Source: Betaproteobacteria bacterium (GTDB lineage: Bacteria > Pseudomonadota > Gammaproteobacteria > Burkholderiales > SG8-41). Taken from it: a stretch of DNA of 64,000 nt. Location of the stretch: positions 1 to 64,000 of the forward strand of contig JACPTK010000074.1 of the NCBI GenBank assembly GCA_016192825.1, given 5' to 3'. Every line of letters starts with the position of its first letter. Within the stretch, counting starts at the first letter, position 1. Of this stretch, positions 1 through 64,000 are shown piece by piece. Both the position numbers and the translations under genes were made by a program. The notes beneath the pieces were generated by a model. The model was not told the origin of the DNA and searched no databases. It saw only the letters and a list, made by a program, of their open reading frames with translations.

Positions 1-2
1 TC

Positions 3-197
3 GACCGCCGCCACGCGCAGGCGTATCGTTGTGCGGTTTATCTGCTGCGGCGGGTGGTGAACGAACCAATCGCCAAGGTGGCGCGGCGCGCCGGTATATC
101 CGCCCCACGGGTGTCGCAAATTCAGGCCGAGGCGGAAAGCGTCAGGCCGCAAGGGCCGATGCGGAAGCTGTTGGATCTCTATAAGGTAAAGCGTTGA
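3..197 (+). CDS. Transposase C-terminal part (IS200/REP-associated type), cut by window edge
   Basis: The frame is open from the window edge to TGA at 195-197 and encodes 64 residues. The segment AVYLLRRVVNEPIAKVARRAG followed by SAPRVSQI reads as a DnaA-like or HTH DNA-binding tail. Such tails occur at the C-terminus of some Y1 (IS200-like, REP-associated) transposases. The catalytic HUH and Tyr motifs would lie to the left of the window, so the family call rests on the tail alone. The last codons and the stop lie inside a 37-bp direct repeat, and a broken mazF follows at once. This suggests that a mobile element landed in a toxin gene. An unrelated HTH protein is possible. Confidence 0.45.
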   Translation, partial: DRRHAQAYRCAVYLLRRVVNEPIAKVARRAGISAPRVSQIQAEAESVRPQGPMRKLLDLYKVKR

Positions 198-264
198 CCC
201 CTTTGTCTGCTCGTTGGATCTCTATAAGGTAAAGCGTTGACCCCTTTGTCTTGACCCCTTTGTC
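171..264 (+). repeat. 37-bp direct repeat at transposase 3' end, plus a third partial copy
   Basis: Positions 171-207 are repeated exactly at 214-250, separated by 6 bp. The last 14 bases of the unit (TTGACCCCTTTGTC) occur a third time at 251-264. The first copy contains the transposase stop codon, so the repeat duplicates the end of that gene. It marks the junction between the element and the mazF remnant. Confidence 0.85.
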
Positions 265-425
265 CGCGCGAGCTTCAGGCGGCAAAGCTGCCGAAGCGTT
301 CGTGGGTCAAGATCAGCCAGATTCGCACGCTTGCCACCGAGCGCATCGGGACGAGACTCGGCCGCGCCTCGCCCGAGGAAATTGCGCAGGTCGTCGAGGG
401 CCTCAATGAAATTATCGGAATCTAA
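264..425 (+). pseudogene. MazF/PemK-family toxin, C-terminal remnant
   Basis: In the frame ending with TAA at 423-425 the sequence reads KLPKRSWVKISQIRTLATER, then IGTRLGRASPEEIAQVVEGL and a short tail ending EIIGI. This matches the conserved C-terminal end of PemK/MazF endoribonuclease toxins (SWVK-SQIRTL, LG-S-EE-A-V-GL). The N-terminal half with the catalytic arginine is absent, because the frame starts directly after the transposase-associated repeat at 264. The gene is therefore beheaded and cannot make an active toxin. No cognate MazE is visible. Confidence 0.75.
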
Positions 426-532
426 CCGCCGGTTCGTGACCGACGCGTTCCGCGCGGCACAACCGGGACGTTAGCGGTCAATAACATACGGCGCTACAAT
501 GTCCACGCGCATCGCGGTTGAGGAGGCCCAGT

Positions 533-766
533 ATGTCCACGGCTGTTGCTGAAATTAAGGCCAAGATTCGGGAGTTGAGTCTCGAAGACAAGGCGGACCT
601 GATCCGCTCCCTTATCGCTGAGCTCGACGGCCCGCCCGACGCCGACGTCGAGAACGCCTGGTTGATAGAGGCGCAGCGGCGTCATCGGGAGATCGTCGAA
701 GGCAAGGTGCAGCCGATCCCCGGCGAACGAGTGTTCGCAAATCTCCGCGGGCGCCTGAAGCGATGA
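533..766 (+). CDS. Addiction-module antitoxin (RelB-like, TIGR02574 type)
   Basis: This 77-residue protein starts MSTAVAEIKAKIRELSLEDK and resembles the short helical 'putative addiction module component' antitoxins. They bind and neutralise a RelE/ParE toxin and repress their own promoter. I place the start at ATG 533 because AGGAGG lies at 521-526, six bases upstream; an in-frame TTG at 518 lies in front of this ribosome-binding site. The stop overlaps the toxin start (ATGA at 763-766), so the pair is translationally coupled. A candidate -10 box TACAAT lies at 495-500. The pair is intact, unlike the mazF remnant just upstream. Confidence 0.8.
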   Translation: MSTAVAEIKAKIRELSLEDKADLIRSLIAELDGPPDADVENAWLIEAQRRHREIVEGKVQPIPGERVFANLRGRLKR

Positions 767-1059
767 GGCTGGAGTTCCACCCCGAAGCGGAGTTGGAACT
801 CATCGAGGCGGCGCTACACTACGAGCTACAAGTTCCGGGTTTGGGCGAGCGTCTCGAATCCGAGGTTCGGCGTGCGACGGATCTTCTGCTCGATCATCCC
901 GAGATTGGTCAGCTGGTTGATCCCGACCTGCGCCGGTTCGCCCTTCCCCGTTTTCCCTTTACCCTGATTTACAGCGCGACACCTGATGTGCTCCGCATCG
1001 AGGTAGTTGCACATCAAAGCCGCTTGCCCGGATACTGGAGGTCGAGAATCGACCGCTAA
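763..1059 (+). CDS. RelE/ParE-family toxin
   Basis: The product is 98 residues, the normal size for ParE/RelE toxins. It opens MRLEFHPEAELELIEAALHY, the usual first strand and helix of the family. It ends with the typical RFPFTLIYS and VVAHQSRLPGYW segments, in which a basic residue followed by P-G-Y-W closes the fold. ParE members poison gyrase and RelE members cut mRNA on the ribosome; the sequence does not tell me which applies. It overlaps its antitoxin by four bases, so production follows antitoxin translation. Confidence 0.85.
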   Translation: MRLEFHPEAELELIEAALHYELQVPGLGERLESEVRRATDLLLDHPEIGQLVDPDLRRFALPRFPFTLIYSATPDVLRIEVVAHQSRLPGYWRSRIDR

Positions 1060-1184
1060 CCGTGCGATCGACAGCGACGCGGGAAAGCGCTGCGCGCTTC
1101 CCGGCGCGCATCACCGCGGATGTTGGGCGCACAGGAAGCGATGACCCGCAGGTTCGCATATACGTCCATGCAGGAGCCATCCCA

Positions 1185-2057
1185 ATGCCAATCAGCGAAT
1201 TTCCGGACCCAAAATATCTGATCAATGTACGCGAGCTAGGCGAGCGACTGGGCGCGGTTACCCTGATCGACCTGCGCCCGGCGGAGGATTTCTCGCTCGG
1301 TCACATTGAGGGAAGTAAGCATCTCGACATCTATGGCGTCAGCCTGAACGACTCTTCGGACGCACCGTTGAACGCCTTCCTATCAATGTTTCAAGCACTA
1401 TTCGGGTCCCGAGGCGTTTCCCAGGACAAACCGGTGGTGATCTATGACCACGAGACCGGCGAGCGGGCGGCGCGGGCGGTCTGGCTCCTCGCAGTCCTGA
1501 ATCATCCGGACGTCAGGATCCTTGACGGCGGAACTCAGGCGTGGACCACGTCGGGTAATCGACTCGTCCGTCTGAAGGAGGCAGCGCCGCCGGTCGACCC
1601 CACGAAGGCGCGGCCGATGCCCCCCGCTTACGAAGGAATGCGAAATCTGGATCTGTTGGCAACCAGGCTCGATGTCCATCGGGCAATCGATGAAGACGAG
1701 ACGCTCATTGTTGACGTCAGGCGGGAGTCGGAGTATCGAGGCACGGAAAAGCGGGCGCGGCGCGTCGGAACGATTCCGGGCGCCGTGCATATCTTCTGGC
1801 GCGATCACTTGGACACCAGGGGTGCGTTGCGGCCAGCGGATGAAATCCGCGATCTCTATGTTTCGAAGGGTATCACCCCGGACAAGACCATCGTTCCTTT
1901 CTGCCAGGGCGGCTACCGCTCGGCCAACACATTCCTCGCGCTCAAGTCTTTGGGCTATCCGAGCGTCCGAAACTATGTGGGATCTTGGGGAGAATGGGGA
2001 AACAGGGACGATTCGAAGATCATCATCCCGGACCCGGGCAGTAGCGGGCCGCGATGA
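1185..2057 (+). CDS. Two-domain rhodanese-type sulfurtransferase
   Basis: This 290-residue protein contains two rhodanese domains and would transfer sulfane sulfur from thiosulfate or 3-mercaptopyruvate to a thiol acceptor. The first domain (residues about 15-140) has LIDLRPAEDFSLGHIEGS but carries Asp at the active-loop position (VVIYDHETGERAAR), so it is structural only. The second domain (about 160-285) has DVRRESEYRG and the catalytic loop PFCQGGYRSAN with its Cys. I chose ATG 1185 because AGGAG lies at 1172-1176; an in-frame GTG at 1062 would add an unlikely low-complexity leader. There is no signal peptide from this start, so it should be cytoplasmic. It stands alone after the toxin-antitoxin pair. 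Confidence 0.85.
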   Translation: MPISEFPDPKYLINVRELGERLGAVTLIDLRPAEDFSLGHIEGSKHLDIYGVSLNDSSDAPLNAFLSMFQALFGSRGVSQDKPVVIYDHETGERAARAVWLLAVLNHPDVRILDGGTQAWTTSGNRLVRLKEAAPPVDPTKARPMPPAYEGMRNLDLLATRLDVHRAIDEDETLIVDVRRESEYRGTEKRARRVGTIPGAVHIFWRDHLDTRGALRPADEIRDLYVSKGITPDKTIVPFCQGGYRSANTFLALKSLGYPSVRNYVGSWGEWGNRDDSKIIIPDPGSSGPR

Positions 2058-2113
2058 CGCCCAACTGTGGTGCTTGGCGTCTTGGCGGTTCGACCAGGTC
2101 TTCCGCTATTTCT

Positions 2114-2506
2114 CTAACCCCGAGACTCGATTTTCTTCCGTAGGCGCTCGATGTACTTGTCCTCGTCGATCACGAAGCGCTCGTGCTCGGCTTCCCCCAC
2201 CTGCTCGACGTCGTCGTAGACCTTCACCTTGAACGTCAGCTTGCGCCTGTCGATCCCGACGAGCTCGGCCTCGGCCCGCACTTTCTTGCCGACGGGCGTG
2301 GGCGCGAGGTGGCGGATGTTGACCGACAGGCCGACCTGGCCCTGGCCGGGCTTGAGGCACGGCGCGACGAGGTGATGCGACGCCATCTCCACGAACAGCG
2401 TCATGGACGGCGTCGAGAACACGCGGTAGCCGCCGCGCAGGGTGGTGAGCTTTTCCTCCACCACCCACTCCTGGGTGTGCTTCATTCCGATCTTCAATGT
2501 ATCCAT
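2114..2506 (-). CDS. Hotdog-fold acyl-CoA thioesterase family protein
   Basis: The 130-residue product has the size and pattern of the fluoroacetyl-CoA-type thioesterases (FlK-like hotdog fold). FSTPSMTLFVEMASHHLVAP covers the substrate-binding helix, with Thr and Glu where FlK has its catalytic residues. PVGKKVRAEAELVGIDRRKL and KVYDDVEQVGEAEHERFVID form the sheet. It would hydrolyse an acyl-CoA thioester in the cytosol; the substrate cannot be told. It lies downstream of the iron-ADH-like gene on the same strand, separated by a repeat array, and is probably the last gene of that transcript. Confidence 0.75.
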   Translation of the reverse strand: MDTLKIGMKHTQEWVVEEKLTTLRGGYRVFSTPSMTLFVEMASHHLVAPCLKPGQGQVGLSVNIRHLAPTPVGKKVRAEAELVGIDRRKLTFKVKVYDDVEQVGEAEHERFVIDEDKYIERLRKKIESRG

Positions 2507-2514
2507 TCTTGCGG

Positions 2515-2645
2515 TCAGTTGTCAGTTGCCAGTTGTCAGTCCCAAGCGAGAAACCATCAGCTCGTAGCTGGCAGCTCGTAGCTGGTAGCTCGTAGCTGGC
2601 AGCTCGTGGCTGGCAGCTGGTAGCTCGTAGCTGACAACCGGCAAT
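2515..2645. repeat. Short-period tandem repeat array (7/14 bp)
   Basis: Positions 2559-2635 are copies of AGCTCGTAGCTGGC (14 bp, itself two related heptamers) with few substitutions. A related run of GTCAGTT-type heptamers lies at 2515-2540. The array fills the gap between the iron-ADH-like gene and the thioesterase gene. Its end lies directly beside the ADH stop codon (2646-2648, read on the minus strand). Confidence 0.85.
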
Positions 2646-3848
2646 TCACCATGCCGACTGCAGGATCTCGCCGAGCAGCTCGCGTTCTCGCACAAACTCC
2701 CGCTTCGGGTCGGCGTTGAAATTCCTCAGCGATAGCTCGAGCACCTGCGGCAGGCGCTCGCGCGCGATGCCGAGCGCGGACAGGCGGGTGGGCATGCCAA
2801 GCGCGGCGAGATCCTTCTCCATTCTCTCCGCGATGTGCCCGGGCATTTCGGCCGGCGCAGCGCCGGCGATGCCCAGGCCGGCCGCGATCCGCGCCATGGG
2901 TTCCGGATCGCGGTCCCCGAGCCGGCGCAGCAGGGTGCCGATCAGCGCCGCGTACGCCTCGCCCTGCCCGACGTGCGGAAAGACGCTGATGATGGAAGTC
3001 GAGAACGCGTAGGCGACGCGCATCACCCAGTGGCGCGCGAACTGCGAGCCCCCGTCATCCGACTCCCGGTTCTGCAGCAGCGTCGCCGCGCACAAATCGA
3101 AGCGGGGCGCGGGATCGCCCGGGTCGGCGATGCGCGGCAGGGCGCCAGCCGCGAGCCGGTAGGACTGCAGCCGGTCGGCTTCCACGAGCGGGTTCTCGGC
3201 CACCGCGCCGAGGTTCATCGCCGCCCTGCAGTAAATAGTCCCGGCGCCCGTGCGGATCAGCTCCGGAGGCGCGGTAAGGAGTGCGTCCGTATCCCAGAAA
3301 ATTGCGGCTGGCCGCGTCTTGGGGTCGAAGAACTCCATGCCGCGCGCGGTGGCGTCGTCCTTCATGCGCGAGCCCGCGCGGTTCTGCGCGGTGGTCGGGG
3401 CCGTCAGCACGTTGAGGATGGGCAGCTTGGGCGCGAGCAGCTTGGGGCTCACCGCCGGCCCGTGCTCGGGATACTGCGTGACGAGCCGCTCGACCGGATC
3501 CTTCTCCGCGAGCAGGATCGTCACGATGCGCGCGCCCTGGATCACGCTGCCCGCCCCGACGCCGATGAGGAGGTCGGTCCGCGCGGCGCGCGCGGCTTCG
3601 ACCGCGCGCATGATCGACGAGCGCGAGGTGTCCTTGTCGATTTCGTCGAACACGCCGCAGCAGCGATCGGCCAGCAGCTGCTTCATCCGCGAAATCAGCG
3701 GCGTTTTGCGCGACACCGTGCGGCCGCACACGATGAAGGCGCGCCGCGCGCGGTGGCGGCCCGCCTCGTCGGGCAGGCGGTCCAGCGCGTTTTTCCCGCT
3801 ATAGAGCCTGTAGGAGTAGCCTGTTGCGCGAAAATCGTAGCTATACAT
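2646..3848 (-). CDS. Iron-containing alcohol dehydrogenase-like protein, metal site degenerate
   Basis: The 400-residue protein has the length and overall pattern of group III (iron) alcohol dehydrogenases and maleylacetate reductases. It has a nucleotide-binding half with GVGAGSVIQGAR (residues 97-107) and a helical metal half. Aligned by eye with FucO, three of the four metal ligands are replaced. The TGMDALTH motif reads TGAGTIYC (Gly203 for Asp, Cys207 for His), and the HxxxH segment reads VAYAF (Val278, Phe282). Only His292 (FPHVGQGEAY) remains. It may bind no Fe/Zn or may use another chemistry. Its neighbours act on acyl-CoA compounds. Confidence 0.65.
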   Translation of the reverse strand: MYSYDFRATGYSYRLYSGKNALDRLPDEAGRHRARRAFIVCGRTVSRKTPLISRMKQLLADRCCGVFDEIDKDTSRSSIMRAVEAARAARTDLLIGVGAGSVIQGARIVTILLAEKDPVERLVTQYPEHGPAVSPKLLAPKLPILNVLTAPTTAQNRAGSRMKDDATARGMEFFDPKTRPAAIFWDTDALLTAPPELIRTGAGTIYCRAAMNLGAVAENPLVEADRLQSYRLAAGALPRIADPGDPAPRFDLCAATLLQNRESDDGGSQFARHWVMRVAYAFSTSIISVFPHVGQGEAYAALIGTLLRRLGDRDPEPMARIAAGLGIAGAAPAEMPGHIAERMEKDLAALGMPTRLSALGIARERLPQVLELSLRNFNADPKREFVRERELLGEILQSAW

Positions 3849-3952
3849 GATCGATCATCCGTTACATGAATTCGGGCCTGCCCGGTTGGAATGAAACGGC
3901 GCGCGCAGCTCGCTTGCCGGCTTGACGAGATAGGACTCCCGGCTCGCCGCGC

Positions 3953-5488
3953 TCAATACGTCGTTGGCCAGTTGTTGAGCAAATGACTTCCTACCCCGTT
4001 GGTCAGGCGCATCGAATGCACTTGCAGCGTTCGTATCAGGTAGGCCCTCGTATCGCGGGGGTCGATGACGGATTGCGTCTCATACAGGGCGGCCAGGCCC
4101 CAGACTGACGAATCCTGCGCGATTTCATCCGCCAGCTGCTTGAACCGCGCCGGATCATCCGCCTCCTTCAATCCGTGGAGGATATTCACCCCGACGGAGG
4201 GGTCCACGAAACCGAGATCGGCGGTGGGCCAGCACGCCACCTCATCCGAGTTCTTGCCACCCCCCATGTTCAGGTAGGCCTTCCCGTAGCTCTTGCGCAA
4301 GATGATGGAAATCTTGGGCACCGTGACCTGCGACAGCGCGTTCACCCAATTGATGATCCGTCCCGGCGCCGCGCGCTGCTCCCCTTCCAGCCCGATCAGG
4401 AAACCGGGCACATCCACGAGGAAGACGATCGGAATATTGAACGAGTCGCACAGGACCAGGAAGCTGACGACCTTGTTGCAGGCGTCCACATCCAGCGCGC
4501 CGCCCTTGTGGATGGGGTTGTTCGCGATGACGCCTATCGTGGTCCCGTTCAATCGGGCCAGCGTGGTCACCACCGCGCGCCCGAACCCGGCTTTGAGCTC
4601 GAACACGCTGTCCAGGTCCACGAAGGCATCGATGATGGCGCGCACGTCATAAGTCTGGCTTCTCGACTCGGGAAGCAGGTCCAGCATCTTCCGGCAACCC
4701 TCTTCCGATCCCGGGGGAACGTCATAGCGGGGCGGCGCCTCGTTGCAATGACTCGGCATGTAGGACAGGAAGCGCTTCACGGCGTCCAACGCCTGCTGGT
4801 CGGTATCCACCGCCCTGTCCACGAGCCCGGAAACCCTCGTGTGCATCTTCCAGCCGCCCAGCTCTTCGGCGGTGACGGGGCGCCCGATTGCCTTCTCGGA
4901 CACGCGATGGCTCGCCACCGCCAGCGTTGCGCCCTTGCGCATGACGACGAAGTCGGAGAGGCAGGCGTACCAGGCGGAATGCCCGAAGCAACTGCCGAGC
5001 AACGCGGATGCCCAGGGCGACGTGCGCAACCGCTGGTACTCCGCGCCGTCCTGGCCGATGATGGCGCGCCCGGCGGACCCCATGCGGTCGGGCATGCGGG
5101 CGCCGCTCGTTTCCCCCAAAAAGACCAGCGGAAAGCCGCGTCGGTTGGCGACGGTCTTTACATGCTTGACCTTCTTTTGGTTGGTCAAGGCGCTGGATGC
5201 GCCCAGAACCGTGAAGTCGTTCGAGATGATGCCCACGTCCCTGCCGTTGACGCGCGCGAATCCCACGACCTTTCCGTCACCTGGCGTCCGGTCGCGCATT
5301 TCCGGCCGGGCCGAGGTGGCGTAGAGGCCGGACTCCATGAAGCTGTCGGGATCGGCGAGATGCTCGATACGCTCGCGCGCGTTCAGCACGCCTTGGAGCC
5401 TGCGCTGCTCGAGCTTCGCCGGCCCGCCCATCGCCATCGCCCGCAGGCGGCGCTGCTCCAGTTCCTGAATCAATGCACTAAACGGCAT
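3953..5488 (-). CDS. Acyl-CoA carboxylase carboxyltransferase (beta) subunit
   Basis: This 511-residue protein belongs to the propionyl/methylcrotonyl-type carboxyltransferases, which move CO2 from carboxybiotin to an acyl-CoA. Two crotonase-like halves are visible: the N-terminal half with NARERIEHLADPDSF, SNDFTVLGASSA and FLGETSGARMPDRMG, and the C-terminal half with GVIANNPIHKGGALD and LVDVPGFLIGLEGEQRAAPG. It ends NWPTTY, a tail shared with three other carboxyltransferases in this window. No biotin carboxylase is adjacent; the nearest lies at 8661-10010. A deleted acyl-CoA synthetase copy follows immediately upstream. Confidence 0.9.
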   Translation of the reverse strand: MPFSALIQELEQRRLRAMAMGGPAKLEQRRLQGVLNARERIEHLADPDSFMESGLYATSARPEMRDRTPGDGKVVGFARVNGRDVGIISNDFTVLGASSALTNQKKVKHVKTVANRRGFPLVFLGETSGARMPDRMGSAGRAIIGQDGAEYQRLRTSPWASALLGSCFGHSAWYACLSDFVVMRKGATLAVASHRVSEKAIGRPVTAEELGGWKMHTRVSGLVDRAVDTDQQALDAVKRFLSYMPSHCNEAPPRYDVPPGSEEGCRKMLDLLPESRSQTYDVRAIIDAFVDLDSVFELKAGFGRAVVTTLARLNGTTIGVIANNPIHKGGALDVDACNKVVSFLVLCDSFNIPIVFLVDVPGFLIGLEGEQRAAPGRIINWVNALSQVTVPKISIILRKSYGKAYLNMGGGKNSDEVACWPTADLGFVDPSVGVNILHGLKEADDPARFKQLADEIAQDSSVWGLAALYETQSVIDPRDTRAYLIRTLQVHSMRLTNGVGSHLLNNWPTTY

Positions 5489-5530
5489 GATGTCTCCTTG
5501 ATTGATGGGATCGCCCGGAAACGGGTGCCG

Positions 5531-6096
5531 CTACGCCGGACCTGGCGCGGAGGATCTCGACTTGACGAATGGCTCATGGCCATGCAGGGCCGACAGGGCG
5601 AGCGCGGCGGGACTCAGCTCGTCGAACACCGGAATGCCGAGCCTGATGGCGCGCTCGCGGAACCTGCGCTTGCGGGCTTCCAGCCGGGGCGCGCCGTCCG
5701 ATCGCAGGACCACGATGAAATGCCCCTGCCCCGGATACCGGGCCCGCACGCGCAGGATCGCCTTCATCAGGTTCTGGAGATCGGGTTCGCAATGGACGTG
5801 CCCGGAGGAAGGTCCAGGGCGGCCAATGCGTCCCGCGTCGGCTTGTCAAACGGCACAACCTCCATGCCGAGGCCCGAGAGGAAATCGGTTGCAAGAACGC
5901 TGGTGCCGCCTCCATTGCCGAGCGTCACCACACCGGAAAATCTCAGGCCCCGAGTGCTTCCGCGCCGGATGAACGCGTTCTGGCGTCCGATACCGCTGCT
6001 CGACGCCCCGACTACCGCTACCGTGCGGGGCGAGAAAAGGGGCGCAAAAACGGCTTGCGGGTCGGGATCTGTCATTGCAGGCTGGGCCGGCGGCAT
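5531..6096 (-). pseudogene. NDP-forming acyl-CoA synthetase alpha subunit, internally deleted copy
   Basis: The piece is a shortened relative of the intact gene at 6154-7599. Read on the minus strand it begins FSPRTVAVVGASSSGIG (CoA-binding start) and then jumps to GLRFSGVVTLGNGGGTSV. That fuses two segments which in the intact gene are separated by about 160 residues. After TSIANP the frame stops. The next conserved block (QNLMKAILRVRARYPG, then VVLRSDGAPRLEARKRR) continues in another frame to 5531. Three separate deletions, one of them frame-breaking, are needed to explain this. The catalytic His region is missing, so the product cannot be active. Confidence 0.8.
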
Positions 6097-6153
6097 ATCA
6101 GGTATGCCCGCAGGAGTGCGGGCCGTCCCCGCAGTTGCGAGCTGTAGTCGGCG

Positions 6154-7599
6154 TTACAGCCTCCTGCTGGATTTGAATCGCTCGTGCGTCTGCAGCGCCG
6201 CCAGCGCGCGCCCGGCATCCGCCATTTCATCGTACACCGGGATGCCGAGCGCGACGGCGCTCGCGCGGAAGGCGCGCTTGCGCTCTTCCAGCGCAGGCTC
6301 GCCGTCGGAGCGCAGCACCAGCACGAAATGCGCCTGACCAGGATACCGCGCCTGCACGCGCAACGCGGCCTGCACCAGGTTATCGAGCACTTCGGGCTTG
6401 GTGCGCCCCGCGAAAGCCGAGAGATTGAGGTGCATCACCAGCGCGTCCGGCTTGCCTATGCCGTAGATGATCTCGAGTATCTTCTCCGCCACGCGCCCGT
6501 CGTCCTGCTGCAGCGTGCCCACCGGGCAATCGACCGGATTGGTGATGCTGGTGCCGGGCGGAAGCTTCAGCGCCACCAGCGCATCGACGGCTTCCTTTCC
6601 GAACGGCGTGACGTCGAGGCCCAGGCGCGCGTAATAGTCGGTCGCCAGCACGCTCGCGCCGCCGCCGTTGCCGAAGAGCGCGACGCGCCGCGTCGGGTGC
6701 CGGGGTTGCGGCGTGAGCGTCTGGAAGATCAGCAGCGTGTCGATGAATTCGTCAAGCGTCTCCACCAGCACGCATCCGGTCTGCTTCGACAGCGCGACCC
6801 ACGCGCGGTCATCGCCCGCCAGCGAGCCGGTGTGCGAAATCGCGGCCGCGCGGCCCTGGGAGGTACGCCCCCCCTTGAGGATCACCACCGGCTTGGCGGC
6901 GCGGGTCGCGCGCAGGATTTCGAACAGCCGGCGCCCGTCCCGGGCGGTCTCGATGTACATCCCGATCACCCGGGTCTGCGGGTCGGCGCCAAAGTATTCG
7001 AGCAGCTCGTTCGGCCCGACATCGGCGCAGTTGCCGACCGTGATCAGGCCCGAAAACACGAGACCGCGCGACAGGCCGCGGCGGATGATGTCGGTTCCGA
7101 GCCCGCCACTCTGGGAGACGATGCCGACCGGGCCCGTCTCCTCGGGCCCGATCTCGGTGAAGGTCACGCGCCCGCGCGGCGTATAGATCCCGAGGCAATT
7201 GGGCCCGATCAGCCGCGCGCCGCCGGCGCGCGCCGCCGCGACCAGCTCGTCCTGCAGTTCTCGACCCTCGTCCACTTCGCCGAAGCCGCTCGATATCACC
7301 TGCGCGAAGCGCACCCGGCCTCGCGCCTCCCTGAGCAGCGGCGGCACCTGCGCCGCGGCGATCGCGATGTAGGCGTAGTCCACGGGTTCGGGGGTCTCGC
7401 CCAGGTTGCGGTAGGCCTTCAGGCCGTCGATCTCGCCCGCCGACGGGTGGATCGGATAGATCGCGCCGGTGTAGCCGAACTCGCGGATGCGCCGGATGAA
7501 GACATTGGGCAGCGCCGCGCCCTTGGTGGACGCGCCGACTACCGCCACGGTCTTCGGCTCGAACAGCGGCCTGAATGCTTCGATTACGCTATCGCTCAC
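6154..7599 (-). CDS. Acyl-CoA synthetase (NDP-forming), alpha subunit
   Basis: The product (481 residues from GTG 7599) is the CoA-binding and ligase subunit of an ADP-forming acyl-CoA synthetase, which activates or releases carboxylic acids with ATP and CoA. The N-terminal Rossmann CoA-binding domain shows FEPKTVAVVGASTKG. The ligase domains contain IGPNCLGIYTPRGRVTF and the SHTGSLAG segment, which holds the His phosphorylated during catalysis. Upstream in-frame codons to ATG 7656 would be read from repeat-like sequence, so I prefer GTG 7599, although no clear ribosome-binding site is seen. The beta subunit gene lies 142 bp upstream on the same strand; together they form one enzyme. Confidence 0.85.
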   Translation of the reverse strand: MSDSVIEAFRPLFEPKTVAVVGASTKGAALPNVFIRRIREFGYTGAIYPIHPSAGEIDGLKAYRNLGETPEPVDYAYIAIAAAQVPPLLREARGRVRFAQVISSGFGEVDEGRELQDELVAAARAGGARLIGPNCLGIYTPRGRVTFTEIGPEETGPVGIVSQSGGLGTDIIRRGLSRGLVFSGLITVGNCADVGPNELLEYFGADPQTRVIGMYIETARDGRRLFEILRATRAAKPVVILKGGRTSQGRAAAISHTGSLAGDDRAWVALSKQTGCVLVETLDEFIDTLLIFQTLTPQPRHPTRRVALFGNGGGASVLATDYYARLGLDVTPFGKEAVDALVALKLPPGTSITNPVDCPVGTLQQDDGRVAEKILEIIYGIGKPDALVMHLNLSAFAGRTKPEVLDNLVQAALRVQARYPGQAHFVLVLRSDGEPALEERKRAFRASAVALGIPVYDEMADAGRALAALQTHERFKSSRRL

Positions 7600-7701
7600 G
7601 TTCAAAATCGGGAAATAGACGGGATTTACATGATTAACGGCATGACACCCATGCACCGATTTGCCGGTTCGCCCCGCGCGGAGTCACCGTTGCCCTGGTT
7701 C

Positions 7702-7740
7702 TAATCCTGTAAATCCTGTAAATCCTGTTAATCCTGTCCA
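7702..7740. repeat. 9-bp tandem repeat (AATCCTGTA type)
   Basis: Four copies of AATCCTGTA/T stand in a row between the two acyl-CoA synthetase subunit genes. The run ends exactly where the beta-subunit stop codon begins (7741-7743, minus strand). The same motif occurs in inverted form at 18261-18353. Confidence 0.85.
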
Positions 7741-8457
7741 TTAGTCCATTGCCTGCGTCAACACAAAGCGCGCATCGACCGCGACCGCGCCGTGCTCGGA
7801 GACGATCAGGGGATTGATGTCCGCCTCCGCGATATCCTGCGCATGCGCCATCAGCACCCCGCCTTCGCCACCCACCTTGAGCAGAACGTCCACGATCGCC
7901 TCGCGCGACACCGGCTTGCGCCCGCGCGCCCCGCGCAGGAGCGCGGCGCCTTTCAGTTCGTCCAGCATTTCCTCCGCGTCCTGGCGCGTGATGGGGCAGA
8001 TGCGAAAGGACACGTCCGCGAGCACCTCCACGAATATGCCGCCCAGGCCCACCATGACCAGCGGCCCGAACTGAGGATCGCGCACGCCGCCGACGACGAT
8101 CTCCTGCCCCGCCGCGGCCATCTCCTCCACCAGGAACCCCTCGATTCGGGCGTCCTTCTTGTAAGCGCGCACGCTCGCAAGCACCTCCTCGCACGCCGTC
8201 GCCAGTTCCTCGCCGGATGTGATGCCGAGCCATACCGCGCGCGCTTCGCTCTTGTGCAGGATGTCGGGCGAGAGCACCTTGAGGACGAGCGGTGGATTGA
8301 GCCTGCCGAACGCCGCCCTCACCTCGCTCGCGTCCTGCACTACGAGCGACTTCGGCACCACGACGCCGAAGCTCGCGAGGAGCTGTTTCCCCGCGCCTTC
8401 ATCGAGCGCGGCGCGCCCCTGCTTCCTCGCTTCTGCAATCGCTTCGAACCCGGACAT
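7741..8457 (-). CDS. Acyl-CoA synthetase (NDP-forming), beta subunit (ATP-grasp)
   Basis: This 238-residue protein is the separate ATP-grasp subunit that pairs with the alpha subunit at 6154-7599. Visible blocks are LLASFGVVVPKSLVV, PLVLKVLSPDILHKSEARAV (ATP-binding lysine and the typical HKS), VGGVRDPQFGPLVMVGLGG and the closing DINPLIV, in which Asp and Asn coordinate the metal. The size fits stand-alone ACD beta subunits. The start ATG at 8457 opens MSGFEAIAEARKQGR. The gene runs with alpha and lies downstream of the biotin carboxylase, from which it is separated by an inverted repeat. Confidence 0.88.
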   Translation of the reverse strand: MSGFEAIAEARKQGRAALDEGAGKQLLASFGVVVPKSLVVQDASEVRAAFGRLNPPLVLKVLSPDILHKSEARAVWLGITSGEELATACEEVLASVRAYKKDARIEGFLVEEMAAAGQEIVVGGVRDPQFGPLVMVGLGGIFVEVLADVSFRICPITRQDAEEMLDELKGAALLRGARGRKPVSREAIVDVLLKVGGEGGVLMAHAQDIAEADINPLIVSEHGAVAVDARFVLTQAMD

Positions 8458-8507
8458 ATGACCTTAAATTAGCCGCCAAGACGCGGAAAAACCCCTCGTC
8501 GAAATAG

Positions 8508-8660
8508 CCGCAGAGACGCAAAGACGCAAAGGAATCCTTTCATCAAAAACCGACGCTCGGGAAATCATCACAATGATCCTGAGTCTTGCGCGAGCCGCAA
8601 TTTCATCGATCCAATCCAGACTCATGTTTTGTTCTGCTTCGTGCCTTTGCGCCTCTGCGG
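8508..8660. repeat. Inverted pair of GCAAAG-type repeats
   Basis: CCGCAGAGACGCAAAGACGC and five more bases lie at 8508-8532. Their inverted relative CCTTTGCGCCTCTGCGG lies at 8644-8660. The right arm ends directly against the stop codon of the biotin carboxylase gene (8661-8663, minus strand). The same pair architecture returns at 41029-41127. Confidence 0.75.
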
Positions 8661-10010
8661 CTATTTTCGGGTTGCAAGCACTTCGGGTATGAGGCCCGTA
8701 TGCACGCGCCCCGCGCGGAACGGCTCGGAGCGCAGCACCGCGAGCACCGCGGGAATGTTGTTCTTGACGCCCTCGATGGCGAAATCCGCCAGCACGTCGA
8801 TCAGCGTGTCGATCGCCGCGTGGCGCGTGTCCGCGCGGACGATCGCCTTGGCGATCATCGGATCGTAATGCGGCGTGACGTCTCCGCCCTCGGCATAGCC
8901 GGTTTCGACGCGCACGCCGTGATCGAGCGGGGGGCGGAACACCTTGAGCCTGCCGGGCGACGGAAAAAAATTCTTCGGGTCCTCGGCGTAGATCCGCGCC
9001 TGGATCGCGTGCCCGGTTACCTGGACTTTCTCCGGCAGGATGTCCGAAAGGCGCTCGCCCGCCGCCGAGCGGATCTGCGCCTTCACGAGATCGACGCCGG
9101 TCACTTCCTCTGTGACGCCGTGCTCGACCTGCAGCCGCGTGTTCATTTCGAGGAAGCTGAATGCGCCGTCCGCGCCCAGCAGCATCTCGACCGTGCCGAT
9201 GTTGTCGTAGCCCATCTTTCGCATGATATCCGCGACCTGGCCCGCCACTTCGCCGACCCGCGCGCGCGGCAGCCCGGGGGCGGGCGCCTCCTCGATCACC
9301 TTCTGGTTGCGCCGCTGCGTCGAGCAGTCGCGCTCGTAGAGATGCGCCACGGCGCCGTGAAGGTCGCCCAGCACCTGGAACTCGACGTGGCGCGGGCGCT
9401 CGATCAGCCGCTCGAGGTAGACCTCGGCGTTGCCGAAGCCGCGCTCCGCCATCGAGCGCGAGCGTTCCACCGCGGCGAGCAGCTCCGCCTCGTCCTTTGC
9501 CGGCAGCATGCCGATCCCGCCGCCGCCGCCCGCCGGCTTTACCAGCACCGGAAAACCGATCGCATGCGCGGCGGCCAGAACCGCGGCGGGGTCCGCGGGC
9601 AGCACGCCGGAGCCGCGGGCCATCGGCATGCCGTGGCTCGCCGCGAGCTCGCGCGCCCGCGTCTTGTGCCCCATCGCCTCGATCCAGCGCGGCGACGGGC
9701 CGATGAAGCGCGCGCCAGTGTCCGCCACCTTCTGCGCGAACGCCGCGTTCTCCGCAAGAAAGCCGTAGCCCGGATGCAGGGCGTCCGCGTGCGATGCGCG
9801 CAGGGCCTCGAGCAGCGCGCCCTGGTTGAGATAGCTCTCGCGCGCCGGCGCGGGACCGATCGCGCGCGTCTCGCTCGCCATTTCCAGATACGGCGCCCCG
9901 GCGTCCGCCTCGGAATAGACGGCAACGGAATGGACGCCCATCTCCCCGAGCGCCCGCAGCACCCGCGCGGCGACCGCCCCGCGATTGGCCACTACGACTT
10001 TATTGAACAT
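8661..10010 (-). CDS. Acyl-CoA carboxylase biotin carboxylase subunit
   Basis: This 449-residue protein carboxylates biotin on its carrier protein with ATP and bicarbonate. It shows the N-terminal FNKVVVANRG, the glycine-rich ATP loop KPAGGGGGIGM, the KVIEEAPAP segment, EMNTRLQVEHGVTEE with catalytic residues, and ARIYAEDP. The length is right for a single-domain biotin carboxylase with no fused carrier. I take ATG 10010, because the longer frame to 10097 would read through repeat sequence. It is the only biotin carboxylase in the window, beside five carboxyltransferases, and probably pairs with the mini carrier at 15557-15778. Confidence 0.9.
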   Translation of the reverse strand: MFNKVVVANRGAVAARVLRALGEMGVHSVAVYSEADAGAPYLEMASETRAIGPAPARESYLNQGALLEALRASHADALHPGYGFLAENAAFAQKVADTGARFIGPSPRWIEAMGHKTRARELAASHGMPMARGSGVLPADPAAVLAAAHAIGFPVLVKPAGGGGGIGMLPAKDEAELLAAVERSRSMAERGFGNAEVYLERLIERPRHVEFQVLGDLHGAVAHLYERDCSTQRRNQKVIEEAPAPGLPRARVGEVAGQVADIMRKMGYDNIGTVEMLLGADGAFSFLEMNTRLQVEHGVTEEVTGVDLVKAQIRSAAGERLSDILPEKVQVTGHAIQARIYAEDPKNFFPSPGRLKVFRPPLDHGVRVETGYAEGGDVTPHYDPMIAKAIVRADTRHAAIDTLIDVLADFAIEGVKNNIPAVLAVLRSEPFRAGRVHTGLIPEVLATRK

Positions 10011-10015
10011 CGAAA

Positions 10016-10126
10016 TGCGTGATAGGTGATAAGTGATAGGTGATAGGAATCCCCGCCTCGGCAGGCAAGGCGGGAATAGAGAAATAGGTTCCTGCACTTA
10101 TCACTTATCACCGGTCACTTATCACG
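10016..10126. repeat. TGATAAG/TGATAGG heptamer arrays in inverted orientation
   Basis: GTGATAGGTGATAAGTGATA and further copies lie at 10017-10047. The complementary TCACTTATCACTTATC-type copies lie at 10096-10126, so the gap can fold into a long imperfect hairpin. The right arm ends 2 bp before the carboxyltransferase stop codon (10129-10131, minus strand). Related heptamers recur at 38311-38340. Confidence 0.8.
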
Positions 10127-10128
10127 CC

Positions 10129-11664
10129 TTAGTAAGACGTGGGCCAGCTGCGCATCAGATGCTGGCCGACCCCCTTGGTTATGCGAAGCTTGAACACGTC
10201 GAGCATGCGGATCAGGTAATCGCGCGTGTGCTCGGGCCGAAGCACGGCCTGGGCCGCGTAGACCGCCGCCAGGCCCCACACGTCGGCGCCCTTGCGGATG
10301 TCGGCAAGCGCCTCCTCGAACCCCGGCTCGCCCACGCCCACGCCGTGCACGATGTTGGTCGCGAACTCGGGGCTCATGAAACTCACTTCCGCCGTCGGCC
10401 ACGCGGCAATGTCGTCGGAATGGCGCCCGCCGCCCATGCAGACGTAAGCACGACCGTAGCTCTTGCGGATGATGACGGACAGGTGCGGCACCGTGACCAG
10501 CGTTATCGCGTTCATGAAGTTCATGATCTTGCCGGGCGCGCCGGCGCGCTCGGCTTCGGTGCCGATCTGGAAACCGGGCGTGTCCACGAGCAGCACGATG
10601 GGCACGTTGAACGAGTCGCACAGGACCAGGAAATCAACGATCTTGCGGCAGGCGTCGGCGTCGAGCGCGCCGCCCCGGTGCAAGGGGTTGTTGGCGACGA
10701 TGCCGACGCTCTTCCCGCCGAGCCGGGCAAGGCCCACGACCGCGCTCTTGCCAAAGCGCGGCTTGATCTCGAACAGCGTGTCCTTGTCCGCCAGCGCGCG
10801 GATGATCCGCTTCATGTCGTAGACCTGGGTGCGGCTCTCGGGCAGGACCGAGAAAACCTTGTCCATGTCGGCGCCGGAGCCGCCGGGCACCGGCGCATCG
10901 GGCGGCGCCTCCATGTGATGGCTGGGCATGTAGGACAGAAAGCGCTTGATGGCGTCGAATACTTCCTCTTCCCTGTCGACGACCTGGTCCACGAGGCCGG
11001 TCACTTCGGCATGCAGCCGCCAGCCGCCGAGGTCGTCGGCGGAGACTTTCTCGCCCAGCGCCATCGAGACGAGCCGGGGACTCGATACCGCGACGACCGC
11101 GCCCTTCTGCATCACCGCGAAATCCGCCTGGCACATGAGCCAGGTCGAGGAGCCGAACGACGGCCCGATCGCGGCGGCGCACATGGGCGTTTCGCGCAGC
11201 CGGCGGAACTGTGTCACGTCGTTGCCGAGCAGCTGGCCCATCCCGCGCGAGCCCATGGCGTCGGGCAGGCGCGCGCCGGTCGACTCGCCGATCACGACCA
11301 ATGGCATGCCGCGCTCGGTCGCCGTGCGCTTCATGTGCGCGATCTTCTTGCTGTTGGTGGCGCTGGTGGAGGCGCCCTTGACCGTGAAATCGTTGACCAC
11401 CAGGCATACGTCGCGGCCGTCGATCTTGCCGAACCCGGCAAGCTTGCCGTCGGTCTGGGTTTCATCGGCCTGCTCCGCGTACACGCCCGATGAACCGAAC
11501 AGCCCCGACTCGATGAACGTGTCCTTGTCGACGAGGTAATCGATGCGCTCGCGCGCATTCCACATGCCGGCGGCCTTGCGCTTCGCGTACTTCTCGGCGC
11601 CGCCGCCGGCGAGCGCCTTCGCCCGCCGCGCCTCGTATTCCTTCAACAACGCTTCGTGTGCCAT
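10129..11664 (-). CDS. Acyl-CoA carboxylase carboxyltransferase (beta) subunit
   Basis: This is a 511-residue carboxyltransferase of the propionyl-CoA carboxylase beta type. It has NARERIDYLVDKDTFIESG, VNDFTVKGASTSATNSKK, VIGESTGARLPDAMG and, in the second half, GIVANNPLHRGGALDADACR and LVDTPGFQIGTEAERAGAPG. It ends WPTSY. The start at ATG 11664 gives MAHEALLKEYEARR with GAGG just upstream; the reading frame is open further to the left only because of high GC. The gene is 7 bp downstream of the class III CoA-transferase gene and is followed by the biotin carboxylase, so it is a likely partner for that enzyme. Confidence 0.9.
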   Translation of the reverse strand: MAHEALLKEYEARRAKALAGGGAEKYAKRKAAGMWNARERIDYLVDKDTFIESGLFGSSGVYAEQADETQTDGKLAGFGKIDGRDVCLVVNDFTVKGASTSATNSKKIAHMKRTATERGMPLVVIGESTGARLPDAMGSRGMGQLLGNDVTQFRRLRETPMCAAAIGPSFGSSTWLMCQADFAVMQKGAVVAVSSPRLVSMALGEKVSADDLGGWRLHAEVTGLVDQVVDREEEVFDAIKRFLSYMPSHHMEAPPDAPVPGGSGADMDKVFSVLPESRTQVYDMKRIIRALADKDTLFEIKPRFGKSAVVGLARLGGKSVGIVANNPLHRGGALDADACRKIVDFLVLCDSFNVPIVLLVDTPGFQIGTEAERAGAPGKIMNFMNAITLVTVPHLSVIIRKSYGRAYVCMGGGRHSDDIAAWPTAEVSFMSPEFATNIVHGVGVGEPGFEEALADIRKGADVWGLAAVYAAQAVLRPEHTRDYLIRMLDVFKLRITKGVGQHLMRSWPTSY

Positions 11665-11671
11665 GTCCGCC

Positions 11672-12889
11672 TCATTGTGCTGCGGGATCGCAGTAGACCA
11701 CCCGTTCGCGTTCGAGTTGCTGCATTTCTGCGGCGGCGACCCCGGCGAGCTCCGCCAGCACCCGCCGCGTATCGCGGCCGATCCGCCCGCCGCTGGCGCG
11801 CACGGCGCCCGGCGTGCGCGAGAGCTTGGGCACGCAGCCGGGCAGCGTGACGCTGCCGATCTCGTCGTCCGGGGTCTCGACCAGCATGCCGCGCGCGCGG
11901 AAATGCGGGTCCTGGAAGATATCCGCCACCGTCTTGATGCCCATCGCGGGCACGTCGGCGCCGTCGAGCACGCGCTGCACTTCCTCCTGCGTGTGCGCGG
12001 CGGTCCATTCCGCCACGACAGCGTCGAGCTCTTGCGGGTGCTTCGCGCGCGACACCTGGGTGGCGAAACGCTTGTCGGCAAGCAGCTCGGGCCTGCCGAT
12101 CGCCGCGGCGAGGCGCCTGAACACCGGGTTCTGCGCCGCCTGGATGTGGATCCACTGCCCGTCGCGCGTCGGGTAGAGGTTGTTGGGCACGCTGCCGGCG
12201 AGCCCCGAGCCCATGCGGTTGGCGACGATGCCGAGCTTGTCGTAGGCCGGCACGTGCGGCTCGGTCAGGCTGAAGGCGCACTCGGCGAGCGCGGCATCCA
12301 CGTACTGCCCTTCGCCGGTGCGTGTGCGGTGCACCAGCGCCATCATCGCGCCGAATGCGGCGTAGAGCCCGGTGATGTAGTCGGTCAGCGCGACCGCGAC
12401 CCGCGCTGGCGGGCGGTCGGGATCTCCGGTGATGTGGCGCAGCCCGCTCGCCGCCTCGCAGATGACGCCGTAGCCGGGGCGCGCGCTGTACGGCCCGGTC
12501 TGGCCGAAGCCCGAGATGCGCACCATGATGATGTCAGGCTTCACGCGCGCGAGATCGGCATAGCCCAGTCCCCACTTCTCCAGGCCGCCGGGCCGGAAGT
12601 TCTCGATCACGACGTCGCATTTCGCGGCGAGCCTGCGCGTGAGATCCTGCCCGCGCGGCGTGCGCAGGTCGATGCTGACGAGCGACTTGTTGCGCAGGAT
12701 GCTGGCGGCGTAGAGCGACTTGCCCTGATAGTGCCGCCCGGCGCCGCGGATGCCGTCACCTTCGCGCGGTTCCACCTTGATCACCTCCGCACCGAAATCG
12801 GCGAACAAGCGTCCGCAGAAGGGGCCTGCCACGGTCGATCCCAGCTCGAGCACGCGGTAGCCCGACAGCGGTCCGGAAGCCTGCGTCAT
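11672..12889 (-). CDS. Class III (CaiB/BaiF) CoA-transferase
   Basis: The 405-residue protein transfers CoA between acyl groups through an aspartyl-CoA anhydride. Seen in it are GYRVLELGSTVAGPFCGRLF, FGAEVIKVEPREGD, DVVIENFRPGGLEKWGLGY, the Gly-rich ISGFGQTGPYS, and GEGQYVDAALAECAF, which contains the catalytic Asp of the family. The start ATG 12889 opens MTQASGPLSG. It lies 16 bp downstream of a Bug receptor and directly upstream of a carboxyltransferase. This fits a route in which an imported acid is activated with CoA and then carboxylated or decarboxylated. The substrate is not readable from sequence. Confidence 0.88.
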   Translation of the reverse strand: MTQASGPLSGYRVLELGSTVAGPFCGRLFADFGAEVIKVEPREGDGIRGAGRHYQGKSLYAASILRNKSLVSIDLRTPRGQDLTRRLAAKCDVVIENFRPGGLEKWGLGYADLARVKPDIIMVRISGFGQTGPYSARPGYGVICEAASGLRHITGDPDRPPARVAVALTDYITGLYAAFGAMMALVHRTRTGEGQYVDAALAECAFSLTEPHVPAYDKLGIVANRMGSGLAGSVPNNLYPTRDGQWIHIQAAQNPVFRRLAAAIGRPELLADKRFATQVSRAKHPQELDAVVAEWTAAHTQEEVQRVLDGADVPAMGIKTVADIFQDPHFRARGMLVETPDDEIGSVTLPGCVPKLSRTPGAVRASGGRIGRDTRRVLAELAGVAAAEMQQLERERVVYCDPAAQ

Positions 12890-12905
12890 GAGCCGCGCGC
12901 CCCGC

Positions 12906-13886
12906 TCAGTCCTTGGCGAGCCCGATCTCGCCCAGGATGTCGCGGTATTCCTTGTACTGCGATGCCCAGTACTTCGTGACCTCGGCGCTGCCGAGGTAGC
13001 GCGGCGCCCAGAACTCGTGCGCAAGCGATTTCTTCCACGTATCGTTGTCGGTCAGTTTCGCGCACATGCCCTCCCAGTACGCGATCTGCCGGGCGTTGAG
13101 CCCCTTCGGCCCCAGCAGTCCGCGCCACGACGAGAAGGTGCCGTCCACGCCTTGCTCGGCCCAGGTCGGCACCCCGGCGAGATCGCCGCCGAAGCGCCTG
13201 GGCGCGGTCACGGCGAGAATCCGCGTCTTGCCGTTGCGCAGTTGCGCGACCGCGTTCGGCGTGCTCGACGAGACGACGTCGATGTGCCCGCCGAGCAACG
13301 CGATGACGGAGTCCCCGGACGACTTGAACGCCACCACCTTGAGCTTCTTCAGCTCGATGCCGGAGGTCTTGAGCGGCTTGGCGATCGCGGTGTGAATATG
13401 GTTGCCGAGGGCGGAGGCGACCGCGATGCTGAGCGCGGACGGGTCCTTCTTCAGTTGCTCGATCAGCTCGCGCCCGGTCTTGATCGGGGAGTCCGCGCGC
13501 ACCGAAACCGCCATGTACTCCTCCAGCAACAGGCACAGCGGCGAGAAGTCGCTGTAGGTAAGCTGGGTGACGCCGTGGATCTTGTTGGTGAGGAGGTTGG
13601 GCGCCTGCACCAGCACGTAGTGGCCGTCGCCCGCATGCTGGTTGAGATAGACCCACGATAACGTGTTGCCGCCGCCCGGCTTGTTGACGACCACGGTGTT
13701 CTCGATCCCCAGACCCTTGAAAATGCGCTGCATCTCGCGCGCCGATTTGTCGACCGCACCGCCTGCGGCCACGCCGACCACGAGCTCGACGGTCTTTTCC
13801 GGCTTCCAGCTCCCCTGGGCGAGCGCGGCGCCCGCTGCCATGAACAGGCACACCGCGAATATCTCCTTCAGCATCGATGTCTTCAT
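12906..13886 (-). CDS. Bug/TctC-family periplasmic solute-binding receptor
   Basis: This 326-residue secreted protein starts MKTSMLKEIFAVCLFMAAG, with AALAQ as the signal-peptidase site. It shows the family pattern TVELVVGVAAGGAVDKSAR (ligand loop) and VNKPGGGNTLSWVYLNQ. Bug proteins bind organic acids for tripartite tricarboxylate transporters or act as sensors. No TctA/TctB membrane genes are in the window. The start ATG 13886 is preceded by AGGAGGATGAC. It sits between a carboxyltransferase and a CoA-transferase on the same strand, so its ligand is probably the acid used by those enzymes. Confidence 0.88.
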   Translation of the reverse strand: MKTSMLKEIFAVCLFMAAGAALAQGSWKPEKTVELVVGVAAGGAVDKSAREMQRIFKGLGIENTVVVNKPGGGNTLSWVYLNQHAGDGHYVLVQAPNLLTNKIHGVTQLTYSDFSPLCLLLEEYMAVSVRADSPIKTGRELIEQLKKDPSALSIAVASALGNHIHTAIAKPLKTSGIELKKLKVVAFKSSGDSVIALLGGHIDVVSSSTPNAVAQLRNGKTRILAVTAPRRFGGDLAGVPTWAEQGVDGTFSSWRGLLGPKGLNARQIAYWEGMCAKLTDNDTWKKSLAHEFWAPRYLGSAEVTKYWASQYKEYRDILGEIGLAKD

Positions 13887-13924
13887 GTCATCCTCCTCGT
13901 GTCCTACCTCATCCGCCTCACAAA

Positions 13925-15493
13925 CTACGGCCGGACCCCGGCCTTGAGCCGGGGCCCGGGCTGCGACTTCAACCGGGGCTGCAGTGCCTCGATGAACTGG
14001 CACAAGTACGGCCGCGTCTCGCGGGGATCGATCAGATCCTCGACCGCGAACGCCTCCGCTGTGCGGAAGGGCGACGCGAGCTGACGCAGTTCCTCCTCGA
14101 TTTCCCGTTCGCGCCGCGCCGGGTCGGGCGCGCTTTCGATTTCGCGCCGGTAGGCGGCCTTCACCCCGCCCTCCAGCGGCAGCGAGCCCCACTCGGCCGA
14201 CGGCCACGCGATCTTGAAGTTGAGCCCGCGCCGGTCGATCACCCCGCCGCCCGCCATGCCGTAGCACTTGCGCACGATCACGGTGAACACCGGCACGCCC
14301 ACCTGCAGCCCGACGTAGCGCGCGCGCACGCCCTCGCGCAGCACCGCGTTCGCTTCGGACTCGGGACCGATCATGAAGCCCGGGATGTCGGCGAAGAAGA
14401 CGAGCGGGACGTTGAACATGTCGGCGAGCTCGACAAAGTGGGCCTGCTTGCGCGCCGCCTTATAATCCATTATGCCGCCAAACATCGGGTTGTTGGCGAT
14501 GATGCCCACCACCCGGCCTCCCATGCGCGCGAGGCCGGTGATGACGGCGCGCCCGAACGTCCCCTGGATCTCAAACAGCGAGTCCCGGTCCACGACGAGG
14601 TCGATCAGCCTTCGCATGTTGTAGGCCTGGCGGTTCGAGCGCGGAACGATGCTCGCCAGCGCGCCCTCGCAGCGGTCGACCGGGTCGTCGCACGCCACCT
14701 GCGGCGGCAGCTCCCATACGTTCTGCGGCAGGTACGAGAGAAAGCGGCGGATCTGCCGGAAGCAGTCTTCCTCGCTCTCCGCGACGTTGTCGATGGTGCC
14801 CGCGGTGTCTGCGGAAATCTTGGCGCCGCCCAGCTCTTCCTTGGTGACCTTCGTTCCGAACGCGCGCTCGACCACCGGCGGTCCGGCGGCGAAGATCTGG
14901 CTCTGGCCGCGCACCATGATCGACCAATGGCACAGGAGCGCGCGCGCCGAGGGGCCGCCCGCCGTCGTGCCCATCACGGCGGATACCACCGGCACGATGC
15001 CCATCAGGTCGACGGAGCGCTCGAAGCCGTCCTGGCCGTAGCCCGGCACCACCGTGTAGCCCTTGCGCTTGGCGGTGTTGACGGTGCCCCCGGTGCCATC
15101 GACGAGATTGATGAGCGGGATGCGGTAATCCCAGGCAAGGTCCTCGATGAATCCGCCCTGGCCGCCCTTGCGGCGATCCGAGCCGAAGCCGGTGCCGGCG
15201 CGTATGGTGTAATCCTCGCCCCCGATCGCGACGGGCCGGCGGTCTATCCTGCCGAGCCCCATGACGTACGGCGCGGGCTCGAACGCGGCGAGCTTGCCGT
15301 CCCTGCCGTAGCTCGCGCGGCCGGCAAGCTTGCCCACTTCGCGGAACGAGCCGGGATCGAGAACCCGGTCTATGCGCTCGCGCACCGTCAGCTTGCCACC
15401 GGCATGGTGCCGGGCGACCGCTTCGGCGCCGCCGCATTGTTCTGCGAGCCGCCGGCGGCGGTGGATTTCCTCGATTTCGGGGAGCCAGCTCAT
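13925..15493 (-). CDS. Acyl-CoA carboxylase carboxyltransferase subunit, divergent subgroup
   Basis: This 522-residue carboxyltransferase differs from the other four. Its N-half reads RERIDRVLDPGSFREVGKLA and NLVDGTGGTVNTAKRKG in place of GE(S/T)(S/T)GARMPD. Its C-half reads GIIANNPMFGGIMDYKAARK and FFADIPGFMIGPESEANAVL. It lacks the WPTSY tail and ends in a basic extension. The divergence in the acyl-CoA-binding half suggests another substrate. It is the second gene of a minus-strand unit that begins with the biotin carrier (15557-15778) and continues to the Bug receptor and the CoA-transferase. Confidence 0.88.
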   Translation of the reverse strand: MSWLPEIEEIHRRRRLAEQCGGAEAVARHHAGGKLTVRERIDRVLDPGSFREVGKLAGRASYGRDGKLAAFEPAPYVMGLGRIDRRPVAIGGEDYTIRAGTGFGSDRRKGGQGGFIEDLAWDYRIPLINLVDGTGGTVNTAKRKGYTVVPGYGQDGFERSVDLMGIVPVVSAVMGTTAGGPSARALLCHWSIMVRGQSQIFAAGPPVVERAFGTKVTKEELGGAKISADTAGTIDNVAESEEDCFRQIRRFLSYLPQNVWELPPQVACDDPVDRCEGALASIVPRSNRQAYNMRRLIDLVVDRDSLFEIQGTFGRAVITGLARMGGRVVGIIANNPMFGGIMDYKAARKQAHFVELADMFNVPLVFFADIPGFMIGPESEANAVLREGVRARYVGLQVGVPVFTVIVRKCYGMAGGGVIDRRGLNFKIAWPSAEWGSLPLEGGVKAAYRREIESAPDPARREREIEEELRQLASPFRTAEAFAVEDLIDPRETRPYLCQFIEALQPRLKSQPGPRLKAGVRP

Positions 15494-15556
15494 CAGCAGC
15501 GCGCGGGGAGTGAGGGGCGAAGGAGGGTCATTGCGCTTTGCGGCATTGCGGGACGC

Positions 15557-15778
15557 TCAACCCTCGATGACCGCGACGACCTGCCCTTCGGCGACCGGGT
15601 CCTTCGCCTTCACCCGAATTTCCGTCACCGTGCCGGCGTCCTCGGTGATGACCGGGATCTCCATTTTCATGGATTCGATCACGATCAGCGTGTCGCCCGA
15701 CTCCACCTTGTCGCCGGGCTTGGCCTTCACCTGCCAGACGGTGCCGGTGATTTCGGATTTGATGTCGATGCTTGCCAT
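15557..15778 (-). CDS. Single-domain biotin carboxyl carrier protein
   Basis: The 73-residue protein is just one biotinyl domain. IVIESMKMEIPVITEDAGTV carries the biotinylated Lys in the MKM motif, framed by two beta hammerhead halves (TGTVWQVKAKPGDKVESGDT and the C-terminal DPVAEGQVVAVIEG). Usual BCCPs have an extra N-terminal region; this one has none. It is the first gene of the minus-strand carboxylase unit, divergent from the GntR regulator. It should carry carboxybiotin between the biotin carboxylase (8661) and one or more carboxyltransferases. Confidence 0.9.
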   Translation of the reverse strand: MASIDIKSEITGTVWQVKAKPGDKVESGDTLIVIESMKMEIPVITEDAGTVTEIRVKAKDPVAEGQVVAVIEG

Positions 15779-15913
15779 GACGCTGCTCCTCGAAATTGAA
15801 CGACGGCGGTGGCCGCGCGGCGGCGTGCCTCAACGGGACACGGGGGGACAACCTGGCCGTCCATCGGGGGGCGCGGCTGCGGCGTACCGCGGCTATCCTA
15901 GCCTCGGGTCCAC

Positions 15914-15941
15914 ATTGTTGTCAAGAAGATTGTTGACAATC
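15914..15941. promoter_or_regulatory. Probable GntR-family operator, two sites
   Basis: GATTGT-TG-ACAATC at 15928-15941 is a perfect palindrome with a two-base centre. A weaker copy, ATTGTTGTCAAG, lies at 15914-15925, 15 bp away centre to centre. Sites of the form TTGT-N2-ACAA are typical of FadR/FCD-type GntR repressors. It lies between the gntR gene and the divergent carboxylase unit, so it probably controls both. Confidence 0.6.
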
Positions 15942-15968
15942 ATACAAAACGCGGCTAACGTGAGCGCC

Positions 15969-16697
15969 ATGCCCAGCACCCCCGCCTCGCTGGTACCGCG
16001 CGCGCCGTTGACGTTGTCGCTTGCGGAGCAGATCGCCGCACGCCTTTCCGAGCGCATCGTCACCGGCATCTACGCGCCGGGGCGGCGCATCATGGAGCAG
16101 GCCGTCGCCGAAGAATTCGTCGTCAGCCGCGGCCCGGTGCGCGAGGCGCTGCGCCTGCTGGAGAAGGACGGGCTGGTCACCATCCTGCCGCGGCGCGGCG
16201 CGCTGGTCACCAATTTGAGCATCGGCGAGGTGGAGGAGATCTTCGACATCCGTGCGATGCTGAACGGGCTGCGCGACCGGCTGATCGCCGAGGACGCGGA
16301 GCGCGAGCACATGCTGCCGGCGCTGGAGGCCGAGGTCGCCAACCTCGCCCGCTGCGCGCGCGACCCGGCGCTCGGCGACGAGTACGTGGAGACCGTTTCG
16401 CGCATCGACCGCCTGCTCACCGGCGCGCTCGGCAACCGGCGGCTCAAGACCATTCTCGACTCGCTCATGCTGCAGACGCTGCGCTACCGGCAACTCGGGC
16501 TGTCCACGCCGGCGCGGCGCAAGCAGTCGGTGCAGAGCTGGCAGAAGCTGGTGAAGGTCATACGCGAAGGCAACGGCGAGGAAGCCGAGCGCATCGCGCG
16601 CGCGCGCGTCACCGCCTCGCGCGACGCCGCGATCGAGCTCCTGCGGCGCGGCACGCGCAAGACCGCCGTGCCCGGGAAACCGTCCGGCAGCGACTGA
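15969..16697 (+). CDS. GntR-family transcriptional regulator (FadR/FCD type)
   Basis: The 242-residue product has an N-terminal winged helix (SLAEQIAARLSERIVTGIYA, then GRRIMEQAVAEEFVVSRGPV and REALRLLEKDGLVTILPRRG) and an all-helical C-terminal effector domain beginning EVEEIFDIRAMLNGLRDRL. In FCD proteins this domain binds an organic acid, often through Asp and His ligands; the usual FH of the second helix is SRIDRL here, so the metal site may be altered. The start may be ATG 15969 or the in-frame GTG 15960. It is divergent from the biotin-carrier/carboxyltransferase unit, the likely target, and the palindrome at 15928-15941 is its likely operator. Confidence 0.85.
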   Translation: MPSTPASLVPRAPLTLSLAEQIAARLSERIVTGIYAPGRRIMEQAVAEEFVVSRGPVREALRLLEKDGLVTILPRRGALVTNLSIGEVEEIFDIRAMLNGLRDRLIAEDAEREHMLPALEAEVANLARCARDPALGDEYVETVSRIDRLLTGALGNRRLKTILDSLMLQTLRYRQLGLSTPARRKQSVQSWQKLVKVIREGNGEEAERIARARVTASRDAAIELLRRGTRKTAVPGKPSGSD

Positions 16698-16781
16698 CCG
16701 CCGGCGGCGCGGCGCGCGGCCGGTGCTACCATACGCGCCTGCAGCGCCGCCACCGCGCTTCTTTCGACAGAGGAATTACAC

Positions 16782-17585
16782 ATGACACGCCCTGCACTCA
16801 AGGACTCCGCGCTTGCCGTCGAGGATCGCGTGGCGGTGCTGACATTCAAGCGCGACGATGTGCGCAACGCGCTCACCAGCACCGAGCTGGTCAACGACAT
16901 CCCGGCCGTCATCGACTGGGCCAACGCCAGCCCGGAGATTTCGGCGCTCATCCTGACCGGCGAGGGCAGCGCTTTCTCCGCGGGCGGCAACATCAAGACC
17001 ATGGGCGAGCGTGCCAAGGCGGCGCCCCACATCCTCGAACAGAACTACCGCGCCGGCGTGCAGCGCATCCCGCTCGCGCTCGAGCGGGCGCAGATCCCGG
17101 TGATCGCGGCGGTGAACGGGCCGGCGATCGGCGCCGGCTTCGACATGGCCAACATGTGCGACATCCGCGTCGGTTCCACCAACGCGCAGTTCGGCGAGAC
17201 CTTCGCGAACCTCGGCATCATCGCCGGCGACGGCGGCGGCTGGTTTCTGATCCGCCTCCTCGGCTACCAGCGTGCCGCCGAGCTCACCTTCACCGGCCGC
17301 ATCGTCAAGGCCGAGGAGGCGCTCAAGCTCGGCATCCTCCTCGAACTGACCGAGCCTGGCGAGCTGCTGCCGCGCGCGAAGGCGCTCGCCGCGACGATCG
17401 CCGGCAAGCCGCCGCAGGCGATCCGCTACGCGAAGCGCCTGCTGAAGCTCGCGCAGCGCCAGGGCCTCGACGAGCATCTCGACGTGTGCTCGGCGTTCCA
17501 GGCGATCTGCCACAAGACCGAGGATCACCAGGAAGCGCTTGCGGCGTTCTTCGAGAAGCGCACGGGCCGGTTCAAGGGCGCGTAA
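16782..17585 (+). CDS. Crotonase-family protein (enoyl-CoA hydratase-like), catalytic Glu residues replaced
   Basis: This 267-residue protein has the crotonase core: AFSAGGNIKTMGERAKA (first oxyanion loop), AAVNGPAIGAGFDMANMCD (second loop) and the trimer helices at the C-terminus. Against rat enoyl-CoA hydratase, Glu144 is Asp121 (GAGFDMANMCD) and Glu164 is Phe141 (FGETFANLG). Plain hydration is therefore unlikely, and an isomerase, hydrolase or decarboxylase role is possible. The start ATG 16782 follows GAGGAATTACAC. It overlaps the next gene by one base (TAATG). It follows gntR on the same strand and may belong to the same acyl-CoA regulon. Confidence 0.85.
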   Translation: MTRPALKDSALAVEDRVAVLTFKRDDVRNALTSTELVNDIPAVIDWANASPEISALILTGEGSAFSAGGNIKTMGERAKAAPHILEQNYRAGVQRIPLALERAQIPVIAAVNGPAIGAGFDMANMCDIRVGSTNAQFGETFANLGIIAGDGGGWFLIRLLGYQRAAELTFTGRIVKAEEALKLGILLELTEPGELLPRAKALAATIAGKPPQAIRYAKRLLKLAQRQGLDEHLDVCSAFQAICHKTEDHQEALAAFFEKRTGRFKGA

Positions 17586-18262
17586 TGGGAAAACTGCTTC
17601 TGTTGCCATTGGTGCTGGCGCTGCTCGCACCCGTGCCGCTGGGCGCGCAGGAGCGCCGGCTGGATCCGCTGGACGAAGCCGCCCAGGACGCGTCGTGGAC
17701 CGCCTTCCGGGATACGTTGCTGTCCACGCTGCAAAAACGCGACCGCGCGTTCGTCGTAAGCATACTGGATCCGGATGTTCGCAGCAGCCTCGAAGGCGAG
17801 CGCGGCGTCGAGGCGTTCCGCGCCCACTGGCACCTCGATTCCGATTCGAGCCCGCTGTGGCGCGAACTCGCCACGGTGCTCGCGCTGCCCGCCGCCTATC
17901 ATCGCCCCGGGAGCGGGCCCGTCGAGCTGTGCGTTCCCTACGTGGCCGTGCGCTGGCCGCAGGATATGGACGCCTACACGGGTGGCGCGATCGTGGCCGG
18001 CAAGGCGCCGGTGAAGGCGGCGCCCGCATCGGCTTCGGCTACGATCGCCACGCTCTCCTACAACATGGTCGAGGTGGCCGATTGGGAGGTCGCGGACCGT
18101 GCGGCGGATTCGAAGCAGAAATGGGTGAAGATCAAGCTCAAGGAAGGCGAGGGCTACGTCCCCGAGGAGCAGATCCGCAGCCCCATCGAGCACGCCGCGT
18201 GCTTCGTCAAAGGCGAGGGCGGCTGGCGCCTGGTCGGGTTCGGCCCGGGAGGCGGCAAATAG
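17585..18262 (+). CDS. Secreted protein with a C-terminal SH3-like domain, function unknown
   Basis: The 225-residue product starts MGKLLLLPLVLALLAPVPLG with a signal-peptide cut after GAQ, so it is exported. The middle part (residues about 25-120) is helical with no family I can name. The C-terminal 80 residues, including VADWEVADRAADSKQKWVKI and EGEGYVPEEQIRSPIEH, look like a bacterial SH3 domain followed by a short CFVKGEGGWRLVGF strand pair. This layout is common in uncharacterised betaproteobacterial envelope proteins. The start codon overlaps the crotonase stop, so the two genes are co-translated, although their functions look unrelated. The stop is directly followed by a repeat. Confidence 0.7.
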   Translation: MGKLLLLPLVLALLAPVPLGAQERRLDPLDEAAQDASWTAFRDTLLSTLQKRDRAFVVSILDPDVRSSLEGERGVEAFRAHWHLDSDSSPLWRELATVLALPAAYHRPGSGPVELCVPYVAVRWPQDMDAYTGGAIVAGKAPVKAAPASASATIATLSYNMVEVADWEVADRAADSKQKWVKIKLKEGEGYVPEEQIRSPIEHAACFVKGEGGWRLVGFGPGGGK

Positions 18263-18353
18263 ACAGGATTTACAGGATTAACAGGATTTAATCCAAGAAC
18301 TCCAGAGCCCTGCTTGTAGAAATTGATCTTGTAAATCTTGTTAATCCTGTCCA
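18261..18353. repeat. 9-bp tandem repeats in inverted orientation (ACAGGATTT / AATCCTGT)
   Basis: ACAGGATTTACAGGATTAAC and a further copy lie at 18263-18290, immediately after the TAG stop of the SH3 protein gene. The inverted relative TTGTAAATCTTGTTAATCCT lies near 18329-18350. The unit matches the array at 7702-7740. It could form a long imperfect hairpin in the transcript. Confidence 0.8.
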
Positions 18354-18386
18354 TGACTATGCTTTACCCGCGTTGAGCGGGGAAAT

Positions 18387-19367
18387 ATGCGGCTAATAGT
18401 CGGTTTGCTGCTAGTCATTTCCACCATGGTTAATTCCGTCCATTCGCTCGACTTGCAGGGGCACCGCGGCGCGCGCGGGCTCGCGCCCGAGAACACCCTC
18501 CCTGCGTTCGCCAGAGCGCTCGGAATCGGCGTCACCACGCTCGAGATGGACTGCGCCATCACCAGGGACGGCGTGGTGGTGGTGAGCCACGATCCCGCGC
18601 TCAATCCCGACATCACGCGCGGGCCCGATGGCAAATGGCTGGGAAAGGCCGGCCCCGCGATCCGGATCCTGACGTACACGGCGCTTCAGCGCTTCGACGT
18701 CGGGCGGCTCAACCCGTCGAATGACTACGCCAAGCGCTGGCCGGAGCAGCAGCCTGTGGACGGCACGCGCATCCCGCGCCTGTCCGACGTGTTCGCGCTC
18801 GTGAAGAAGAGCGGCAACGAAACCGTGCGCTTCAACATCGAGACCAAGATTTCGCCGCTGGAACCGAATCAGACGGCTGGGCCCGAAGAGTTTGCCCGCA
18901 AGCTGGTGGCGGCGATACGCGCCGGCGGCATGGAAAAGCGCGCCACCATTCAATCCTTCGACTGGCGCACGCTGCAGGTCGTGCAAGACGAAGCGCCGGA
19001 AATCCCGACCGTCTATCTCACGGTGGAGAAGGGCTTCATGGACAGCATCCAAGCCGGCCGCCCGTTTTCGCCGTGGACGGCCGGCTTAAAGGTGGATCAA
19101 TTCGGTGGTTCCGTTCCAAGGATGATCAAAGCGGCGGGTGGAGCAGTCTGGTCTCCGTACCAGGGCGATCTCACCCGCGAGGCGGTGAAGGAAGCGCAGG
19201 CGCTCGGCCTGAAAGTCGTGGTCTGGACGGTGAACGATCCCGCCGATATGAAACGCCTGGTCGAGTGGGGCGTGGACGGCATCATTTCCGACCGCCCCGA
19301 CTGGCTCCGTGCCGTCGCAGAGGGGGCGGGCCTGCCGCTGCCGGTGCCCACCCGAGTTTCTCCGTGA
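18387..19367 (+). CDS. Periplasmic glycerophosphodiester phosphodiesterase
   Basis: The 326-residue protein hydrolyses glycerophosphodiesters to glycerol 3-phosphate and an alcohol. Family motifs are LQGHRGARGLAPENTLPAF (catalytic His and Glu), TTLEMDCAITRDGVVVVSHD, RFNIETK and, near the end, VVWTVNDPADMKRLVEWGVD with IISDRPD. A signal peptide (MRLIVGLLLVISTMVNSVHS) indicates export, as in GlpQ. It is single, flanked by a repeat on the left and the promoter region of the sulfur island on the right. Confidence 0.9.
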   Translation: MRLIVGLLLVISTMVNSVHSLDLQGHRGARGLAPENTLPAFARALGIGVTTLEMDCAITRDGVVVVSHDPALNPDITRGPDGKWLGKAGPAIRILTYTALQRFDVGRLNPSNDYAKRWPEQQPVDGTRIPRLSDVFALVKKSGNETVRFNIETKISPLEPNQTAGPEEFARKLVAAIRAGGMEKRATIQSFDWRTLQVVQDEAPEIPTVYLTVEKGFMDSIQAGRPFSPWTAGLKVDQFGGSVPRMIKAAGGAVWSPYQGDLTREAVKEAQALGLKVVVWTVNDPADMKRLVEWGVDGIISDRPDWLRAVAEGAGLPLPVPTRVSP

Positions 19368-19450
19368 GGGGCGCCGGTCCCTCCGGGTGCTGTCAGCGTT
19401 CTTCTTTCGGCCTGGTACCCCCCGCTTCCATGGAAGCAGCGTGCTGCAAG

Positions 19451-19493
19451 CTTGACTTAGGTCAAGTTCAGCGCGCGCTGGCGGCCTAGTATC
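19451..19493 (+). promoter_or_regulatory. CRP/FNR-type box and -10 hexamer upstream of the PAS-LuxR gene
   Basis: CTTGAC-TTAG-GTCAAG at 19451-19466 is a perfect palindrome of the TTGAC-N4-GTCAA form, close to FNR/Anr/Dnr boxes. A -10-like TAGTAT lies at 19488-19493. If transcription starts near 19500, the box centre lies at about -41.5, the class II activator position. This suggests oxygen- or nitrogen-oxide-dependent expression of the regulator. Confidence 0.55.
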
Positions 19494-19564
19494 AATCCAG
19501 ACTCCAGGCACCGCGCACAGGACGGCCGGCGTGGGCAGGGAACACTTTGTAGGAGGCGGAGGGC

Positions 19565-20212
19565 ATGCCCTCGTTCGCGGATTTGCTTCTGCACACGGTC
19601 GACGGTGTTTTTGCGGTCGACGCGCGCCAGCGTATTGTTCTCTGGAATCCGGACTGCGAACAGCTGTTCGGTCTGCCAGTCCAGCAGGTGCTCGGACGGC
19701 CCTGCAGCGAGATCGTGCGGGGTAACAATCCGGTGGAGCAGCCGGTCTGTGGCGGCGGCTGCTGCATCGCGTCCTTTGCCGAGAACCCCAACATCCCCGG
19801 CATGTTTCCGTTGCGGGCGCGCGACGCCGCCGGTCGCGAGCTGCGCCTGACGGTCAGCCTGCTGCTGGTGCCCTCGACGCGCAAGGAGCAGCGGCTCTGC
19901 GTGCACCTGTTGCGCCGCGGTTCGATGACGGACCCGTTGCTGGCGTTGCAGGACGACGAGCGCTCGACGCGCGCGATGCCGGCGCGCAAAGCCGCGGACG
20001 ACGTCCTCCCGGTCGGCGCCTGCGGCCTCACCAAACGTGAGCGCGAGATCCTCAATTTGCTGGCGGAAGGCCTGGCGGTGGGGGCGATTTCGCGGCTGAT
20101 GAAGATCAGCATCGTCACGGTCCGCAACCACGTGCAGCACATCGAGGCAAAGCTCGCGGTCCACAGCCAGGCGGAGGCCGTTGCCTACGCCTACCGCCAC
20201 AACCTCGCTTAA
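19565..20212 (+). CDS. PAS-LuxR transcriptional regulator with Cys cluster
   Basis: This 215-residue regulator joins an N-terminal PAS sensor (DGVFAVDARQRIVLWNPDCE through about residue 115) to a C-terminal LuxR/GerE helix-turn-helix (residues about 150-212, LTKREREILNLLAEGLAVGA with VTVRNHVQHIEAKL). The PAS domain carries Cys31, Cys47 and a CGGGCC cluster (Cys62, 66, 67), which could ligate a metal or Fe-S centre or react with persulfide. There is no receiver domain, so it should sense its signal directly. It stands first in the sulfur-trafficking island, with an FNR-type box upstream, and is the natural candidate for control of the genes after it. Confidence 0.82.
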   Translation: MPSFADLLLHTVDGVFAVDARQRIVLWNPDCEQLFGLPVQQVLGRPCSEIVRGNNPVEQPVCGGGCCIASFAENPNIPGMFPLRARDAAGRELRLTVSLLLVPSTRKEQRLCVHLLRRGSMTDPLLALQDDERSTRAMPARKAADDVLPVGACGLTKREREILNLLAEGLAVGAISRLMKISIVTVRNHVQHIEAKLAVHSQAEAVAYAYRHNLA

Positions 20213-20283
20213 CGCGACGTCGATACAAAGCGGTGGGAGCCCGCCAGGCAGTGAGCCAACCTTTTTCACGGGGAGCCAAAGTG

Positions 20284-20562
20284 ATGGCGCAACCGAAAAA
20301 GATCGCGGTGGTGGTGCGGGGCCGGGAGAGCGAGGCGCTGCGGATGGCGCTTGGCCTCACGCTGATGGACGACGTGGTCGACGTGTACGTCCTCGACCAC
20401 CGTCTTGCCGGCGCGGACGAGGACCTGATGAACCTCGATCTCATGGGCGAGGTCGGCATCAAGGTCTACTCCAACCATCCTGACGACCCGCACGCGCAGC
20501 ACCGCCCGACCGAAGAGATCGCCCGCCAGCTGCTCGAATACGATCACGTCCTGCCGTACTAA
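20284..20562 (+). CDS. DsrE-like small protein
   Basis: The product is 92 residues. KKIAVVVRGRESEALRMALG followed by DVVDVYVLDHRL fits the alternating strand-helix start of the DsrE/DsrF/TusD fold, which in sulfur oxidisers accepts and passes on sulfur as a Cys persulfide. The protein has no Cys at all, so it cannot carry a persulfide itself and may be a structural or regulatory partner. The start ATG 20284 follows GGGGAGCCAAAGTG. It lies between the regulator and a second DsrE-like gene, and precedes the TGATG-N6-CATCA promoter. The fold call is by pattern only. Confidence 0.6.
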   Translation: MAQPKKIAVVVRGRESEALRMALGLTLMDDVVDVYVLDHRLAGADEDLMNLDLMGEVGIKVYSNHPDDPHAQHRPTEEIARQLLEYDHVLPY

Positions 20563-20575
20563 CGCGTCCCTCACC

Positions 20576-20620
20576 TGATGCAAATGCATCATTCTCAACT
20601 CTAGGCCGGCCCCCTATATT
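20576..20620 (+). promoter_or_regulatory. TGATG-N6-CATCA palindrome plus -10 box, copy 1
   Basis: The palindrome at 20576-20591 reads TGATGCAAATGCATCA and is followed by TTCTC. A -10-like TATATT lies at 20615-20620, 34 bp from palindrome centre to hexamer centre. The same palindrome, with the same TTCTC tail and the same 34-bp distance, occurs upstream of the rhodanese gene (30685-30729). It is a likely activator site near -42 for the gene starting at 20650. Confidence 0.65.
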
Positions 20621-20649
20621 GGCCCTGGGAAAGGGCGATTGGGGCACCC

Positions 20650-20955
20650 GTGTCGAGACTCGGCATTCTCGTAAACACCGACCGGCACCTGAAGCATCTC
20701 CTGGGCTTCACTCGAGCGGCTTTGGCGGCGGGGCACGAGGTCATCATATTTGTCATGGACGGGGGCACCCGGCTGCTGCGGGATGCCGGGCTGCAGGGCC
20801 TGGCCGGGCTCCCGGGCGTATCCCTCAGCTTATGCGATCACAGCGCCAAGCGGCACGGTGTCGACATCGAGGGGCTGCCGGCGGCAGTCGTGCGCGGCAG
20901 CCAACTGAACAACGCCATGATGAATCACCAGGCCGAGCGGGTGATCGTGCTCTAG
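20650..20955 (+). CDS. DsrE/DsrF-family protein
   Basis: The 101-residue product starts at GTG 20650 and reads SRLGILVNTDRHLKHLLGFT, then AALAAGHEVIIFVMDGGTRL and LSLCDHSAKRHGVDIEGLP. This is a typical DsrE fold with a single Cys near residue 63, in the place where DsrE/TusD family members bind persulfide. The C-terminus is VRGSQLNNAMMNHQAERVIV plus Leu. Its TAG stop (20953-20955) is supplied by the first bases of an inserted repeat element, so a few native residues may be lost. It probably handles sulfane sulfur in the cytosol with TusA (24706) and the mini DsrH-like protein. Confidence 0.75.
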   Translation: MSRLGILVNTDRHLKHLLGFTRAALAAGHEVIIFVMDGGTRLLRDAGLQGLAGLPGVSLSLCDHSAKRHGVDIEGLPAAVVRGSQLNNAMMNHQAERVIVL

Positions 20956-21158
20956 GAGTTTGTCGGACTTGGCGCCGACAAACTCCTAATGCAAAACCGC
21001 CAGCTGACTTACAACAGAGTCGAGTGAAAAGCGTGTTCTATCCACCAGGAAGTGCAGGAACAGCGGCGAATTCAGGTATTTCGAATCCAATGCTGTCGTT
21101 TGCCTGCGGGCGGTTTTGCGTAAGGAGTGTGTCGGGGCATAGCGCGACACACCCCTAG
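20952..21158. mobile_element. MITE/REP-like element A
   Basis: The element is bounded by CTAG on both sides (20952-20955 and 21155-21158). Its left hairpin has arms TAGGAGTTTGTCGG (20953-20966) and CCGACAAACTCCTA (20975-20988). GCAAAACCGCC follows at 20991-21001, then about 100 bp, GGCGGTTTTGC at 21109-21119 and a right hairpin (GTGTGTCG/CGACACAC) to 21157. No coding frame is seen. It separates two sulfur-relay genes and provides the stop codon of the left one. Confidence 0.8.
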
Positions 21159-21186
21159 GCCGGCTCGTGCATTGGAGGAGCGCGAC

Positions 21187-21357
21187 ATGCGTGTGCTTCA
21201 TTTGCTGAATGACGGGCCGGAGGTGGCATGTGCCGAGCTTCTCAGGCTGCAAAGCGCGGAGCGCGAGGTCGAGGTGATCGATCTATCGCAGGCGGAAATC
21301 GATTACGAGATGCTGATCGAAAAGATCTTCGCCAGCGACCAAGTGGTCTCGTGGTGA
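21187..21357 (+). CDS. Mini DsrH/TusB-like protein (56 aa)
   Basis: The protein is only 56 residues: it starts MRVLHLLNDGPEVACAELLR and ends IFASDQVVSW. MxxLHLLN and the acidic C-terminal helix followed by VVSW resemble DsrH/TusB, but those are about 95-100 residues. The stop is clean and GGAGG stands just before the start, so this is a compact protein, not a frameshift product. There is one Cys (residue 15). It follows element A and precedes the GT39 gene. It could form a small sulfur-relay complex with the DsrE-like proteins. The family link is tentative. Confidence 0.6.
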   Translation: MRVLHLLNDGPEVACAELLRLQSAEREVEVIDLSQAEIDYEMLIEKIFASDQVVSW

Positions 21358-21464
21358 CGATGAGCGCTGCGGCGGGCTTTGGCGTGACGCCCGTGCGTGA
21401 TCGCCGGGCCGCACGCTCGCACCGGCTGCCTCCGTGACCGGGATGGACATGAGGCTGGAGTTGC

Positions 21465-23240
21465 ATGCCAACGCACGGGAGGCGCATGAACGGCACCCAG
21501 GCGCGGAGCGGGATCCGGCGGCACGACACGTCCGCGTTGTCGTTTCGTCGGGCCGGCGCGGATTCCGGGGAGGCGCTCGCTTCGCTGCAGTGCGCGCTCG
21601 TCGCCCTCCTGGCGCTGTCGGCTGTTGCGCTGCTCTTTCTGCTGCGAGGGCTCGACGACAACCGTCTGGTGAGCTGGCGCTGGGTGTTCGCGCCCTCCGA
21701 CCTGCTCCCGCTCCTGTCGATCCTCGCGCTCGGTCTGTCTCTCGCTTGGTGGGCTTCGCGCATGCCGTGGAATGCGCGCCCCGCAGTTCCGCTACTCGGC
21801 CTCTTTGCGTTTCTCGGCTGCATGCCGCTCTGGAGCGAACCGGAAGTGATCGTGGACGCCGCACGCTATTTCGTGCAGGCCAAGCACCTCGCGCTCTACG
21901 GGATCAGCCATTTTGCGAGCGAGTGGGGCCGGCAGATACCGGCCTGGACCGACCTTCCGCTGGTGCCCTTCCTCTACGGCCTGCTGTTCAGCTTCGCGGG
22001 CGAAACCCGGCTCGCCATTCAGATCTTCAACTCGCTGCTCCTCGCCGGGACCGTCGTCCTGACCTACCGGATCGGGAATGCTCTGTGGGACCGGCCGACG
22101 GGCATGTGCGGAGCCGTGCTGCTCCTCGGCATGCCGTACCTGCTCACCCAGGTCCCCCTCATGCTCGTCGATGTGCCCGCCGTGTTCTTCCTCACGCTGG
22201 CTGCGTATGCCGCGATCGCGGCTACCGAGCGGGGTGGGCGTGTGCGGCTCCTGGCTGCGGCGGTGGCGCTCGCGCTGGCGGCGCTCACCAAATACTCCGC
22301 CTGGATTGCGCTCGCGTTTCCGCCGATTCTGGCGCTATTCTGCTCCCGCGGCGAGCGGCGCCCGGCGCTCGCGCGCGCCGCGGCAATCGTACTGGGAGCG
22401 ATGGCGCTCGCCGGCGCCGTCCTGCTCGCGAAAGCGGAGGTCATTGCCGGCCAGATCGCGCTGCTGTGGAGCTACCAGCTGCCCGCGCTCGAGCGCTGGC
22501 AGGAGGGCCCGGTCTCGACTTTCCTGTTCCAGATCCACCCCTTTGTCACGCTCGCGGCGGCAGGCTCGATCGTGCTGGCGATCCTCCAACGAGATTCGCG
22601 TTACGCTGCGATCGCTGCGATCGCGCTGCTCGCGCTTGCGCTCGGCGGCAGGCGCATCCGCTACCTCGTCATTGCGATGCCGATGCTGGCCCTCGCGGCC
22701 GCGTACGGGCTGCGCGTGCTCCGCCAAATCCCGACACGCCAGTTTGTCGCGTCGTGCGCGGCGGTTTCGGCGCTGGCGGTGGCCTACACCGGCTATCTGC
22801 CGTTCCTGCGCGAAACGAGCGCGGAAAACCTCAAACAGGCGGGCGCGTTGCTCGACGCCATGAGCGGCGACGCGGTCGAGGTCATCGTGCTGCCGGCGAC
22901 GCGCTCCAGCGTCAATCCGGCGGTGGCCATTCCGCTGCTGGACCTCCACACGCACAAGCGCGTGATCTATCGGCGCGACCTGAGCCCGTTGCCGGCGCCC
23001 GAGCCCGCCGTGCGGGTGGTCTCGCCGGTGCGTTTCACCTGGGAATACCCGGAGGCGCCCTTTTTGCTCGGGCCGCACGAGCAGCGGGCGCCGGTGGTGC
23101 TGGTGATGAGCGCGCCCGATCAGTCCCTGTCCCGTGCTGTGGCAAGCCGGCTCGTGGGCTACGTAAAGTTGCGCGAACTGGCGGTGCGCGATCCGGTGTT
23201 CCGCTTCCAGACCCTCGTGCGGGTCTATCAACCGACATGA
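21465..23240 (+). CDS. GT39-type (PMT/ArnT-like) membrane glycosyltransferase
   Basis: This 591-residue membrane protein has about ten to twelve hydrophobic helices between residues 45 and 430 and a hydrophilic C-terminal domain. The first loop carries WSEPEVIVDAARYFVQAKHL, in the place of the acidic catalytic loop of dolichyl/undecaprenyl-phosphate sugar transferases. Such enzymes move a sugar from a polyprenyl carrier to lipid or protein on the periplasmic side. The acceptor is unknown. An overlapping frame at 21434-23269 lacks membrane segments and is a shadow. It is the only glycan gene on the plus strand of the island; a GT2 lies at 29621. Confidence 0.82.
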   Translation: MPTHGRRMNGTQARSGIRRHDTSALSFRRAGADSGEALASLQCALVALLALSAVALLFLLRGLDDNRLVSWRWVFAPSDLLPLLSILALGLSLAWWASRMPWNARPAVPLLGLFAFLGCMPLWSEPEVIVDAARYFVQAKHLALYGISHFASEWGRQIPAWTDLPLVPFLYGLLFSFAGETRLAIQIFNSLLLAGTVVLTYRIGNALWDRPTGMCGAVLLLGMPYLLTQVPLMLVDVPAVFFLTLAAYAAIAATERGGRVRLLAAAVALALAALTKYSAWIALAFPPILALFCSRGERRPALARAAAIVLGAMALAGAVLLAKAEVIAGQIALLWSYQLPALERWQEGPVSTFLFQIHPFVTLAAAGSIVLAILQRDSRYAAIAAIALLALALGGRRIRYLVIAMPMLALAAAYGLRVLRQIPTRQFVASCAAVSALAVAYTGYLPFLRETSAENLKQAGALLDAMSGDAVEVIVLPATRSSVNPAVAIPLLDLHTHKRVIYRRDLSPLPAPEPAVRVVSPVRFTWEYPEAPFLLGPHEQRAPVVLVMSAPDQSLSRAVASRLVGYVKLRELAVRDPVFRFQTLVRVYQPT

Positions 23241-23265
23241 GCGTCACCGCCCGAAGGGGCATGCC

Positions 23266-24690
23266 ATGAGTGAAGCCAAGAGGAAATTCTGGGCGTTTGC
23301 CATCGTCGCAACCCTGGTGCTGATCAGCGTTGCGACTTACGCCTATCACGAGTTCTACCTTTATCTGTCGGTCTACCTGTGGTTCGGCTTCATCTACGGG
23401 ATGTGCCTGCAGTACGGCCGCTTCTGCTTCTCTTCGGCATTCCGCGACCTGTTCGCCGTGGGCGTACCGCGCATGGCCGTAGGCATCATGATCGCGATCG
23501 CGTTCTTCGCACTGGTGGGCGCCTTTGTCAGCGCCACGGGGCTCAGCACGTTCCACTCCGCGCCCATCGGCCTGCACGCGGTGATCGCCGGTTTCATCTT
23601 CGGGGTCGGCATGTGCTTCGCGGGCGGCTGCGCCTCGGGCTCGATGTACAAGACCGGCGAAGGCAACATGAATGCGGCGCTGGTGGTGGTTTCCATCAGC
23701 GTCACGCAGGCGGTCTTCGTGGACATCGGCGGCTGGGCGAACGCGCTGGTGCCCGCCTCCTGGGCGAAATCGGCCTCCGAAAAAGGGCTGCCCGCCTCGA
23801 TCAACGTGGCCGACGGCTGGGTGGACCAGTATCTGGCCGGCTACGTGTGGGACCAGCCCGTATTGAGTTTCGCCACGATGCTGGGCTGGACCGACCAGTC
23901 GGTCATGGGCGCCTTCCTCGGCAACTTTCTGGTCGGCGTCGCGCTGCCCGGTGCGGCGCTGCTTGTCGTCGTCTACTTCTTCTGGTCGCGGCGCACCTTC
24001 ATGAAGAAGCGGCTCGCGGCAGCCAGCGCTCGCCCGCGCCTCACCGACGAGCTTGCCGGCTACTGGGCCATGGTCGTCGCCTCCAAGCGCACGGCGATTG
24101 CGGGACTTGCCCTCGGCATCGCGGCGGGCCTGCACATGTATGCGAGCCAGGGGCTGCGCGTGAAGTACGGGGTGCGCAACGCCGGCCCGTTGCTCGAACG
24201 CATGGGGTTCGACTTCGGCCTCTCGGTGAACGGCACGGTATTCGATCCCGGCTACTGGTACGTGACCACGCAGGAGGCGCAGTGGGTCGGCTGGGTGTTC
24301 CACAAGCTCGGCTGGAACCAGATGGACAACATCTTCTTCGGCTTCAACAACGGCATTCCCAATCCGCTGATCAACCCCGCCGACTGGATGTCGATCGCGC
24401 TCTTCGGCGGCGCGGCGGTGATGGCGCTGCTCCACAATGAATTCAAGTTCAAGAAGCCGACCCTCGAGACCGCGATCTGGGCGATCATCGGCGGCGCGCT
24501 CATGGGCATCGGCTCGCGGCTCGGGCTCGGCTGCAATGTGGGCGCCTTCTTCGTGCGCGTATCCCAGGGCGATCCGTCGGGCTGGGTTTTCGGAATCGGC
24601 ATGGTTGGCGGCGCCTATCTCGGGGTGAAATTCTTCAACTGGTGGACCGAGCGGCGGATGGCGCGGCAGTTCGCCGCGACCATAACTTGA
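23266..24690 (+). CDS. YeeE/YedE-family thiosulfate/sulfur transporter (TsuA-like)
   Basis: This 474-residue membrane protein belongs to the YeeE/YedE family, whose member TsuA takes up thiosulfate through a relay of conserved Cys residues. The matching motifs are present: MCLQYGRFCFSSAFRD, VGMCFAGGCASGSMYKTGEG and, near the end, GSRLGLGCNVGAFFVRVSQG with DPSGW. A large periplasmic loop (residues about 290-370, GVRNAGPLLERMGFDFGL) is longer than in short YeeE proteins. It stands 15 bp before tusA, the usual cytosolic partner, which supports import of thiosulfate or sulfane sulfur and handover to TusA. The start ATG 23266 lies in a short gap after the GT39 gene. Confidence 0.88.
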   Translation: MSEAKRKFWAFAIVATLVLISVATYAYHEFYLYLSVYLWFGFIYGMCLQYGRFCFSSAFRDLFAVGVPRMAVGIMIAIAFFALVGAFVSATGLSTFHSAPIGLHAVIAGFIFGVGMCFAGGCASGSMYKTGEGNMNAALVVVSISVTQAVFVDIGGWANALVPASWAKSASEKGLPASINVADGWVDQYLAGYVWDQPVLSFATMLGWTDQSVMGAFLGNFLVGVALPGAALLVVVYFFWSRRTFMKKRLAAASARPRLTDELAGYWAMVVASKRTAIAGLALGIAAGLHMYASQGLRVKYGVRNAGPLLERMGFDFGLSVNGTVFDPGYWYVTTQEAQWVGWVFHKLGWNQMDNIFFGFNNGIPNPLINPADWMSIALFGGAAVMALLHNEFKFKKPTLETAIWAIIGGALMGIGSRLGLGCNVGAFFVRVSQGDPSGWVFGIGMVGGAYLGVKFFNWWTERRMARQFAATIT

Positions 24691-24705
24691 CGGAGGAAAT
24701 GCGCC

Positions 24706-24951
24706 ATGAAGTTCGAGAAGATGAGCGAGGGCCATTACCTGCTGGATGTGAAGGGCTACGTCTGCCCTCACCCGCAGCTCTACACCAAGAAGGCGCTCGA
24801 GCGGCTCAAGCCGGGCGAAATGCTGGAACTGCAGTTCGACAATCCGTCTTCCGGCGAGTCGATCGCCACCATGTGCGACAACACGGGCGACGAAATCCTC
24901 GACCGCAAGCAGGAGGCGGGCCTCTTTGTCTGGCACGTCCGCAAGACCTAG
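24706..24951 (+). CDS. tusA: TusA-family sulfur carrier protein
   Basis: This 81-residue protein carries sulfur as a persulfide. It shows LLDVKGYVCPHPQLYTKKAL with the CPxP motif (the Cys is the carrier residue), LKPGEMLELQFDNPSSGESI and a C-terminal LFVWHVRK strand, the full TusA fold. It is cytosolic. It is directly downstream of the YeeE-type transporter, a pairing known from thiosulfate uptake. GGAGG lies just upstream of the start. Its TAG stop (24949-24951) lies in the first bases of repeat element B, so the original C-terminus may have been a little different. Confidence 0.9.
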   Translation: MKFEKMSEGHYLLDVKGYVCPHPQLYTKKALERLKPGEMLELQFDNPSSGESIATMCDNTGDEILDRKQEAGLFVWHVRKT

Positions 24952-25158
24952 CAGCCCGTCGGACTTGGCGGCCCGACAGGCTGCTAAAAGCAAAACCGCC
25001 TGAGGATTTAGAATGAAGCTGAACCCAAAGACCCCTCCTGGCCCACCGTTAGAGACGGGAGCGGGACCGAATTCATATCTCTGCAGTCGTTTCTTGCCGT
25101 TTTCTTGCAGGCGGTTTTGCCATAGGAGTTTGTTGGCCCAAAGGCCGACAAATTCCTG
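24948..25158. mobile_element. MITE/REP-like element B
   Basis: It starts with CTAG (24948-24951), followed by a hairpin TAGCAGCCCGTCGG...CCCGACAGGCTGCTA (24949-24986). GCAAAACCGCC lies at 24990-25000, an about 110-bp core follows, then GGCGGTTTTGC at 25110-25120 and a right hairpin TAGGAGTTTGTTGG...CCGACAAATTCCTGA (25123-25158). The architecture is that of element A; the core sequence differs. It contains the tusA stop codon. Confidence 0.8.
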
Positions 25159-25174
25159 AAGCGAGGAGCGCGCC

Positions 25175-25360
25175 ATGCGCAATGTTCTGTGGACCATCTT
25201 CGCCATCGTGGGCGGCATCATGGGGTTTCTCATGGGCTACGCCACCGCGCCCATGATCGAGAGCGGCGTGCTCACCGGCCAGGGCGCGAAGCGCGCCACG
25301 AAGATCGAGGCCGGCAAGGAACTGGAGCAGTTCTACAAGGACCTCTACAAGGAGAGGTGA
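25175..25360 (+). CDS. Small single-helix membrane protein, paralogue 1
   Basis: The 61-residue protein has one membrane helix (MRNVLWTIFAIVGGIMGFLM, continuing GYATAP) and a polar C-terminal tail ending EQFYKDLYKER. No known family is recognised. The next gene encodes a similar protein: both carry GF(L/I)(M/V)GY at the end of the helix and a Tyr/Lys/Glu-rich C-terminus. GAGGAGCGCGCC stands before the start. One base separates its stop from the next start codon (25362), so the two are a translational unit. A role as transporter subunit or membrane anchor in the sulfur island is inference only. Confidence 0.65.
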   Translation: MRNVLWTIFAIVGGIMGFLMGYATAPMIESGVLTGQGAKRATKIEAGKELEQFYKDLYKER

Positions 25361-25361
25361 G

Positions 25362-25601
25362 ATGGCGCAGCAGGCCAACGCCAGCCTGGAACGCGATGCG
25401 GCCCGCGTCAGTTTGTGGGTCGCCATCATTTTCGCCGCGACCGTGTTGGGGTTTATCGTGGGATACGGCGTGTCCTCGCGCACGGGTGTGGAACCGGGCT
25501 ATTTCGACGCACCCGAGGCGGGCGGCTACGGTGTGGCGCCGAGCGCCGGGCCGAAGATGGGCGAGGACATGCGGAAGTACTACGAGGAACTCCTAAAGTA
25601 G
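25362..25601 (+). CDS. Small single-helix membrane protein, paralogue 2
   Basis: The 79-residue protein has a short polar N-terminus and one helix (SLWVAIIFAATVLGFIVGYG). A Gly/Pro/Tyr-rich linker follows (EPGYFDAPEAGGYGVAPSAG), and the tail ends MRKYYEELLK. It shares the GFIVGY motif and the YxxLxK-type tail with the preceding 61-residue protein. No database family is recognised. Both follow the YeeE-tusA pair after element B and precede the FAD oxidoreductase. Confidence 0.65.
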   Translation: MAQQANASLERDAARVSLWVAIIFAATVLGFIVGYGVSSRTGVEPGYFDAPEAGGYGVAPSAGPKMGEDMRKYYEELLK

Positions 25602-25672
25602 GACCCGGCCCCGCCGCGGCCTCTCTCCCGCCCATCGCCGGCGCCGGATCAACCTGATCGAAGAGTCGAGCG

Positions 25673-27070
25673 ATGGATGGCGATGTCCTCATCTGTGGCG
25701 GCGGGCTTGCCGGGCTGGCGGCCGGACACGCGCTGGCGCTCGCCGGGCGAGACGTAGTCGTGCTCGAGCGCGAGGCGCAGGTCGGCGGTCTCGCCCGCAC
25801 CATCGAGCATCGCGGCCAGCGCTTCGACCTCGGCGGGCACCGCCTGCTCACCGACAGCGCGCGGGTCTTGGAGCTCGTGCGCGAGGTGGTGCGCGAGCCA
25901 CTGCTGGCCGTGCCGAGGGCAAGCAAGATCCTGCTCGGCGGACGCTACGTCGACTACCCGCTGCGGCTGCTGAACGCCGCATCGGGGCTCGGCCCTGCGG
26001 CGACGCTGGGCGTGCTGTACGGCTACCTCGTCGCGCAGCTCGCGCACCGCCTGCGGCGGCGTGCCGTCATCTCGCTCGAGGACTGGGTCGTGTGCCACTA
26101 CGGCCGGCCATTGTTCGAGCTTTTCTTCAAGCCCTACAGCGAGAAGGTCTGGGGCCTCGACTGCACCCGCATCAGCGCCGACTGGGTGGCGCAGCGCATC
26201 CAGGGGCTGACGCTGGGCATGGCCATCCGGCGGACGCTGTCGCGCCCGGCGGCCAACGGCCCCCGCACCCTTGCCAGCGAATTCCTCTATCCTGCACGCG
26301 GCATCGGCAGCATCGCGGAGGGCCTGCGTGCGGAGATCGAGCAACACGGCCAAGTCCGCACAGACAGCCTCGTCACGCGTCTCGTGCATCGCGCTGGCCG
26401 CATCAAGCGCGTCGCGGTGCGCCATGGCGGCGCGAGCGCGTTCTACCGCGCGCAGGAGTTCATCTCGAGCCTGCCCCTGCCGGTCCTGGTGAGAAGGCTC
26501 TGGCCGCCGCCGCCGCCCCCGGTGCTCGAGGCCGCCGCCCGGCTGCGCTACCGCGACCTGCTGCTGGTGGCGGTCCGGCTCGGGCGCGAGCGCGCAACTG
26601 AACTGACCTGGATCTACGTTCCCGGGCGGGAGTTCTCCTTCGGAAGGGTGCACGAGCCGAAGAACTGGAGCCCGCAAATGGGGGCGGCGGGCGAGACGCT
26701 GCTCGTCGCCGAGCACTTCTGCTGCCGCGCCGACCCTGTGTGGCGGGCGGAAGATAGCGTGCTGCTGGAGCGCAGCATCGGCGAGCTCGCGGCGCTCGGA
26801 CTGATGCGGCGCGCCGATGTGCTCGACGGCCTGGTCGTGCGCGTGCCGTGCGCCTATCCGCTATTCGAGGTCGGCTACGCCGCGGCGTGCCGCGTGATCA
26901 CCGACTATCTCGCCGGCTTCGCCAACCTGCACGTCGTCGGGCGCACTGGCGCTTTCCGCTACTACAACATGGACCACGCCATCGAATCGGGCCTGGATGC
27001 CGCGGATGAAGTCCTTGCCCGCTTGAGCGCGCCGCGCGCGGCGCTGCTCCGCACCGGGACGCGCGCATGA
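25673..27070 (+). CDS. FAD-dependent amine oxidase/UDP-galactopyranose mutase-like protein
   Basis: This 465-residue flavoprotein starts with a dinucleotide-binding fold (DVLICGGGLAGLAAGHALAL), then GGLARTIEHRGQRFDLGGHR, the second FAD motif seen in protoporphyrinogen-oxidase-like and UDP-galactopyranose mutase-like enzymes. Further blocks are FELFFKPYSEKVWGLDCTRI, YPARGIGSIAEGLRAEIE and a C-terminal NLHVVGRTGAFRYYNMDHAI, where the FAD pyrophosphate is held. This pattern is common in proteins encoded beside glycosyltransferases and polysaccharide genes. The substrate is unknown. Its last four bases overlap the start of the radical SAM gene, so the two are coupled. Confidence 0.8.
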   Translation: MDGDVLICGGGLAGLAAGHALALAGRDVVVLEREAQVGGLARTIEHRGQRFDLGGHRLLTDSARVLELVREVVREPLLAVPRASKILLGGRYVDYPLRLLNAASGLGPAATLGVLYGYLVAQLAHRLRRRAVISLEDWVVCHYGRPLFELFFKPYSEKVWGLDCTRISADWVAQRIQGLTLGMAIRRTLSRPAANGPRTLASEFLYPARGIGSIAEGLRAEIEQHGQVRTDSLVTRLVHRAGRIKRVAVRHGGASAFYRAQEFISSLPLPVLVRRLWPPPPPPVLEAAARLRYRDLLLVAVRLGRERATELTWIYVPGREFSFGRVHEPKNWSPQMGAAGETLLVAEHFCCRADPVWRAEDSVLLERSIGELAALGLMRRADVLDGLVVRVPCAYPLFEVGYAAACRVITDYLAGFANLHVVGRTGAFRYYNMDHAIESGLDAADEVLARLSAPRAALLRTGTRA

Positions 27071-28536
27071 GGTGCGCGCTCATCATTCCCGCGTGGCTGC
27101 CGGAGGAAATTTTCTCCTCGCGCACCGCACCCTCGCAGGTGAATTACTGGCAGCCGCTTGGCACTCTTTATGTCGGCGCCTGTTTGCTCGAGGCCGGCCA
27201 CGACGTGAAATTGTTCAACGGCGCCTTTCTCACCCACGAGGAGATCCTGCGCCGCGTCGCGGCGTTCAAGCCGGAAGTGGCCGGCATCTACTCAACCGCC
27301 TTCGGCTGGCCCGGCGCGCAGAAAACGGCAGCCGACGTGAAGCGCATGGCTCCCGGTATCTTCGTCTGCGCCGGCGGCCCGTATCCGATCGCCGTACAAG
27401 ATCGCTGCCTCGCGAACGGCGGCGCGCCTCTCGACGCGGTGGTCACCGGCGAGGCCGAATACACCCTGGTCGAGATGCTCGACCGGATCGCGCGCGGCCG
27501 GGGACTGGAGGGCGTTCCCGGCGTCGCGTTCCGGCGGGGCGGGCGGATCATCAGGAACCCGCCCCGGCCGCTCATCGAGGACCTGGATGCGCTGCCGTTC
27601 CCCGCGCGCGCGCTGCTGGAAGGGGCGGAGCGCTACCTGCCGCCGCCCGCCACCTACCGGCGCGCGCCGGTCGCGACCCTGATCACCTCGCGCGGCTGCG
27701 ACCGCCGCTGTCTGTTCTGCTTCCAGATCGACCGCGCGCGCCAGGCAGGCCGCCGCGGCGTGCGCCTGCGCAGCGTGGAAAACGTGCTGCAGGAAATCGA
27801 GCTCTGCCTCGCGCAAGGCTACCGCGAAATCAAGTTTCTCGATGACTCCTTCGCCGCCGACTACGACCGCGCCATCCAGCTCTGCCAGGCGATCCGGGCG
27901 CGGCGGCTCGATTTCACGTGGTTCGCATCGGCCTGCGCCAACCAGGTGGATAAACCGTTGCTCGCGGCCATGCGGGAGGCCGGCTGCTGGGCGGTGCTGA
28001 TCGGCGCCGAGAGCGGCGTGCAGAAGAACCTCAACACCCTGCGCAAGGCCTGCACCCTGGGCCAGATCAGCCAGGCGGTGCGCGCGGCCAAGGATGCCGG
28101 GCTGCAGGTCAGCGCGCCGTTCGTCTTCGGCATCCCCGGCGAGACCTTCGCCGACGGATTGAAGACCATCGAGTTCGCGCTCGCGCTCGACCCCGATTTC
28201 GCGAACTTCCATTGCCTGACGCCGTTTCCCGGGACCGACCTCCACGACCGGTGCGCGGAATACGGCCAGCGCTCCGCGGACCTCGGGGACTACACCTACC
28301 AGGGCGCGGCCTTCGCGCCCCACACCCTGACGTGCGAGGAGATCCAGCAGTTGCGCCAGCTCGCGTTCCGGCGCTTTTATTCGCGGCCGTCGTTTCTGCT
28401 GCGCCGGCTGCGCCAGGTCCGCAGTGTGCGCGAGATTCGGGCCGCGGCGCTCGGCCTGAAGAGCCTGTTCTGGCTGTGGGCCGGGAAGCGTCTGTTCTAC
28501 CGCGGCAAGAGCGAGGCGGCCATACCCCCCGGTTGA
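27067..28536 (+). CDS. B12-binding-domain radical SAM protein
   Basis: The 489-residue protein has an N-terminal cobalamin-binding-type Rossmann domain (residues about 1-140, LGTLYVGACLLEAGHDVKLF) and a radical SAM barrel with the 4Fe-4S motif CDRRCLFC (Cys211, 215, 218). A conserved FLDDSFAADYDRAIQLCQAI and a long C-terminal helical part follow. Relatives perform methylations or ring rearrangements, for example in lipid or hopanoid modification; the substrate cannot be named. The start ATG overlaps the flavoprotein stop. Its end overlaps the end of the convergent radical SAM gene by 40 bp. Confidence 0.85.
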   Translation: MRCALIIPAWLPEEIFSSRTAPSQVNYWQPLGTLYVGACLLEAGHDVKLFNGAFLTHEEILRRVAAFKPEVAGIYSTAFGWPGAQKTAADVKRMAPGIFVCAGGPYPIAVQDRCLANGGAPLDAVVTGEAEYTLVEMLDRIARGRGLEGVPGVAFRRGGRIIRNPPRPLIEDLDALPFPARALLEGAERYLPPPATYRRAPVATLITSRGCDRRCLFCFQIDRARQAGRRGVRLRSVENVLQEIELCLAQGYREIKFLDDSFAADYDRAIQLCQAIRARRLDFTWFASACANQVDKPLLAAMREAGCWAVLIGAESGVQKNLNTLRKACTLGQISQAVRAAKDAGLQVSAPFVFGIPGETFADGLKTIEFALALDPDFANFHCLTPFPGTDLHDRCAEYGQRSADLGDYTYQGAAFAPHTLTCEEIQQLRQLAFRRFYSRPSFLLRRLRQVRSVREIRAAALGLKSLFWLWAGKRLFYRGKSEAAIPPG

Positions 28537-29624
28537 GCGCGCCCGAGGCGCAGGTATTCGCACGCGAGCGCCGGATACAGCCGCGGATTGAAGAGAATGT
28601 TGGTGATGAAGTAGCACTCGTGGGTGCAGTGGCAGCGCCCCTCGGCGATTCCGCCGAGGATCGCGCGCGCGCGGACGCCATCGAGCACCCGGCGCGCATC
28701 GTAGCCGTGCTCGCGCAGGTTTCCGAGGCTCGAGGACAGCATTTCGCAGGCGAACAGCTCACCACTCTCGTTGAGCACGAGGTTGAGCCGTCCGGCGTAG
28801 CACGGAATCTGCCGTTTGTGCTCGGTGAGCGTGTCATGGATCAGCCGCCGCTGCAGTATGTCCTGCGCCGCCTTGAGCCGCGCTCCCGCGAAGCGGTAGA
28901 GCGGGTCTGAGCCGCCCGTGAGCCCCGCCTCCAATCGCGCCGCGGCGCGACGGTATGCGGCGGGATCGACCTCCTTGCACCAGGCATCGCGTGGATCGCC
29001 GCGCACGAGCGAAATGGTGTGGGCGCGAAGGCCCGGCAGCGTACGCACGAATTCGATGAGTGCATCCAGCCGGTCCTGGTTGCCGCGCAGCAGGACGGTG
29101 TTGACCCCGAGCTCGAAATTCGGGTAGCGATTGAGCAGCCGCGCCAGCAAGTGATAGGTCCGCACCGCCCTCTCGAAGCTGCCGGGGGTGGCGCGAAGCC
29201 GGTCGTGTTCCTCGCCGATGCCGTCGAGTGAGACCTTGACGACGACGGTGCTGTTGCGGCAATGAGCGAGAATCCGTTCTGTCCGGTCCGCGACCAGCTC
29301 GGGAAGCAGGCCGTTCGTGGAATAGAGCATGATCGCGGGGCGGTTTTCGGCGTAAAACACGCGGCTCAGTTCCACAAGGTCCCTGCGCAGATACGGCTCG
29401 CCGCCGGAGAAGGCGAGCCACAGCAGCCGCCCGAGCGACGGTGCGGTCTGGCGGACTTCCTCCAGCGAAAACTCTTCGGCCCGGGGCTCGGCTCCGTCCG
29501 TGTCATTCAGGTAGAAGCAGAACGGGCAACGCGCGTTGCAGCGGCGCGTCACGAAGAAAGTGAGCTGGATCGGCCGCCGCTTCCAGACGAGCGATGGCAG
29601 ATGGCGCAGCGGCGAATACCTCAT
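28497..29624 (-). CDS. Radical SAM protein with SPASM-like C-terminal Cys cluster
   Basis: This 375-residue protein has the radical SAM motif FVTRRCNARCPFCFYLND (Cys29, 33, 36) and WLAFSGGEPYLRRDLVELSR. The C-terminal region has IPCYAGRLNLVLNESGELFA then Cys, and GRCHCTHECYF, a layout typical of SPASM/twitch domains that hold auxiliary Fe-S clusters. Such proteins modify peptides or small molecules. I use ATG 29624; the frame is open much further upstream without a plausible N-terminus. It overlaps the GT2 gene start-to-stop by four bases (29621-29624), so the two are co-translated on the minus strand, opposite to the main island. Confidence 0.85.
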   Translation of the reverse strand: MRYSPLRHLPSLVWKRRPIQLTFFVTRRCNARCPFCFYLNDTDGAEPRAEEFSLEEVRQTAPSLGRLLWLAFSGGEPYLRRDLVELSRVFYAENRPAIMLYSTNGLLPELVADRTERILAHCRNSTVVVKVSLDGIGEEHDRLRATPGSFERAVRTYHLLARLLNRYPNFELGVNTVLLRGNQDRLDALIEFVRTLPGLRAHTISLVRGDPRDAWCKEVDPAAYRRAAARLEAGLTGGSDPLYRFAGARLKAAQDILQRRLIHDTLTEHKRQIPCYAGRLNLVLNESGELFACEMLSSSLGNLREHGYDARRVLDGVRARAILGGIAEGRCHCTHECYFITNILFNPRLYPALACEYLRLGRAQPGGMAASLLPR

Positions 29625-30631
29625 CGGGTCCCCCTCGGGCGGCAGGCCCCGGCGAGGAAAAGCGCCGCGCCGCCGAAGGCGCCCGCGCCCACGGCGAGCG
29701 GATAGACGAAGAAGTAGTAGATGCCAGCGACCGCGGCAAACCGCCGGCCGCCGGCCACGCGAAACCCCTTGAGCAGCCCGCGACTGACGAGGAGGTTGCC
29801 GGCGAAAGCGGCAGCCGCGACCCCGAGCCAGCCCGCCGCCCCCGTCAGCAGGTAGGCGCCCACACACGGCAGGCTGATGAAGTACGACGCTACGTTGGCC
29901 TTGAGTTCGTGGGAGGCGGTCCCGGAGTCAACGAGCAGATCACGGTTGCGCAGCGAGTAGAGGGTCCAGTACATTGCCTTGACGCAGGCATTGTGCAAGG
30001 AGCGGAACAGGTTGAAGTTAAAAACGTGCCGCACCTGGATCGTGGGGTCGATCACGAGCCGGCACCCGGTGCGGCGCAGGCGGTGGCTGAATTCCACGTC
30101 CTCGAGAATCGGCAGGAAGCCTTCGGCAAAGCCGCCGTGCCGATGGAACGTCCCGGCGCGGATCGCCAGCGCGTGGGTGGCCACGTAATCGGGAGCATCG
30201 GCGCGCTTGGTCTCGAAATGGTGGATGAAGACCGACTGGAACCGGCTGAAGAAGGTGTCATCATGGGGCAGCGGGGTGTAGGTGCCGCCCGCGACGGTCG
30301 CCGGCTTGCGTCTGGAGAGCGCACGGCAGGCTGTGGCGAGGGTATCCTCGCGCGGCAGGCAGTCGGCGTCGGTGAAAAACAGGAGGTCGCCGCGTGCATG
30401 CGCCGCCCCTGCGTTTCGCGCCCCGGCGGCACCGTGGCGGCGGGCGAGCCGGATGAGCCGGCACGGGAAGCGCTGAATGGCCTCAACCGAGCCGTCGGCC
30501 GATGCGTCGTCCACCACGATCACCTCGAAGCTGGGGTAGCGCGAGGCGAACGTGGCCTCAAGGCAGCGGGCGATCGTGTTCGCGCCGTTGCGGTTCGGGA
30601 TGATCACCGAGATGAACGGTAGGGAGTTCAA
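29621..30631 (-). CDS. GT2-family glycosyltransferase with membrane tail
   Basis: This 336-residue GT-A glycosyltransferase shows ISVIIPNRNGANTIARCLEA, VDDASADGS and the metal-binding FFTDADCLP (DxD-type), then GGFAEGFLPILEDVEFSHRL. The C-terminal third has two or three hydrophobic segments (ASYFISLPCVGAYLL; GIYYFFVYPLAVGAGAFGGA). It probably adds a sugar to a lipid carrier at the inner membrane. It is the first gene of a two-gene minus-strand unit with the SPASM radical SAM gene, and its upstream region is shared with the divergent rhodanese gene. Confidence 0.87.
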   Translation of the reverse strand: MNSLPFISVIIPNRNGANTIARCLEATFASRYPSFEVIVVDDASADGSVEAIQRFPCRLIRLARRHGAAGARNAGAAHARGDLLFFTDADCLPREDTLATACRALSRRKPATVAGGTYTPLPHDDTFFSRFQSVFIHHFETKRADAPDYVATHALAIRAGTFHRHGGFAEGFLPILEDVEFSHRLRRTGCRLVIDPTIQVRHVFNFNLFRSLHNACVKAMYWTLYSLRNRDLLVDSGTASHELKANVASYFISLPCVGAYLLTGAAGWLGVAAAAFAGNLLVSRGLLKGFRVAGGRRFAAVAGIYYFFVYPLAVGAGAFGGAALFLAGACRPRGTR

Positions 30632-30682
30632 AGCGCGGGTCCACTTCCCTGCAAGATGATTATCGCCCCCCGCCCGCCGCGA

Positions 30683-30729
30683 AATGATGCAAATACATCA
30701 TTCTCCCGGATCGACGCCACGGGTCTAAT
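30683..30729 (+). promoter_or_regulatory. TGATG-N6-CATCA palindrome plus -10 box, copy 2
   Basis: AATGATG-CAAATA-CATCATT at 30683-30702 is a perfect palindrome in its arms, followed by CTC as in copy 1 (20576). A -10-like TCTAAT lies at 30724-30729, 34 bp from palindrome centre to hexamer centre, identical to copy 1. It faces the rhodanese gene (30791). The GT2 gene starts on the other side at 30631, so both could be affected. Confidence 0.65.
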
Positions 30730-30790
30730 TCAAGCGGTATTGGGTCGAGTTTTACGCGCTGGAGGCGCTTTTGAGGAGGAGGGCTAAACC

Positions 30791-31825
30791 ATGAACGGAA
30801 AGCTGATCTATCGATACGGCATCGCGGGATGGCTGGCGCTGGTAGTGGTCGCGTGGGCCCCGGCGGCCTTCGCGAAATGGGCCAATCCGCAGTTGCTGCT
30901 TACGCCGGAACAACTGCAGAAGAACATCGAGAAGTCCGATTGGGTAGTGGTGGACTGCCGCGATCTGGATGCCTATCTCAAGGGGCACATCCCGGGGGCG
31001 GTCAGCCTAGGCAAGAAATGCGGCACGGCCTTGCGCGACCCGACGGCGCGGATTTTCAAGGACGTGAAAAAGTACGAGGGCCTCTTGGGCAAGGTAGGCG
31101 TCGGCAACAACACCCATGTAGTTTTCTATCATGGGGACATGAGGGATTTGACGGACGCTACCGTCGGTTTCTGGGTGATGGAATATCTCGGCCATGACGG
31201 CAAGGTGCACGTGCTCAACGGCGGCCTGGACGCCTGGCGCAAAGCGGGCCAGCGGCTCGACGACAAGCCGGCCAAGAAGGACTCCACGACCTTCAAAGCC
31301 AAGGTCGTCAAGAGCCGTTACGCCTCCACCGACGAGATCCTGAAGATTGCGAAGGGGCAAGTGAAAGGCGTGCAGCTTATCGACTCCCGGACAGTGAAGG
31401 AGCACAAGGGCGAGGACATCCGGGCGCTGCGCGGCGGGCATGTGCCCAACACCACGCTCAATGTTTCGCACGTGGACACCCTTCCCAAGGCGAAGGACCC
31501 CAAGACCGACAAGATGGTGGGGATCGCATATCTCGACCCGGATGTGGCGGCCACGGCGTTCGACAAGCAGGACAAGAGCAAGCGCACCATCGCCTACTGC
31601 CAGACCGGAACGCGCTCGACGCTCACCTACTTGCAACTACGGCTCATGGGATTCAAGGATCCCGCCAACTGGGACGACTCGTGGCACGTTTACGGCTCGA
31701 CCGTGGCCTATCCGGCTGCCGATGAGCAGTGGTACAACTTCGCCAAGGCCAACTCGGGGCTGAGGAGCCTCGAAAACAAGATCAAGGCACTCGAGGCCGC
31801 CGCCGCGAAGCCGGCGGGCAAGTAG
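30791..31825 (+). CDS. Periplasmic two-domain rhodanese (sulfurtransferase)
   Basis: This 344-residue exported sulfurtransferase has a signal peptide (YGIAGWLALVVVAWAPAAFA) and then two rhodanese domains. The first has VVVDCRDLDAYLKGHIPGAV with no Cys in its active loop. The second has LIDSRTVKEHKGED and the catalytic loop YCQTGTRSTLTYLQ. The C-terminus ends in an Ala/Lys-rich helix. It would move sulfane sulfur from thiosulfate or persulfides in the periplasm, upstream of uptake by the YeeE-type transporter. GAGGAGGAGGG precedes the start. It shares its palindromic promoter site with the DsrE gene at 20650 and is followed by a strong terminator. Confidence 0.88.
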   Translation: MNGKLIYRYGIAGWLALVVVAWAPAAFAKWANPQLLLTPEQLQKNIEKSDWVVVDCRDLDAYLKGHIPGAVSLGKKCGTALRDPTARIFKDVKKYEGLLGKVGVGNNTHVVFYHGDMRDLTDATVGFWVMEYLGHDGKVHVLNGGLDAWRKAGQRLDDKPAKKDSTTFKAKVVKSRYASTDEILKIAKGQVKGVQLIDSRTVKEHKGEDIRALRGGHVPNTTLNVSHVDTLPKAKDPKTDKMVGIAYLDPDVAATAFDKQDKSKRTIAYCQTGTRSTLTYLQLRLMGFKDPANWDDSWHVYGSTVAYPAADEQWYNFAKANSGLRSLENKIKALEAAAAKPAGK

Positions 31826-31860
31826 ACCGCTCGTCGCCGGGCAAGAAATAAAGGGGCGCG

Positions 31861-31897
31861 CCGGACGGCATACGCCGTATGCCGTCCGGTTGTTTTT
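31861..31897 (+). terminator. Rho-independent terminator after the rhodanese gene
   Basis: CCGGACGGCATACG and CGTATGCCGTCCGG are perfect 14-bp arms around one base (31861-31889), followed by TTGTTTTTG. The stem can open at its tip to form a normal loop. It lies 36 bp after the rhodanese stop and closes the sulfur island. Confidence 0.8.
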
Positions 31898-31963
31898 GCA
31901 TCGCAAGACATGGATGCAGGGAGCCGTGTCGTGTACGTGGCGAGAAAGGCGAACGGCGCCTCC

Positions 31964-32224
31964 TCATCCCTGCGCTTCGACTTCGGCAAGCGTGCACAGA
32001 GCAGTCACGTAGCGCGCGCCGAATTCCCGCCAATAACCGAAGAGGGGCGGCAGCGCCGTCGCGACCTCTTCCGCGCCGAGTTGCAGGAGGCCGTGTCCGG
32101 CGCCGCGGGCAAACGACTCCTCCAGCCTGCGCGCAAGATCAGGCGCGAGCGCCGGGGCGTCTTCCGGCGGCGCGAAAACGAGCCGACCGCGCGGCGTGAG
32201 GACCGGAGCGAACGCGCTTGAAAC
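31964..32224 (-). pseudogene. N-terminal fragment of a SNF2-type helicase-associated protein
   Basis: On the minus strand, one frame ending with TGA at 31964-31966 reads FAPVLTPRGRLVFAPPEDAP, then LARRLEESFARGAGHGLLQL and ALPPLFGYWREFGARYVTAL. I recognise this as the N-terminal region of long SNF2/DEAD-box helicases of Betaproteobacteria. The rest (over 900 residues) is absent, and no good start codon is visible at the upstream end. The plus-strand frame at 31910-32221 is its antisense shadow. The fragment is debris between the sulfur island and the carboxylase/Bug unit. Confidence 0.5.
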
Positions 32225-32300
32225 CTCAGGGCCGATGGAGTAACCCCATTTCGGCGGTCACGGGTATACGCCTAAGCAGCCTCGCCGTAACAATCTCGCC

Positions 32301-33830
32301 TCAATAGCTCGTCGGCCAGCCGCGCATGAGGCGCTGGCCCACGCCCCCGCTCAGGCGAAGGCGATGCACCTCCAGCATGCGGATCAGCCAGTCGCGCGTG
32401 TCGCGCGGGTCGATGACGTCCTGCGCCGTGTAGACCTCGGCCATGTCGTAGGCGGTGGCGCCTTTGCTCATTTTCGCGAGCGCCTCCTTGAACCGCTCCG
32501 GGTCGGCCGGCTTGGCGCCGAACACCACCTGCGCGCCGAACTCGGGCTTCATGAAGCTCACCTCCGCGGTGTACCAGCAGGCTACCTCGTCGGCGTTGCC
32601 GCCCGCCCCCATGTTGGACACCGCGAGCCCGTAGCTCTTGCGCATCACCACCGAGATCTTGGGCACAGTGACGAGCGTCATGGCGTTCAGCCAGTTCATG
32701 ACCTTGCCCGTGACGCCCCGCTGTTCACCCTCGAGCCCGATCAGGAAGCCCGGCTGGTCCACCAGCATGACGATGGGGATGTTGAACGAGTCGCACAGCA
32801 CGAAGAAGCACTGCACTTTCTGGCATTCGTCGCCGCCGATGGCGCCGCCGCGGTGCAGCGGGTTGTTGGCGACGATGCCGACGCTCCTGCCGTCGATGCG
32901 CGCCAGCGCGGTGACCAGCGCCCGCCCGAAGCGCGACTTCATCTCGAACATCGAGTCGCGGTCGACGATGCAGCGGATCACCTTCTTCACGTCGTAGACC
33001 TGATTGGCCGAGGCCGGGATGAGGTCGAGAACGCCCGCCATCTCCGCGCCCGAGCCTGCCGGCACGGGATGTTCGGGCGGCGCCTCCGCGGCATGGCTGG
33101 GCAGGTACGCGAGAAACTGCTTGATCGCGTCGATCGCCTGTTCGTCGGTATCGACCACCTGGTCGACGATGCCGCTCGTCTCGGCATGCACGCGCCAGCC
33201 GCCGAGCTCTTCGGCGTCGACCTGCTTGCCGAGCGCCATCGAGATCAGGCGCGGGCTCGACACCGCCATGACGGCGCCCTTGCGCATGACGCAGAAGTCG
33301 GACATCGAGGCGTACCACGCCGACGAGCCGAAGCAGTAGCCGAGCACGCCCGCGGCCCACGGCGACTCGCGCAGCCGCTGGTACTCGACCGGGTCGTCCT
33401 TGGAACCGATCGAGCCCGCGCCCATCACGTCGGGCATGCGTGCGCCGGTGGACTCGCCAAGAAACACCAGCGGGATGCCGCGTTTTTTTGCGACGCCCTT
33501 CATCTGCTTCAGTTTCTTGATGTTGATCTGCGCGCTGGAGGCGCCCTTGACGGTGAAATCATTGGACACCGCCGCAACTTCGCGCCCGTCGATGCGGCCG
33601 TAACCGGCGACCTTGCCGTCGGCGGGCGTCGAGGCCCTGTCCTCGGGACGGCTGGAAACGGCGAGCTGGCCCGATTCGAAGAAGCTGCCGGGATCGAACA
33701 GGCGGTCGATGCGCTCGCGCGCATTGAGCACCCCCTGCGCCCGGCGCTCGGCGAGCTTCTGCGGCCCACCCATCGCGAGCGCCCGCTGCCGGCGAGCGTC
33801 GAGTTCTTTCAGCAGCTCTTCAAACGGCAT
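32301..33830 (-). CDS. Acyl-CoA carboxylase carboxyltransferase (beta) subunit
   Basis: This 509-residue carboxyltransferase has NARERIDRLFDPGSFFESG, SNDFTVKGASSAQINIKKLK, FLGESTGARMPDVMGAGS and, in the C-half, GIVANNPLHRGGAIGGDECQ and LVDQPGFLIGLEGEQRGVTG. It ends RGWPTSY like three of the other copies. I use ATG 33830 (MPFEELLKELDARRQ). It is the last gene of a minus-strand unit (amidohydrolase, cupin, Bug, carboxyltransferase, Bug, this gene). No biotin carboxylase or carrier is nearby, so it must borrow them or act as a biotin-independent decarboxylase or transferase. Confidence 0.9.
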   Translation of the reverse strand: MPFEELLKELDARRQRALAMGGPQKLAERRAQGVLNARERIDRLFDPGSFFESGQLAVSSRPEDRASTPADGKVAGYGRIDGREVAAVSNDFTVKGASSAQINIKKLKQMKGVAKKRGIPLVFLGESTGARMPDVMGAGSIGSKDDPVEYQRLRESPWAAGVLGYCFGSSAWYASMSDFCVMRKGAVMAVSSPRLISMALGKQVDAEELGGWRVHAETSGIVDQVVDTDEQAIDAIKQFLAYLPSHAAEAPPEHPVPAGSGAEMAGVLDLIPASANQVYDVKKVIRCIVDRDSMFEMKSRFGRALVTALARIDGRSVGIVANNPLHRGGAIGGDECQKVQCFFVLCDSFNIPIVMLVDQPGFLIGLEGEQRGVTGKVMNWLNAMTLVTVPKISVVMRKSYGLAVSNMGAGGNADEVACWYTAEVSFMKPEFGAQVVFGAKPADPERFKEALAKMSKGATAYDMAEVYTAQDVIDPRDTRDWLIRMLEVHRLRLSGGVGQRLMRGWPTSY

Positions 33831-33889
33831 GGCACGTTCCCGAATACCCAATCAACAAAGCGCGGCTGCGCGAGAGGCCACGGCTGCCG

Positions 33890-34852
33890 CTACAGCTTGA
33901 GACCCAGATCGCGCACCAGCTTGCCCCATTTCGCCATGCCCTCACGGATCGATTTCGCCATGTCCCCGGGCGTGCCGCCCGCCGGCTCCAGGCCTTCGGC
34001 GGCATAAGCGGCCTTGATGTCCGGCGCGGCGAAGGCGCGGTTCACTTCCCGGTTCAGGCGGGCGATGACCGCCTTGGGTGTGCCGGCCGGCGCCAGGATG
34101 CCGAACCAGCTCGCGGCGGAGTATGCGGGCAATCCCGCCTGCGCCACCGTCGGCACATCCGGAAACAGTGGCGAGCGCTTGGTGCCGGTGACGGCCAGCG
34201 CGCGCAGGCGTCCGTTCGTCAGGTGCGTCCTCGCGCTGGGAAACGGGGCGAACATCACCGGCACGTGGCCGCCGACGACATCGTTCATCGCCGGGCCCGC
34301 GCCCTTGTACGGCACGTGATTGATCCGGATGCCGGCGATCGCCTTCAACTGTTCGGCAAACAGGTGATTCCAGGTGCCGTTGCCGGAGGAAGCATAATTC
34401 AGCTTGCCGGGATTGGCCTTCGCATAATCGATCAGCTCCTTGAAGCTGTTCACCGGCACCGACGGATGCACCACGATCAGGCCGGCCGGCTCGGACAGGA
34501 GAATCACGGGATCGAGGTCCTTGGCCGGGTCGTACGGCAGTTTCTTGTAGAGGCTGGGGCCGACCAGGATGTTGCCGAAGGACGCGAGCACGATGGTGTA
34601 GCCGTCCGGCGGCGCCTTGGCTGCCATTTCGACGCCGATGGTGCCGCCGGCGCCGGGCCGGTTGTCGACGATGACCTGCTGGCCCATGGCCGAGGTGAGC
34701 TTCCTGCCGATCAGGCGGGCCTGGATGTCGGTGTTGCCACCGGGCCCGAACGGCACAATGAAGCGGATGGGTTTGGTCGGGTAGTTCTGCGCGGTCGCGG
34801 AACCGAGCGCGATGAACGTGACGGCAATGGCAATGATGAATTTACGCAACAT
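33890..34852 (-). CDS. Bug/TctC-family periplasmic solute-binding receptor
   Basis: This 320-residue secreted receptor has a signal peptide (MLRKFIIAIAVTFIALGSAT, cut before QNYP) and KPIRFIVPFGPGGNTDIQAR, VDNRPGAGGTIGVEMAAKAP and YASSGNGTWNHLFAEQLKA, the full Bug pattern with two ligand-facing loops. The start at ATG 34852 follows AGGAGCGGAGC. It lies between two carboxyltransferase genes on the same strand, so its ligand is likely to be an organic acid linked to those enzymes. No TctA/TctB genes are present. Confidence 0.9.
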   Translation of the reverse strand: MLRKFIIAIAVTFIALGSATAQNYPTKPIRFIVPFGPGGNTDIQARLIGRKLTSAMGQQVIVDNRPGAGGTIGVEMAAKAPPDGYTIVLASFGNILVGPSLYKKLPYDPAKDLDPVILLSEPAGLIVVHPSVPVNSFKELIDYAKANPGKLNYASSGNGTWNHLFAEQLKAIAGIRINHVPYKGAGPAMNDVVGGHVPVMFAPFPSARTHLTNGRLRALAVTGTKRSPLFPDVPTVAQAGLPAYSAASWFGILAPAGTPKAVIARLNREVNRAFAAPDIKAAYAAEGLEPAGGTPGDMAKSIREGMAKWGKLVRDLGLKL

Positions 34853-34933
34853 GCTCCGCTCCTCCTGTGTTGATCCGGCACCGGTCGGCGGGCGCCGCAA
34901 AGTCAAATGAATTTCCGGCGCGCGGCCCGGGCC

Positions 34934-36469
34934 TCAATAGCTGGTGGGCCAATTGCGCAGCAGGTGCTCTCCCACCCCTTTCTTCATGCGCATGCGGTGC
35001 GCCTGCAGCGTGCGGACGAGGAAGTCGCGGGTGTCGCGCGGGTCAATGACATTCTGTGCCTCGTACAGCTCCGCGAGCCCCCATGCGGAGGTGTCGCGTT
35101 CCACTTCAGCCTTCAGTTGCGCGAATTTTTCAGGATCGTCCTGCTGCTTGACACCATAGAGCACGTTGATCGAAACCGCGACATCCATGAAGCCCAGGTC
35201 CGCCATCGGCCAGACCGCAACCTCGTCGGCGTTCCTGCCGCCCGCCATGTTGATATACGCCTGGCCGTAGCTTTTACGCATGATGACGGTGATCTTGGGC
35301 ACCGTGACGAGCGTGAGCGCGTTCATCCAGTTGATGACCTTGCCCGGCATGCCCCGAAGCTCGCCTTCGACGCCGATGAGAAATCCGGGCACGTCGACCA
35401 GGAACACCAGCGGGATGTTGAACGAGTCGCACAGGACCATGAAGCTGGTCGTCTTGTTGCACGCATCGGCATCGAGCGCGCCGCCCTTGTACAGCGGGTT
35501 GTTGGCGATGAAGCCCACGGTCTTGCCGTCGAGGCGCGCGAGCACGGTCGCGACGGAGCGGCCGAAGCGCTCCTTCAGCTCGAACGTCGAGCCCTTGTCG
35601 GCGATTGCCGCGATGACCTTGCGCGAGTCGTAGACCTTGTTGCGCGACTCGGGGACGATGTCGAACATCGTCTTGCACGCCTCGTCCGAACCGGGCGGCA
35701 CCGGCGCATCGGGCGGCGGCTCCATGTTGTGGCTGGGCAGGTACGAGAGAAATGTCCTGACCGCGTCGAGCACCTGCCCGTCGGTGTCGACCGCCAGGTC
35801 AGCGAGGCCGGAGACGCCGGTGAGCAGCTTCCAGCCACCCAGGTCTTCCGGGTCGATCGGCCTGTTGATCGCGATCGACGTGACGTTGGGGCTGGCGATC
35901 GCCATGATCGAGCCCTTGCGCATCACCACGAAGTCCGACATCGCGGCGTACCAGGTGGACGAGCCGTAGCATTGACCCATCAGGGTGGATACCCATGGCG
36001 TTTCGCGCAAACGCTGGTACTCGGCGGGGTCCTGCGCGATGATGGCGCGCCCGGCCGCGCCCATGCGATCCGGCATGCGAGCGCCCGAGGACTCGCCCAG
36101 CAGGATCAGCGGCAGGCCGCGCCGCGTCGCCACCTGCTTCACGTGCTTGATCTTCTTCATGTTGATCACGGCGGACGAGGCGCCGAGCACGGTGAAGTCG
36201 TTCGACACCAGCGCCACCTCGCGCCCGCTGATGCGGGCGAACCCGGCGACCTTGGCGTCAGCGGGGGTCTTGTGCTTGACCTCGGGCCGGTTGCTGCGTG
36301 CGAAGCGGCCCGACTCGATGAACGAGCCGGGATCGACCAGATAATCGATGCGCTCGCGCGCGTTTAGAAAGCCTTCGGCTTTGCGCCGGGCGAGCTTTTC
36401 GGGACCGCCCATGGCAAGCACCTCGGCAGTCCGTTTCTTGAATTCTTCGGTGAGATCATCGAATGACAC
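34934..36469 (-). CDS. Acyl-CoA carboxylase carboxyltransferase (beta) subunit
   Basis: This 511-residue carboxyltransferase has NARERIDYLVDPGSFIESG, SNDFTVLGASSAVINMKKIK, LLGESSGARMPDRMGAAGRA and, in the C-half, GFIANNPLYKGGALDADACN and LVDVPGFLIGVEGELRGMPG. It ends RNWPTSY. By these motifs it looks closest to the copy at 3953 (same GASSA context and DPRDTR(D/A)(F/Y)L region). The start is GTG 36469, chosen because GAGGGAG lies just upstream. It pairs with Bug genes on both sides. Confidence 0.9.
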   Translation of the reverse strand: MSFDDLTEEFKKRTAEVLAMGGPEKLARRKAEGFLNARERIDYLVDPGSFIESGRFARSNRPEVKHKTPADAKVAGFARISGREVALVSNDFTVLGASSAVINMKKIKHVKQVATRRGLPLILLGESSGARMPDRMGAAGRAIIAQDPAEYQRLRETPWVSTLMGQCYGSSTWYAAMSDFVVMRKGSIMAIASPNVTSIAINRPIDPEDLGGWKLLTGVSGLADLAVDTDGQVLDAVRTFLSYLPSHNMEPPPDAPVPPGSDEACKTMFDIVPESRNKVYDSRKVIAAIADKGSTFELKERFGRSVATVLARLDGKTVGFIANNPLYKGGALDADACNKTTSFMVLCDSFNIPLVFLVDVPGFLIGVEGELRGMPGKVINWMNALTLVTVPKITVIMRKSYGQAYINMAGGRNADEVAVWPMADLGFMDVAVSINVLYGVKQQDDPEKFAQLKAEVERDTSAWGLAELYEAQNVIDPRDTRDFLVRTLQAHRMRMKKGVGEHLLRNWPTSY

Positions 36470-36783
36470 GAAACTCCCTCGAGGAAAAACGGTGGAGGGC
36501 CTGAGAATAGCGACCATCCGAATTTGCTTTCACGGACACTCAACTTACGATGCTGCACGCGGGCCGCGCCAGGCGTTCGGGATTATACCTTGCCGGTCAT
36601 CCCGAACCGCGAATGCCCGCCGGCCGCTCAACCGGGTGTCGTGCAGCGTGCCGCGCTACGCCGTCAATCCGCGTCGCGGGATCGCAGCGGCGGCGGACTC
36701 CTGTGTCCCGGCCCGTTCCCGGTTCGGCCCCGGGTGCCCGCCTCGCGCCCGGCCGCCGTGCCGTCCCGTCACTGCGTCACAAG
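36470..36783. other. 314-bp gap without a recognised gene
   Basis: The stretch lies between a carboxyltransferase gene and a Bug gene, both on the minus strand. Frames found here are antisense or GC artefacts with no family resemblance. I see no strong hairpin and no repeat of the kinds found elsewhere in the window. Confidence 0.6.
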
Positions 36784-37755
36784 TCACTGGGCCTTGATGC
36801 CGGCGGCCTTGATCACCTTGCCCCACTTCGCGATCTCGTCGCGGATGTAGGCGGCGTACTGCTCGGGCGTGTTGCCGACGGTTTCCGCGCCTAGGGTGCG
36901 CAGCCGCTCGCTCACCTCGGGGGAATGCAGCGCGCGGACGGTCTCCTTGTGCAGCCGATCCAGGATGGCGGGCGGTGTCTTCACCGGCGCCGCTATGCCC
37001 CACCAGGTCGACACCTCGTACCCCGGCACGCCGCCCTCCGCGATGGTCGGGTATTGCGGGGCCGCCGGAGAGCGCTTCAGGCTGCTCACCGCGACTCCCC
37101 TGAGCTTTCCGGCCCGGACCTGCCGGATCATCGTGGGCAGGTTGCCGAAATAGAGCGACACCTCTCCCGCCAGGAGCGCCACGAGCCCCGGGCCGCCGCC
37201 CCGGTAGGCCACGTGCGTCCACTTGACGCCGGTCATGTACTGGAACAGCTCCGCGGAAAGGTGGACGGAGGTGCCGATCCCGGAGGAGCCGTAGTTGACC
37301 TCGCCGGGGCGCTTCTTCGACAGCGCGATCAGCTCCTTGACGGTTTTGGGCGGGAACGACGGGTGCACGGACAGGAGGTTCGGCGCCTTGCCGAGCAGCG
37401 TGATGAAAGCGAAGTCGTTGATGGAGTCGAAGTTCAGCTTGATCAGCGCCGGGTTCGTGCTGTGGCCCGGCGCGTTCATCAGTATGGTGTAGCCGTCGGG
37501 CGCCGCGTTCGCGACCAGCTCGGTGGCGATCGCGGTATTGGCCCCGCCCCGATTGTCGACCACGACCTGCTGCCCGAGGTTCTCGGAGAGCTTGGGCGCG
37601 AGCACGCGCGCCACGATGTCGTTGCTGCCGCCCGGCGGAAAGCCGATGACGAAGCGGATCGGCCTGGTCGGGTAGGGTGCCTGCGCGAAGGCAGTCTGCG
37701 CCACCACCAGCAAGATTGCAGCCCACACAATGTTTGCACATCCTTGTTGCTTCAT
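36784..37755 (-). CDS. Bug/TctC-family periplasmic solute-binding receptor
   Basis: This 323-residue exported receptor has a signal peptide ([16 protein letters not shown]) and [60 protein letters not shown], typical of Bug proteins. GGAGGAGGCC stands before the start codon. It is one of three Bug genes in the window and lies downstream of the cupin gene and upstream of the carboxyltransferase at 34934. The three receptors differ in their loops and probably bind different acids. Confidence 0.9.
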
Positions 37756-37827
37756 GGCCTCCTCCTTTGCGGCGCAATGGCCGCTCTTGTTTTATCGTGG
37801 ACTTCTGTAACCCTCGTGGATCTGTTT

Positions 37828-38301
37828 CTATTTGCCCGGTCCGAACCCCTTCTCGTAATGCGGGCCTTTCATGGTGCCGTCCACCGCTCTTCCGATGATG
37901 CCCTGCGACAGATCCTTGATCGCGATGAAGATCACGTCCTCGTCGTCGGCCGATGCCACCAGCGTGTGCGGCGCGTTGGCGGGAATGTAGATAAGCGTGC
38001 CGGCGGGCGCCTTCACGCGCTTGCCGTTGACCGATCCCACCAGCGTGCCGCGCACCACGTAGTTGAACTGCTCGTTCCTGTGGGTGTGCATGCGCGAGCC
38101 GGTGCCGCGCGGCTTGTGGATGTAGCCCACCAGCATGCGCTTGCCCTCGACCACGCCGCCGTGCGAGGTCGAGTAGCCGGTGCCAGCGGGCACCTTCCTG
38201 AGGCCGGCCAACGGAAACTGATAACGACCCTGACCCGCCTTCACCGCCCCCGCAGTCTTGGTCTTTGCCTTCCTTGTCGCGCGCTTCTTCGCCGTCATCA
38301 T
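37828..38301 (-). CDS. Cupin-domain protein
   Basis: The product (157 residues) has a Lys/Arg/Thr-rich N-terminus ([20 protein letters not shown]) and a single cupin barrel. [20 protein letters not shown] gives the first metal motif (two His and Glu) and [12 protein letters not shown] the second (His). Such single cupins bind a metal and act as small dioxygenases, isomerases or effector sensors. The start may be ATG 38301 or 38298. The basic N-terminus could touch nucleic acid or be an artefact of start choice. It lies downstream of the amidohydrolase gene, separated from it by a heptamer array. Confidence 0.75.
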
Positions 38302-38310
38302 CGAGCCCTT

Positions 38311-38497
<187 letters not shown>

Positions 38498-38501
<4 letters not shown>

Positions 38502-39853
38502 AAGTAATCAATAATTTTCCACTCCCCCGGCTTCACGTTGACCACGTTCTTGCTCCGGCCCGGCCGCCGGTCGACGTGGATCCTGCCTTCTTTCATCACG
38601 ATCTTGATGTTCTTTTTCTCCTGCAGGCAGCGGATGTTCTTCAGCGGGTCGCCGTCCACCGCGATCAGGTCCGCGAGCTTGCCCGCCTCGACCGTGCCGA
38701 GGTCCTTCTCCTGCTTGAGCGCCTGCGCCGCGTTGCGGGTCGTGGTGAGTATCGCGTCCATCGGCTTCATGCCGAGCTTGACGTAGATCTCCAGCTCCCC
38801 GGCGTTGCTGCCCATGTCGGGCTCGAAGCCCATGTCGGTGCCCATGGCGATCTTCACGCCCGCCTTGTGCATCCTCTGGAAGGTCTCGAAGCAGAACGGC
38901 TGCAGGTACTTCATCTTGCGCAGGACGAAGTCGGCCGTGCCGTGCTCGCGCCGCAGCTGAATCGCGTGGTCGGTGCGATGTGACAGCGTCGGCGTCACCG
39001 GGACGCCAGCTTCCTTGATCATGTCGATCGTCTCGTCGTCGTGGAACACCATGTGCTCGATGGTGTCGGAGCCGGCCTTGAGCGCCATGCGCTGCGCGCT
39101 GGTGGTGAAGCAGTGCACGGCGGCGTGCTTGTGCAGCGCGTGCGCCTCGTCGACGACCGCGTCGAGCTCCTCCTGCGTCATGTTGCGGATGTCGGGCTCC
39201 TCCTTGTCGGTGCCGCCGCCGCCGGACGCGCAGGTCTTGATGACGTCGCAGCCCGCCAGCATGTTCTTGCGCGCGAGCTTGCGCAGCTCCCACGGACCGT
39301 CCGCGGTGTTGAAGCCCCAGCGGTACATCGCGCGCGGCTGGATCAGCTCGAGGTGCGAGCCGGTCATCGTGGTGAAGCCCGCGATCAGCATGCGCGGCCC
39401 CTCCACGATACCGGCGTTGATGGCGTCGCGCACCGCGCACATCTCGTCGACCAGCAGCCCGTAGGGCCCGTTCATGCCGAGGTCGCGCAGCGTGGTGAAG
39501 CCCATGTCGAAGCAGTTCTGGGCGTGGAACAGCGCGTACATCTGCTGCAGGTGCGGCATGGTCTCGAATTGCGCGACGCGGTGGTTGTGGAACGTCATGC
39601 AGTTGTACATGGCGGTATGGATGTGGAGGTCCATCATCCCCGGCATCACCGTGTAGCGCGAGCAATCCAGCGTCTCGGCGCCCGGCGGCGCTTTCAGCTT
39701 GCCCCGGGTGCCCACCTTCAGGATGCGGTTGCCCTGAATCAGCACCACGGCATCCTTGACCGGCTTGCCGCCCTGGCCGTCGATCAGCGTCCCGCAGCTC
39801 ACCGCTTTCACCGGCCCCTTGACCTTGGTTTCCAGAAACTCCTGGGATTTCAC
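38498..39853 (-). CDS. Imidazolonepropionase-like metal-dependent amidohydrolase
   Basis: The 451-residue protein belongs to the amidohydrolase superfamily. Metal ligands are visible as [14 protein letters not shown] (HxH), the [13 protein letters not shown] lysine region, AAVHCFT and [11 protein letters not shown] (His), and [12 protein letters not shown] (catalytic Asp). The ends form the typical beta-sandwich with [15 protein letters not shown]. These enzymes open cyclic amides, lactams or ureas. The start is GTG 39853. It is the first gene of the unit that continues with the cupin, Bug and carboxyltransferase genes, so that unit may degrade a cyclic amide compound. Confidence 0.87.
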
Positions 39854-39890
39854 TTGTTCTCCAGCCTCTCTCGTTGGTTCGGGTGTCCGT

Positions 39891-41015
39891 TCACTTGCCG
39901 GCGCGGAAAGCGGCCGCCGCCTGCACGAAGCGAGCGTATGCCGCTGGGTCGATCGCCGTGTCTCCTTCGGCCCTGCGCGCGTCGAGTTCCAGTGCGCTCA
40001 GCGTCGCCTCGAGCTCCGCCCGCGCCATGTCGCGCGTGATAAACACGATGCGGCTGCAACGCTCGGCGGACGGCCACGACGCGAGCTCGACCGGCTCGTG
40101 GATCACGCTCTGGACGGCGTGCACCGCGACCGGCCTGCCCTCGACGTTGACGAGCGCCTTGACGCGCAGCAGGTTCGCCCCCTTGAGGGCCGCGAGCAGG
40201 TCGAGCCACGCCGCAAGCCCGCTCCGGGTCACGGCGCCTTCGCGCCGCACCGCAAACGCCCGGATGCTGTCGCCGTGGCGGCTGGCGCCGCGCTTGCGCC
40301 GGCCGGGATGCGCGGCACGCCCGGCTTTGACGAACGCGGCCTCGTTGAGCCAGCGCTCGACCTGCTCGCGCTGCGCGCTCGAGTCATCGAGCACGGCCTC
40401 GAACAGCAGTGCCGGCGCGATCTCCCCGCGCACGGCGTCGTGACGCTGCGCGCCGGGATTGATGCGCAAGAGACGCTCGCGCAATCGGGCGAGCTCGTCC
40501 GGATCGGCGAGATCGGTCTTGCTCACCAGCAGGCAATCAGCAACGGCCGCCTGCTTCACCGACTCCGGGCAGCTGTCGAGCTGGACCTCGCCGTTCACGC
40601 CGTCCACCACCGTGATCACGGCGCCCGCCCGCAGCCGCGGCGTGATGATCCCCTCGGAGGCGAGGGTGCGCAGGATCGGCACCGGGTCGGCAAGACCGGT
40701 GGTTTCGACCAGCACGCGGTCGAAGGCGGGGATGCCGCCCGCGTCGCGCTTCGCCAGAAGGTCGGCCAGCGTCTCGACAAGGTCGCCGCGAATCGTGCAG
40801 CACAGGCAGCCGTTCTGCAGCAGCACGGTATTTTCGCCGGGCGCCGCGACCAGCAGGTGATCGAGACCGACTTCGCCCAATTCGTTGATGATGACCGCGG
40901 CGCCCGCCATGGCCGGGTCGCGCAGCAGGCGGTTGAGCAGCGTCGTCTTGCCGCTGCCGAGGTAGCCAGTGATGATGGATACTGGCGGCCGTTCAGCCGC
41001 GGTCGCGTTCGTCAT
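39891..41015 (-). CDS. CobW/COG0523-family GTPase (metal chaperone type)
   Basis: This 374-residue GTPase has Walker A GYLGSGKTTLLNRLL, the conserved CLCC metal site (NGCLCCTIRGDLVETL), Walker B VLVETTGLADP and SKTDLAD for guanine recognition. The C-terminal CobW domain spans residues about 260-370. Members deliver metals such as zinc, cobalt or iron to target enzymes. A candidate partner is the metal-dependent amidohydrolase 37 bp downstream on the same strand. A repeat pair separates it from the class I aldolase gene. Confidence 0.88.
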   Translation of the reverse strand: MTNATAAERPPVSIITGYLGSGKTTLLNRLLRDPAMAGAAVIINELGEVGLDHLLVAAPGENTVLLQNGCLCCTIRGDLVETLADLLAKRDAGGIPAFDRVLVETTGLADPVPILRTLASEGIITPRLRAGAVITVVDGVNGEVQLDSCPESVKQAAVADCLLVSKTDLADPDELARLRERLLRINPGAQRHDAVRGEIAPALLFEAVLDDSSAQREQVERWLNEAAFVKAGRAAHPGRRKRGASRHGDSIRAFAVRREGAVTRSGLAAWLDLLAALKGANLLRVKALVNVEGRPVAVHAVQSVIHEPVELASWPSAERCSRIVFITRDMARAELEATLSALELDARRAEGDTAIDPAAYARFVQAAAAFRAGK

Positions 41016-41028
41016 GAATTTTCAGGAG

Positions 41029-41127
41029 CCGCAAAGGCGCGAAGGCGCAAAGATCACGCAAGGCGCCTCCGTCTCGCGTCGAAGAGACCTTCTTCGCGAC
41101 GCCTTGGCGTCTTTGCGTCTCTGCGGC
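41029..41127. repeat. Inverted pair of GCAAAG-type repeats
   Basis: CCGCAAAGGCGCGAAGGCGC and AAAG lie at 41029-41052. The inverted relative CTTTGCGTCTCTGCGG lies at about 41111-41127. The right arm ends a few bases before the class I aldolase stop (41134-41136, minus strand). It has the same build as the pair at 8508-8660. Confidence 0.75.
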
Positions 41128-41133
41128 AAATAA

Positions 41134-42168
41134 TTACGCGGCAAGGGCCTGTCGCTCGAGCTCGCCACTGTAACGCCCCGCGCAGGCGAGGCCGTTCATG
41201 CGCGCGCGGTGCAGGAGCGCCGCCTGTGCCGTCGCGACGTTGGCGGGGGAGCCCTTCCACGCTTTGAGCGCGGGCTGCTGCAGCGCGCGGCCGTAGGAGA
41301 ACGAAAGCGGCCACGGCAGCTCGCCCGCATACTTCCGGTTCATCGCGTTGAGGTGCTCCGTGGCCAGCTCGTCGCTCTGGCCGCCCGACAGGAACACGAT
41401 GCCGGCGACCGCCGCCGGAACGCAGCGCTTGAGCACGCGCACCGTGCGCTCGGCCACTTCCTCGACGTCCGCCTGCTCGGGACAGTCCTTGCCCGACAGC
41501 ACCATGCTGGGTTTCAGCGCCGAGCGCTCGAGGACGACGCGGTTCAGGTAGAGCGCCTCGTACACCGCGTTCAGCGTCCACTCCGTCACTTCCTCGCAGC
41601 GATGAACGATGTGGTTGCCGTCCATCAGGACTTCGGGCTCGACGATCGGCACCAGGCCCGCCTCCTGGCAAATCGCCGCGTAGCGCGCGAGCGCGTGCGC
41701 GTTCGCCGCGATGCAGGTGGAGGTCGGGGCGTCGGCGCCGATGGTGATGACCGCGCGCCATTTCGCGAACCGGGCACCCATTTTCCGGTACTCGGCGCAG
41801 CGCTTGGCGAGGTTGTCGAGCCCCTCGGTCATCTTTTCGCCCGGGCAGAAGGCGAGATCCTTGGCGCCGGTATCCACCTTGATGCCCGGCAGGATGCCGT
41901 TCTTCGCGAGCAGCTCGACGAACGGCGTGCCATCGGCGGATTTCTGGCGGATCGTCTCGTCGTAGAGGATCACGCCGCTGATGTATTGGCCCAGATCTTT
42001 CGCCGAGAACAGCAGGTCGCGGTAGGCGCGGCGGTTCTCCTCGGTGTTCGCAACCTTGATGCCGGCGAGCCGCCTCTCGATGGTGCCGGTGGACTCGTCG
42101 GCGGCGAGAATGCCCTTGCCGGGCGCGACCATCGCCTTGGCGACGGATTCAAGTGATTGGATAGCCAT
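41134..42168 (-). CDS. Class I fructose-bisphosphate aldolase
   Basis: This 344-residue enzyme cleaves fructose 1,6-bisphosphate, or makes it in the Calvin cycle, through a Schiff base. It shows ILAADESTGTIERRLA, GVILYDETIRQKSADG, LVPIVEPEVLMDGNHIVHRC and the catalytic lysine region ERSALKPSMVLSGKDC, then GIVFLSGGQSDE. This is the animal/plant-like class I family, unrelated to the class II aldolase whose broken gene lies at 48904-49449. It ends the cbb gene run on the minus strand, after pyk, and can replace the broken enzyme. Confidence 0.92.
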   Translation of the reverse strand: MAIQSLESVAKAMVAPGKGILAADESTGTIERRLAGIKVANTEENRRAYRDLLFSAKDLGQYISGVILYDETIRQKSADGTPFVELLAKNGILPGIKVDTGAKDLAFCPGEKMTEGLDNLAKRCAEYRKMGARFAKWRAVITIGADAPTSTCIAANAHALARYAAICQEAGLVPIVEPEVLMDGNHIVHRCEEVTEWTLNAVYEALYLNRVVLERSALKPSMVLSGKDCPEQADVEEVAERTVRVLKRCVPAAVAGIVFLSGGQSDELATEHLNAMNRKYAGELPWPLSFSYGRALQQPALKAWKGSPANVATAQAALLHRARMNGLACAGRYSGELERQALAA

Positions 42169-42185
42169 ATGACCTCCTGAGGCTG

Positions 42186-42224
42186 CGTGACTGATGATGA
42201 TTCGTGACTTGTGACTCGTGACGG
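42186..42224. repeat. GTGACT-type heptamer run
   Basis: The sequence contains CGTGACT, TGTGACT and CGTGACG in a row, preceded by GATGATGATT. It lies in the gap between pyk and the class I aldolase gene, about 50 bp after the pyk stop and 18 bp before the aldolase start. Confidence 0.6.
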
Positions 42225-42275
42225 GACGGTCATTCTACTACGCCACCAGCGCCTGGTTTGCCTTGTGCCTTGCGC

Positions 42276-43703
42276 TCAGGCCTTCCTGTGTTCCCCGACT
42301 TTGACGATCTTCATGGTATTGGTGCCGCCGGCCTTGCCGAACGGCTCGCCGATGGTAAGCACGATGGTGTCGCCGTGGTGCACCACGCCACGGGCCAGCA
42401 GCTCGTCCTCCGCCATGTGCAGCGCCTTCTCGGGGTTGCGCGCGCCCCTGAATTTCACCGGGTACACGCCCCGAAACAGCGTCACCCGGCGGCGCGTCTC
42501 GATCACCGAGCTCATGGCGTAGATCGGCACGTTGGTGTGCATGCGCGACATCAGCAGCACCGTCTTGCCGCTCTGCGTCATCGCCGCCACCGCCTTGATG
42601 TCGAGGTTGTTGGAGGTGAAGACGGTGGCGCGCGCAATCGCCTCCTCGACCTCCGCCGGCGCGCTGGTGCGCCGGCGCTCCTGCGACAGCGTGTCCTCCT
42701 TCTCGGCCTCGATGCAGACCCGCGCCATCGCCGTCACCGTTTCCGCCGGGTATTTCCCGGACGCGGTCTCTGCCGATAGCATCACCGCGTCGGTGCCGTC
42801 GAGCACGGCGTTCGCGACATCGGACACTTCCGCGCGCGTGGGGATCGGGTTGTCGATCATGGATTCCATCATCTGGGTCGCCGTGATGGTGATCCGGTTC
42901 TTCTCGCGCGCCATGCGGATCATGCGCTTCTGCAGCGCCGGCACGGCGGCGTCGCCCACTTCCACGGCGAGGTCGCCGCGCGCCACCATGATGCAATCGG
43001 AGGCGCCCAGGATGTCCTCCAGCGCGGGGATCGCCTCGGCGCGCTCGATCTTGGCGACCATCAGCGCCCGCCCGCCCGCCTTGTGCATGAGGTCGCGCGC
43101 CCAGCGCATGTCCTCCCCCGAGCGCGGGAACGAGACGCCGAGAAAGTCCGCCTTAAGTCCGGCGGCGATCCGGATGTCCTGCTTGTCCTTCTCGGTCAGC
43201 GCCGGCGCGGTGAGCCCGCCGCCCTTGCGGTTGATGCCCTTGTTGTTGGAGAGCGTCCCGCCCTGTTCCACCACGCAGGTGATGCGCGGCCCCTTGACCG
43301 AGGAGACGCCCAGCACGATGCGCCCGTCGTCCAGCAGCAGCGTGTCGCCCGGACGCACGTCGTTGGGAAGATTCCTGTAGTCGAGACCGACCGTGTGCTG
43401 GTCGCCCAGCGCGCGTTCAGCGTCGAGCACGAACGTCGCTCCGACTGCGAGAGTGATTTTGCCTTCCTTGAACCGGCCGATGCGGATCTTGGGCCCCTGC
43501 AGGTCCACCAGCACGCCGACGGCGCGCCCCGCCTTGCGCGCGAGCGAGCGCACCAGCTCGACGCGCTTGCGGTGCTCCGCGGCGGTTCCGTGGGAAAAAT
43601 TCACCCGCACGACGTCGAGCCCTGCCTCGATCATGCGCGCGACCGTTTTCGGGTCGCTCGAGGCCGGGCCGAGGGTGGCGACGATCTTGGTGCGGCGGGG
43701 CAT
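42276..43703 (-). CDS. pyk: Pyruvate kinase
   Basis: The 475-residue enzyme converts phosphoenolpyruvate and ADP to pyruvate and ATP. Motifs are TKIVATLGPASSDPKTVARM, GLDVVRVNFSHGTAAEHRKR, ILGASDCIMVARGDLAVEVG (Mg ligands) and ITATQMMESMIDNPIPTRAE; the C-terminal regulatory domain is complete. The length is normal for type II bacterial enzymes. It sits in the cbb gene run between a debris region and the class I aldolase gene, and links triose phosphate to pyruvate. Confidence 0.93.
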   Translation of the reverse strand: MPRRTKIVATLGPASSDPKTVARMIEAGLDVVRVNFSHGTAAEHRKRVELVRSLARKAGRAVGVLVDLQGPKIRIGRFKEGKITLAVGATFVLDAERALGDQHTVGLDYRNLPNDVRPGDTLLLDDGRIVLGVSSVKGPRITCVVEQGGTLSNNKGINRKGGGLTAPALTEKDKQDIRIAAGLKADFLGVSFPRSGEDMRWARDLMHKAGGRALMVAKIERAEAIPALEDILGASDCIMVARGDLAVEVGDAAVPALQKRMIRMAREKNRITITATQMMESMIDNPIPTRAEVSDVANAVLDGTDAVMLSAETASGKYPAETVTAMARVCIEAEKEDTLSQERRRTSAPAEVEEAIARATVFTSNNLDIKAVAAMTQSGKTVLLMSRMHTNVPIYAMSSVIETRRRVTLFRGVYPVKFRGARNPEKALHMAEDELLARGVVHHGDTIVLTIGEPFGKAGGTNTMKIVKVGEHRKA

Positions 43704-43770
43704 GCGCGAGACGGGGTCGAGCTATCGGGAACGACGGTTGAGAGGAGTGTAATGGGGGGGCATCGCAAAC

Positions 43771-44030
43771 TCAATCCTGGGTCCGCGGCACTCGATATTG
43801 TTGTTCCGTGCCTCCATAGAGCAGGGTGACGTTGACGCGCCGGCTCTCGTACTCATCCTTGAAGTTGAAGCTGTCGGTGCAGTGAGGCGGTCCCAGTTCT
43901 CCGCGTGCATCGGCTGCCGCGCCCGTATCTGCCTGAGAAGCTCCGCCGCCTCGAGGTGCCGTCCCTGCTGGTCATGCGCGACCGCTTCGTCGAAAACGCG
44001 CTGCAGATCGCCGGGCCGCGGGGCCTCCAT
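43771..44030 (-). pseudogene. Two gene remnants: a TPR-like N-terminus and an unknown C-terminus
   Basis: Between pgk and pyk, one minus-strand frame from ATG 44030 reads MEAPRPGDLQRVFDEAVAHD, then GRHLEAAELLRQIRARQP. This looks like the first tetratricopeptide repeat of a TPR protein, but the pattern stops at about residue 50. In another frame the DNA then reads HCTDSFNFKDEYESRRVNVT and LLYGGTEQQYRVPRTQD before TGA at 43771-43773. That reads like a real C-terminus of a different protein, which I do not recognise. The piece is best explained as a deletion that joined two former genes. Confidence 0.5.
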
Positions 44031-44082
44031 GCGTTACGCCCGGCCGGCCGGGAAAGCCCGCATCATTTTTCCCGGCGCACCG

Positions 44083-46280
<2,198 letters not shown>

Positions 46281-46358
46281 TCACCTCCTCGAAACAATTT
46301 GTTCATTTTAGCCCTGCAGGGAGGCGCGGGCTTGATCTGCCTCAAACGGCAGCGTGAC

Positions 46359-48356
46359 TCAAAGCACCCGCTTGACCACCGCGGCAACGTTTTCCGCCGT
46401 GAAACCGAAATGCTTGAACAGCTCGCCGCCGGGCGCCGATTCGCCGAACCGATCCAGGCCCACCACCGCGCCCTCCAGCCCGACGTACTTGCGCCAGCCA
46501 TCGCTGACGCCGGCCTCCACCGCCACGCGCGGCAGGCCGCGCGGCAGCACCGCGTCGCGATAGGCCGCATCCTGGCGGTCGAAGACGTTGCTGGAGGGCA
46601 TCGACACTACGCGCGCCGCGACACCTTCCTCGGCCAGCAGCTTCTGGGCGGCGAGCGCGAGCGCCACCTCCGAGCCGGTGGCGATGATCGCCGCGCGGGG
46701 CGCGCCTGAGCTCTCAGCGAGCACGTAGCCGCCCCGGCGCACGTTGGACAGCACGGCTTCATCCCGCTTCGCAAAAGGCAGGTTCTGGCGCGACAGGAGC
46801 AGCGCCGTCGGCCCGTCCCGGCGGGTGATCGCCATCCCCCAGGCCGCTGCGCTCTCGACCGTGTCGCACGGCCGCCAGACGTCCAGGTTCGGGATCAGGC
46901 GCAGGCTCGCCGCGTGCTCGACCGGCTGGTGCGTCGGGCCGTCCTCGCCGAGCCCGATGGAATCGTGCGTGAAAACGTAGATCACGCGCTGCCGCATCAA
47001 CGCGGCCAGGCGCAGTGCGTTGCGCGCGTAGTCGGAGAAAACCAGGAAGGTGCCGCCGTAGGGAATGAAGCCGCCATGCAGCGCGATGCCGTTCATCACC
47101 GCGCACATGCCGAACTCGCGCACGCCGTAGAACAGATAGTTGCCCTCGCCTTCGCGGCCGATCACCTTCGAGGCCTTCACCATGGTGAGGTTCGACCCGG
47201 TGAGGTCGGCCGAGCCCCCCAGCAGCTCCGGCAAGGCGGGCTTGAGCACCTCGAGCGCGTTCTGCGACGCCTTGCGCGTGGCCACGGTCTCGGCCTTGCC
47301 GTTCATTTCGTGCGTGAGCGCGTCGACCCGGGCCTCGAAGTCCTGCGGCAGCACGCCCGCCATGCGGCGGTGGAAGTCCGCGGCCAGCTCCGGGTGCGCT
47401 TCCGCGTAGGATTTGAACAGGCGGCTCCACCGGCGCTCGGCGCGCTTGCCCGCCTCGCGCGCGTCCCAGCCGGCGCGCACGTACTCGGGAATCTCGAACG
47501 GCGGATAGGGCCAACCGATCGCCTGCCGCGTCGCGGCCACCTCCGCCGCGCCGAGCGGCGCGCCGTGCGCCGCGCCGGTGTTGGCCTTGGTCGGCGCGCC
47601 CTTGGCGATCACCGTCTTGCAGCAGATCAGCGTCGGGCGCGCTTTCTCGCGCTTCGCCTTCTTCAGGGCGCGGTCCACCGCCTCGACGTCGTGTCCGTCC
47701 ACGTTGGCGATCACCTGCCAGCCGTAGCCCTCGAAGCGCTTGGGGACGTTGTCGGTGTACCAGTTGGCGATATGCGCTTTTTCCGAATCGATCGAGATGC
47801 CGTTGTCGTCGTAAATCGCGATGAGCTTGCCCAGGCCGAGGGTGCCGGCGAGGGAGCACGCCTCGTGCGACACGCCCTCCATCATGCAGCCGTCGCCCAT
47901 GAAGACATAGGTATGGTGATCGACGATGTCGAAGCCGGGGCGGTTGAAGTGCGCGGCAAGCAGCCGCTCGGCGAGCGCCATGCCCACCGCGTTGGCGATG
48001 CCCTGGCCGAGCGGGCCGGTGGTGGTCTCCACCCCGGGCGCGCAGCCGACTTCCGGGTGGCCGGGCGTCTTCGAATGCAGCTGCCGGAAGCGCTTGAGCT
48101 CCTCGATCGGCAAATCGTAGCCGGTAAGATGCAGCACCGAATAAAGCAGCATCGACCCGTGTCCGTTGGACAGCACGAAGCGGTCGCGGTTGGCCCACGC
48201 TGGATTCCCCGGGTTGTGCCGAAGGTGGTGGTTCCACAGCGCTTCGGCGATCTCCGCCATGCCCATCGGCATTCCAGGATGTCCGGAGTTCGCCTGCTGT
48301 ACGGCGTCCATCGCCAGCGCGCGGATCGCGTTGGCCAAATCAGTGCGGGAGTTCAT
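46359..48356 (-). CDS. tkt: Transketolase
   Basis: This 665-residue thiamine-diphosphate enzyme moves two-carbon units in the regeneration phase of the Calvin cycle. It shows [20 protein letters not shown], the ThDP motif [20 protein letters not shown] with DDNGISIDS, and the pyrimidine-domain [21 protein letters not shown] take ATG 48356 ([15 protein letters not shown]). The in-frame TTG at 48398 lies upstream of a TATAAT box (48385-48390), which argues against the longer form. A candidate promoter directly upstream may give tkt-gap-pgk-pyk-aldolase its own transcription start. Confidence 0.93.
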
Positions 48357-48384
48357 GCGTGGGGCAGGGGCCGAAAGAATCCGA

Positions 48385-48390
48385 ATTATA
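48385..48390 (-). promoter_or_regulatory. Candidate -10 box upstream of tkt
   Basis: On the minus strand this is a perfect TATAAT, 29 bp upstream of the tkt ATG at 48356. No good -35 box is seen at 17 bp, so the promoter is either activator-dependent or weak. It would restart transcription after the repeat cluster at 48409-48868. Confidence 0.45.
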
Positions 48391-48408
48391 TCGTTCAAAC
48401 TGCCCGCC

Positions 48409-48448
48409 TAGCAGCTTGTCGGGCTTTCGCTGTCCCGACAAGCTGCTA
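48409..48448. repeat. Solo hairpin of the MITE/REP-like family (element C)
   Basis: TAGCAGCTTGTCGGG (48409-48423) and CCCGACAAGCTGCTA (48434-48448) are perfect 15-bp arms around a 10-base loop. The preceding base makes CTAG at 48408-48411, as in the other members. The GCAAAACCGCC box does not follow, so this is half an element. Confidence 0.8.
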
Positions 48449-48502
48449 AATGGAAGTGCAGTTTGGGAGGGGTCGGCGTCAACCTGAATGACGGTCGTAC
48501 GT

Positions 48503-48868
48503 CTAGGAGTTTGTCGGACTTAGCGCCGACAAACTCCTAACGCAAAACCGCCAGCGCAAAAGCGAAAGGAAAAGGCAGTGAAAACCCTGTTTTCAGCCTG
48601 CTCGCGCGCCCGTTGGAGGCCAAGAACGGTCGTCATCCCGAATTTTAGTCGAAATTCACAGGCGGTTTTGCTGTCAGCAGCCTGTTGTCGGAATACCAAG
48701 TCCGACAGGCTGGGCAGGCAGGACACATGGTTTGCGAGGCATTGGTGATGAGCGGGCGCGAGCGCAATTCAGCCTGTCGGCTCGATCCTGGCCCGGAGCG
48801 ATCACTCATGCGTTCACGCCGATCGTTCATCAAGGTAAGTCCGACAGGCTGCTCACAGCAAAACCGCC
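48503..48868. mobile_element. Composite of MITE/REP-like elements D and E
   Basis: Element D starts with CTAG (48503-48506), a hairpin TAGGAGTTTGTCGG...CCGACAAACTCCTA (48504-48539) and GCAAAACCGCC (48542-48552). It continues to GGCGGTTTTGC (48661-48671) and a right hairpin (about 48675-48711). A further CAGCCTGTCGG (48770-48780) ... CCGACAGGCTGCT (48841-48853) pair, followed by GCAAAACCGCC (48858-48868), forms half an element E. The composite lies against the truncated class II aldolase gene and has no coding frame. Confidence 0.75.
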
Positions 48869-48903
48869 TGCGCATCGACAGTCGGGCCATCCGGCTCAAC
48901 GCG

Positions 48904-49449
48904 CTAGGCGACGGTCGCCTGCGCGGGATCGGTCAGCAATTGCTGGCGCGAGAGCGTTCCGGCTGCTCCCGAGCCGTCCTCCTCGCCCGCGGTCCCGGTC
49001 TCGAGCGACCCCAGGCAACCCAGCTCGCCTTCCACCGAGACGCCCACCGCGTGCGCCACCTCCGCCACACGTCGTGTCACGGCCACGTTGTAGTCGTACG
49101 GCGCCGGCGTCTTCATGTCTTCGTGCAGCGACCCGTCCATCATCACGCTGGTGAACCCGGCGCGGATCGACCTCTGGCATACGGCCAGGCTTGCGCCGTG
49201 GTCCTGATGCAGCACGATGGGAATGTGGGGGTAGTCCTCGGCCGCCGCGTGCAACAGGTGCCGGAGAAAGGCCTCGCCGGCGTACTTGCGGGCACCGGCC
49301 GACACTTGCAGGATCGCGGGGCTTTCGCATTCGTCGGCGGCCTGCATCACCGCCTGGATCTGCTCGAGATTGTTCACGTTGAACGCCGGCACGCCGTAAC
49401 CGTGTTCAGCGGCGTGGTCGAGCAGCTGGCGCAATGCGATCAGGGCCAT
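48904..49449 (-). pseudogene. cbbA: Class II fructose-bisphosphate aldolase, C-terminal half missing
   Basis: The 181-residue frame starts [20 protein letters not shown], continues with [20 protein letters not shown] (zinc ligand His) and [20 protein letters not shown], and ends [11 protein letters not shown]. Class II (CbbA-type) aldolases are about 345 residues. The missing part holds the HGSS zinc-ligand motif and the NIDTD phosphate-binding motif, so the product should be inactive. The stop lies in a CTAG, and the repeat composite at 48503-48868 follows, so insertion and deletion by that element family is the likely cause. The class I aldolase at 41134 can cover the step. Confidence 0.85.
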
Positions 49450-49489
49450 GTCGGTATCCTCCGTTTGCAGTGGCCGCGCCCGGCCGCGG

Positions 49490-50419
49490 CTAGGCGCGTT
49501 GCGGCCGGACGAGACCGATCGCGTGCTCGACCGGGCCGGCGCGGGTGGTCAGGCGCTTGCGGTCCTCCATCAGCCGCCAGATCATCGGCGTCACGATCAG
49601 TTGCATGGCGAGCCCCATCTTGCCCCCCGGCACGACGATGTTGTTGGGGCGCGACATGAAGGAGTCGTGGATCATCGTCAGCAGGTAGGGAAAGTCCACG
49701 CCGACCGGGTTGCGGAAGCGGATCACCACGAACGATTCGTCGAGCGAAGGGATGTCCTTCGCGATGAACGGGTTGGACGTGTCCACCGTCGGCACGCGCT
49801 GGAAGTTGATGTGGGTCTGGGTGAACTGCGGGCAGATGAAGTGCACGTAGTCGTGCATGCGCCGCAGGATGGTGTCCTGTACTGCCTCGCGCGAGTAACC
49901 GCGCAGGTTGGTGTCGCGGTGGATCTTCTGGATCCACTCGAGATTGATGATCGGCACCACGCCGATCAGCAGGTCGACGTGCCGCGCGACGTTCACCCGG
50001 TCCGTGACGATGCCGCCATGCAAGCCCTCGTAGAACAGCAGATCGGAGCCGTCGGGCAGCGCTTCCCACGCGGTGAAGGTCCCGGGGGGCAGGCCGTAAG
50101 GCGCGGCCTCCTGGTCGTTGTGCAGGTAGCGGCGCACGTTTCCCCCGCCCGTTTCGCCGTATTGCCGGAACAGGCCCTCCAGCGCTTCGAAGAGATTGGT
50201 CTCCGGCCCGAAGTGGCTGATCGCACGGCGGCCGTCGCGCTCGCTTTCCGCGATCGCTTTCTTCATCTCCACGCGGTCGTAGCGATGAAAACTGTCGCCC
50301 TCGACGAAGGCGGCGTCGACGTTCTCCCGCCGGAAAATCTGCGCGAAGGCGCCCTGCACCGTGGTAGTGCCCGCGCCGGACGAGCCGGTCACGGCGATGA
50401 TGGGATGCTTGACTGACAT
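49490..50419 (-). CDS. cbbP: Phosphoribulokinase
   Basis: This 309-residue enzyme makes ribulose 1,5-bisphosphate from ribulose 5-phosphate and ATP. It is the proteobacterial (short) PRK type. [20 protein letters not shown] contains the P-loop, [20 protein letters not shown] the catalytic Asp and substrate Arg/His residues, and [20 protein letters not shown] the Walker B Glu. The C-terminal ends with [20 protein letters not shown]. It lies downstream of cbbY and upstream of the broken aldolase gene, in the usual cbb gene order. Confidence 0.94.
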
Positions 50420-50474
50420 CGCCTGATCCTCCGCTGACGTCTATCCCTTGGCTCGCCCAGACCGCCCAAGACGC

Positions 50475-51260
50475 TTACGCCACGCGCAGGTCGCTGCGCA
50501 CGGCGAGGCCGTGCAGCCTCTCGATCTGGGCGACGCCGAGCATGGGCGCGCCGATGCGCCGCTGGCTATCGATCCCGAGCGGCCGGTCGGGGTCCCCGAG
50601 ACTTTCGAGCACGAGCTGCGCCGCGCCGAAATCCTGCCCCGCGGTCCAGCGCGTGGGCGTGGCGACCGTGTAGAGCTGCGCGGCTCGCGCGGCGCGTACG
50701 CCGTTTTCCGAGTCCTCGAACGCCACGCAACATTCGGCGGGCAGGCGCAGCCTTTGCAGCGCGCTCACATAGATGTCCGGCTCCGGTTTCTTGTGCGTCA
50801 CCGTATCGCCCGAGGCGATCACGGAAAACCAGCGCGGGGATTCCGGCGCGAGCGCCGCCGAGAGCAGCGCGTCGGCGTTAGCCGGCGTCGTAGTCGAGGC
50901 AATCGCGAGTCGCATGCCGGCCTCGCGCGCCTCGTGGATCAGGCGCGCCACGCCGGTGCGCAGCGGCAGGCGAAAACTGGCCACCAGCTCCTGGTAGATG
51001 CGCGTCTTGGTGCTGTGAATGATCGACACCAGCTGGCGCAGGCGCCGCTTTTCGGTCTCCGCGAGCGGCAGCGTCCCGATGTAGGCAGCGATCCGTTCCT
51101 GGCCGCCCGACACCCCGAGCAGGCGCGCGTAAAGCTGCGGTTCCCAGTTCCAGCCCAGGTCGAGCTCGACGAACGCCGCGTTGAACGCCTGGCGATGCGC
51201 CTCCTCGGTGTCCACCAAGGTCCCATCGACGTCGAAGATCAGCGCCTCCAGCACTTGCAT
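50475..51260 (-). CDS. cbbY: CbbY-type HAD phosphatase (xylulose-1,5-bisphosphatase type)
   Basis: The 261-residue protein has the HAD motifs FDVDGTLVDTEEAHRQAFNA (nucleophile Asp), ASTTTPAN (motif II), HKKPEPDIYVSALQRL (motif III Lys) and FEDSENGVRAARAA (motif IV). Known CbbY proteins remove the misfire product xylulose 1,5-bisphosphate, an inhibitor of RuBisCO. I use ATG 51260. It lies between cbbM and prk, which supports this role. Confidence 0.9.
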   Translation of the reverse strand: MQVLEALIFDVDGTLVDTEEAHRQAFNAAFVELDLGWNWEPQLYARLLGVSGGQERIAAYIGTLPLAETEKRRLRQLVSIIHSTKTRIYQELVASFRLPLRTGVARLIHEAREAGMRLAIASTTTPANADALLSAALAPESPRWFSVIASGDTVTHKKPEPDIYVSALQRLRLPAECCVAFEDSENGVRAARAAQLYTVATPTRWTAGQDFGAAQLVLESLGDPDRPLGIDSQRRIGAPMLGVAQIERLHGLAVRSDLRVA

Positions 51261-51395
51261 CAGACCGCCTCGCGGAAATTTTGAAAGGCAAGAAAATCCC
51301 TCCGCTGTTCCCACTGTAGCGGGCGTCGGCCTGCAATGCCATTCACATTTTTTTGTGAGCCCATAAGCATCGCTCGACCGCAACGAAAGCGCTGG

Positions 51396-52787
51396 TCACG
51401 CTGCACGCTTGCCGAGTTTTTGGCGCCAGCCGGGATAGAGCCGATCGGCATCCCACGGGAAGGACTCGAACGCGCCGGCAAGCTCGCGGTGTTCCTTCGC
51501 GTATTCGACGAGATCAATCCCGTGCAGCCAGGCTTCGTAGGCGAGGCGCAGGCTGCGGGCGCCGGCAATCGGCCCGTCGATGTGACCGAAAGCGCCCCCG
51601 CCCGCAGTCTGGATTACGTTGGCATGCCCGAGGTTGGCGAAGAACCTGGGCATCCGCAGTGCATTCATCCCGCCCGAGATGATCGCCGTGGTCGCTTTCA
51701 TGCCCAGCCACGCTTGGCGGTAGTGGGGACCATCGGCCGCGTCGCGCTCGAGCATGTAGGCGATGGCGCGGTCCGCGGGATCGCCCTCCATCTTGCCGTA
51801 GCCCATGGTGCCGGTGTGGATGCCCGAGGCGCCCTGCAGGCGCGCCATCTTGCAATGCACGAAGGCGGTATAGCCGCGCCGGCTCTGCGGACTGGTGACC
51901 GCACCGTGGCCCGCGCGGTGATAGTGCAGAAACTGGTTCGGAAAACAGCGGCGTGCGGTGGTGACGGCCGTCGTGCCGGCGATAAACCCGTCGACCAGGA
52001 ACGCCACATGGCTCGCGTTCTCGCCGAACGTTTCGAGGATGTATTCGCCCCGGGCGATCATCTCGAACGGGTCGTCGGCCGTGATGTTGGCCGAGAACAG
52101 TTTCGCCTCGCCGGTCTCGTCCTGCGCGCACTTCATGGCGTCGGCCACGAGCGGCATCACCTGTTTCATCGGCGCAAAGACCTGGTTGCCCTGCGGCTCG
52201 TCGTTCTTGATGAAGTCGCCGCCGAGCCAGAACCGGTGACACGCGTCGGCGAACGGCTTCGGGCGCAGGCCGAGCTTGGGCTTGATGATGGTGCCGACGA
52301 TGAGGCCGCCGTCCACCACCGGCCGGCGCAGGACGCGCCACAGGTCGGAGATGTTGACGGCCGGGCCATCGAACAGCGCGAGCAGGGCGGGCGGCACGTA
52401 GAAATCGTGCATCTTTGCGTATTCCACGTCGCCCATGCCCTGATTGTTGCCGGCCGTGAGCGTCAGGAATGAAGCGAGCATTGCCCGGCCGTCGCGGATA
52501 TTCCGGTCGAACAGCTCGACCGGGTAGGCGATCTTGACCAGATAGTCGCCGTCCTTCCCCGCCGAACATTCGTAAACCAGTGCGTCGACGCCGCGGGTGA
52601 AATCGTCCGTTGTCGACACCTCGACGTTGGTGCCGGTGGAGGATTCGGCGGCGAAATGCGCGGCCGTGGGCAATGGCTCGAAGCCGGACTTGGGTTTCAG
52701 GACGTAGGCGCACAGCACGTGAGCGCCGCCGGCGACGAGGTCCCGCTCCTTCAGATCGAGGTTGGCATAGCGTTTCGACTGGTCCAT
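51396..52787 (-). CDS. cbbM: Form II RuBisCO large subunit
   Basis: The 463-residue enzyme fixes CO2 onto ribulose 1,5-bisphosphate. Form II hallmarks are seen with an offset of three from Rhodospirillum rubrum: [10 protein letters not shown] (Lys169), [14 protein letters not shown] (Lys194, carbamylated, with Asp and Glu for Mg), HYHRAGHGA (His290), [14 protein letters not shown] (His324, Lys332) and [12 protein letters not shown]. There is no cbbS gene, as expected for form II. The start ATG 52787 follows GGAGAAGCCG. It is the first gene of the cbb run and is divergent from cbbR. Form II enzymes suit high CO2 and low O2. Confidence 0.95.
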
Positions 52788-52857
52788 CGGCTTCTCCGCG
52801 AACAAGGGGTCTGCGGGCACTATAGCGTCGGAGGTCTATAAGGGAAAATCAATATTT

Positions 52858-52868
52858 GTTATCATAAC
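52858..52868. promoter_or_regulatory. Candidate CbbR operator in the cbbM-cbbR gap
   Basis: GTTATCATAAC is a perfect palindrome (5-1-5) in the AT-rich gap between the divergent cbbM and cbbR genes, within a wider TATTTGTTATCATAACTATC context. LysR-type regulators bind TNA-N7/8-TNA or T-N11-A palindromes in such positions. Confidence 0.5.
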
Positions 52869-52898
52869 TATCAGAATACTCTTATACGAGATACCGTC

Positions 52899-53843
52899 GT
52901 GCACTTCACGCTGCGCCAGCTGCAGGTATTCGAGGCAGTCGCGCGCCATCTGAGCTTTTCGCGCGCAGCGCGAGAGCTCCACCTCAGCCAGCCCGCGGTT
53001 TCTATGCAGGTCAAACAGCTCGAGGGGCAGGCCGGCCTGCCGCTGTTCGAGCAGGTGGGCAAGCGCCTCTATCTGACCGAGGCGGGTGGCGCGCTATGCC
53101 GCCAGGCCCACGCGATCCAGCGCCAGATCGAGGAGACGGCGCAGACGCTCGCGGCGCTGAAGGGCGTCAATCAGGGAACCCTCGACATCACTCTCATCAG
53201 CACGGCGAAGTACTTTGCGCCCCGTTACCTCGCCCGTTTCTGCGCCCCGTATCCGGGCGTGAAGCTGAAGCTCACCGTGAGCAACCGCGCCGGGCTGCTG
53301 CAACGACTGAGGGACAACGAAACGGACCTCGCCATCATGGGCCACCCCCCGGAGGGGTTGGATATTGTCGCCGAGCCCTTCGCGCGCAATCCCCACGCGA
53401 TCATTGCGCCCCCGGATCATCCGCTGGCGCGCGCGCGCCGCGTTCCTCTGCGACGGCTCGCCGAGGAGAACTTCCTGATCCGTGAGCCGGGCTCCGGCAC
53501 GCGCCTGCTGATGGAGCGCGTATTCCGCGCTCACGGCGTGAGCGTGAATGCGATGATGGAGATCAGCAGCGACGAGACGATCAAGCAGGCAACCATGGCG
53601 GGAATGGGCATTGCCTTTCTGTCGCTGCACACGGTCGAACTCGAGCGCCAGACCGGCCGTCTTGCCGTGCTCGACGTCGTCGGCATGCCCGTGATGCGCG
53701 ATTGGTACATCGTGCATCGCAAGGACAAGCGCCTGCCGCCGGTGGCAAGCGCTTTCCGCGAGTTCCTGCTTTCCCAGACCAATGAGGCGCCCGAACGCGC
53801 AAGCGCGCCGGCGAAGGCGAAAATCCCGTCCCGGCGTTCCTAA
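52899..53843 (+). CDS. cbbR: LysR-type regulator CbbR
   Basis: This 314-residue LysR regulator has the N-terminal helix-turn-helix FTLRQLQVFEAVARHLSFSR with LHLSQPAVSMQVKQLE. The effector domain shows GTLDITLISTAKYFAPRYLA, which matches CbbR proteins, and a long C-terminal Ala/Lys tail (EAPERASAPAKAKIPSRRS). CbbR activates the divergent cbb operon in response to metabolites such as phosphoenolpyruvate or RuBP. The start is GTG 52899, with only a weak ribosome-binding site. Confidence 0.92.
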   Translation: MHFTLRQLQVFEAVARHLSFSRAARELHLSQPAVSMQVKQLEGQAGLPLFEQVGKRLYLTEAGGALCRQAHAIQRQIEETAQTLAALKGVNQGTLDITLISTAKYFAPRYLARFCAPYPGVKLKLTVSNRAGLLQRLRDNETDLAIMGHPPEGLDIVAEPFARNPHAIIAPPDHPLARARRVPLRRLAEENFLIREPGSGTRLLMERVFRAHGVSVNAMMEISSDETIKQATMAGMGIAFLSLHTVELERQTGRLAVLDVVGMPVMRDWYIVHRKDKRLPPVASAFREFLLSQTNEAPERASAPAKAKIPSRRS

Positions 53844-53845
53844 CA

Positions 53846-55108
53846 CTACTCCCCGTTCTCGGTCTTGCGGGCGAGCCGCACGCCGAGCTGCTTGAGCTTG
53901 CGGTATAGATGGGTGCGCTCGAGCCCGACGTTCTCCGCCACGCGGCTGATGTTGCCGCCCTCGCGCGCAATATGGTACTCGAAATAGGTGCGCTCGAAGG
54001 CGTCGCGCGCGTCGCGCAGCGGCATGTCAAACGCCAGATCGTGCGCGACCGGCGCCGGCGCGGCCGGGTGGGGAAGCGCGCGGCTCACTTCCTCCAGCGG
54101 AATCTGCTCGGAGGCGCACGTCAGGGCGAGCGTGCGAACCACGCTCTCGAGTTGCGCGAGGTTCCCGGGCCAGTCGTAGTTCCGCAACGCGTTCAGCGCG
54201 GCCGTGGTGAACTGGCGCGGCGGCGCCTCCTTCGCCTCCACCATGCGCGAGAGCGTCAGGTTGGCGATGTCGGGCACGTCCTCGCGGTGCTCGCGCAGGC
54301 TCGGCACGCGGATCGTCGTCGCCGCCAGCACGCCGTAAAGCCGGCTGTCGAACGCGCCCTGCGCCACCCGCTCCGCCAGCTCGCTGCTCGCGCCGCTGAC
54401 GAGTCGCACGTTGTAGCGCTCGATCTTGGATGCGGCCAGCAGCAGCCCTTTCTGCTCGACCCGGGACAGGTCCGCGACCTCCCGCAGGAACAGCGTGCCT
54501 TCGCGCGCCTGGCCGAGGAGCTCGAGCGGTGCTTCGGCGAGCGCGGAACGGTTCTCCGGTGCCACCCACGGCGTGTTGCGCTGGTGCAGGAACCGCGCCG
54601 CCAGCTCCAGGCCGCAACCCGGCTCCCCGGTGAGGAGCAGGGGCGTGCGCAGGCTCATGACCCGCTCGAGGCGCTGCTTCAGCTCGGCCACCAGCGGCGA
54701 GCGGCCCAGGCTCGCCAGCGACAGCGCCGATCGTGCCTGCTCGCCACCCTGCTTGAGCGCGCGCCCCACGGTGGCGAGCAGCTTCTGCAGCGCGATGGGC
54801 TTCTCCAGGAAGTCGTAGGCGCCGATGCGCGTCGCCTCGACCGCCGTGTCGATGGTGCCGTGTCCCGACATCATCACGACCGGCATGGTCAGCAGTCCCG
54901 CGGTCGCCCATTCCTTGAGCAGCGTGATGCCGTCGGTGTCGGGCATCCAGATGTCCAGCAGCACCAGGTCGGGGCGCGCCTGGGTGCGGAACGCGCGCGC
55001 TGCGCCCGCGTTCTCCGCGAGCCTCACCTGATAGCCTTCGTCGCTCAGGATCTCGGACAGCAGCTCGCGGATGCCGATTTCGTCGTCTACAACCAGAATT
55101 TGCTGCAT
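53846..55108 (-). CDS. ntrX: NtrX-like response regulator with degenerate AAA+ domain
   Basis: The 420-residue protein has a receiver domain (Asp8, Asp9, phospho-acceptor Asp52, Lys103), an AAA+-like middle and a Fis-type helix-turn-helix (AENVGLERTHLYRKLKQLGV). The Walker A reads GEPGCGLE (residues 161-168) where active sigma-54 activators have GE(S/T)GTGKE, so the ATP-binding Lys is lost. No GAFTGA loop is seen. It should therefore act as a DNA-binding regulator without sigma-54 remodelling. It is downstream of its kinase gene ntrY. Confidence 0.88.
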   Translation of the reverse strand: MQQILVVDDEIGIRELLSEILSDEGYQVRLAENAGAARAFRTQARPDLVLLDIWMPDTDGITLLKEWATAGLLTMPVVMMSGHGTIDTAVEATRIGAYDFLEKPIALQKLLATVGRALKQGGEQARSALSLASLGRSPLVAELKQRLERVMSLRTPLLLTGEPGCGLELAARFLHQRNTPWVAPENRSALAEAPLELLGQAREGTLFLREVADLSRVEQKGLLLAASKIERYNVRLVSGASSELAERVAQGAFDSRLYGVLAATTIRVPSLREHREDVPDIANLTLSRMVEAKEAPPRQFTTAALNALRNYDWPGNLAQLESVVRTLALTCASEQIPLEEVSRALPHPAAPAPVAHDLAFDMPLRDARDAFERTYFEYHIAREGGNISRVAENVGLERTHLYRKLKQLGVRLARKTENGE

Positions 55109-55129
55109 AGAAAAAATGCGGTCTCTAGT

Positions 55130-57340
55130 TTACACCCTGGCCTGCGCCATCGAGGGCCTTCGCGCGGCATCCTGCGCGCCGGACGGCAGCCGGATCGTGA
55201 TGCGCGCGCCGCGCGGGGCCATGTTCGCGATCGCCGCCGTGCCGCCGTGCTCTTCGACGATCTTCTTCACGATCGCGAGCCCCAGCCCGGTGCCCTTGGG
55301 CTTGGTGGTGACGTAGGGCTCGAACGCGCGCTGCATCATGCTCTCGGGAAAGCCGCAGCCATTGTCGGTCACTACGAGCTGCACCATGCGGTCCTCGACG
55401 CCGCTCTCGACGATGATGCGCGGCTCCCCGGTATCGGCCAGCGCGTCCTGCGAGTTCTGCAGCAAATTATGGATCACTTGCCGCAGCTGCGCGGCGTCGC
55501 CCACCACCGGGGGCAGCCTCGCGTCGAGGTCGAGCCGCACGCTCGGACCCAGCGAGGATTCGTAGAGCAGGAGCACCTCGCGCGTGAGCGCGTTGAGATC
55601 GACCTCGCGCAGCGAGGGCTCGGGCGTACGCGCGTACTGACTGAAAGCGTCCACCATGTTCTTCAGCGCCGCGACCTGGTTGACGATGGTCTGCGTCGAG
55701 CGCGTCAGCACCTCGGCATCGGCTTCCACGAGCTTGCCGGAGAGCTTCACTTGCAATCGCTCCGCGGAGAGCTGGATGGGCGTGAGCGGATTGCGGATCT
55801 CGTGCGCGAGCCGCCGCGCCACTTCGGCCCATGCCGCGGTACGCTGGGCCTCGGCCAGGTGCGTGATGTCGTCGAAGACCACGACGCACCCGCCTTCGGC
55901 GCCCTGCGGCAGGCGCGTGCCGCGCAGCAGCAGCAACTGGGTCCTGCCGTGAAGCGGGCGCTCGACCTGTTGCTCCCACGCGGTCGCCCCGGCGCGCTCG
56001 AACGCCGCCACGATCTCCCGTCCCAGCTCGGCGACGCCGGGAGCCGTTGCAGGCCAGCGTCCCGCGGTGGCGCCGACGAGTGACGCGATATCGATCCCGA
56101 GCAGCATCCCCGCGCTGCGATTGGCCGCGCGCAGATTGAGCTCTTCGTCGAACGCCAGCACGCCGGCGGATAGGTTGGCGAGCAGGCTTTCGAGATAGGC
56201 CTTCGCCTGGACGAGCGCCGCAGCGTGGCGCTCGGCCTGCGCGCGCGCTTCCGCCAGCTGCAGCGTCATGGCGTTGAACGACTGGGTCAGCATACCGAGC
56301 TCGTCACGGGAGTCGACCGCCGCGCGCTGGCTGAAATCGCCGCTCGCCACAGCACGCGTCCCCTCCACCAGCACCCCGAGCGGCGCCGACAGGCGGTCCG
56401 AGAGCACGAAGGCGAGCGCGGCCGCCGAAAGCAGCGCAAGCAACAGGGTAAGCGTGAGCGTCATCCCGTAGAGCCGCTTCAGTCCCCGCCGCGAGAGCGT
56501 AAGTTCCTGGTACTGCCGGTACCCGGACTGCACCGCCTCGGCGTCGCGCGCCAGCTGCGCCGGCACCGGCTGCAGCAGCTGGAGCACGCGGGGTCCCTCG
56601 GCGATGGGAAGCACCGGCACCGGTGCCAGCACGCGCAGATAGAGTCCCTTGTCGGGGATCGCCTCGATCGCGCTGTAGGCACGGTTGAGCCGGATCTCCC
56701 GCAGCGCCGAGGCGGCTGGCGGGTCCGGCATGAGCCCCACGCGTTCGTTACCGGCGAATGCGAGGATCCTGCCGCGCTCGCTGTAGAGCGTCGCCTCCTC
56801 GACGCCCGCCTGCTCGCGCAGCGCGCTCAACGCGGCCAGGTGCTCGTCCGTCGGGCGCGCCGAGAGCGCGAGCGCCATGCCGTCGGCTTTTGCCGCGAGC
56901 TCCTTCAGCACGCCGTCGAGCGCGCCGCGCCCGAGGTTGATCCCACCCTCGAGCGCTCGGTCCACGCGCACCTCGAACCAGGATTCGATCGAGCGCGCCA
57001 GAAAATTAAGCGACATGCCATAGATCAGCGCGCCCGGTAGCACCGCCATCAGCGCGAACAGCAGCGCCAGCCGCAGCGTCAACTTGGCGCCGAACACGCC
57101 GGCCGTGAGCTTGCGCCGCAGCGTGAGCAGCTGGTAGACGACAAGGGCGACGAGCATGAGCGCCACCGCGCCATTCAGCGCGAGGAGCCACGGGTACTGC
57201 TCGGCGAACAGCGCGGTGTTGGCACTTGCGGTTGCGAGCAGGAACAGCGCGATCGCGCCCAGGCCCACGCACAGAATCAGCACGTAGCGCACGGCGGCGC
57301 TCGGCATGGCGGGGCGGGGATGCGGTGTGACGCTGCTCAT
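55130..57340 (-). CDS. ntrY: NtrY-like sensor histidine kinase
   Basis: The 736-residue kinase has several N-terminal membrane helices (YVLILCVGLGAIALFLLATA and others), a periplasmic part, a HAMP domain near DRLSAPLGVLVEGTRAVASG and a PAS domain. The kinase core has H-box ARRLAHEIRNPLTPIQLSAE, N-box HNLLQNSQDAL, and G-boxes TDNGCGFP and GTGLGLAIVKKIVEEHGG. I use ATG 57340, which overlaps the DUF4390 stop (57337-57340). It phosphorylates NtrX; in relatives the pair responds to nitrogen or redox conditions. Confidence 0.9.
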   Translation of the reverse strand: MSSVTPHPRPAMPSAAVRYVLILCVGLGAIALFLLATASANTALFAEQYPWLLALNGAVALMLVALVVYQLLTLRRKLTAGVFGAKLTLRLALLFALMAVLPGALIYGMSLNFLARSIESWFEVRVDRALEGGINLGRGALDGVLKELAAKADGMALALSARPTDEHLAALSALREQAGVEEATLYSERGRILAFAGNERVGLMPDPPAASALREIRLNRAYSAIEAIPDKGLYLRVLAPVPVLPIAEGPRVLQLLQPVPAQLARDAEAVQSGYRQYQELTLSRRGLKRLYGMTLTLTLLLALLSAAALAFVLSDRLSAPLGVLVEGTRAVASGDFSQRAAVDSRDELGMLTQSFNAMTLQLAEARAQAERHAAALVQAKAYLESLLANLSAGVLAFDEELNLRAANRSAGMLLGIDIASLVGATAGRWPATAPGVAELGREIVAAFERAGATAWEQQVERPLHGRTQLLLLRGTRLPQGAEGGCVVVFDDITHLAEAQRTAAWAEVARRLAHEIRNPLTPIQLSAERLQVKLSGKLVEADAEVLTRSTQTIVNQVAALKNMVDAFSQYARTPEPSLREVDLNALTREVLLLYESSLGPSVRLDLDARLPPVVGDAAQLRQVIHNLLQNSQDALADTGEPRIIVESGVEDRMVQLVVTDNGCGFPESMMQRAFEPYVTTKPKGTGLGLAIVKKIVEEHGGTAAIANMAPRGARITIRLPSGAQDAARRPSMAQARV

Positions 57341-57918
57341 GGGGAGACCGTCCAGCGGTGCCAATCGGAAGACAGGCTCCAGTCGCGTGAACCGACGGTG
57401 CTGATCTGGAACGGCCGCGGCAGCTGGGATGTATCCAGTCGCAGACGAAGCGCCGCGGTGTAACTCGCGCCCTTGCCCAGTGCGCCCGGCTCGGCGATCT
57501 CGCGCAACCGCACCCGGCTCATGAAAGCAAGCGCGTCCGCGAGCGAGGCGAAATTCTGGTAGAGGGTGCCGATGCCGACGCGATACTGGCGGGTCAGCGC
57601 GTTGAACGAGAGGCGATACTGTTGCCGGCTGTTGGCGATTTTTTCGTTGAACCAATACCAGCGCGGACGGATCAGCTCGAACTCGAGCGTGAAATGGAGC
57701 GGCACGCCCTTGTTGAGCGCGTCCTCCAGCGTATGCGTGAGCGCGATGTCGAAGTCGGCCTCGAGAAAATAGCCGTCCTCCGCAGCGACCAACGCCGCCT
57801 TCCTGACCTCGATGCCCTCGGCCAGGCCGGGCGTCGCCGCGGCGATGCCGAAGAGCAGCGCCGCCAGTGCGGCAAGCCCGCTAAGCCTTCTGCAGCAAAG
57901 CGTAGAAGAAGCCGTCAT
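57337..57918 (-). CDS. DUF4390-family exported protein
   Basis: This 193-residue exported protein starts with a signal peptide (LSGLAALAALLFGIAAATPG) and has a beta-rich body: VAAEDGYFLEADFDIALTHT, LEFELIRPRWYWFNEKIANS and the C-terminal WSLSSDWHRWTV. It matches the DUF4390 proteins found between rsmB and ntrY in many Betaproteobacteria. The function is not known. It overlaps rsmB by 38 bp at its start and ntrY by 4 bp at its end. Confidence 0.88.
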   Translation of the reverse strand: MTASSTLCCRRLSGLAALAALLFGIAAATPGLAEGIEVRKAALVAAEDGYFLEADFDIALTHTLEDALNKGVPLHFTLEFELIRPRWYWFNEKIANSRQQYRLSFNALTRQYRVGIGTLYQNFASLADALAFMSRVRLREIAEPGALGKGASYTAALRLRLDTSQLPRPFQISTVGSRDWSLSSDWHRWTVSP

Positions 57919-59164
57919 GCCGTCTGTCCGGAAGCAATTGGCCGGCTGGCAGTTGTATGTCGTTGTCGACCGCCGGAAGGGTCAGGCGCGTCACGTCCCG
58001 ATGGCGCTCCAGAAACCGCGCAACCTGCTCGTGGTTTTCCTCGTGGAACACGGAACAGGTTGCGTACAGCAATTTACCACCACTGGCGAGCGTCTGCCAC
58101 AATGCATCGAGCATGCGGCTCTGCGTCTGCGCGAACTGCGCGATGTCGGTCTGGCGGCGCAGCCACTTGATGTCGGGATGGCGCCGCGCGACGCCCGACG
58201 CGCTGCACGGTGCGTCGAGCAGGATGCGGTCGAACAGCGCGCCGTCCCACCAGGATGCCGGCTCGCGGACATCGCCGCAGACGATGTGCGCTTCGAGTCG
58301 CAGCCGCTCGAGGTTCGAGCGCACGCGCTCCAGCCGCGCGCCGTCGTTGTCGAGCGCGGTGAGTTCGACGTCGGACAGCTCGAGGGCGTGCGTGGCCTTG
58401 CCGCCGGGAGCCGCGCACGCGTCGAGCACGCGCATGCCGTCGACGAGGCCGAGCATCGGCGCCGCGAGCTGGGCCGCGGCATCCTGCACCGACACCAGCC
58501 CTTCGGCCCATCCCGGAATGCGTTCGGCAGGAAGCGGTTTTTCCAGCAGCACGGCGCTCGCGCCGCACGCTTCCGCGCGGACGCGGTGCCTCGCGAGCCG
58601 ATCCAGATATTCGGCGACACTCGCGCGGCGCCGGTTCACGCGCACGGCAAGCGGCGGGCGCGTGTTATCCGCCTCGAGCACCGCCGCGTAATGCGCCGGG
58701 TACTGGGCGCGAAGCTTGTCGATCCACCATTGCGGATGGGAATAGCGCGCGGTCTCGACGCGCTGCACGCGGGTGTTCAATGCCGGGCGCAGGCGCAGGA
58801 AATTGCGCAGCACCGCGTTGACCAGTCCCATCGCGGAAGTGAGCCCGAGGGCCTTGCAGGCGCGCACTGCGTGGTCCACGACCGCGTGCGGCGCGGCGCG
58901 TGTGCGATCGAGCTGGTAGAGCGCGATTAGCAGCAGGGCACGCAGCCGCGCGTCCTCGAGGGGCTTCCTCAGAAGCACTTCGAGCAGCGCATGGAGCCGG
59001 CCGTAGAATCGCAGGGCGCCGTAGGCGAGATCCTGGGCCGCGGCTCGGCTGCGCGCATCGAGCTGCGCGTGCCGGCGCCACGCCGACACGAGTTCGGCGT
59101 CGAGGCTGCGCCCGGCGAGCACGCCGCGAAGCACGGCGGCCGCAATTCTTTGTTCCTCAATCAC
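57881..59164 (-). CDS. rsmB: 16S rRNA (cytosine-967 C5) methyltransferase
   Basis: This 427-residue enzyme methylates C967 of 16S rRNA. It has an N-terminal NusB-like RNA-binding domain (QDLAYGALRFYGRLHALLEV). The Rossmann methyltransferase domain has VLDACAAPGGKATHALEL, DRILLDAPCSASGVARRHPD (motif IV Cys) and LLYATCSVFHEENHEQVARF (motif VI catalytic Cys). It overlaps fmt by eight bases and DUF4390 by 38, so the series def-fmt-rsmB is tightly packed. Confidence 0.93.
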   Translation of the reverse strand: MIEEQRIAAAVLRGVLAGRSLDAELVSAWRRHAQLDARSRAAAQDLAYGALRFYGRLHALLEVLLRKPLEDARLRALLLIALYQLDRTRAAPHAVVDHAVRACKALGLTSAMGLVNAVLRNFLRLRPALNTRVQRVETARYSHPQWWIDKLRAQYPAHYAAVLEADNTRPPLAVRVNRRRASVAEYLDRLARHRVRAEACGASAVLLEKPLPAERIPGWAEGLVSVQDAAAQLAAPMLGLVDGMRVLDACAAPGGKATHALELSDVELTALDNDGARLERVRSNLERLRLEAHIVCGDVREPASWWDGALFDRILLDAPCSASGVARRHPDIKWLRRQTDIAQFAQTQSRMLDALWQTLASGGKLLYATCSVFHEENHEQVARFLERHRDVTRLTLPAVDNDIQLPAGQLLPDRRHDGFFYALLQKA

Positions 59165-60083
59165 CGGCGGAGGCGAAACGCGTCCCGCGCGTCAGGTTGA
59201 AGCCGGACAGGAAGGCTTGCGCGGGGAGGCGCCTGCCGCCGTCGCGCTGCAACTCGGTGATGCGCAGTGCGCCGTCGCCGCAAGCCACCACGATGCCGTC
59301 CGGTCCCGCCGCGCTCACCGTCCCCGGGGCTGCATCGGCCTGCGGCTCGACAACACCGTGCCATATCTTCAGCATTCTACTTTCCAGCCGGGTTCGGGCG
59401 CCGGGCGCGGGGTCGAGAGCGCGCAGCTGGCGTTCGACCGCCATCGCGGGCCTGCGCCAGTCGATCTCCAGGTCTGCCTTGCCGATGCGGGAGGCATAGG
59501 TGGCGGCAGCGGCCTCCTGCTCCCGCGGCGCAGGATTCGTGGCCAGCGCTTCAACCAGCATCTTCGCGCCAAGCGCGGCGAGCCGGTCGCGCAACGTGCC
59601 TGCGGTATCGTGCGCGGCGATGGGGATCGCCCGCTGGAGCAGGATCGGGCCGGTATCGAGGCCCGCATCCATTTGCATGATGCTCACGCCCGTCTCGGTG
59701 TCGCCGGCGAGCAGCGCGCGTTGGATCGGCGCCGCCCCGCGCCAACGCGGCAGCAGCGATGCGTGCACGTTGATGCAACCGCGCGGCGGCAGCTTGAGCA
59801 GCGTCGACGGCAGTATCAGCCCGTAGGCCACCACCACCATCACTTCAGGGCCGGCCGCCGCAACGATTTCATGTACCGCCGAGTCCCCCAGCCTGTCGGG
59901 CTGTGACAACGCTAGGCCGCGGTCAAGCGCGAGCCGCTTCACCGCCGAAGACTGGGCTTTCAGGCCGCGACCGGCCGGCCGGTCCGGCTGGGTCAGGACG
60001 AGGGTGACCTCGTGCCTCGCCTGCAACAGGGCTTCCAGCGATACTGCGGCAAACTCAGGCGTGCCTGCAAAGACGAGCTTCAA
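59157..60083 (-). CDS. fmt: Methionyl-tRNA formyltransferase
   Basis: The 308-residue enzyme formylates initiator Met-tRNA. It shows MKLVFAGTPEFAAVSLEALL, VVVAYGLILPSTLL, the catalytic CINVHASLLPRWRGAAPIQR (Asn and His) with GDTETGVSIMQMDAGLDTG (Asp), and a C-terminal tRNA-binding domain. Its start lies one base after the def stop. Confidence 0.95.
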   Translation of the reverse strand: MKLVFAGTPEFAAVSLEALLQARHEVTLVLTQPDRPAGRGLKAQSSAVKRLALDRGLALSQPDRLGDSAVHEIVAAAGPEVMVVVAYGLILPSTLLKLPPRGCINVHASLLPRWRGAAPIQRALLAGDTETGVSIMQMDAGLDTGPILLQRAIPIAAHDTAGTLRDRLAALGAKMLVEALATNPAPREQEAAAATYASRIGKADLEIDWRRPAMAVERQLRALDPAPGARTRLESRMLKIWHGVVEPQADAAPGTVSAAGPDGIVVACGDGALRITELQRDGGRRLPAQAFLSGFNLTRGTRFASAGD

Positions 60084-60614
60084 TCAGAGCGCGAGACGGC
60101 GGGCGTCCGGCGGGGGCGTCCGCCGTACCTGCTTCTTGATCCGGTTGAGGATGCGGCGTTGCTTGAGGCGGGAAAGCTTCTCCACGAATACCTTCCCCTC
60201 GAGATGATCCATTTCATGCTGGATACATACCGCGAGCAGCCCTTCCGCCTCCAGGGTGAACGGTCGGCCGTCGGCGTCCTGCGCGCGCACCGTCACGCGC
60301 TCGGCGCGCCGCACTTTTTCATACACGCCGGGCAGCGACAGGCAGCCTTCTTCGCGCTCGACCTCGCCACCGGCAGCGATCAGTTCCGGGTTCACGAACA
60401 CGCAAAGCTGGTCGTGCGTTTCGGAGATATCGATCACAATCACCCGCATATGCACATTGACCTGTGTTGCGGCCAGACCAATGCCCGGGGCTGAATACAT
60501 CGACTCAGTCATATCATTGATTAATTGGCGAATTCTGTCATCGACGCGATCGACCTTGGCGGCGACTTGGTGGAGCCTCGGGTCCGGGTAGTGCAGGATG
60601 GGGAGCAAAGCCAT
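60084..60614 (-). CDS. def: Peptide deformylase
   Basis: This 176-residue metalloenzyme removes the formyl group from new proteins. Metal and catalytic motifs are GIGLAATQ (residues 44-51), EEGCLSLPG (Cys91) and QHEMDH (His133, Glu134, His137). It has a basic C-terminal tail ([20 protein letters not shown]). It is the first gene of the minus-strand run and divergent from the LysM gene. Confidence 0.95.
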
Positions 60615-60727
60615 AAAAAAGCTTGCTAATTTAATCAGCTAGATGCAGAATTTAAACCAATATCTCGGGCGCAGTTCCGATGTAGGGGCTGCGCCTGCTG
60701 GTCTCTTCTCTTAATTGGGGGCGTTCC

Positions 60728-61882
60728 ATGCGTAAGACAATTATATCCCTGATTTTGCTGATGACTCCGTTGGTCCCGGCGCTGGCGGCGGATGCCGGCG
60801 CATTGAAGGACGACGCCCCCGACCGCTACACGGTGGTTCGGGGCGACACCCTGTGGTCGATCTCCGGCCGGTTCCTCAAGGATCCGTGGAAGTGGCCCGA
60901 GATCTGGAAAATGAATCAGGAACAGATCAAGAATCCCCATCGTATCTACCCGGGTGATGTTGTCGTGCTCGACCGCTCGGGACAGCAGGCGCAACTGCGT
61001 CTGGTCCAAAGCCAGGGCGGCAGCATCGTCAAGCTCTCACCCCGGACCCGCGTCGAGCCGCTCAAGGATGCAGCAGTCCCGGCGATCCCGCCATCGGCCA
61101 TCGGGCCTTTCCTCTCTCGCCCGCTGGTGGTCGGACAGACCGAGCTCGACAACACGCCGTCCATCCTGGCCACCGAGGAGAACCGGGTCGCAATCGGCGC
61201 CGGCAGCATTGCCTACGTCGAGCGGCTGCCCACCGATCAAGGCGACGTGTGGCAGGTGTTCCGTCGCGGCGACGCGCTGGTCGACCCGGAAACCAACGAG
61301 ACGCTCGGTTACCAGGCGACGTACCTCGGCGAGGCGCGCGTGCTCAAGTACGGCGCGCAAAGCACGATCCAGATCACCAAGTCGTCGCAGGAAATCTCCG
61401 CCGGCGACCGCCTGCTGCCCGCGGCCCGGGAGAGACCGACTTTCTCGTATGTGCCGCACGCCCCGGCGAAGTCAGTGCGCGGCCGCATCGTTTCGACCTA
61501 CGGCAACCTGGGCGAAACCGGGCCGGCCGGCATCGTGGCGCTGTCCCGCGGCTCGAACGACGGGCTCGAGGTCGGGCACGTGCTGGCGATCCACCGCAGC
61601 CAGAGTACCTCCCGTTATGAGACACGCACCTCGCCGCTCTTCGGCCGCCAGGGACCGAGCGGGAGCGATTCGCCGCGCGTCTATTACGCCGAGCAGGTCT
61701 CCACACGGGATTCGCCGCTGTACGAGCAGGGCCAGCCGATCAGCGAGAAGGACATCGCCACGCTGCCCGACGAGCGCTACGGTCTCGTGCTGGTGTTCCG
61801 CACTTTCGACCGCGCCGCGTTCGGCCTGGTGATGCAGGCCTCGCGCCCGGTAGCGGTCAACGATCTCGTCACCAATCCCTGA
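60728..61882 (+). CDS. Exported LysM-domain protein
   Basis: This 384-residue exported protein has a signal peptide (SLILLMTPLVPALA, cut before ADAG) and one LysM peptidoglycan-binding domain (residues about 33-80, YTVVRGDTLWSISGRFLKDP). A long beta-rich region follows (GSIAYVERLPTDQGDVWQVF; FSYVPHAPAKSVRGRIVSTY). Proteins of this layout are regularly encoded between def and dprA in Betaproteobacteria. The function is not proven; a cell-wall role is inferred from LysM. GAAUU-type ribosome-binding signals are weak. It is followed by two hairpins. Confidence 0.87.
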   Translation: MRKTIISLILLMTPLVPALAADAGALKDDAPDRYTVVRGDTLWSISGRFLKDPWKWPEIWKMNQEQIKNPHRIYPGDVVVLDRSGQQAQLRLVQSQGGSIVKLSPRTRVEPLKDAAVPAIPPSAIGPFLSRPLVVGQTELDNTPSILATEENRVAIGAGSIAYVERLPTDQGDVWQVFRRGDALVDPETNETLGYQATYLGEARVLKYGAQSTIQITKSSQEISAGDRLLPAARERPTFSYVPHAPAKSVRGRIVSTYGNLGETGPAGIVALSRGSNDGLEVGHVLAIHRSQSTSRYETRTSPLFGRQGPSGSDSPRVYYAEQVSTRDSPLYEQGQPISEKDIATLPDERYGLVLVFRTFDRAAFGLVMQASRPVAVNDLVTNP

Positions 61883-61886
61883 GAAC

Positions 61887-61940
61887 CACGGGAGGTTTCC
61901 CTCCCGTGACCAGCGCTTCCGTGCCGCGCTCGCGCGGCAC
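61887..61940 (+). terminator. Two adjacent hairpins after the LysM gene
   Basis: CACGGGAGG-TTTC-CCTCCCGTG (61887-61908) is a perfect 9-bp stem with a four-base loop. GTGCCGCG-CTCG-CGCGGCAC (61921-61940) is a perfect 8-bp stem, followed by a weak T-run (CCATTTTCC). They separate the LysM gene from dprA. There is no strong U tract, so attenuation is as possible as termination. Confidence 0.6.
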
Positions 61941-61964
61941 GACTCCATTTTCCGTTCCGGCGCC

Positions 61965-63053
61965 ATGCCGCTTGACGAGGATCTCGCCGCATGGCTCAGG
62001 TTAAGCCTGACCCCGGGCCTCGGCGGTGCGGGCGCGCGCAGGCTGCTCACCGCATTCGGCGATCCGAAGCGCGCGGTCGGCGCGAGTCGCACCGCGCTCG
62101 CGCGACACGTTCCGGATAAGGTTGCGGCCGCGATCCAGCAAGGCGGCATGCATGAGGCGGTTTGGCACGTCGGCGCGTGGCTGGAGGACCCGACGAATCA
62201 TGTCGTGACCCTCGCAGACGCCGGCTATCCCGGACAACTCCTGCAGCTTGCGGATCCGCCGTTGCTCATCTACGTCAAGGGGCGCCTCGAATTGCTGTCG
62301 CGACCGTCGCTGGCGGTGGTTGGCAGCCGCCATGCAACCGCCCAGGGCGCAGCCAATGCGGAGTCCTTCGCCCGAACGCTTTCCGACTCCGGTCTGACCA
62401 TCGTGAGCGGGCTCGCGCTTGGCATCGACGCCGCGGCGCACCGCGGCGGTCTCGGCGGCGCCGCGAGCAGCATCGCCGTGCTCGGCACCGGCGCCGACAT
62501 CGTTTATCCGGCGCGCAACCGCGCGCTCGCGCACGAGCTTGCCGCCCGCGGCGCGCTGGTGTCCGATTTTCCGCTCGGCACGCGCCCGCTTCCCGCCAAC
62601 TTCCCGCAGCGCAACCGCCTCATCAGCGGCCTCGCGCTCGGCTGCCTGGTGGTGGAGGCGGCGGCGGACAGCGGCTCGCTCATCACGGCGCGCCTCGCCG
62701 CCGACCAGGGCAGGGAGGTGTTCGCGCTTCCCGGCTCGATCCACTCGCCGCTCGCCAAGGGCTGCCATGCGCTGATCAAGCAGGGGGCGAAGCTCGTGGA
62801 AAGCGCGAGCGACATCCTGGAAGAGTTGCGCCTGCCGGCGCCCGCGCCGGCCGAGTCGGCGCCCCATCCCGCCGCCGATGCGCGCGCGCAAGCGCTGCTC
62901 GACGCGCTGGGTCACGATCCCTGCGACCTCGATACGCTCGCCGCGCGCTGCGGCCTTGCCGCCTCCGAAATCGCCGCGCTGATCACGCAACTCGAGCTCG
63001 ACGGTCGCATCGCTCCCCTGCCCGGCGGCTTGTATCAACGCCTGCGCCGTTAG
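61965..63053 (+). CDS. dprA: DNA-processing protein DprA
   Basis: This 362-residue protein protects incoming single-stranded DNA and loads RecA during natural transformation. It has an N-terminal SAM-like region (AAWLRLSLTPGLGGAGARRL). The Rossmann core has VVGSRHATAQGAANAESFAR, TIVSGLALGIDAAAHRGGLG, TGADIVYPARNRAL and NRLISGLALGCLVVEAAADS. The C-terminal winged helix reads LDTLAARCGLAASEIAALIT. It lies in the usual place between the LysM gene and the topoisomerase gene. Confidence 0.92.
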   Translation: MPLDEDLAAWLRLSLTPGLGGAGARRLLTAFGDPKRAVGASRTALARHVPDKVAAAIQQGGMHEAVWHVGAWLEDPTNHVVTLADAGYPGQLLQLADPPLLIYVKGRLELLSRPSLAVVGSRHATAQGAANAESFARTLSDSGLTIVSGLALGIDAAAHRGGLGGAASSIAVLGTGADIVYPARNRALAHELAARGALVSDFPLGTRPLPANFPQRNRLISGLALGCLVVEAAADSGSLITARLAADQGREVFALPGSIHSPLAKGCHALIKQGAKLVESASDILEELRLPAPAPAESAPHPAADARAQALLDALGHDPCDLDTLAARCGLAASEIAALITQLELDGRIAPLPGGLYQRLRR

Positions 63054-63151
63054 CGGCTCGCGGCAGCGCCTGTTGCGAAAAACTTGCCTGGACAGTTTTT
63101 TGTACTTATCATCGTGCGCTCTTTTGCCACGCCCTCGTCCGCGCTGCGCGC

Positions 63152-64000
63152 ATGAGTAAACAGCTGATCATTGCCGAGAAGCCTTCGGTCGCCGCCGACA
63201 TCGCACGCGCCCTCGGCGGCTTCACGCGTCATGGCGATTATTTCGAAAGCGGCGAATACGTTCTGTCCTCCGCGGTCGGTCACCTGCTCGAGCTCACCGT
63301 GCCGCCGGAACACGACGTCAAGCGCGGCAAGTGGTCGTTCGCGCACCTGCCGGTGATCCCTCCGCGGTTCGCCCTCGCCCCGATCGAAAAAAGCGAAAGC
63401 CGCCTGAACGTGCTGCTGCGTCTGATCAAGCGCAAGGACGTGACGGGTCTCATCAACGCCTGCGACGCGGGCCGCGAAGGCGAGCTTATTTTCCGCTGCA
63501 TCGTGCAGCATGCACGCGCGAAGAAACCGATCCAGCGCCTGTGGCTGCAGTCTATGACACCGGCTGCGATACGCGAAGGCTTCGAAAGCCTGCGCCCCGA
63601 CCGCGAATTGCTGGCGCTTGCGGACGCGGCAAAATGCCGCTCCGAGGCGGACTGGCTGGTCGGCATCAACGGCACGCGCGCGATGACCGCCTTCAACTCC
63701 AAGGAGGGCGGCTTCTACCTCACGACGGTCGGCCGCGTGCAGACGCCGACGCTCGCGATCCTGGTCGAGCGCGAGGAGCGCATCCGCGCCTTCAAGGCGC
63801 GCGATTACTGGGAGGTGCATGCAAAATTCGGGGCCAAAGCCGGGGAATACTCCGGTCGCTGGTTCGACCCCGGTTTCAAGAAGAACGACGACGCCGAGCG
63901 CAGGGCGGAGCGGGTGTGGGGCGCCGCCGAGGCCGAATCGGTCGTCGCCGCCTGCCGCGGCAAGCCGGGGACGGTCAATGAGGAAACCAAGCCCGCCACG
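63152..64000 (+). CDS. topB: DNA topoisomerase III, N-terminal part (cut by window end)
   Basis: The frame runs from ATG 63152 to the window end (283 codons, no stop). It has the TOPRIM start SKQLIIAEKPSVAADIARAL, LINACDAGREGELIFRCIVQ (Mg-binding DxDxE-like block) and TVGRVQTPTLAILVEREERI, all typical of type IA topoisomerases of the TopB class, which decatenate DNA. The active-site Tyr would lie to the right of the window. The upstream gap (63054-63151) contains no other gene. Confidence 0.92.
   Translation, partial: MSKQLIIAEKPSVAADIARALGGFTRHGDYFESGEYVLSSAVGHLLELTVPPEHDVKRGKWSFAHLPVIPPRFALAPIEKSESRLNVLLRLIKRKDVTGLINACDAGREGELIFRCIVQHARAKKPIQRLWLQSMTPAAIREGFESLRPDRELLALADAAKCRSEADWLVGINGTRAMTAFNSKEGGFYLTTVGRVQTPTLAILVEREERIRAFKARDYWEVHAKFGAKAGEYSGRWFDPGFKKNDDAERRAERVWGAAEAESVVAACRGKPGTVNEETKPAT

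Follow-up and report, generated by a model that had tools for sequence, protein, structure and literature searches.

A YTD-type sulfur-import gene cluster that travels with a glycan/radical SAM enzyme block and a YG-motif membrane protein

The window, the whole stretch of 64,000 nucleotides that was analysed, contains a block of genes in which sulfur-relay proteins stand among glycosyltransferases and radical SAM enzymes. On the forward strand, the block begins with a Cys-rich PAS-LuxR regulator (19565..20212), followed by a small Cys-less protein (20281..20562), a DsrE-like sulfurtransferase (20650..20955) and a mini DsrH-like protein of 56 aa (21187..21357). Downstream are a GT39/PMT_2 membrane glycosyltransferase of the polyprenyl-phosphate-sugar dependent type (21465..23240), a YedE/YeeE-family sulfur transporter (23266..24690), a TusA sulfur carrier with a CPHPQ motif (24706..24951) and two one-helix proteins, sm61 (25175..25360), predicted from charge and hydropathy to be C-out, and sm79 (25362..25601; TGVEPGYFDAPEAGGYG), with a YG motif in its tail. 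A UDP-galactopyranose-mutase (UGM)-like FAD protein (25673..27070) and a B12-type radical SAM enzyme (27067..28536) follow on the same strand. A SPASM/twitch-like radical SAM enzyme (28497..29624) and a GT2 glycosyltransferase (29621..30631) are encoded on the reverse strand, and a forward-strand gene for a two-domain rhodanese (30791..31825) completes the block. Gaps measure 15 nt between yedE and tusA, 1 nt between sm61 and sm79 and 71 nt between sm79 and the FAD gene; the FAD and B12 radical SAM genes overlap by 4 nt, as do, judged from the coordinates, the GT2 and SPASM genes. All genes listed in an earlier note on this DNA were recovered as ORFs at the positions given there; the start of the SPASM gene was placed at 29624 instead of 29867.

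YedE and TusA matched PF04143 (139 bits) and PF01206 (62 bits), so that a YedE-family gene adjoins tusA, as in YTD clusters. YedE sequences from different phyla, aligned in 17 rows, shared 65-87% identity, TusA was present at 74 of 75 loci, and the CPHPQ motif occurred in all 77 TusA homologues. The DsrE-like protein scored 25 bits against PF02635 (cut-off 22.7), was kept at 45 of 54 loci, and contained a candidate sulfur-transfer Cys, Cys62, that was invariant in the 12 aligned sequences. By hhalign to the type I DsrE of its own genome (probability 89%), Cys62 would correspond to the published Cys67. The proteins on either side gave no Pfam match. The one at 20281..20562, also kept at 45/54 loci, showed no hhalign similarity to the DsrF of the same genome or to the DsrE-like alignment, and the one at 21187..21357 (41/54 loci) reached just 6% against DsrH; they are named DsrF-like and DsrH-like by position and size. 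Published type II DsrF and DsrH subunits were recognised by structure prediction, according to the available text of PMC13293266. The YTD cluster is defined by YedE, TusA, DsrE and two to three hypothetical proteins (quoted in PMC12998232) and has lately been renamed yedE-tusA-dsrEFH type II, as the accessible portions of PMC9751629, PMC12998232, PMC13047784 and PMC13293266 describe. With YedE, TusA, a DsrE-like protein bearing a conserved Cys and two further small proteins clustered, and with carriers in Nitrospirota, Desulfobacterota and Pseudomonadota, the sulfur half of the window is such a cluster. Two roles have been debated for this gene set: it may mark organisms capable of sulfur disproportionation, and it may be the sulfur-transfer step that was missing in cable bacteria and numerous sulfate reducers.

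The earlier note had stressed that the window lacks DsrAB and Sox and is not simply a classic oxidation locus. This stands for the window, in the parts annotated, but the emphasis does not: dsrABEFHC and soxB are present elsewhere in the genome (G000:C59 and C110), with a DsrC-family gene, and the YTD cluster has been described. Among the 50 carrier genomes searched, dsrA occurred in 43 and SoxB exceeded its cut-off in 32. The window's genome is of the Dsr/Sox sulfur-oxidiser type. Since it holds a type II-like set and dsrABEFHC with a type I set, it merits side-by-side study of the two. In a relative, the biochemistry of DsrEFH type II indicates sulfur transfer from TusA via DsrEFH to DsrC, as set out in the available text of PMC13293266, and sulfur import for dissimilation is the probable function of the window's system. 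The rhodanese (PF00581, two stretches) was found at 44/48 loci and is predicted to be periplasmic from an N-terminal signal-like segment seen by eye. Its distances correlated with those of YedE (r 0.64) and hardly with those of GT39 or GT2 (0.06); the correlation with TusA (0.37) was not above that of several cross-block pairs.

GT39, found at 60 of 64 loci, matched PMT_2 with 43 bits, and the structures nearest to its AlphaFold model (pLDDT 88) were those of ArnT (5f15/5ezm). The FAD protein exceeded the cut-off of NF005548 (404 against 389 bits), an unnamed NCBIfam family (PRK07208.1-4), and its top PDB profile matches were UGMs, at 140 bits only. Its GGH loop and R175, Y315 and R325 line up with UGM (4u8l), in agreement with the UGM fold; the equivalents there, R182, Y317 and R327 by our own count, are presumably active-site residues. 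Scored against the bacterial UGM equivalog (TIGR00031), it reached 47.9 of 303.75 bits and is classed as UGM-like only. The B12-type enzyme combines B12-binding and radical SAM domains (PF02310, PF04055) with a CxxxCxxC motif (C211/215/218; invariant in 26/26), as do AprD4, HpnJ and BchE. AprD4 was its best PDB match (122 bits), but it fell below the cut-offs of all 25 NCBIfam families among the matches listed, far under those of the equivalogs, and was rejected as HpnJ (TIGR03471, 192.5 of 577.6 bits). The known substrates of its nearest relatives are sugars, lipids or porphyrins, not peptides.

A SPASM motif comprises CxxxCxxC plus C-X(9-15)-G-X4-C and further Cys. In the SPASM-like enzyme (PF04055), Cys 30, 34, 37, 276, 294, 334 and 338 (and 123) were invariant in 19/19 sequences, with a nearly invariant G289 between them, in accordance with this motif; the enzyme has fewer Cys than a full SPASM protein and is therefore twitch-like. 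SkfB, CteB and anSME were its best PDB matches, and BlsE, viperins, MoaA and DesII were also among its profile and fold neighbours. GT2 (PF00535, 101 bits) adjoined the SPASM gene at all seven loci retrieved around a SPASM gene off the YedE contig, five standing alone and two at contig ends beside the rhodanese. This conserved pair, with a Tyr-containing small protein, recalls MftC and MftF of mycofactocin synthesis. As equivalogs of these the two enzymes were rejected, with 57.8 bits for MftC (cut-off 265) and 118.2 bits for MftF (cut-off 280), the latter being the best NCBIfam match of GT2, and MftB, MftD and MftE had no match among the tables listed for the scanned proteins. The Tyr of the mycofactocin small protein is C-terminal, whereas sm79 sits in the membrane and its YG is internal. 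Family scans identified no LipA/BioB/MiaB-type sulfur-inserting enzyme in the gene set, MiaB-type models matching the B12-type enzyme weakly and below cut-off.

The two halves very probably form one system, as the earlier note had proposed. Neighbourhoods were counted at YedE loci with ample flanks, 48 in number and spread over several phyla, in genomes that are nearly all MAGs by title. The B12 radical SAM gene was near YedE at 40 of these loci, SPASM and GT2 each likewise at 40 (39 each without the weak matches at L044 and L031, respectively), and FAD at 33 (L011 and L012 being non-orthologous). The remaining eight genomes all held the B12 gene elsewhere (E below 1e-255), in seven adjoining a second YedE-type gene and in the eighth cut by a contig end; the halves are thus not regularly found apart, which the earlier note had named as grounds for giving up the idea. 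At genome level, SPASM was found in 23 of 27 genomes, G304, G378, G390 and G393 yielding none. Within the window's family, both halves share a patchy distribution: of 74 genomes, five carry the B12 gene, and the four with YedE are all among these five (Fisher p 4e-6, with no correction for relatedness). The B12 gene is rare, occurring in one of 299 Pseudomonadota, namely the window's own genome. Pairwise distance correlations, uncorrected for species phylogeny, were 0.61-0.83 among GT39, FAD, both radical SAM enzymes and GT2 (GT39 with FAD r 0.83, with GT2 r 0.79) and lower with YedE (0.33-0.53). A conserved accessory of five enzymes and a YG protein travels with a known sulfur-import gene set across several phyla. 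We found no paper describing this extended system, and neither "glycosyltransferase" nor "radical SAM" occurs in the main texts of PMC9751629, PMC12998232, PMC13047784 and PMC13293266.

The small proteins sm61 and sm79 group in one BLAST cluster. YG was present in the tails of 56/56 sm79 homologues counted, from a search whose query itself bears the motif and favours motif-bearing matches, and in 0/62 tails of the paralogue sm61. The residue preceding YG varies (GYG, AYG, SYG, DYG); in a longer-motif set (n=63), GYG occurred 49 times, AYG 8 and SYG 6. The window's sm79 is a short, acidic, single-motif form. At 12 other loci, sm79-type GYG repeats of 3-12 copies were found, outside-facing and partly Pro-spaced. 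ORFs with at least three dense [GA]YG numbered 12 among 12,869 six-frame ORFs, and all lay close downstream of TusA or close upstream of FAD; 11/12 share their stretch with the B12 gene. Second clusters in the same genomes combine YedE, TusA, GYG repeats and the B12 gene; G390 has a B12-bearing cluster without a YG protein. The GYG repeats could also be plain structural sequence.

On balance, we slightly favour an extended YTD-type import system with an obligate glycan/radical SAM accessory and sm79 as the leading candidate acceptor. The rhodanese and YedE would collect sulfane sulfur outside and pass it inward, where TusA would accept it and hand it via the type II-like trio to the Dsr oxidation pathway encoded elsewhere in the genome. 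GT39, the FAD enzyme, both radical SAM enzymes and GT2 would make a polyprenyl-linked sugar, probably furanose-type and radical-edited, which GT39 would move onto the acceptor at the periplasmic face. The modified tail of membrane-anchored sm79, with its outer YG motif, may then retain or arrange zero-valent sulfur where it enters YedE. The sugar chemistry, acceptor and tail role are inferred, and the assignment of sm79 as acceptor, taken singly, is tentative. Against this reading count the eight of 48 loci without a B12 gene nearby, the four genomes that yielded no SPASM, the B12-bearing cluster of G390 without a YG protein, the non-peptide substrates known for relatives of the B12-type enzyme, and the lipid acceptor of ArnT, the nearest match of the GT39 model; nor was an RRE peptide-recognition gene noticed on inspection without a model. 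The arrangement suggests that this importer depends on a specially modified component on the outer side of the inner membrane, and the module supplies named, testable candidates for the missing parts by which sulfur reaches and crosses the membrane. To our knowledge, this would be the first link of radical SAM/glycan chemistry to dissimilatory sulfur uptake.

Alternatively, the enzymes may make a special glycolipid, a modified sugar on polyprenol or another lipid, that serves YedE or the sulfur stage either as a lipid of the membrane or as a cofactor, with sm79 and sm61 as unmodified partners of YedE. The proximity of the B12-type enzyme to AprD4 and HpnJ, of the FAD enzyme to UGM and of the GT39 model to ArnT, and the tighter co-variation of the enzyme genes with each other than with YedE, agree with this possibility. 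We nevertheless regard it as somewhat unlikely: it leaves both the constant YG and its tandem expansion beside the B12 gene unexplained, and the top neighbours of the SPASM-like enzyme modify peptides or proteins, though BlsE, viperins, MoaA and DesII appear too. It is unlikely that the YG proteins are coats holding zero-valent sulfur at the membrane by sequence alone, with another target for the glycan enzymes. The envelope proteins of sulfur globules are described in the available text of PMC10386293 as periplasmic and similar to keratin or plant cell wall proteins, with some repetition and prolines at regular intervals, and the repeat forms resemble this description as outside-facing, repetitive, partly Pro-spaced proteins tied to sulfur oxidation. 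However, the window's YG protein is membrane-anchored beside an importer, its short acidic form is not a coat-like repeat protein, and nearly all repeat forms share their stretch with the B12 gene.

Less likely still is a RiPP-like maturation system that builds a periplasmic sulfur-capture device. Here, the two radical SAM enzymes would rebuild the YG motifs of sm79, for example into reactive keto-type or cross-linked residues, the GT2/GT39 pair would glycosylate the protein, and the finished tail would bind sulfane sulfur and feed YedE; the tandem GYG repeats of the second clusters would be multi-site versions. The PlpXY splicease of spliceotides acts on an XYG motif, as stated in the accessible part of PMC10533398. 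All 56 sm79 tails counted contain a YG, the preceding residue varies, and the gene set includes a radical SAM enzyme; the likeness is one of motif only, and no PlpY-like small gene was noticed among the conserved clusters listed.

The reading that imported sulfur enters a thio-sugar or other sulfur-containing product of the glycan enzymes, which follows a proposal of the earlier note, draws on the physical linkage of the halves; it is very improbable, as nothing observed points there, the frequent dsrA of carriers and the DsrEFH type II biochemistry (available text of PMC13293266) indicate oxidation, and no sulfur-inserting enzyme was identified by family scans. Neighbourhood by chance, for which the unlinked minority of genomes might speak, is refuted by the cross-phylum synteny, the co-occurrence when unlinked and the rarity of the B12 gene, unless MAG binning created these counts across many independent projects.

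The extended YTD-type system is likely regulated by the PAS-LuxR protein, which matched GerE (54 bits) and PAS (34 bits) and has seven Cys, counted by eye. Among the 54 loci whose upstream flank spans 6 kb or more, 25 have a homologue there; by title, 24 of them belong to Proteobacteria or a subgroup thereof, and the remaining one (L053) to Nitrospirae.

The window corresponds to contig 23 of its own genome (5.1 Mb, 123 contigs). The genes for the DsrE-like trio, the glycosyltransferase GT39, YedE, TusA, two paralogous one-helix membrane proteins, sm61 (25175..25360) and sm79 (25362..25601; the YG protein), an FAD enzyme and a B12-type radical SAM enzyme form one run on the plus strand (20281-28536). 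No gap between neighbours in this run exceeds about 230 nt, and the last two genes overlap by 4 nt. A Cys-rich PAS-LuxR gene lies upstream of this run. Behind it, on the minus strand, follow the genes for GT2 and a SPASM-like radical SAM enzyme, overlapping each other by 4 nt, and the rhodanese gene (30791-31825) is oriented away from this pair. The closest named relatives of the window's YedE, among the best 80 of 132, were betaproteobacterial MAGs.

These 132 relatives were obtained by a YedE scan of the genome collection, and the best 80 (64-90% identical) were used for the comparison of loci (designated L plus number). Their titles name alpha-, beta- and gammaproteobacteria, Nitrospirota, Rokubacteria, Desulfobacterota and Acidobacteria. 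Within this set of 80, GT39 was found in 60 of the 64 sufficiently flanked loci. For the other genes, 48 loci were sufficiently flanked: TusA occurred in 47 of them, the rhodanese in 44, and the B12 radical SAM, SPASM and GT2 genes in 40 each (SPASM including a weak match in L044, GT2 one in L031), while the FAD gene was present in 33, two of these being non-orthologous.

Eight of the 48 loci had no B12 gene nearby (L031, L039, L040, L044, L054, L059, L062 and L066). Whole-genome searches nevertheless revealed a strong orthologue elsewhere in all eight genomes (E below 1e-255). In six of the eight, the unlinked gene lies behind a second YedE (49-53% identical to that of the window) with its own TusA; in L107 it lies behind a more distant YedE, and the contig of L104 stops before that point. 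The B12 search covered 22 genomes, 14 of them beyond these eight, and 18 were matched. In L013 and L061 the match is a piece of the gene at the end of a contig, probably from a broken main locus, and in L080 the gene is nearby anyway, on the opposite strand. No match was obtained for L008, L024, L042 and L083, whose contigs end within the cluster; a partial B12 copy lies beside the SPASM gene in the genome of L008. A SPASM gene was detected in 23 of the 27 genomes examined, with E below 1e-170 in 22, and GT2 adjoins it in all seven loci fetched in which SPASM and YedE are on separate contigs. In five of these seven, the SPASM-GT2 pair stands apart from FAD, B12 and YedE; the other two are contig ends next to the rhodanese.

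Among 74 genomes of the window's own family, YedE occurs in four and the B12 radical SAM in five, with all four among the five (Fisher p 4e-6, uncorrected for relatedness); these counts are not fully independent of the YedE scan because the 74 include the genomes of L004 and L067. The fifth B12-bearing genome has a YedE fragment at a contig edge. Across the phylum, the B12 gene was found in only one of 299 genomes, namely that of the window. On the strength of locus synteny, this low background, the family pattern and the co-occurrence of unlinked genes, a neighbourhood by chance was rejected. The two halves belong together, as the earlier note had proposed in treating them as one candidate system: the comparison of YedE loci recovered them jointly across several phyla and, when unlinked, in whole genomes.

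Pairwise protein distances hint that this system falls into two co-inherited sub-units, one for uptake (the uptake unit) and one of five enzymes for modification (the modification unit). Distances of GT39, FAD, B12 radical SAM, SPASM and GT2 correlated with one another at 0.61-0.83 and with those of YedE at 0.33-0.53, while YedE correlated with TusA at 0.65 and with the rhodanese at 0.64. The rhodanese correlated with TusA at 0.37, and with both GT39 and GT2 at 0.06. These values rest on 19 to 73 loci per pair, filtered first on identity, coverage and stops, and are uncorrected for species relatedness. They also hint that GT39 is a member of the modification unit although it is placed between the DsrH-like gene and yedE. 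The rhodanese type was observed to track sm61, with 53-78% identity to that of the window in 42 loci with sm61 (up to four scored by eye) and 36-43% in nine without; this co-variation could mark a subclade or stem from an interaction.

The sulfur half is already known: YedE, TusA, DsrE and two further small proteins constitute the YTD cluster, which was reportedly defined in Umezawa 2020, as cited by other papers. Cys62 of the window's DsrE-like protein is invariant in 12 of 12 aligned sequences, and the type I DsrE of its own genome aligns with it; sequence and profile comparison gave no ties to DsrF or DsrH for the other two members of the trio. According to PMC13293266, work of 2026 identified the corresponding trio of cable bacteria as a DsrEFH type II sulfurtransferase, which in vitro exchanges sulfur with TusA and then hands it to DsrC; the same paper states that only 4.7% of type II genomes have an oxidative-type dsrAB. 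The window's genome carries dsrA, dsrB, dsrE, dsrF, dsrH and dsrC, each over cut-off, in a single locus on another contig (G000:C59 = L144), where a DsrM-like gene scoring below cut-off follows. This genome carries a type I DsrEFH set in addition to the type II-like set of the window, and it also has soxB. Among 50 carrier genomes, consisting of the window's own and 49 from the 80 loci hand-picked for spread, dsrA was found in 43, of which 39 exceeded the cut-off, and SoxB passed its cut-off in 32; the SoxB model also matched, below cut-off, in five of 14 control genomes. Dissimilatory sulfur use fits this dsrA and SoxB content. The window's genome has two more YedE-family genes (G000:C20:36844-37806 and G000:C32:1457-2461), both with only distant sequence similarity to that of the window.

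For the modification unit, the best solved-structure relatives of the FAD protein were UDP-galactopyranose mutases (UGM; 140 bits). When aligned with them, the protein retains the GGH loop as well as counterparts of the UGM active-site residues R182, Y317 and R327 (numbering by our own count); it scored below the family cut-off, and an assignment as bacterial UGM was rejected. The B12 enzyme is closest to AprD4 (122 bits) and HpnJ but reached none of the cut-offs of the 25 families shown, that of HpnJ included. Seven cluster-type cysteines are invariant in the SPASM-like enzyme, as is Cys123. The profile and the structure model (pLDDT 88) of this enzyme both matched best the peptide- or protein-modifying enzymes SkfB, CteB and anSME; BlsE (ranked third by fold), viperins, MoaA and DesII were also among the hits. 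Assignment of the SPASM enzyme and GT2 as MftC and MftF was rejected on scores below the cut-offs. Since a GT39 sequence profile gave no match in the PDB, a structure model (pLDDT 88) was used, which was closest to ArnT and other polyprenyl-phosphate-sugar or oligosaccharide transferases. In the protein alignments across loci, L012 was omitted from A3 and A5 and L074 from A5 for in-frame stops; A2 includes one non-orthologous row (FAD of L012), and several A3 rows (e.g. L006, L009, L014 and L043) carry surplus residues ahead of the true start.

The strongest hint at a putative acceptor of these enzymes comes from the YG protein. Both sm61 and sm79 have a single N-terminal helix and, judged by charge, a tail outside. 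The tail carries a YG motif in all 56 sm79 homologues counted, a number biased upward because the search query itself carries the motif, but in none of 62 sm61 homologues; the count excludes L021 and L078 (for which sm61 had been picked as the ORF), rows lacking a full ORF and divergent forms missed by tblastn. Where the longer motif is present (63 sm79 sequences), YG is preceded by Gly (49), Ala (8) or Ser (6). Among 12,869 six-frame ORFs from the window and 100 loci (L115, L120 and L122 duplicating L080, L004 and L067), only 12 had at least three [GA]YG at high density, with 3 to 12 GYG each. Each of the 12 either follows TusA directly or comes just ahead of FAD. Second clusters account for eight and main clusters for three (L032, L034 and L053), in all eleven cases with a B12 radical SAM gene alongside; that of L063 is on a contig that stops soon after. 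L104 and L117 have further GYG and DYG repeats at the same place. A radical SAM splicease is described in passages of PMC10533398 as removing tyramine at XYG motifs, GYG being accepted; the likeness to the YG protein lies in the motif alone, and we noticed no PlpY-like partner. In L031, L040, L044, L051, L060 and L072, sm79 has AYG (EKxEAPAYG) and not GYG; the stretches used for these loci are without the B12 gene, which is on another contig in their genomes.

In the most likely scheme, pieced together from these parts, the rhodanese and YedE would bring sulfane sulfur inward, and TusA and the DsrE trio would relay it to Dsr. The modification unit would complete a part on the periplasmic side that then holds sulfur at the importer; the YG protein is the most likely candidate for this part. 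A less likely alternative is that the enzymes make a special glycolipid needed at the sulfur stage; that the YG proteins, resembling sulfur globule proteins (Sgp), hold sulfur as coat proteins is somewhat less likely still. The suggestion of the earlier note that imported sulfur may be routed into a lipid- or glycan-linked product was dropped, as neither an enzyme nor a pattern supports it. A combined sulfur and glycan/radical SAM system like the one favoured here found no fitting precedent under the terms used, a statement limited to these terms and to open-access literature because the search covered open-access PMC only. The words 'glycosyltransferase' and 'radical SAM' are absent from the main text of four YTD papers; outside that field, PMC13157175, on Fervidobacterium, mentions YedE, TusA and radical SAM once each.

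Further genes recur near the cluster. A universal-stress-type protein (USP, annotated by eye) was seen at 34 loci, e.g. L048:3285-3752, and also at L103:7373-7834; in L048 and L103 it lies between the YG protein and FAD, and none was seen in the window's block. A sensor kinase with an NtrC-like regulator, both annotated by eye, recurs at 20 loci, including L054 and L047, and also at L107; 11 of the 12 such loci named are without a PAS-LuxR gene, the exception being L008. Finally, L105 and L107 represent a third cluster type, in which a distant YedE (34-36% identity over a fifth of its length) is accompanied, in the position of TusA, by a protein of 74-75 aa with CCI at its C-terminus (L105:7118-7345 and L107:5924-6148), next to FAD and B12 radical SAM genes.
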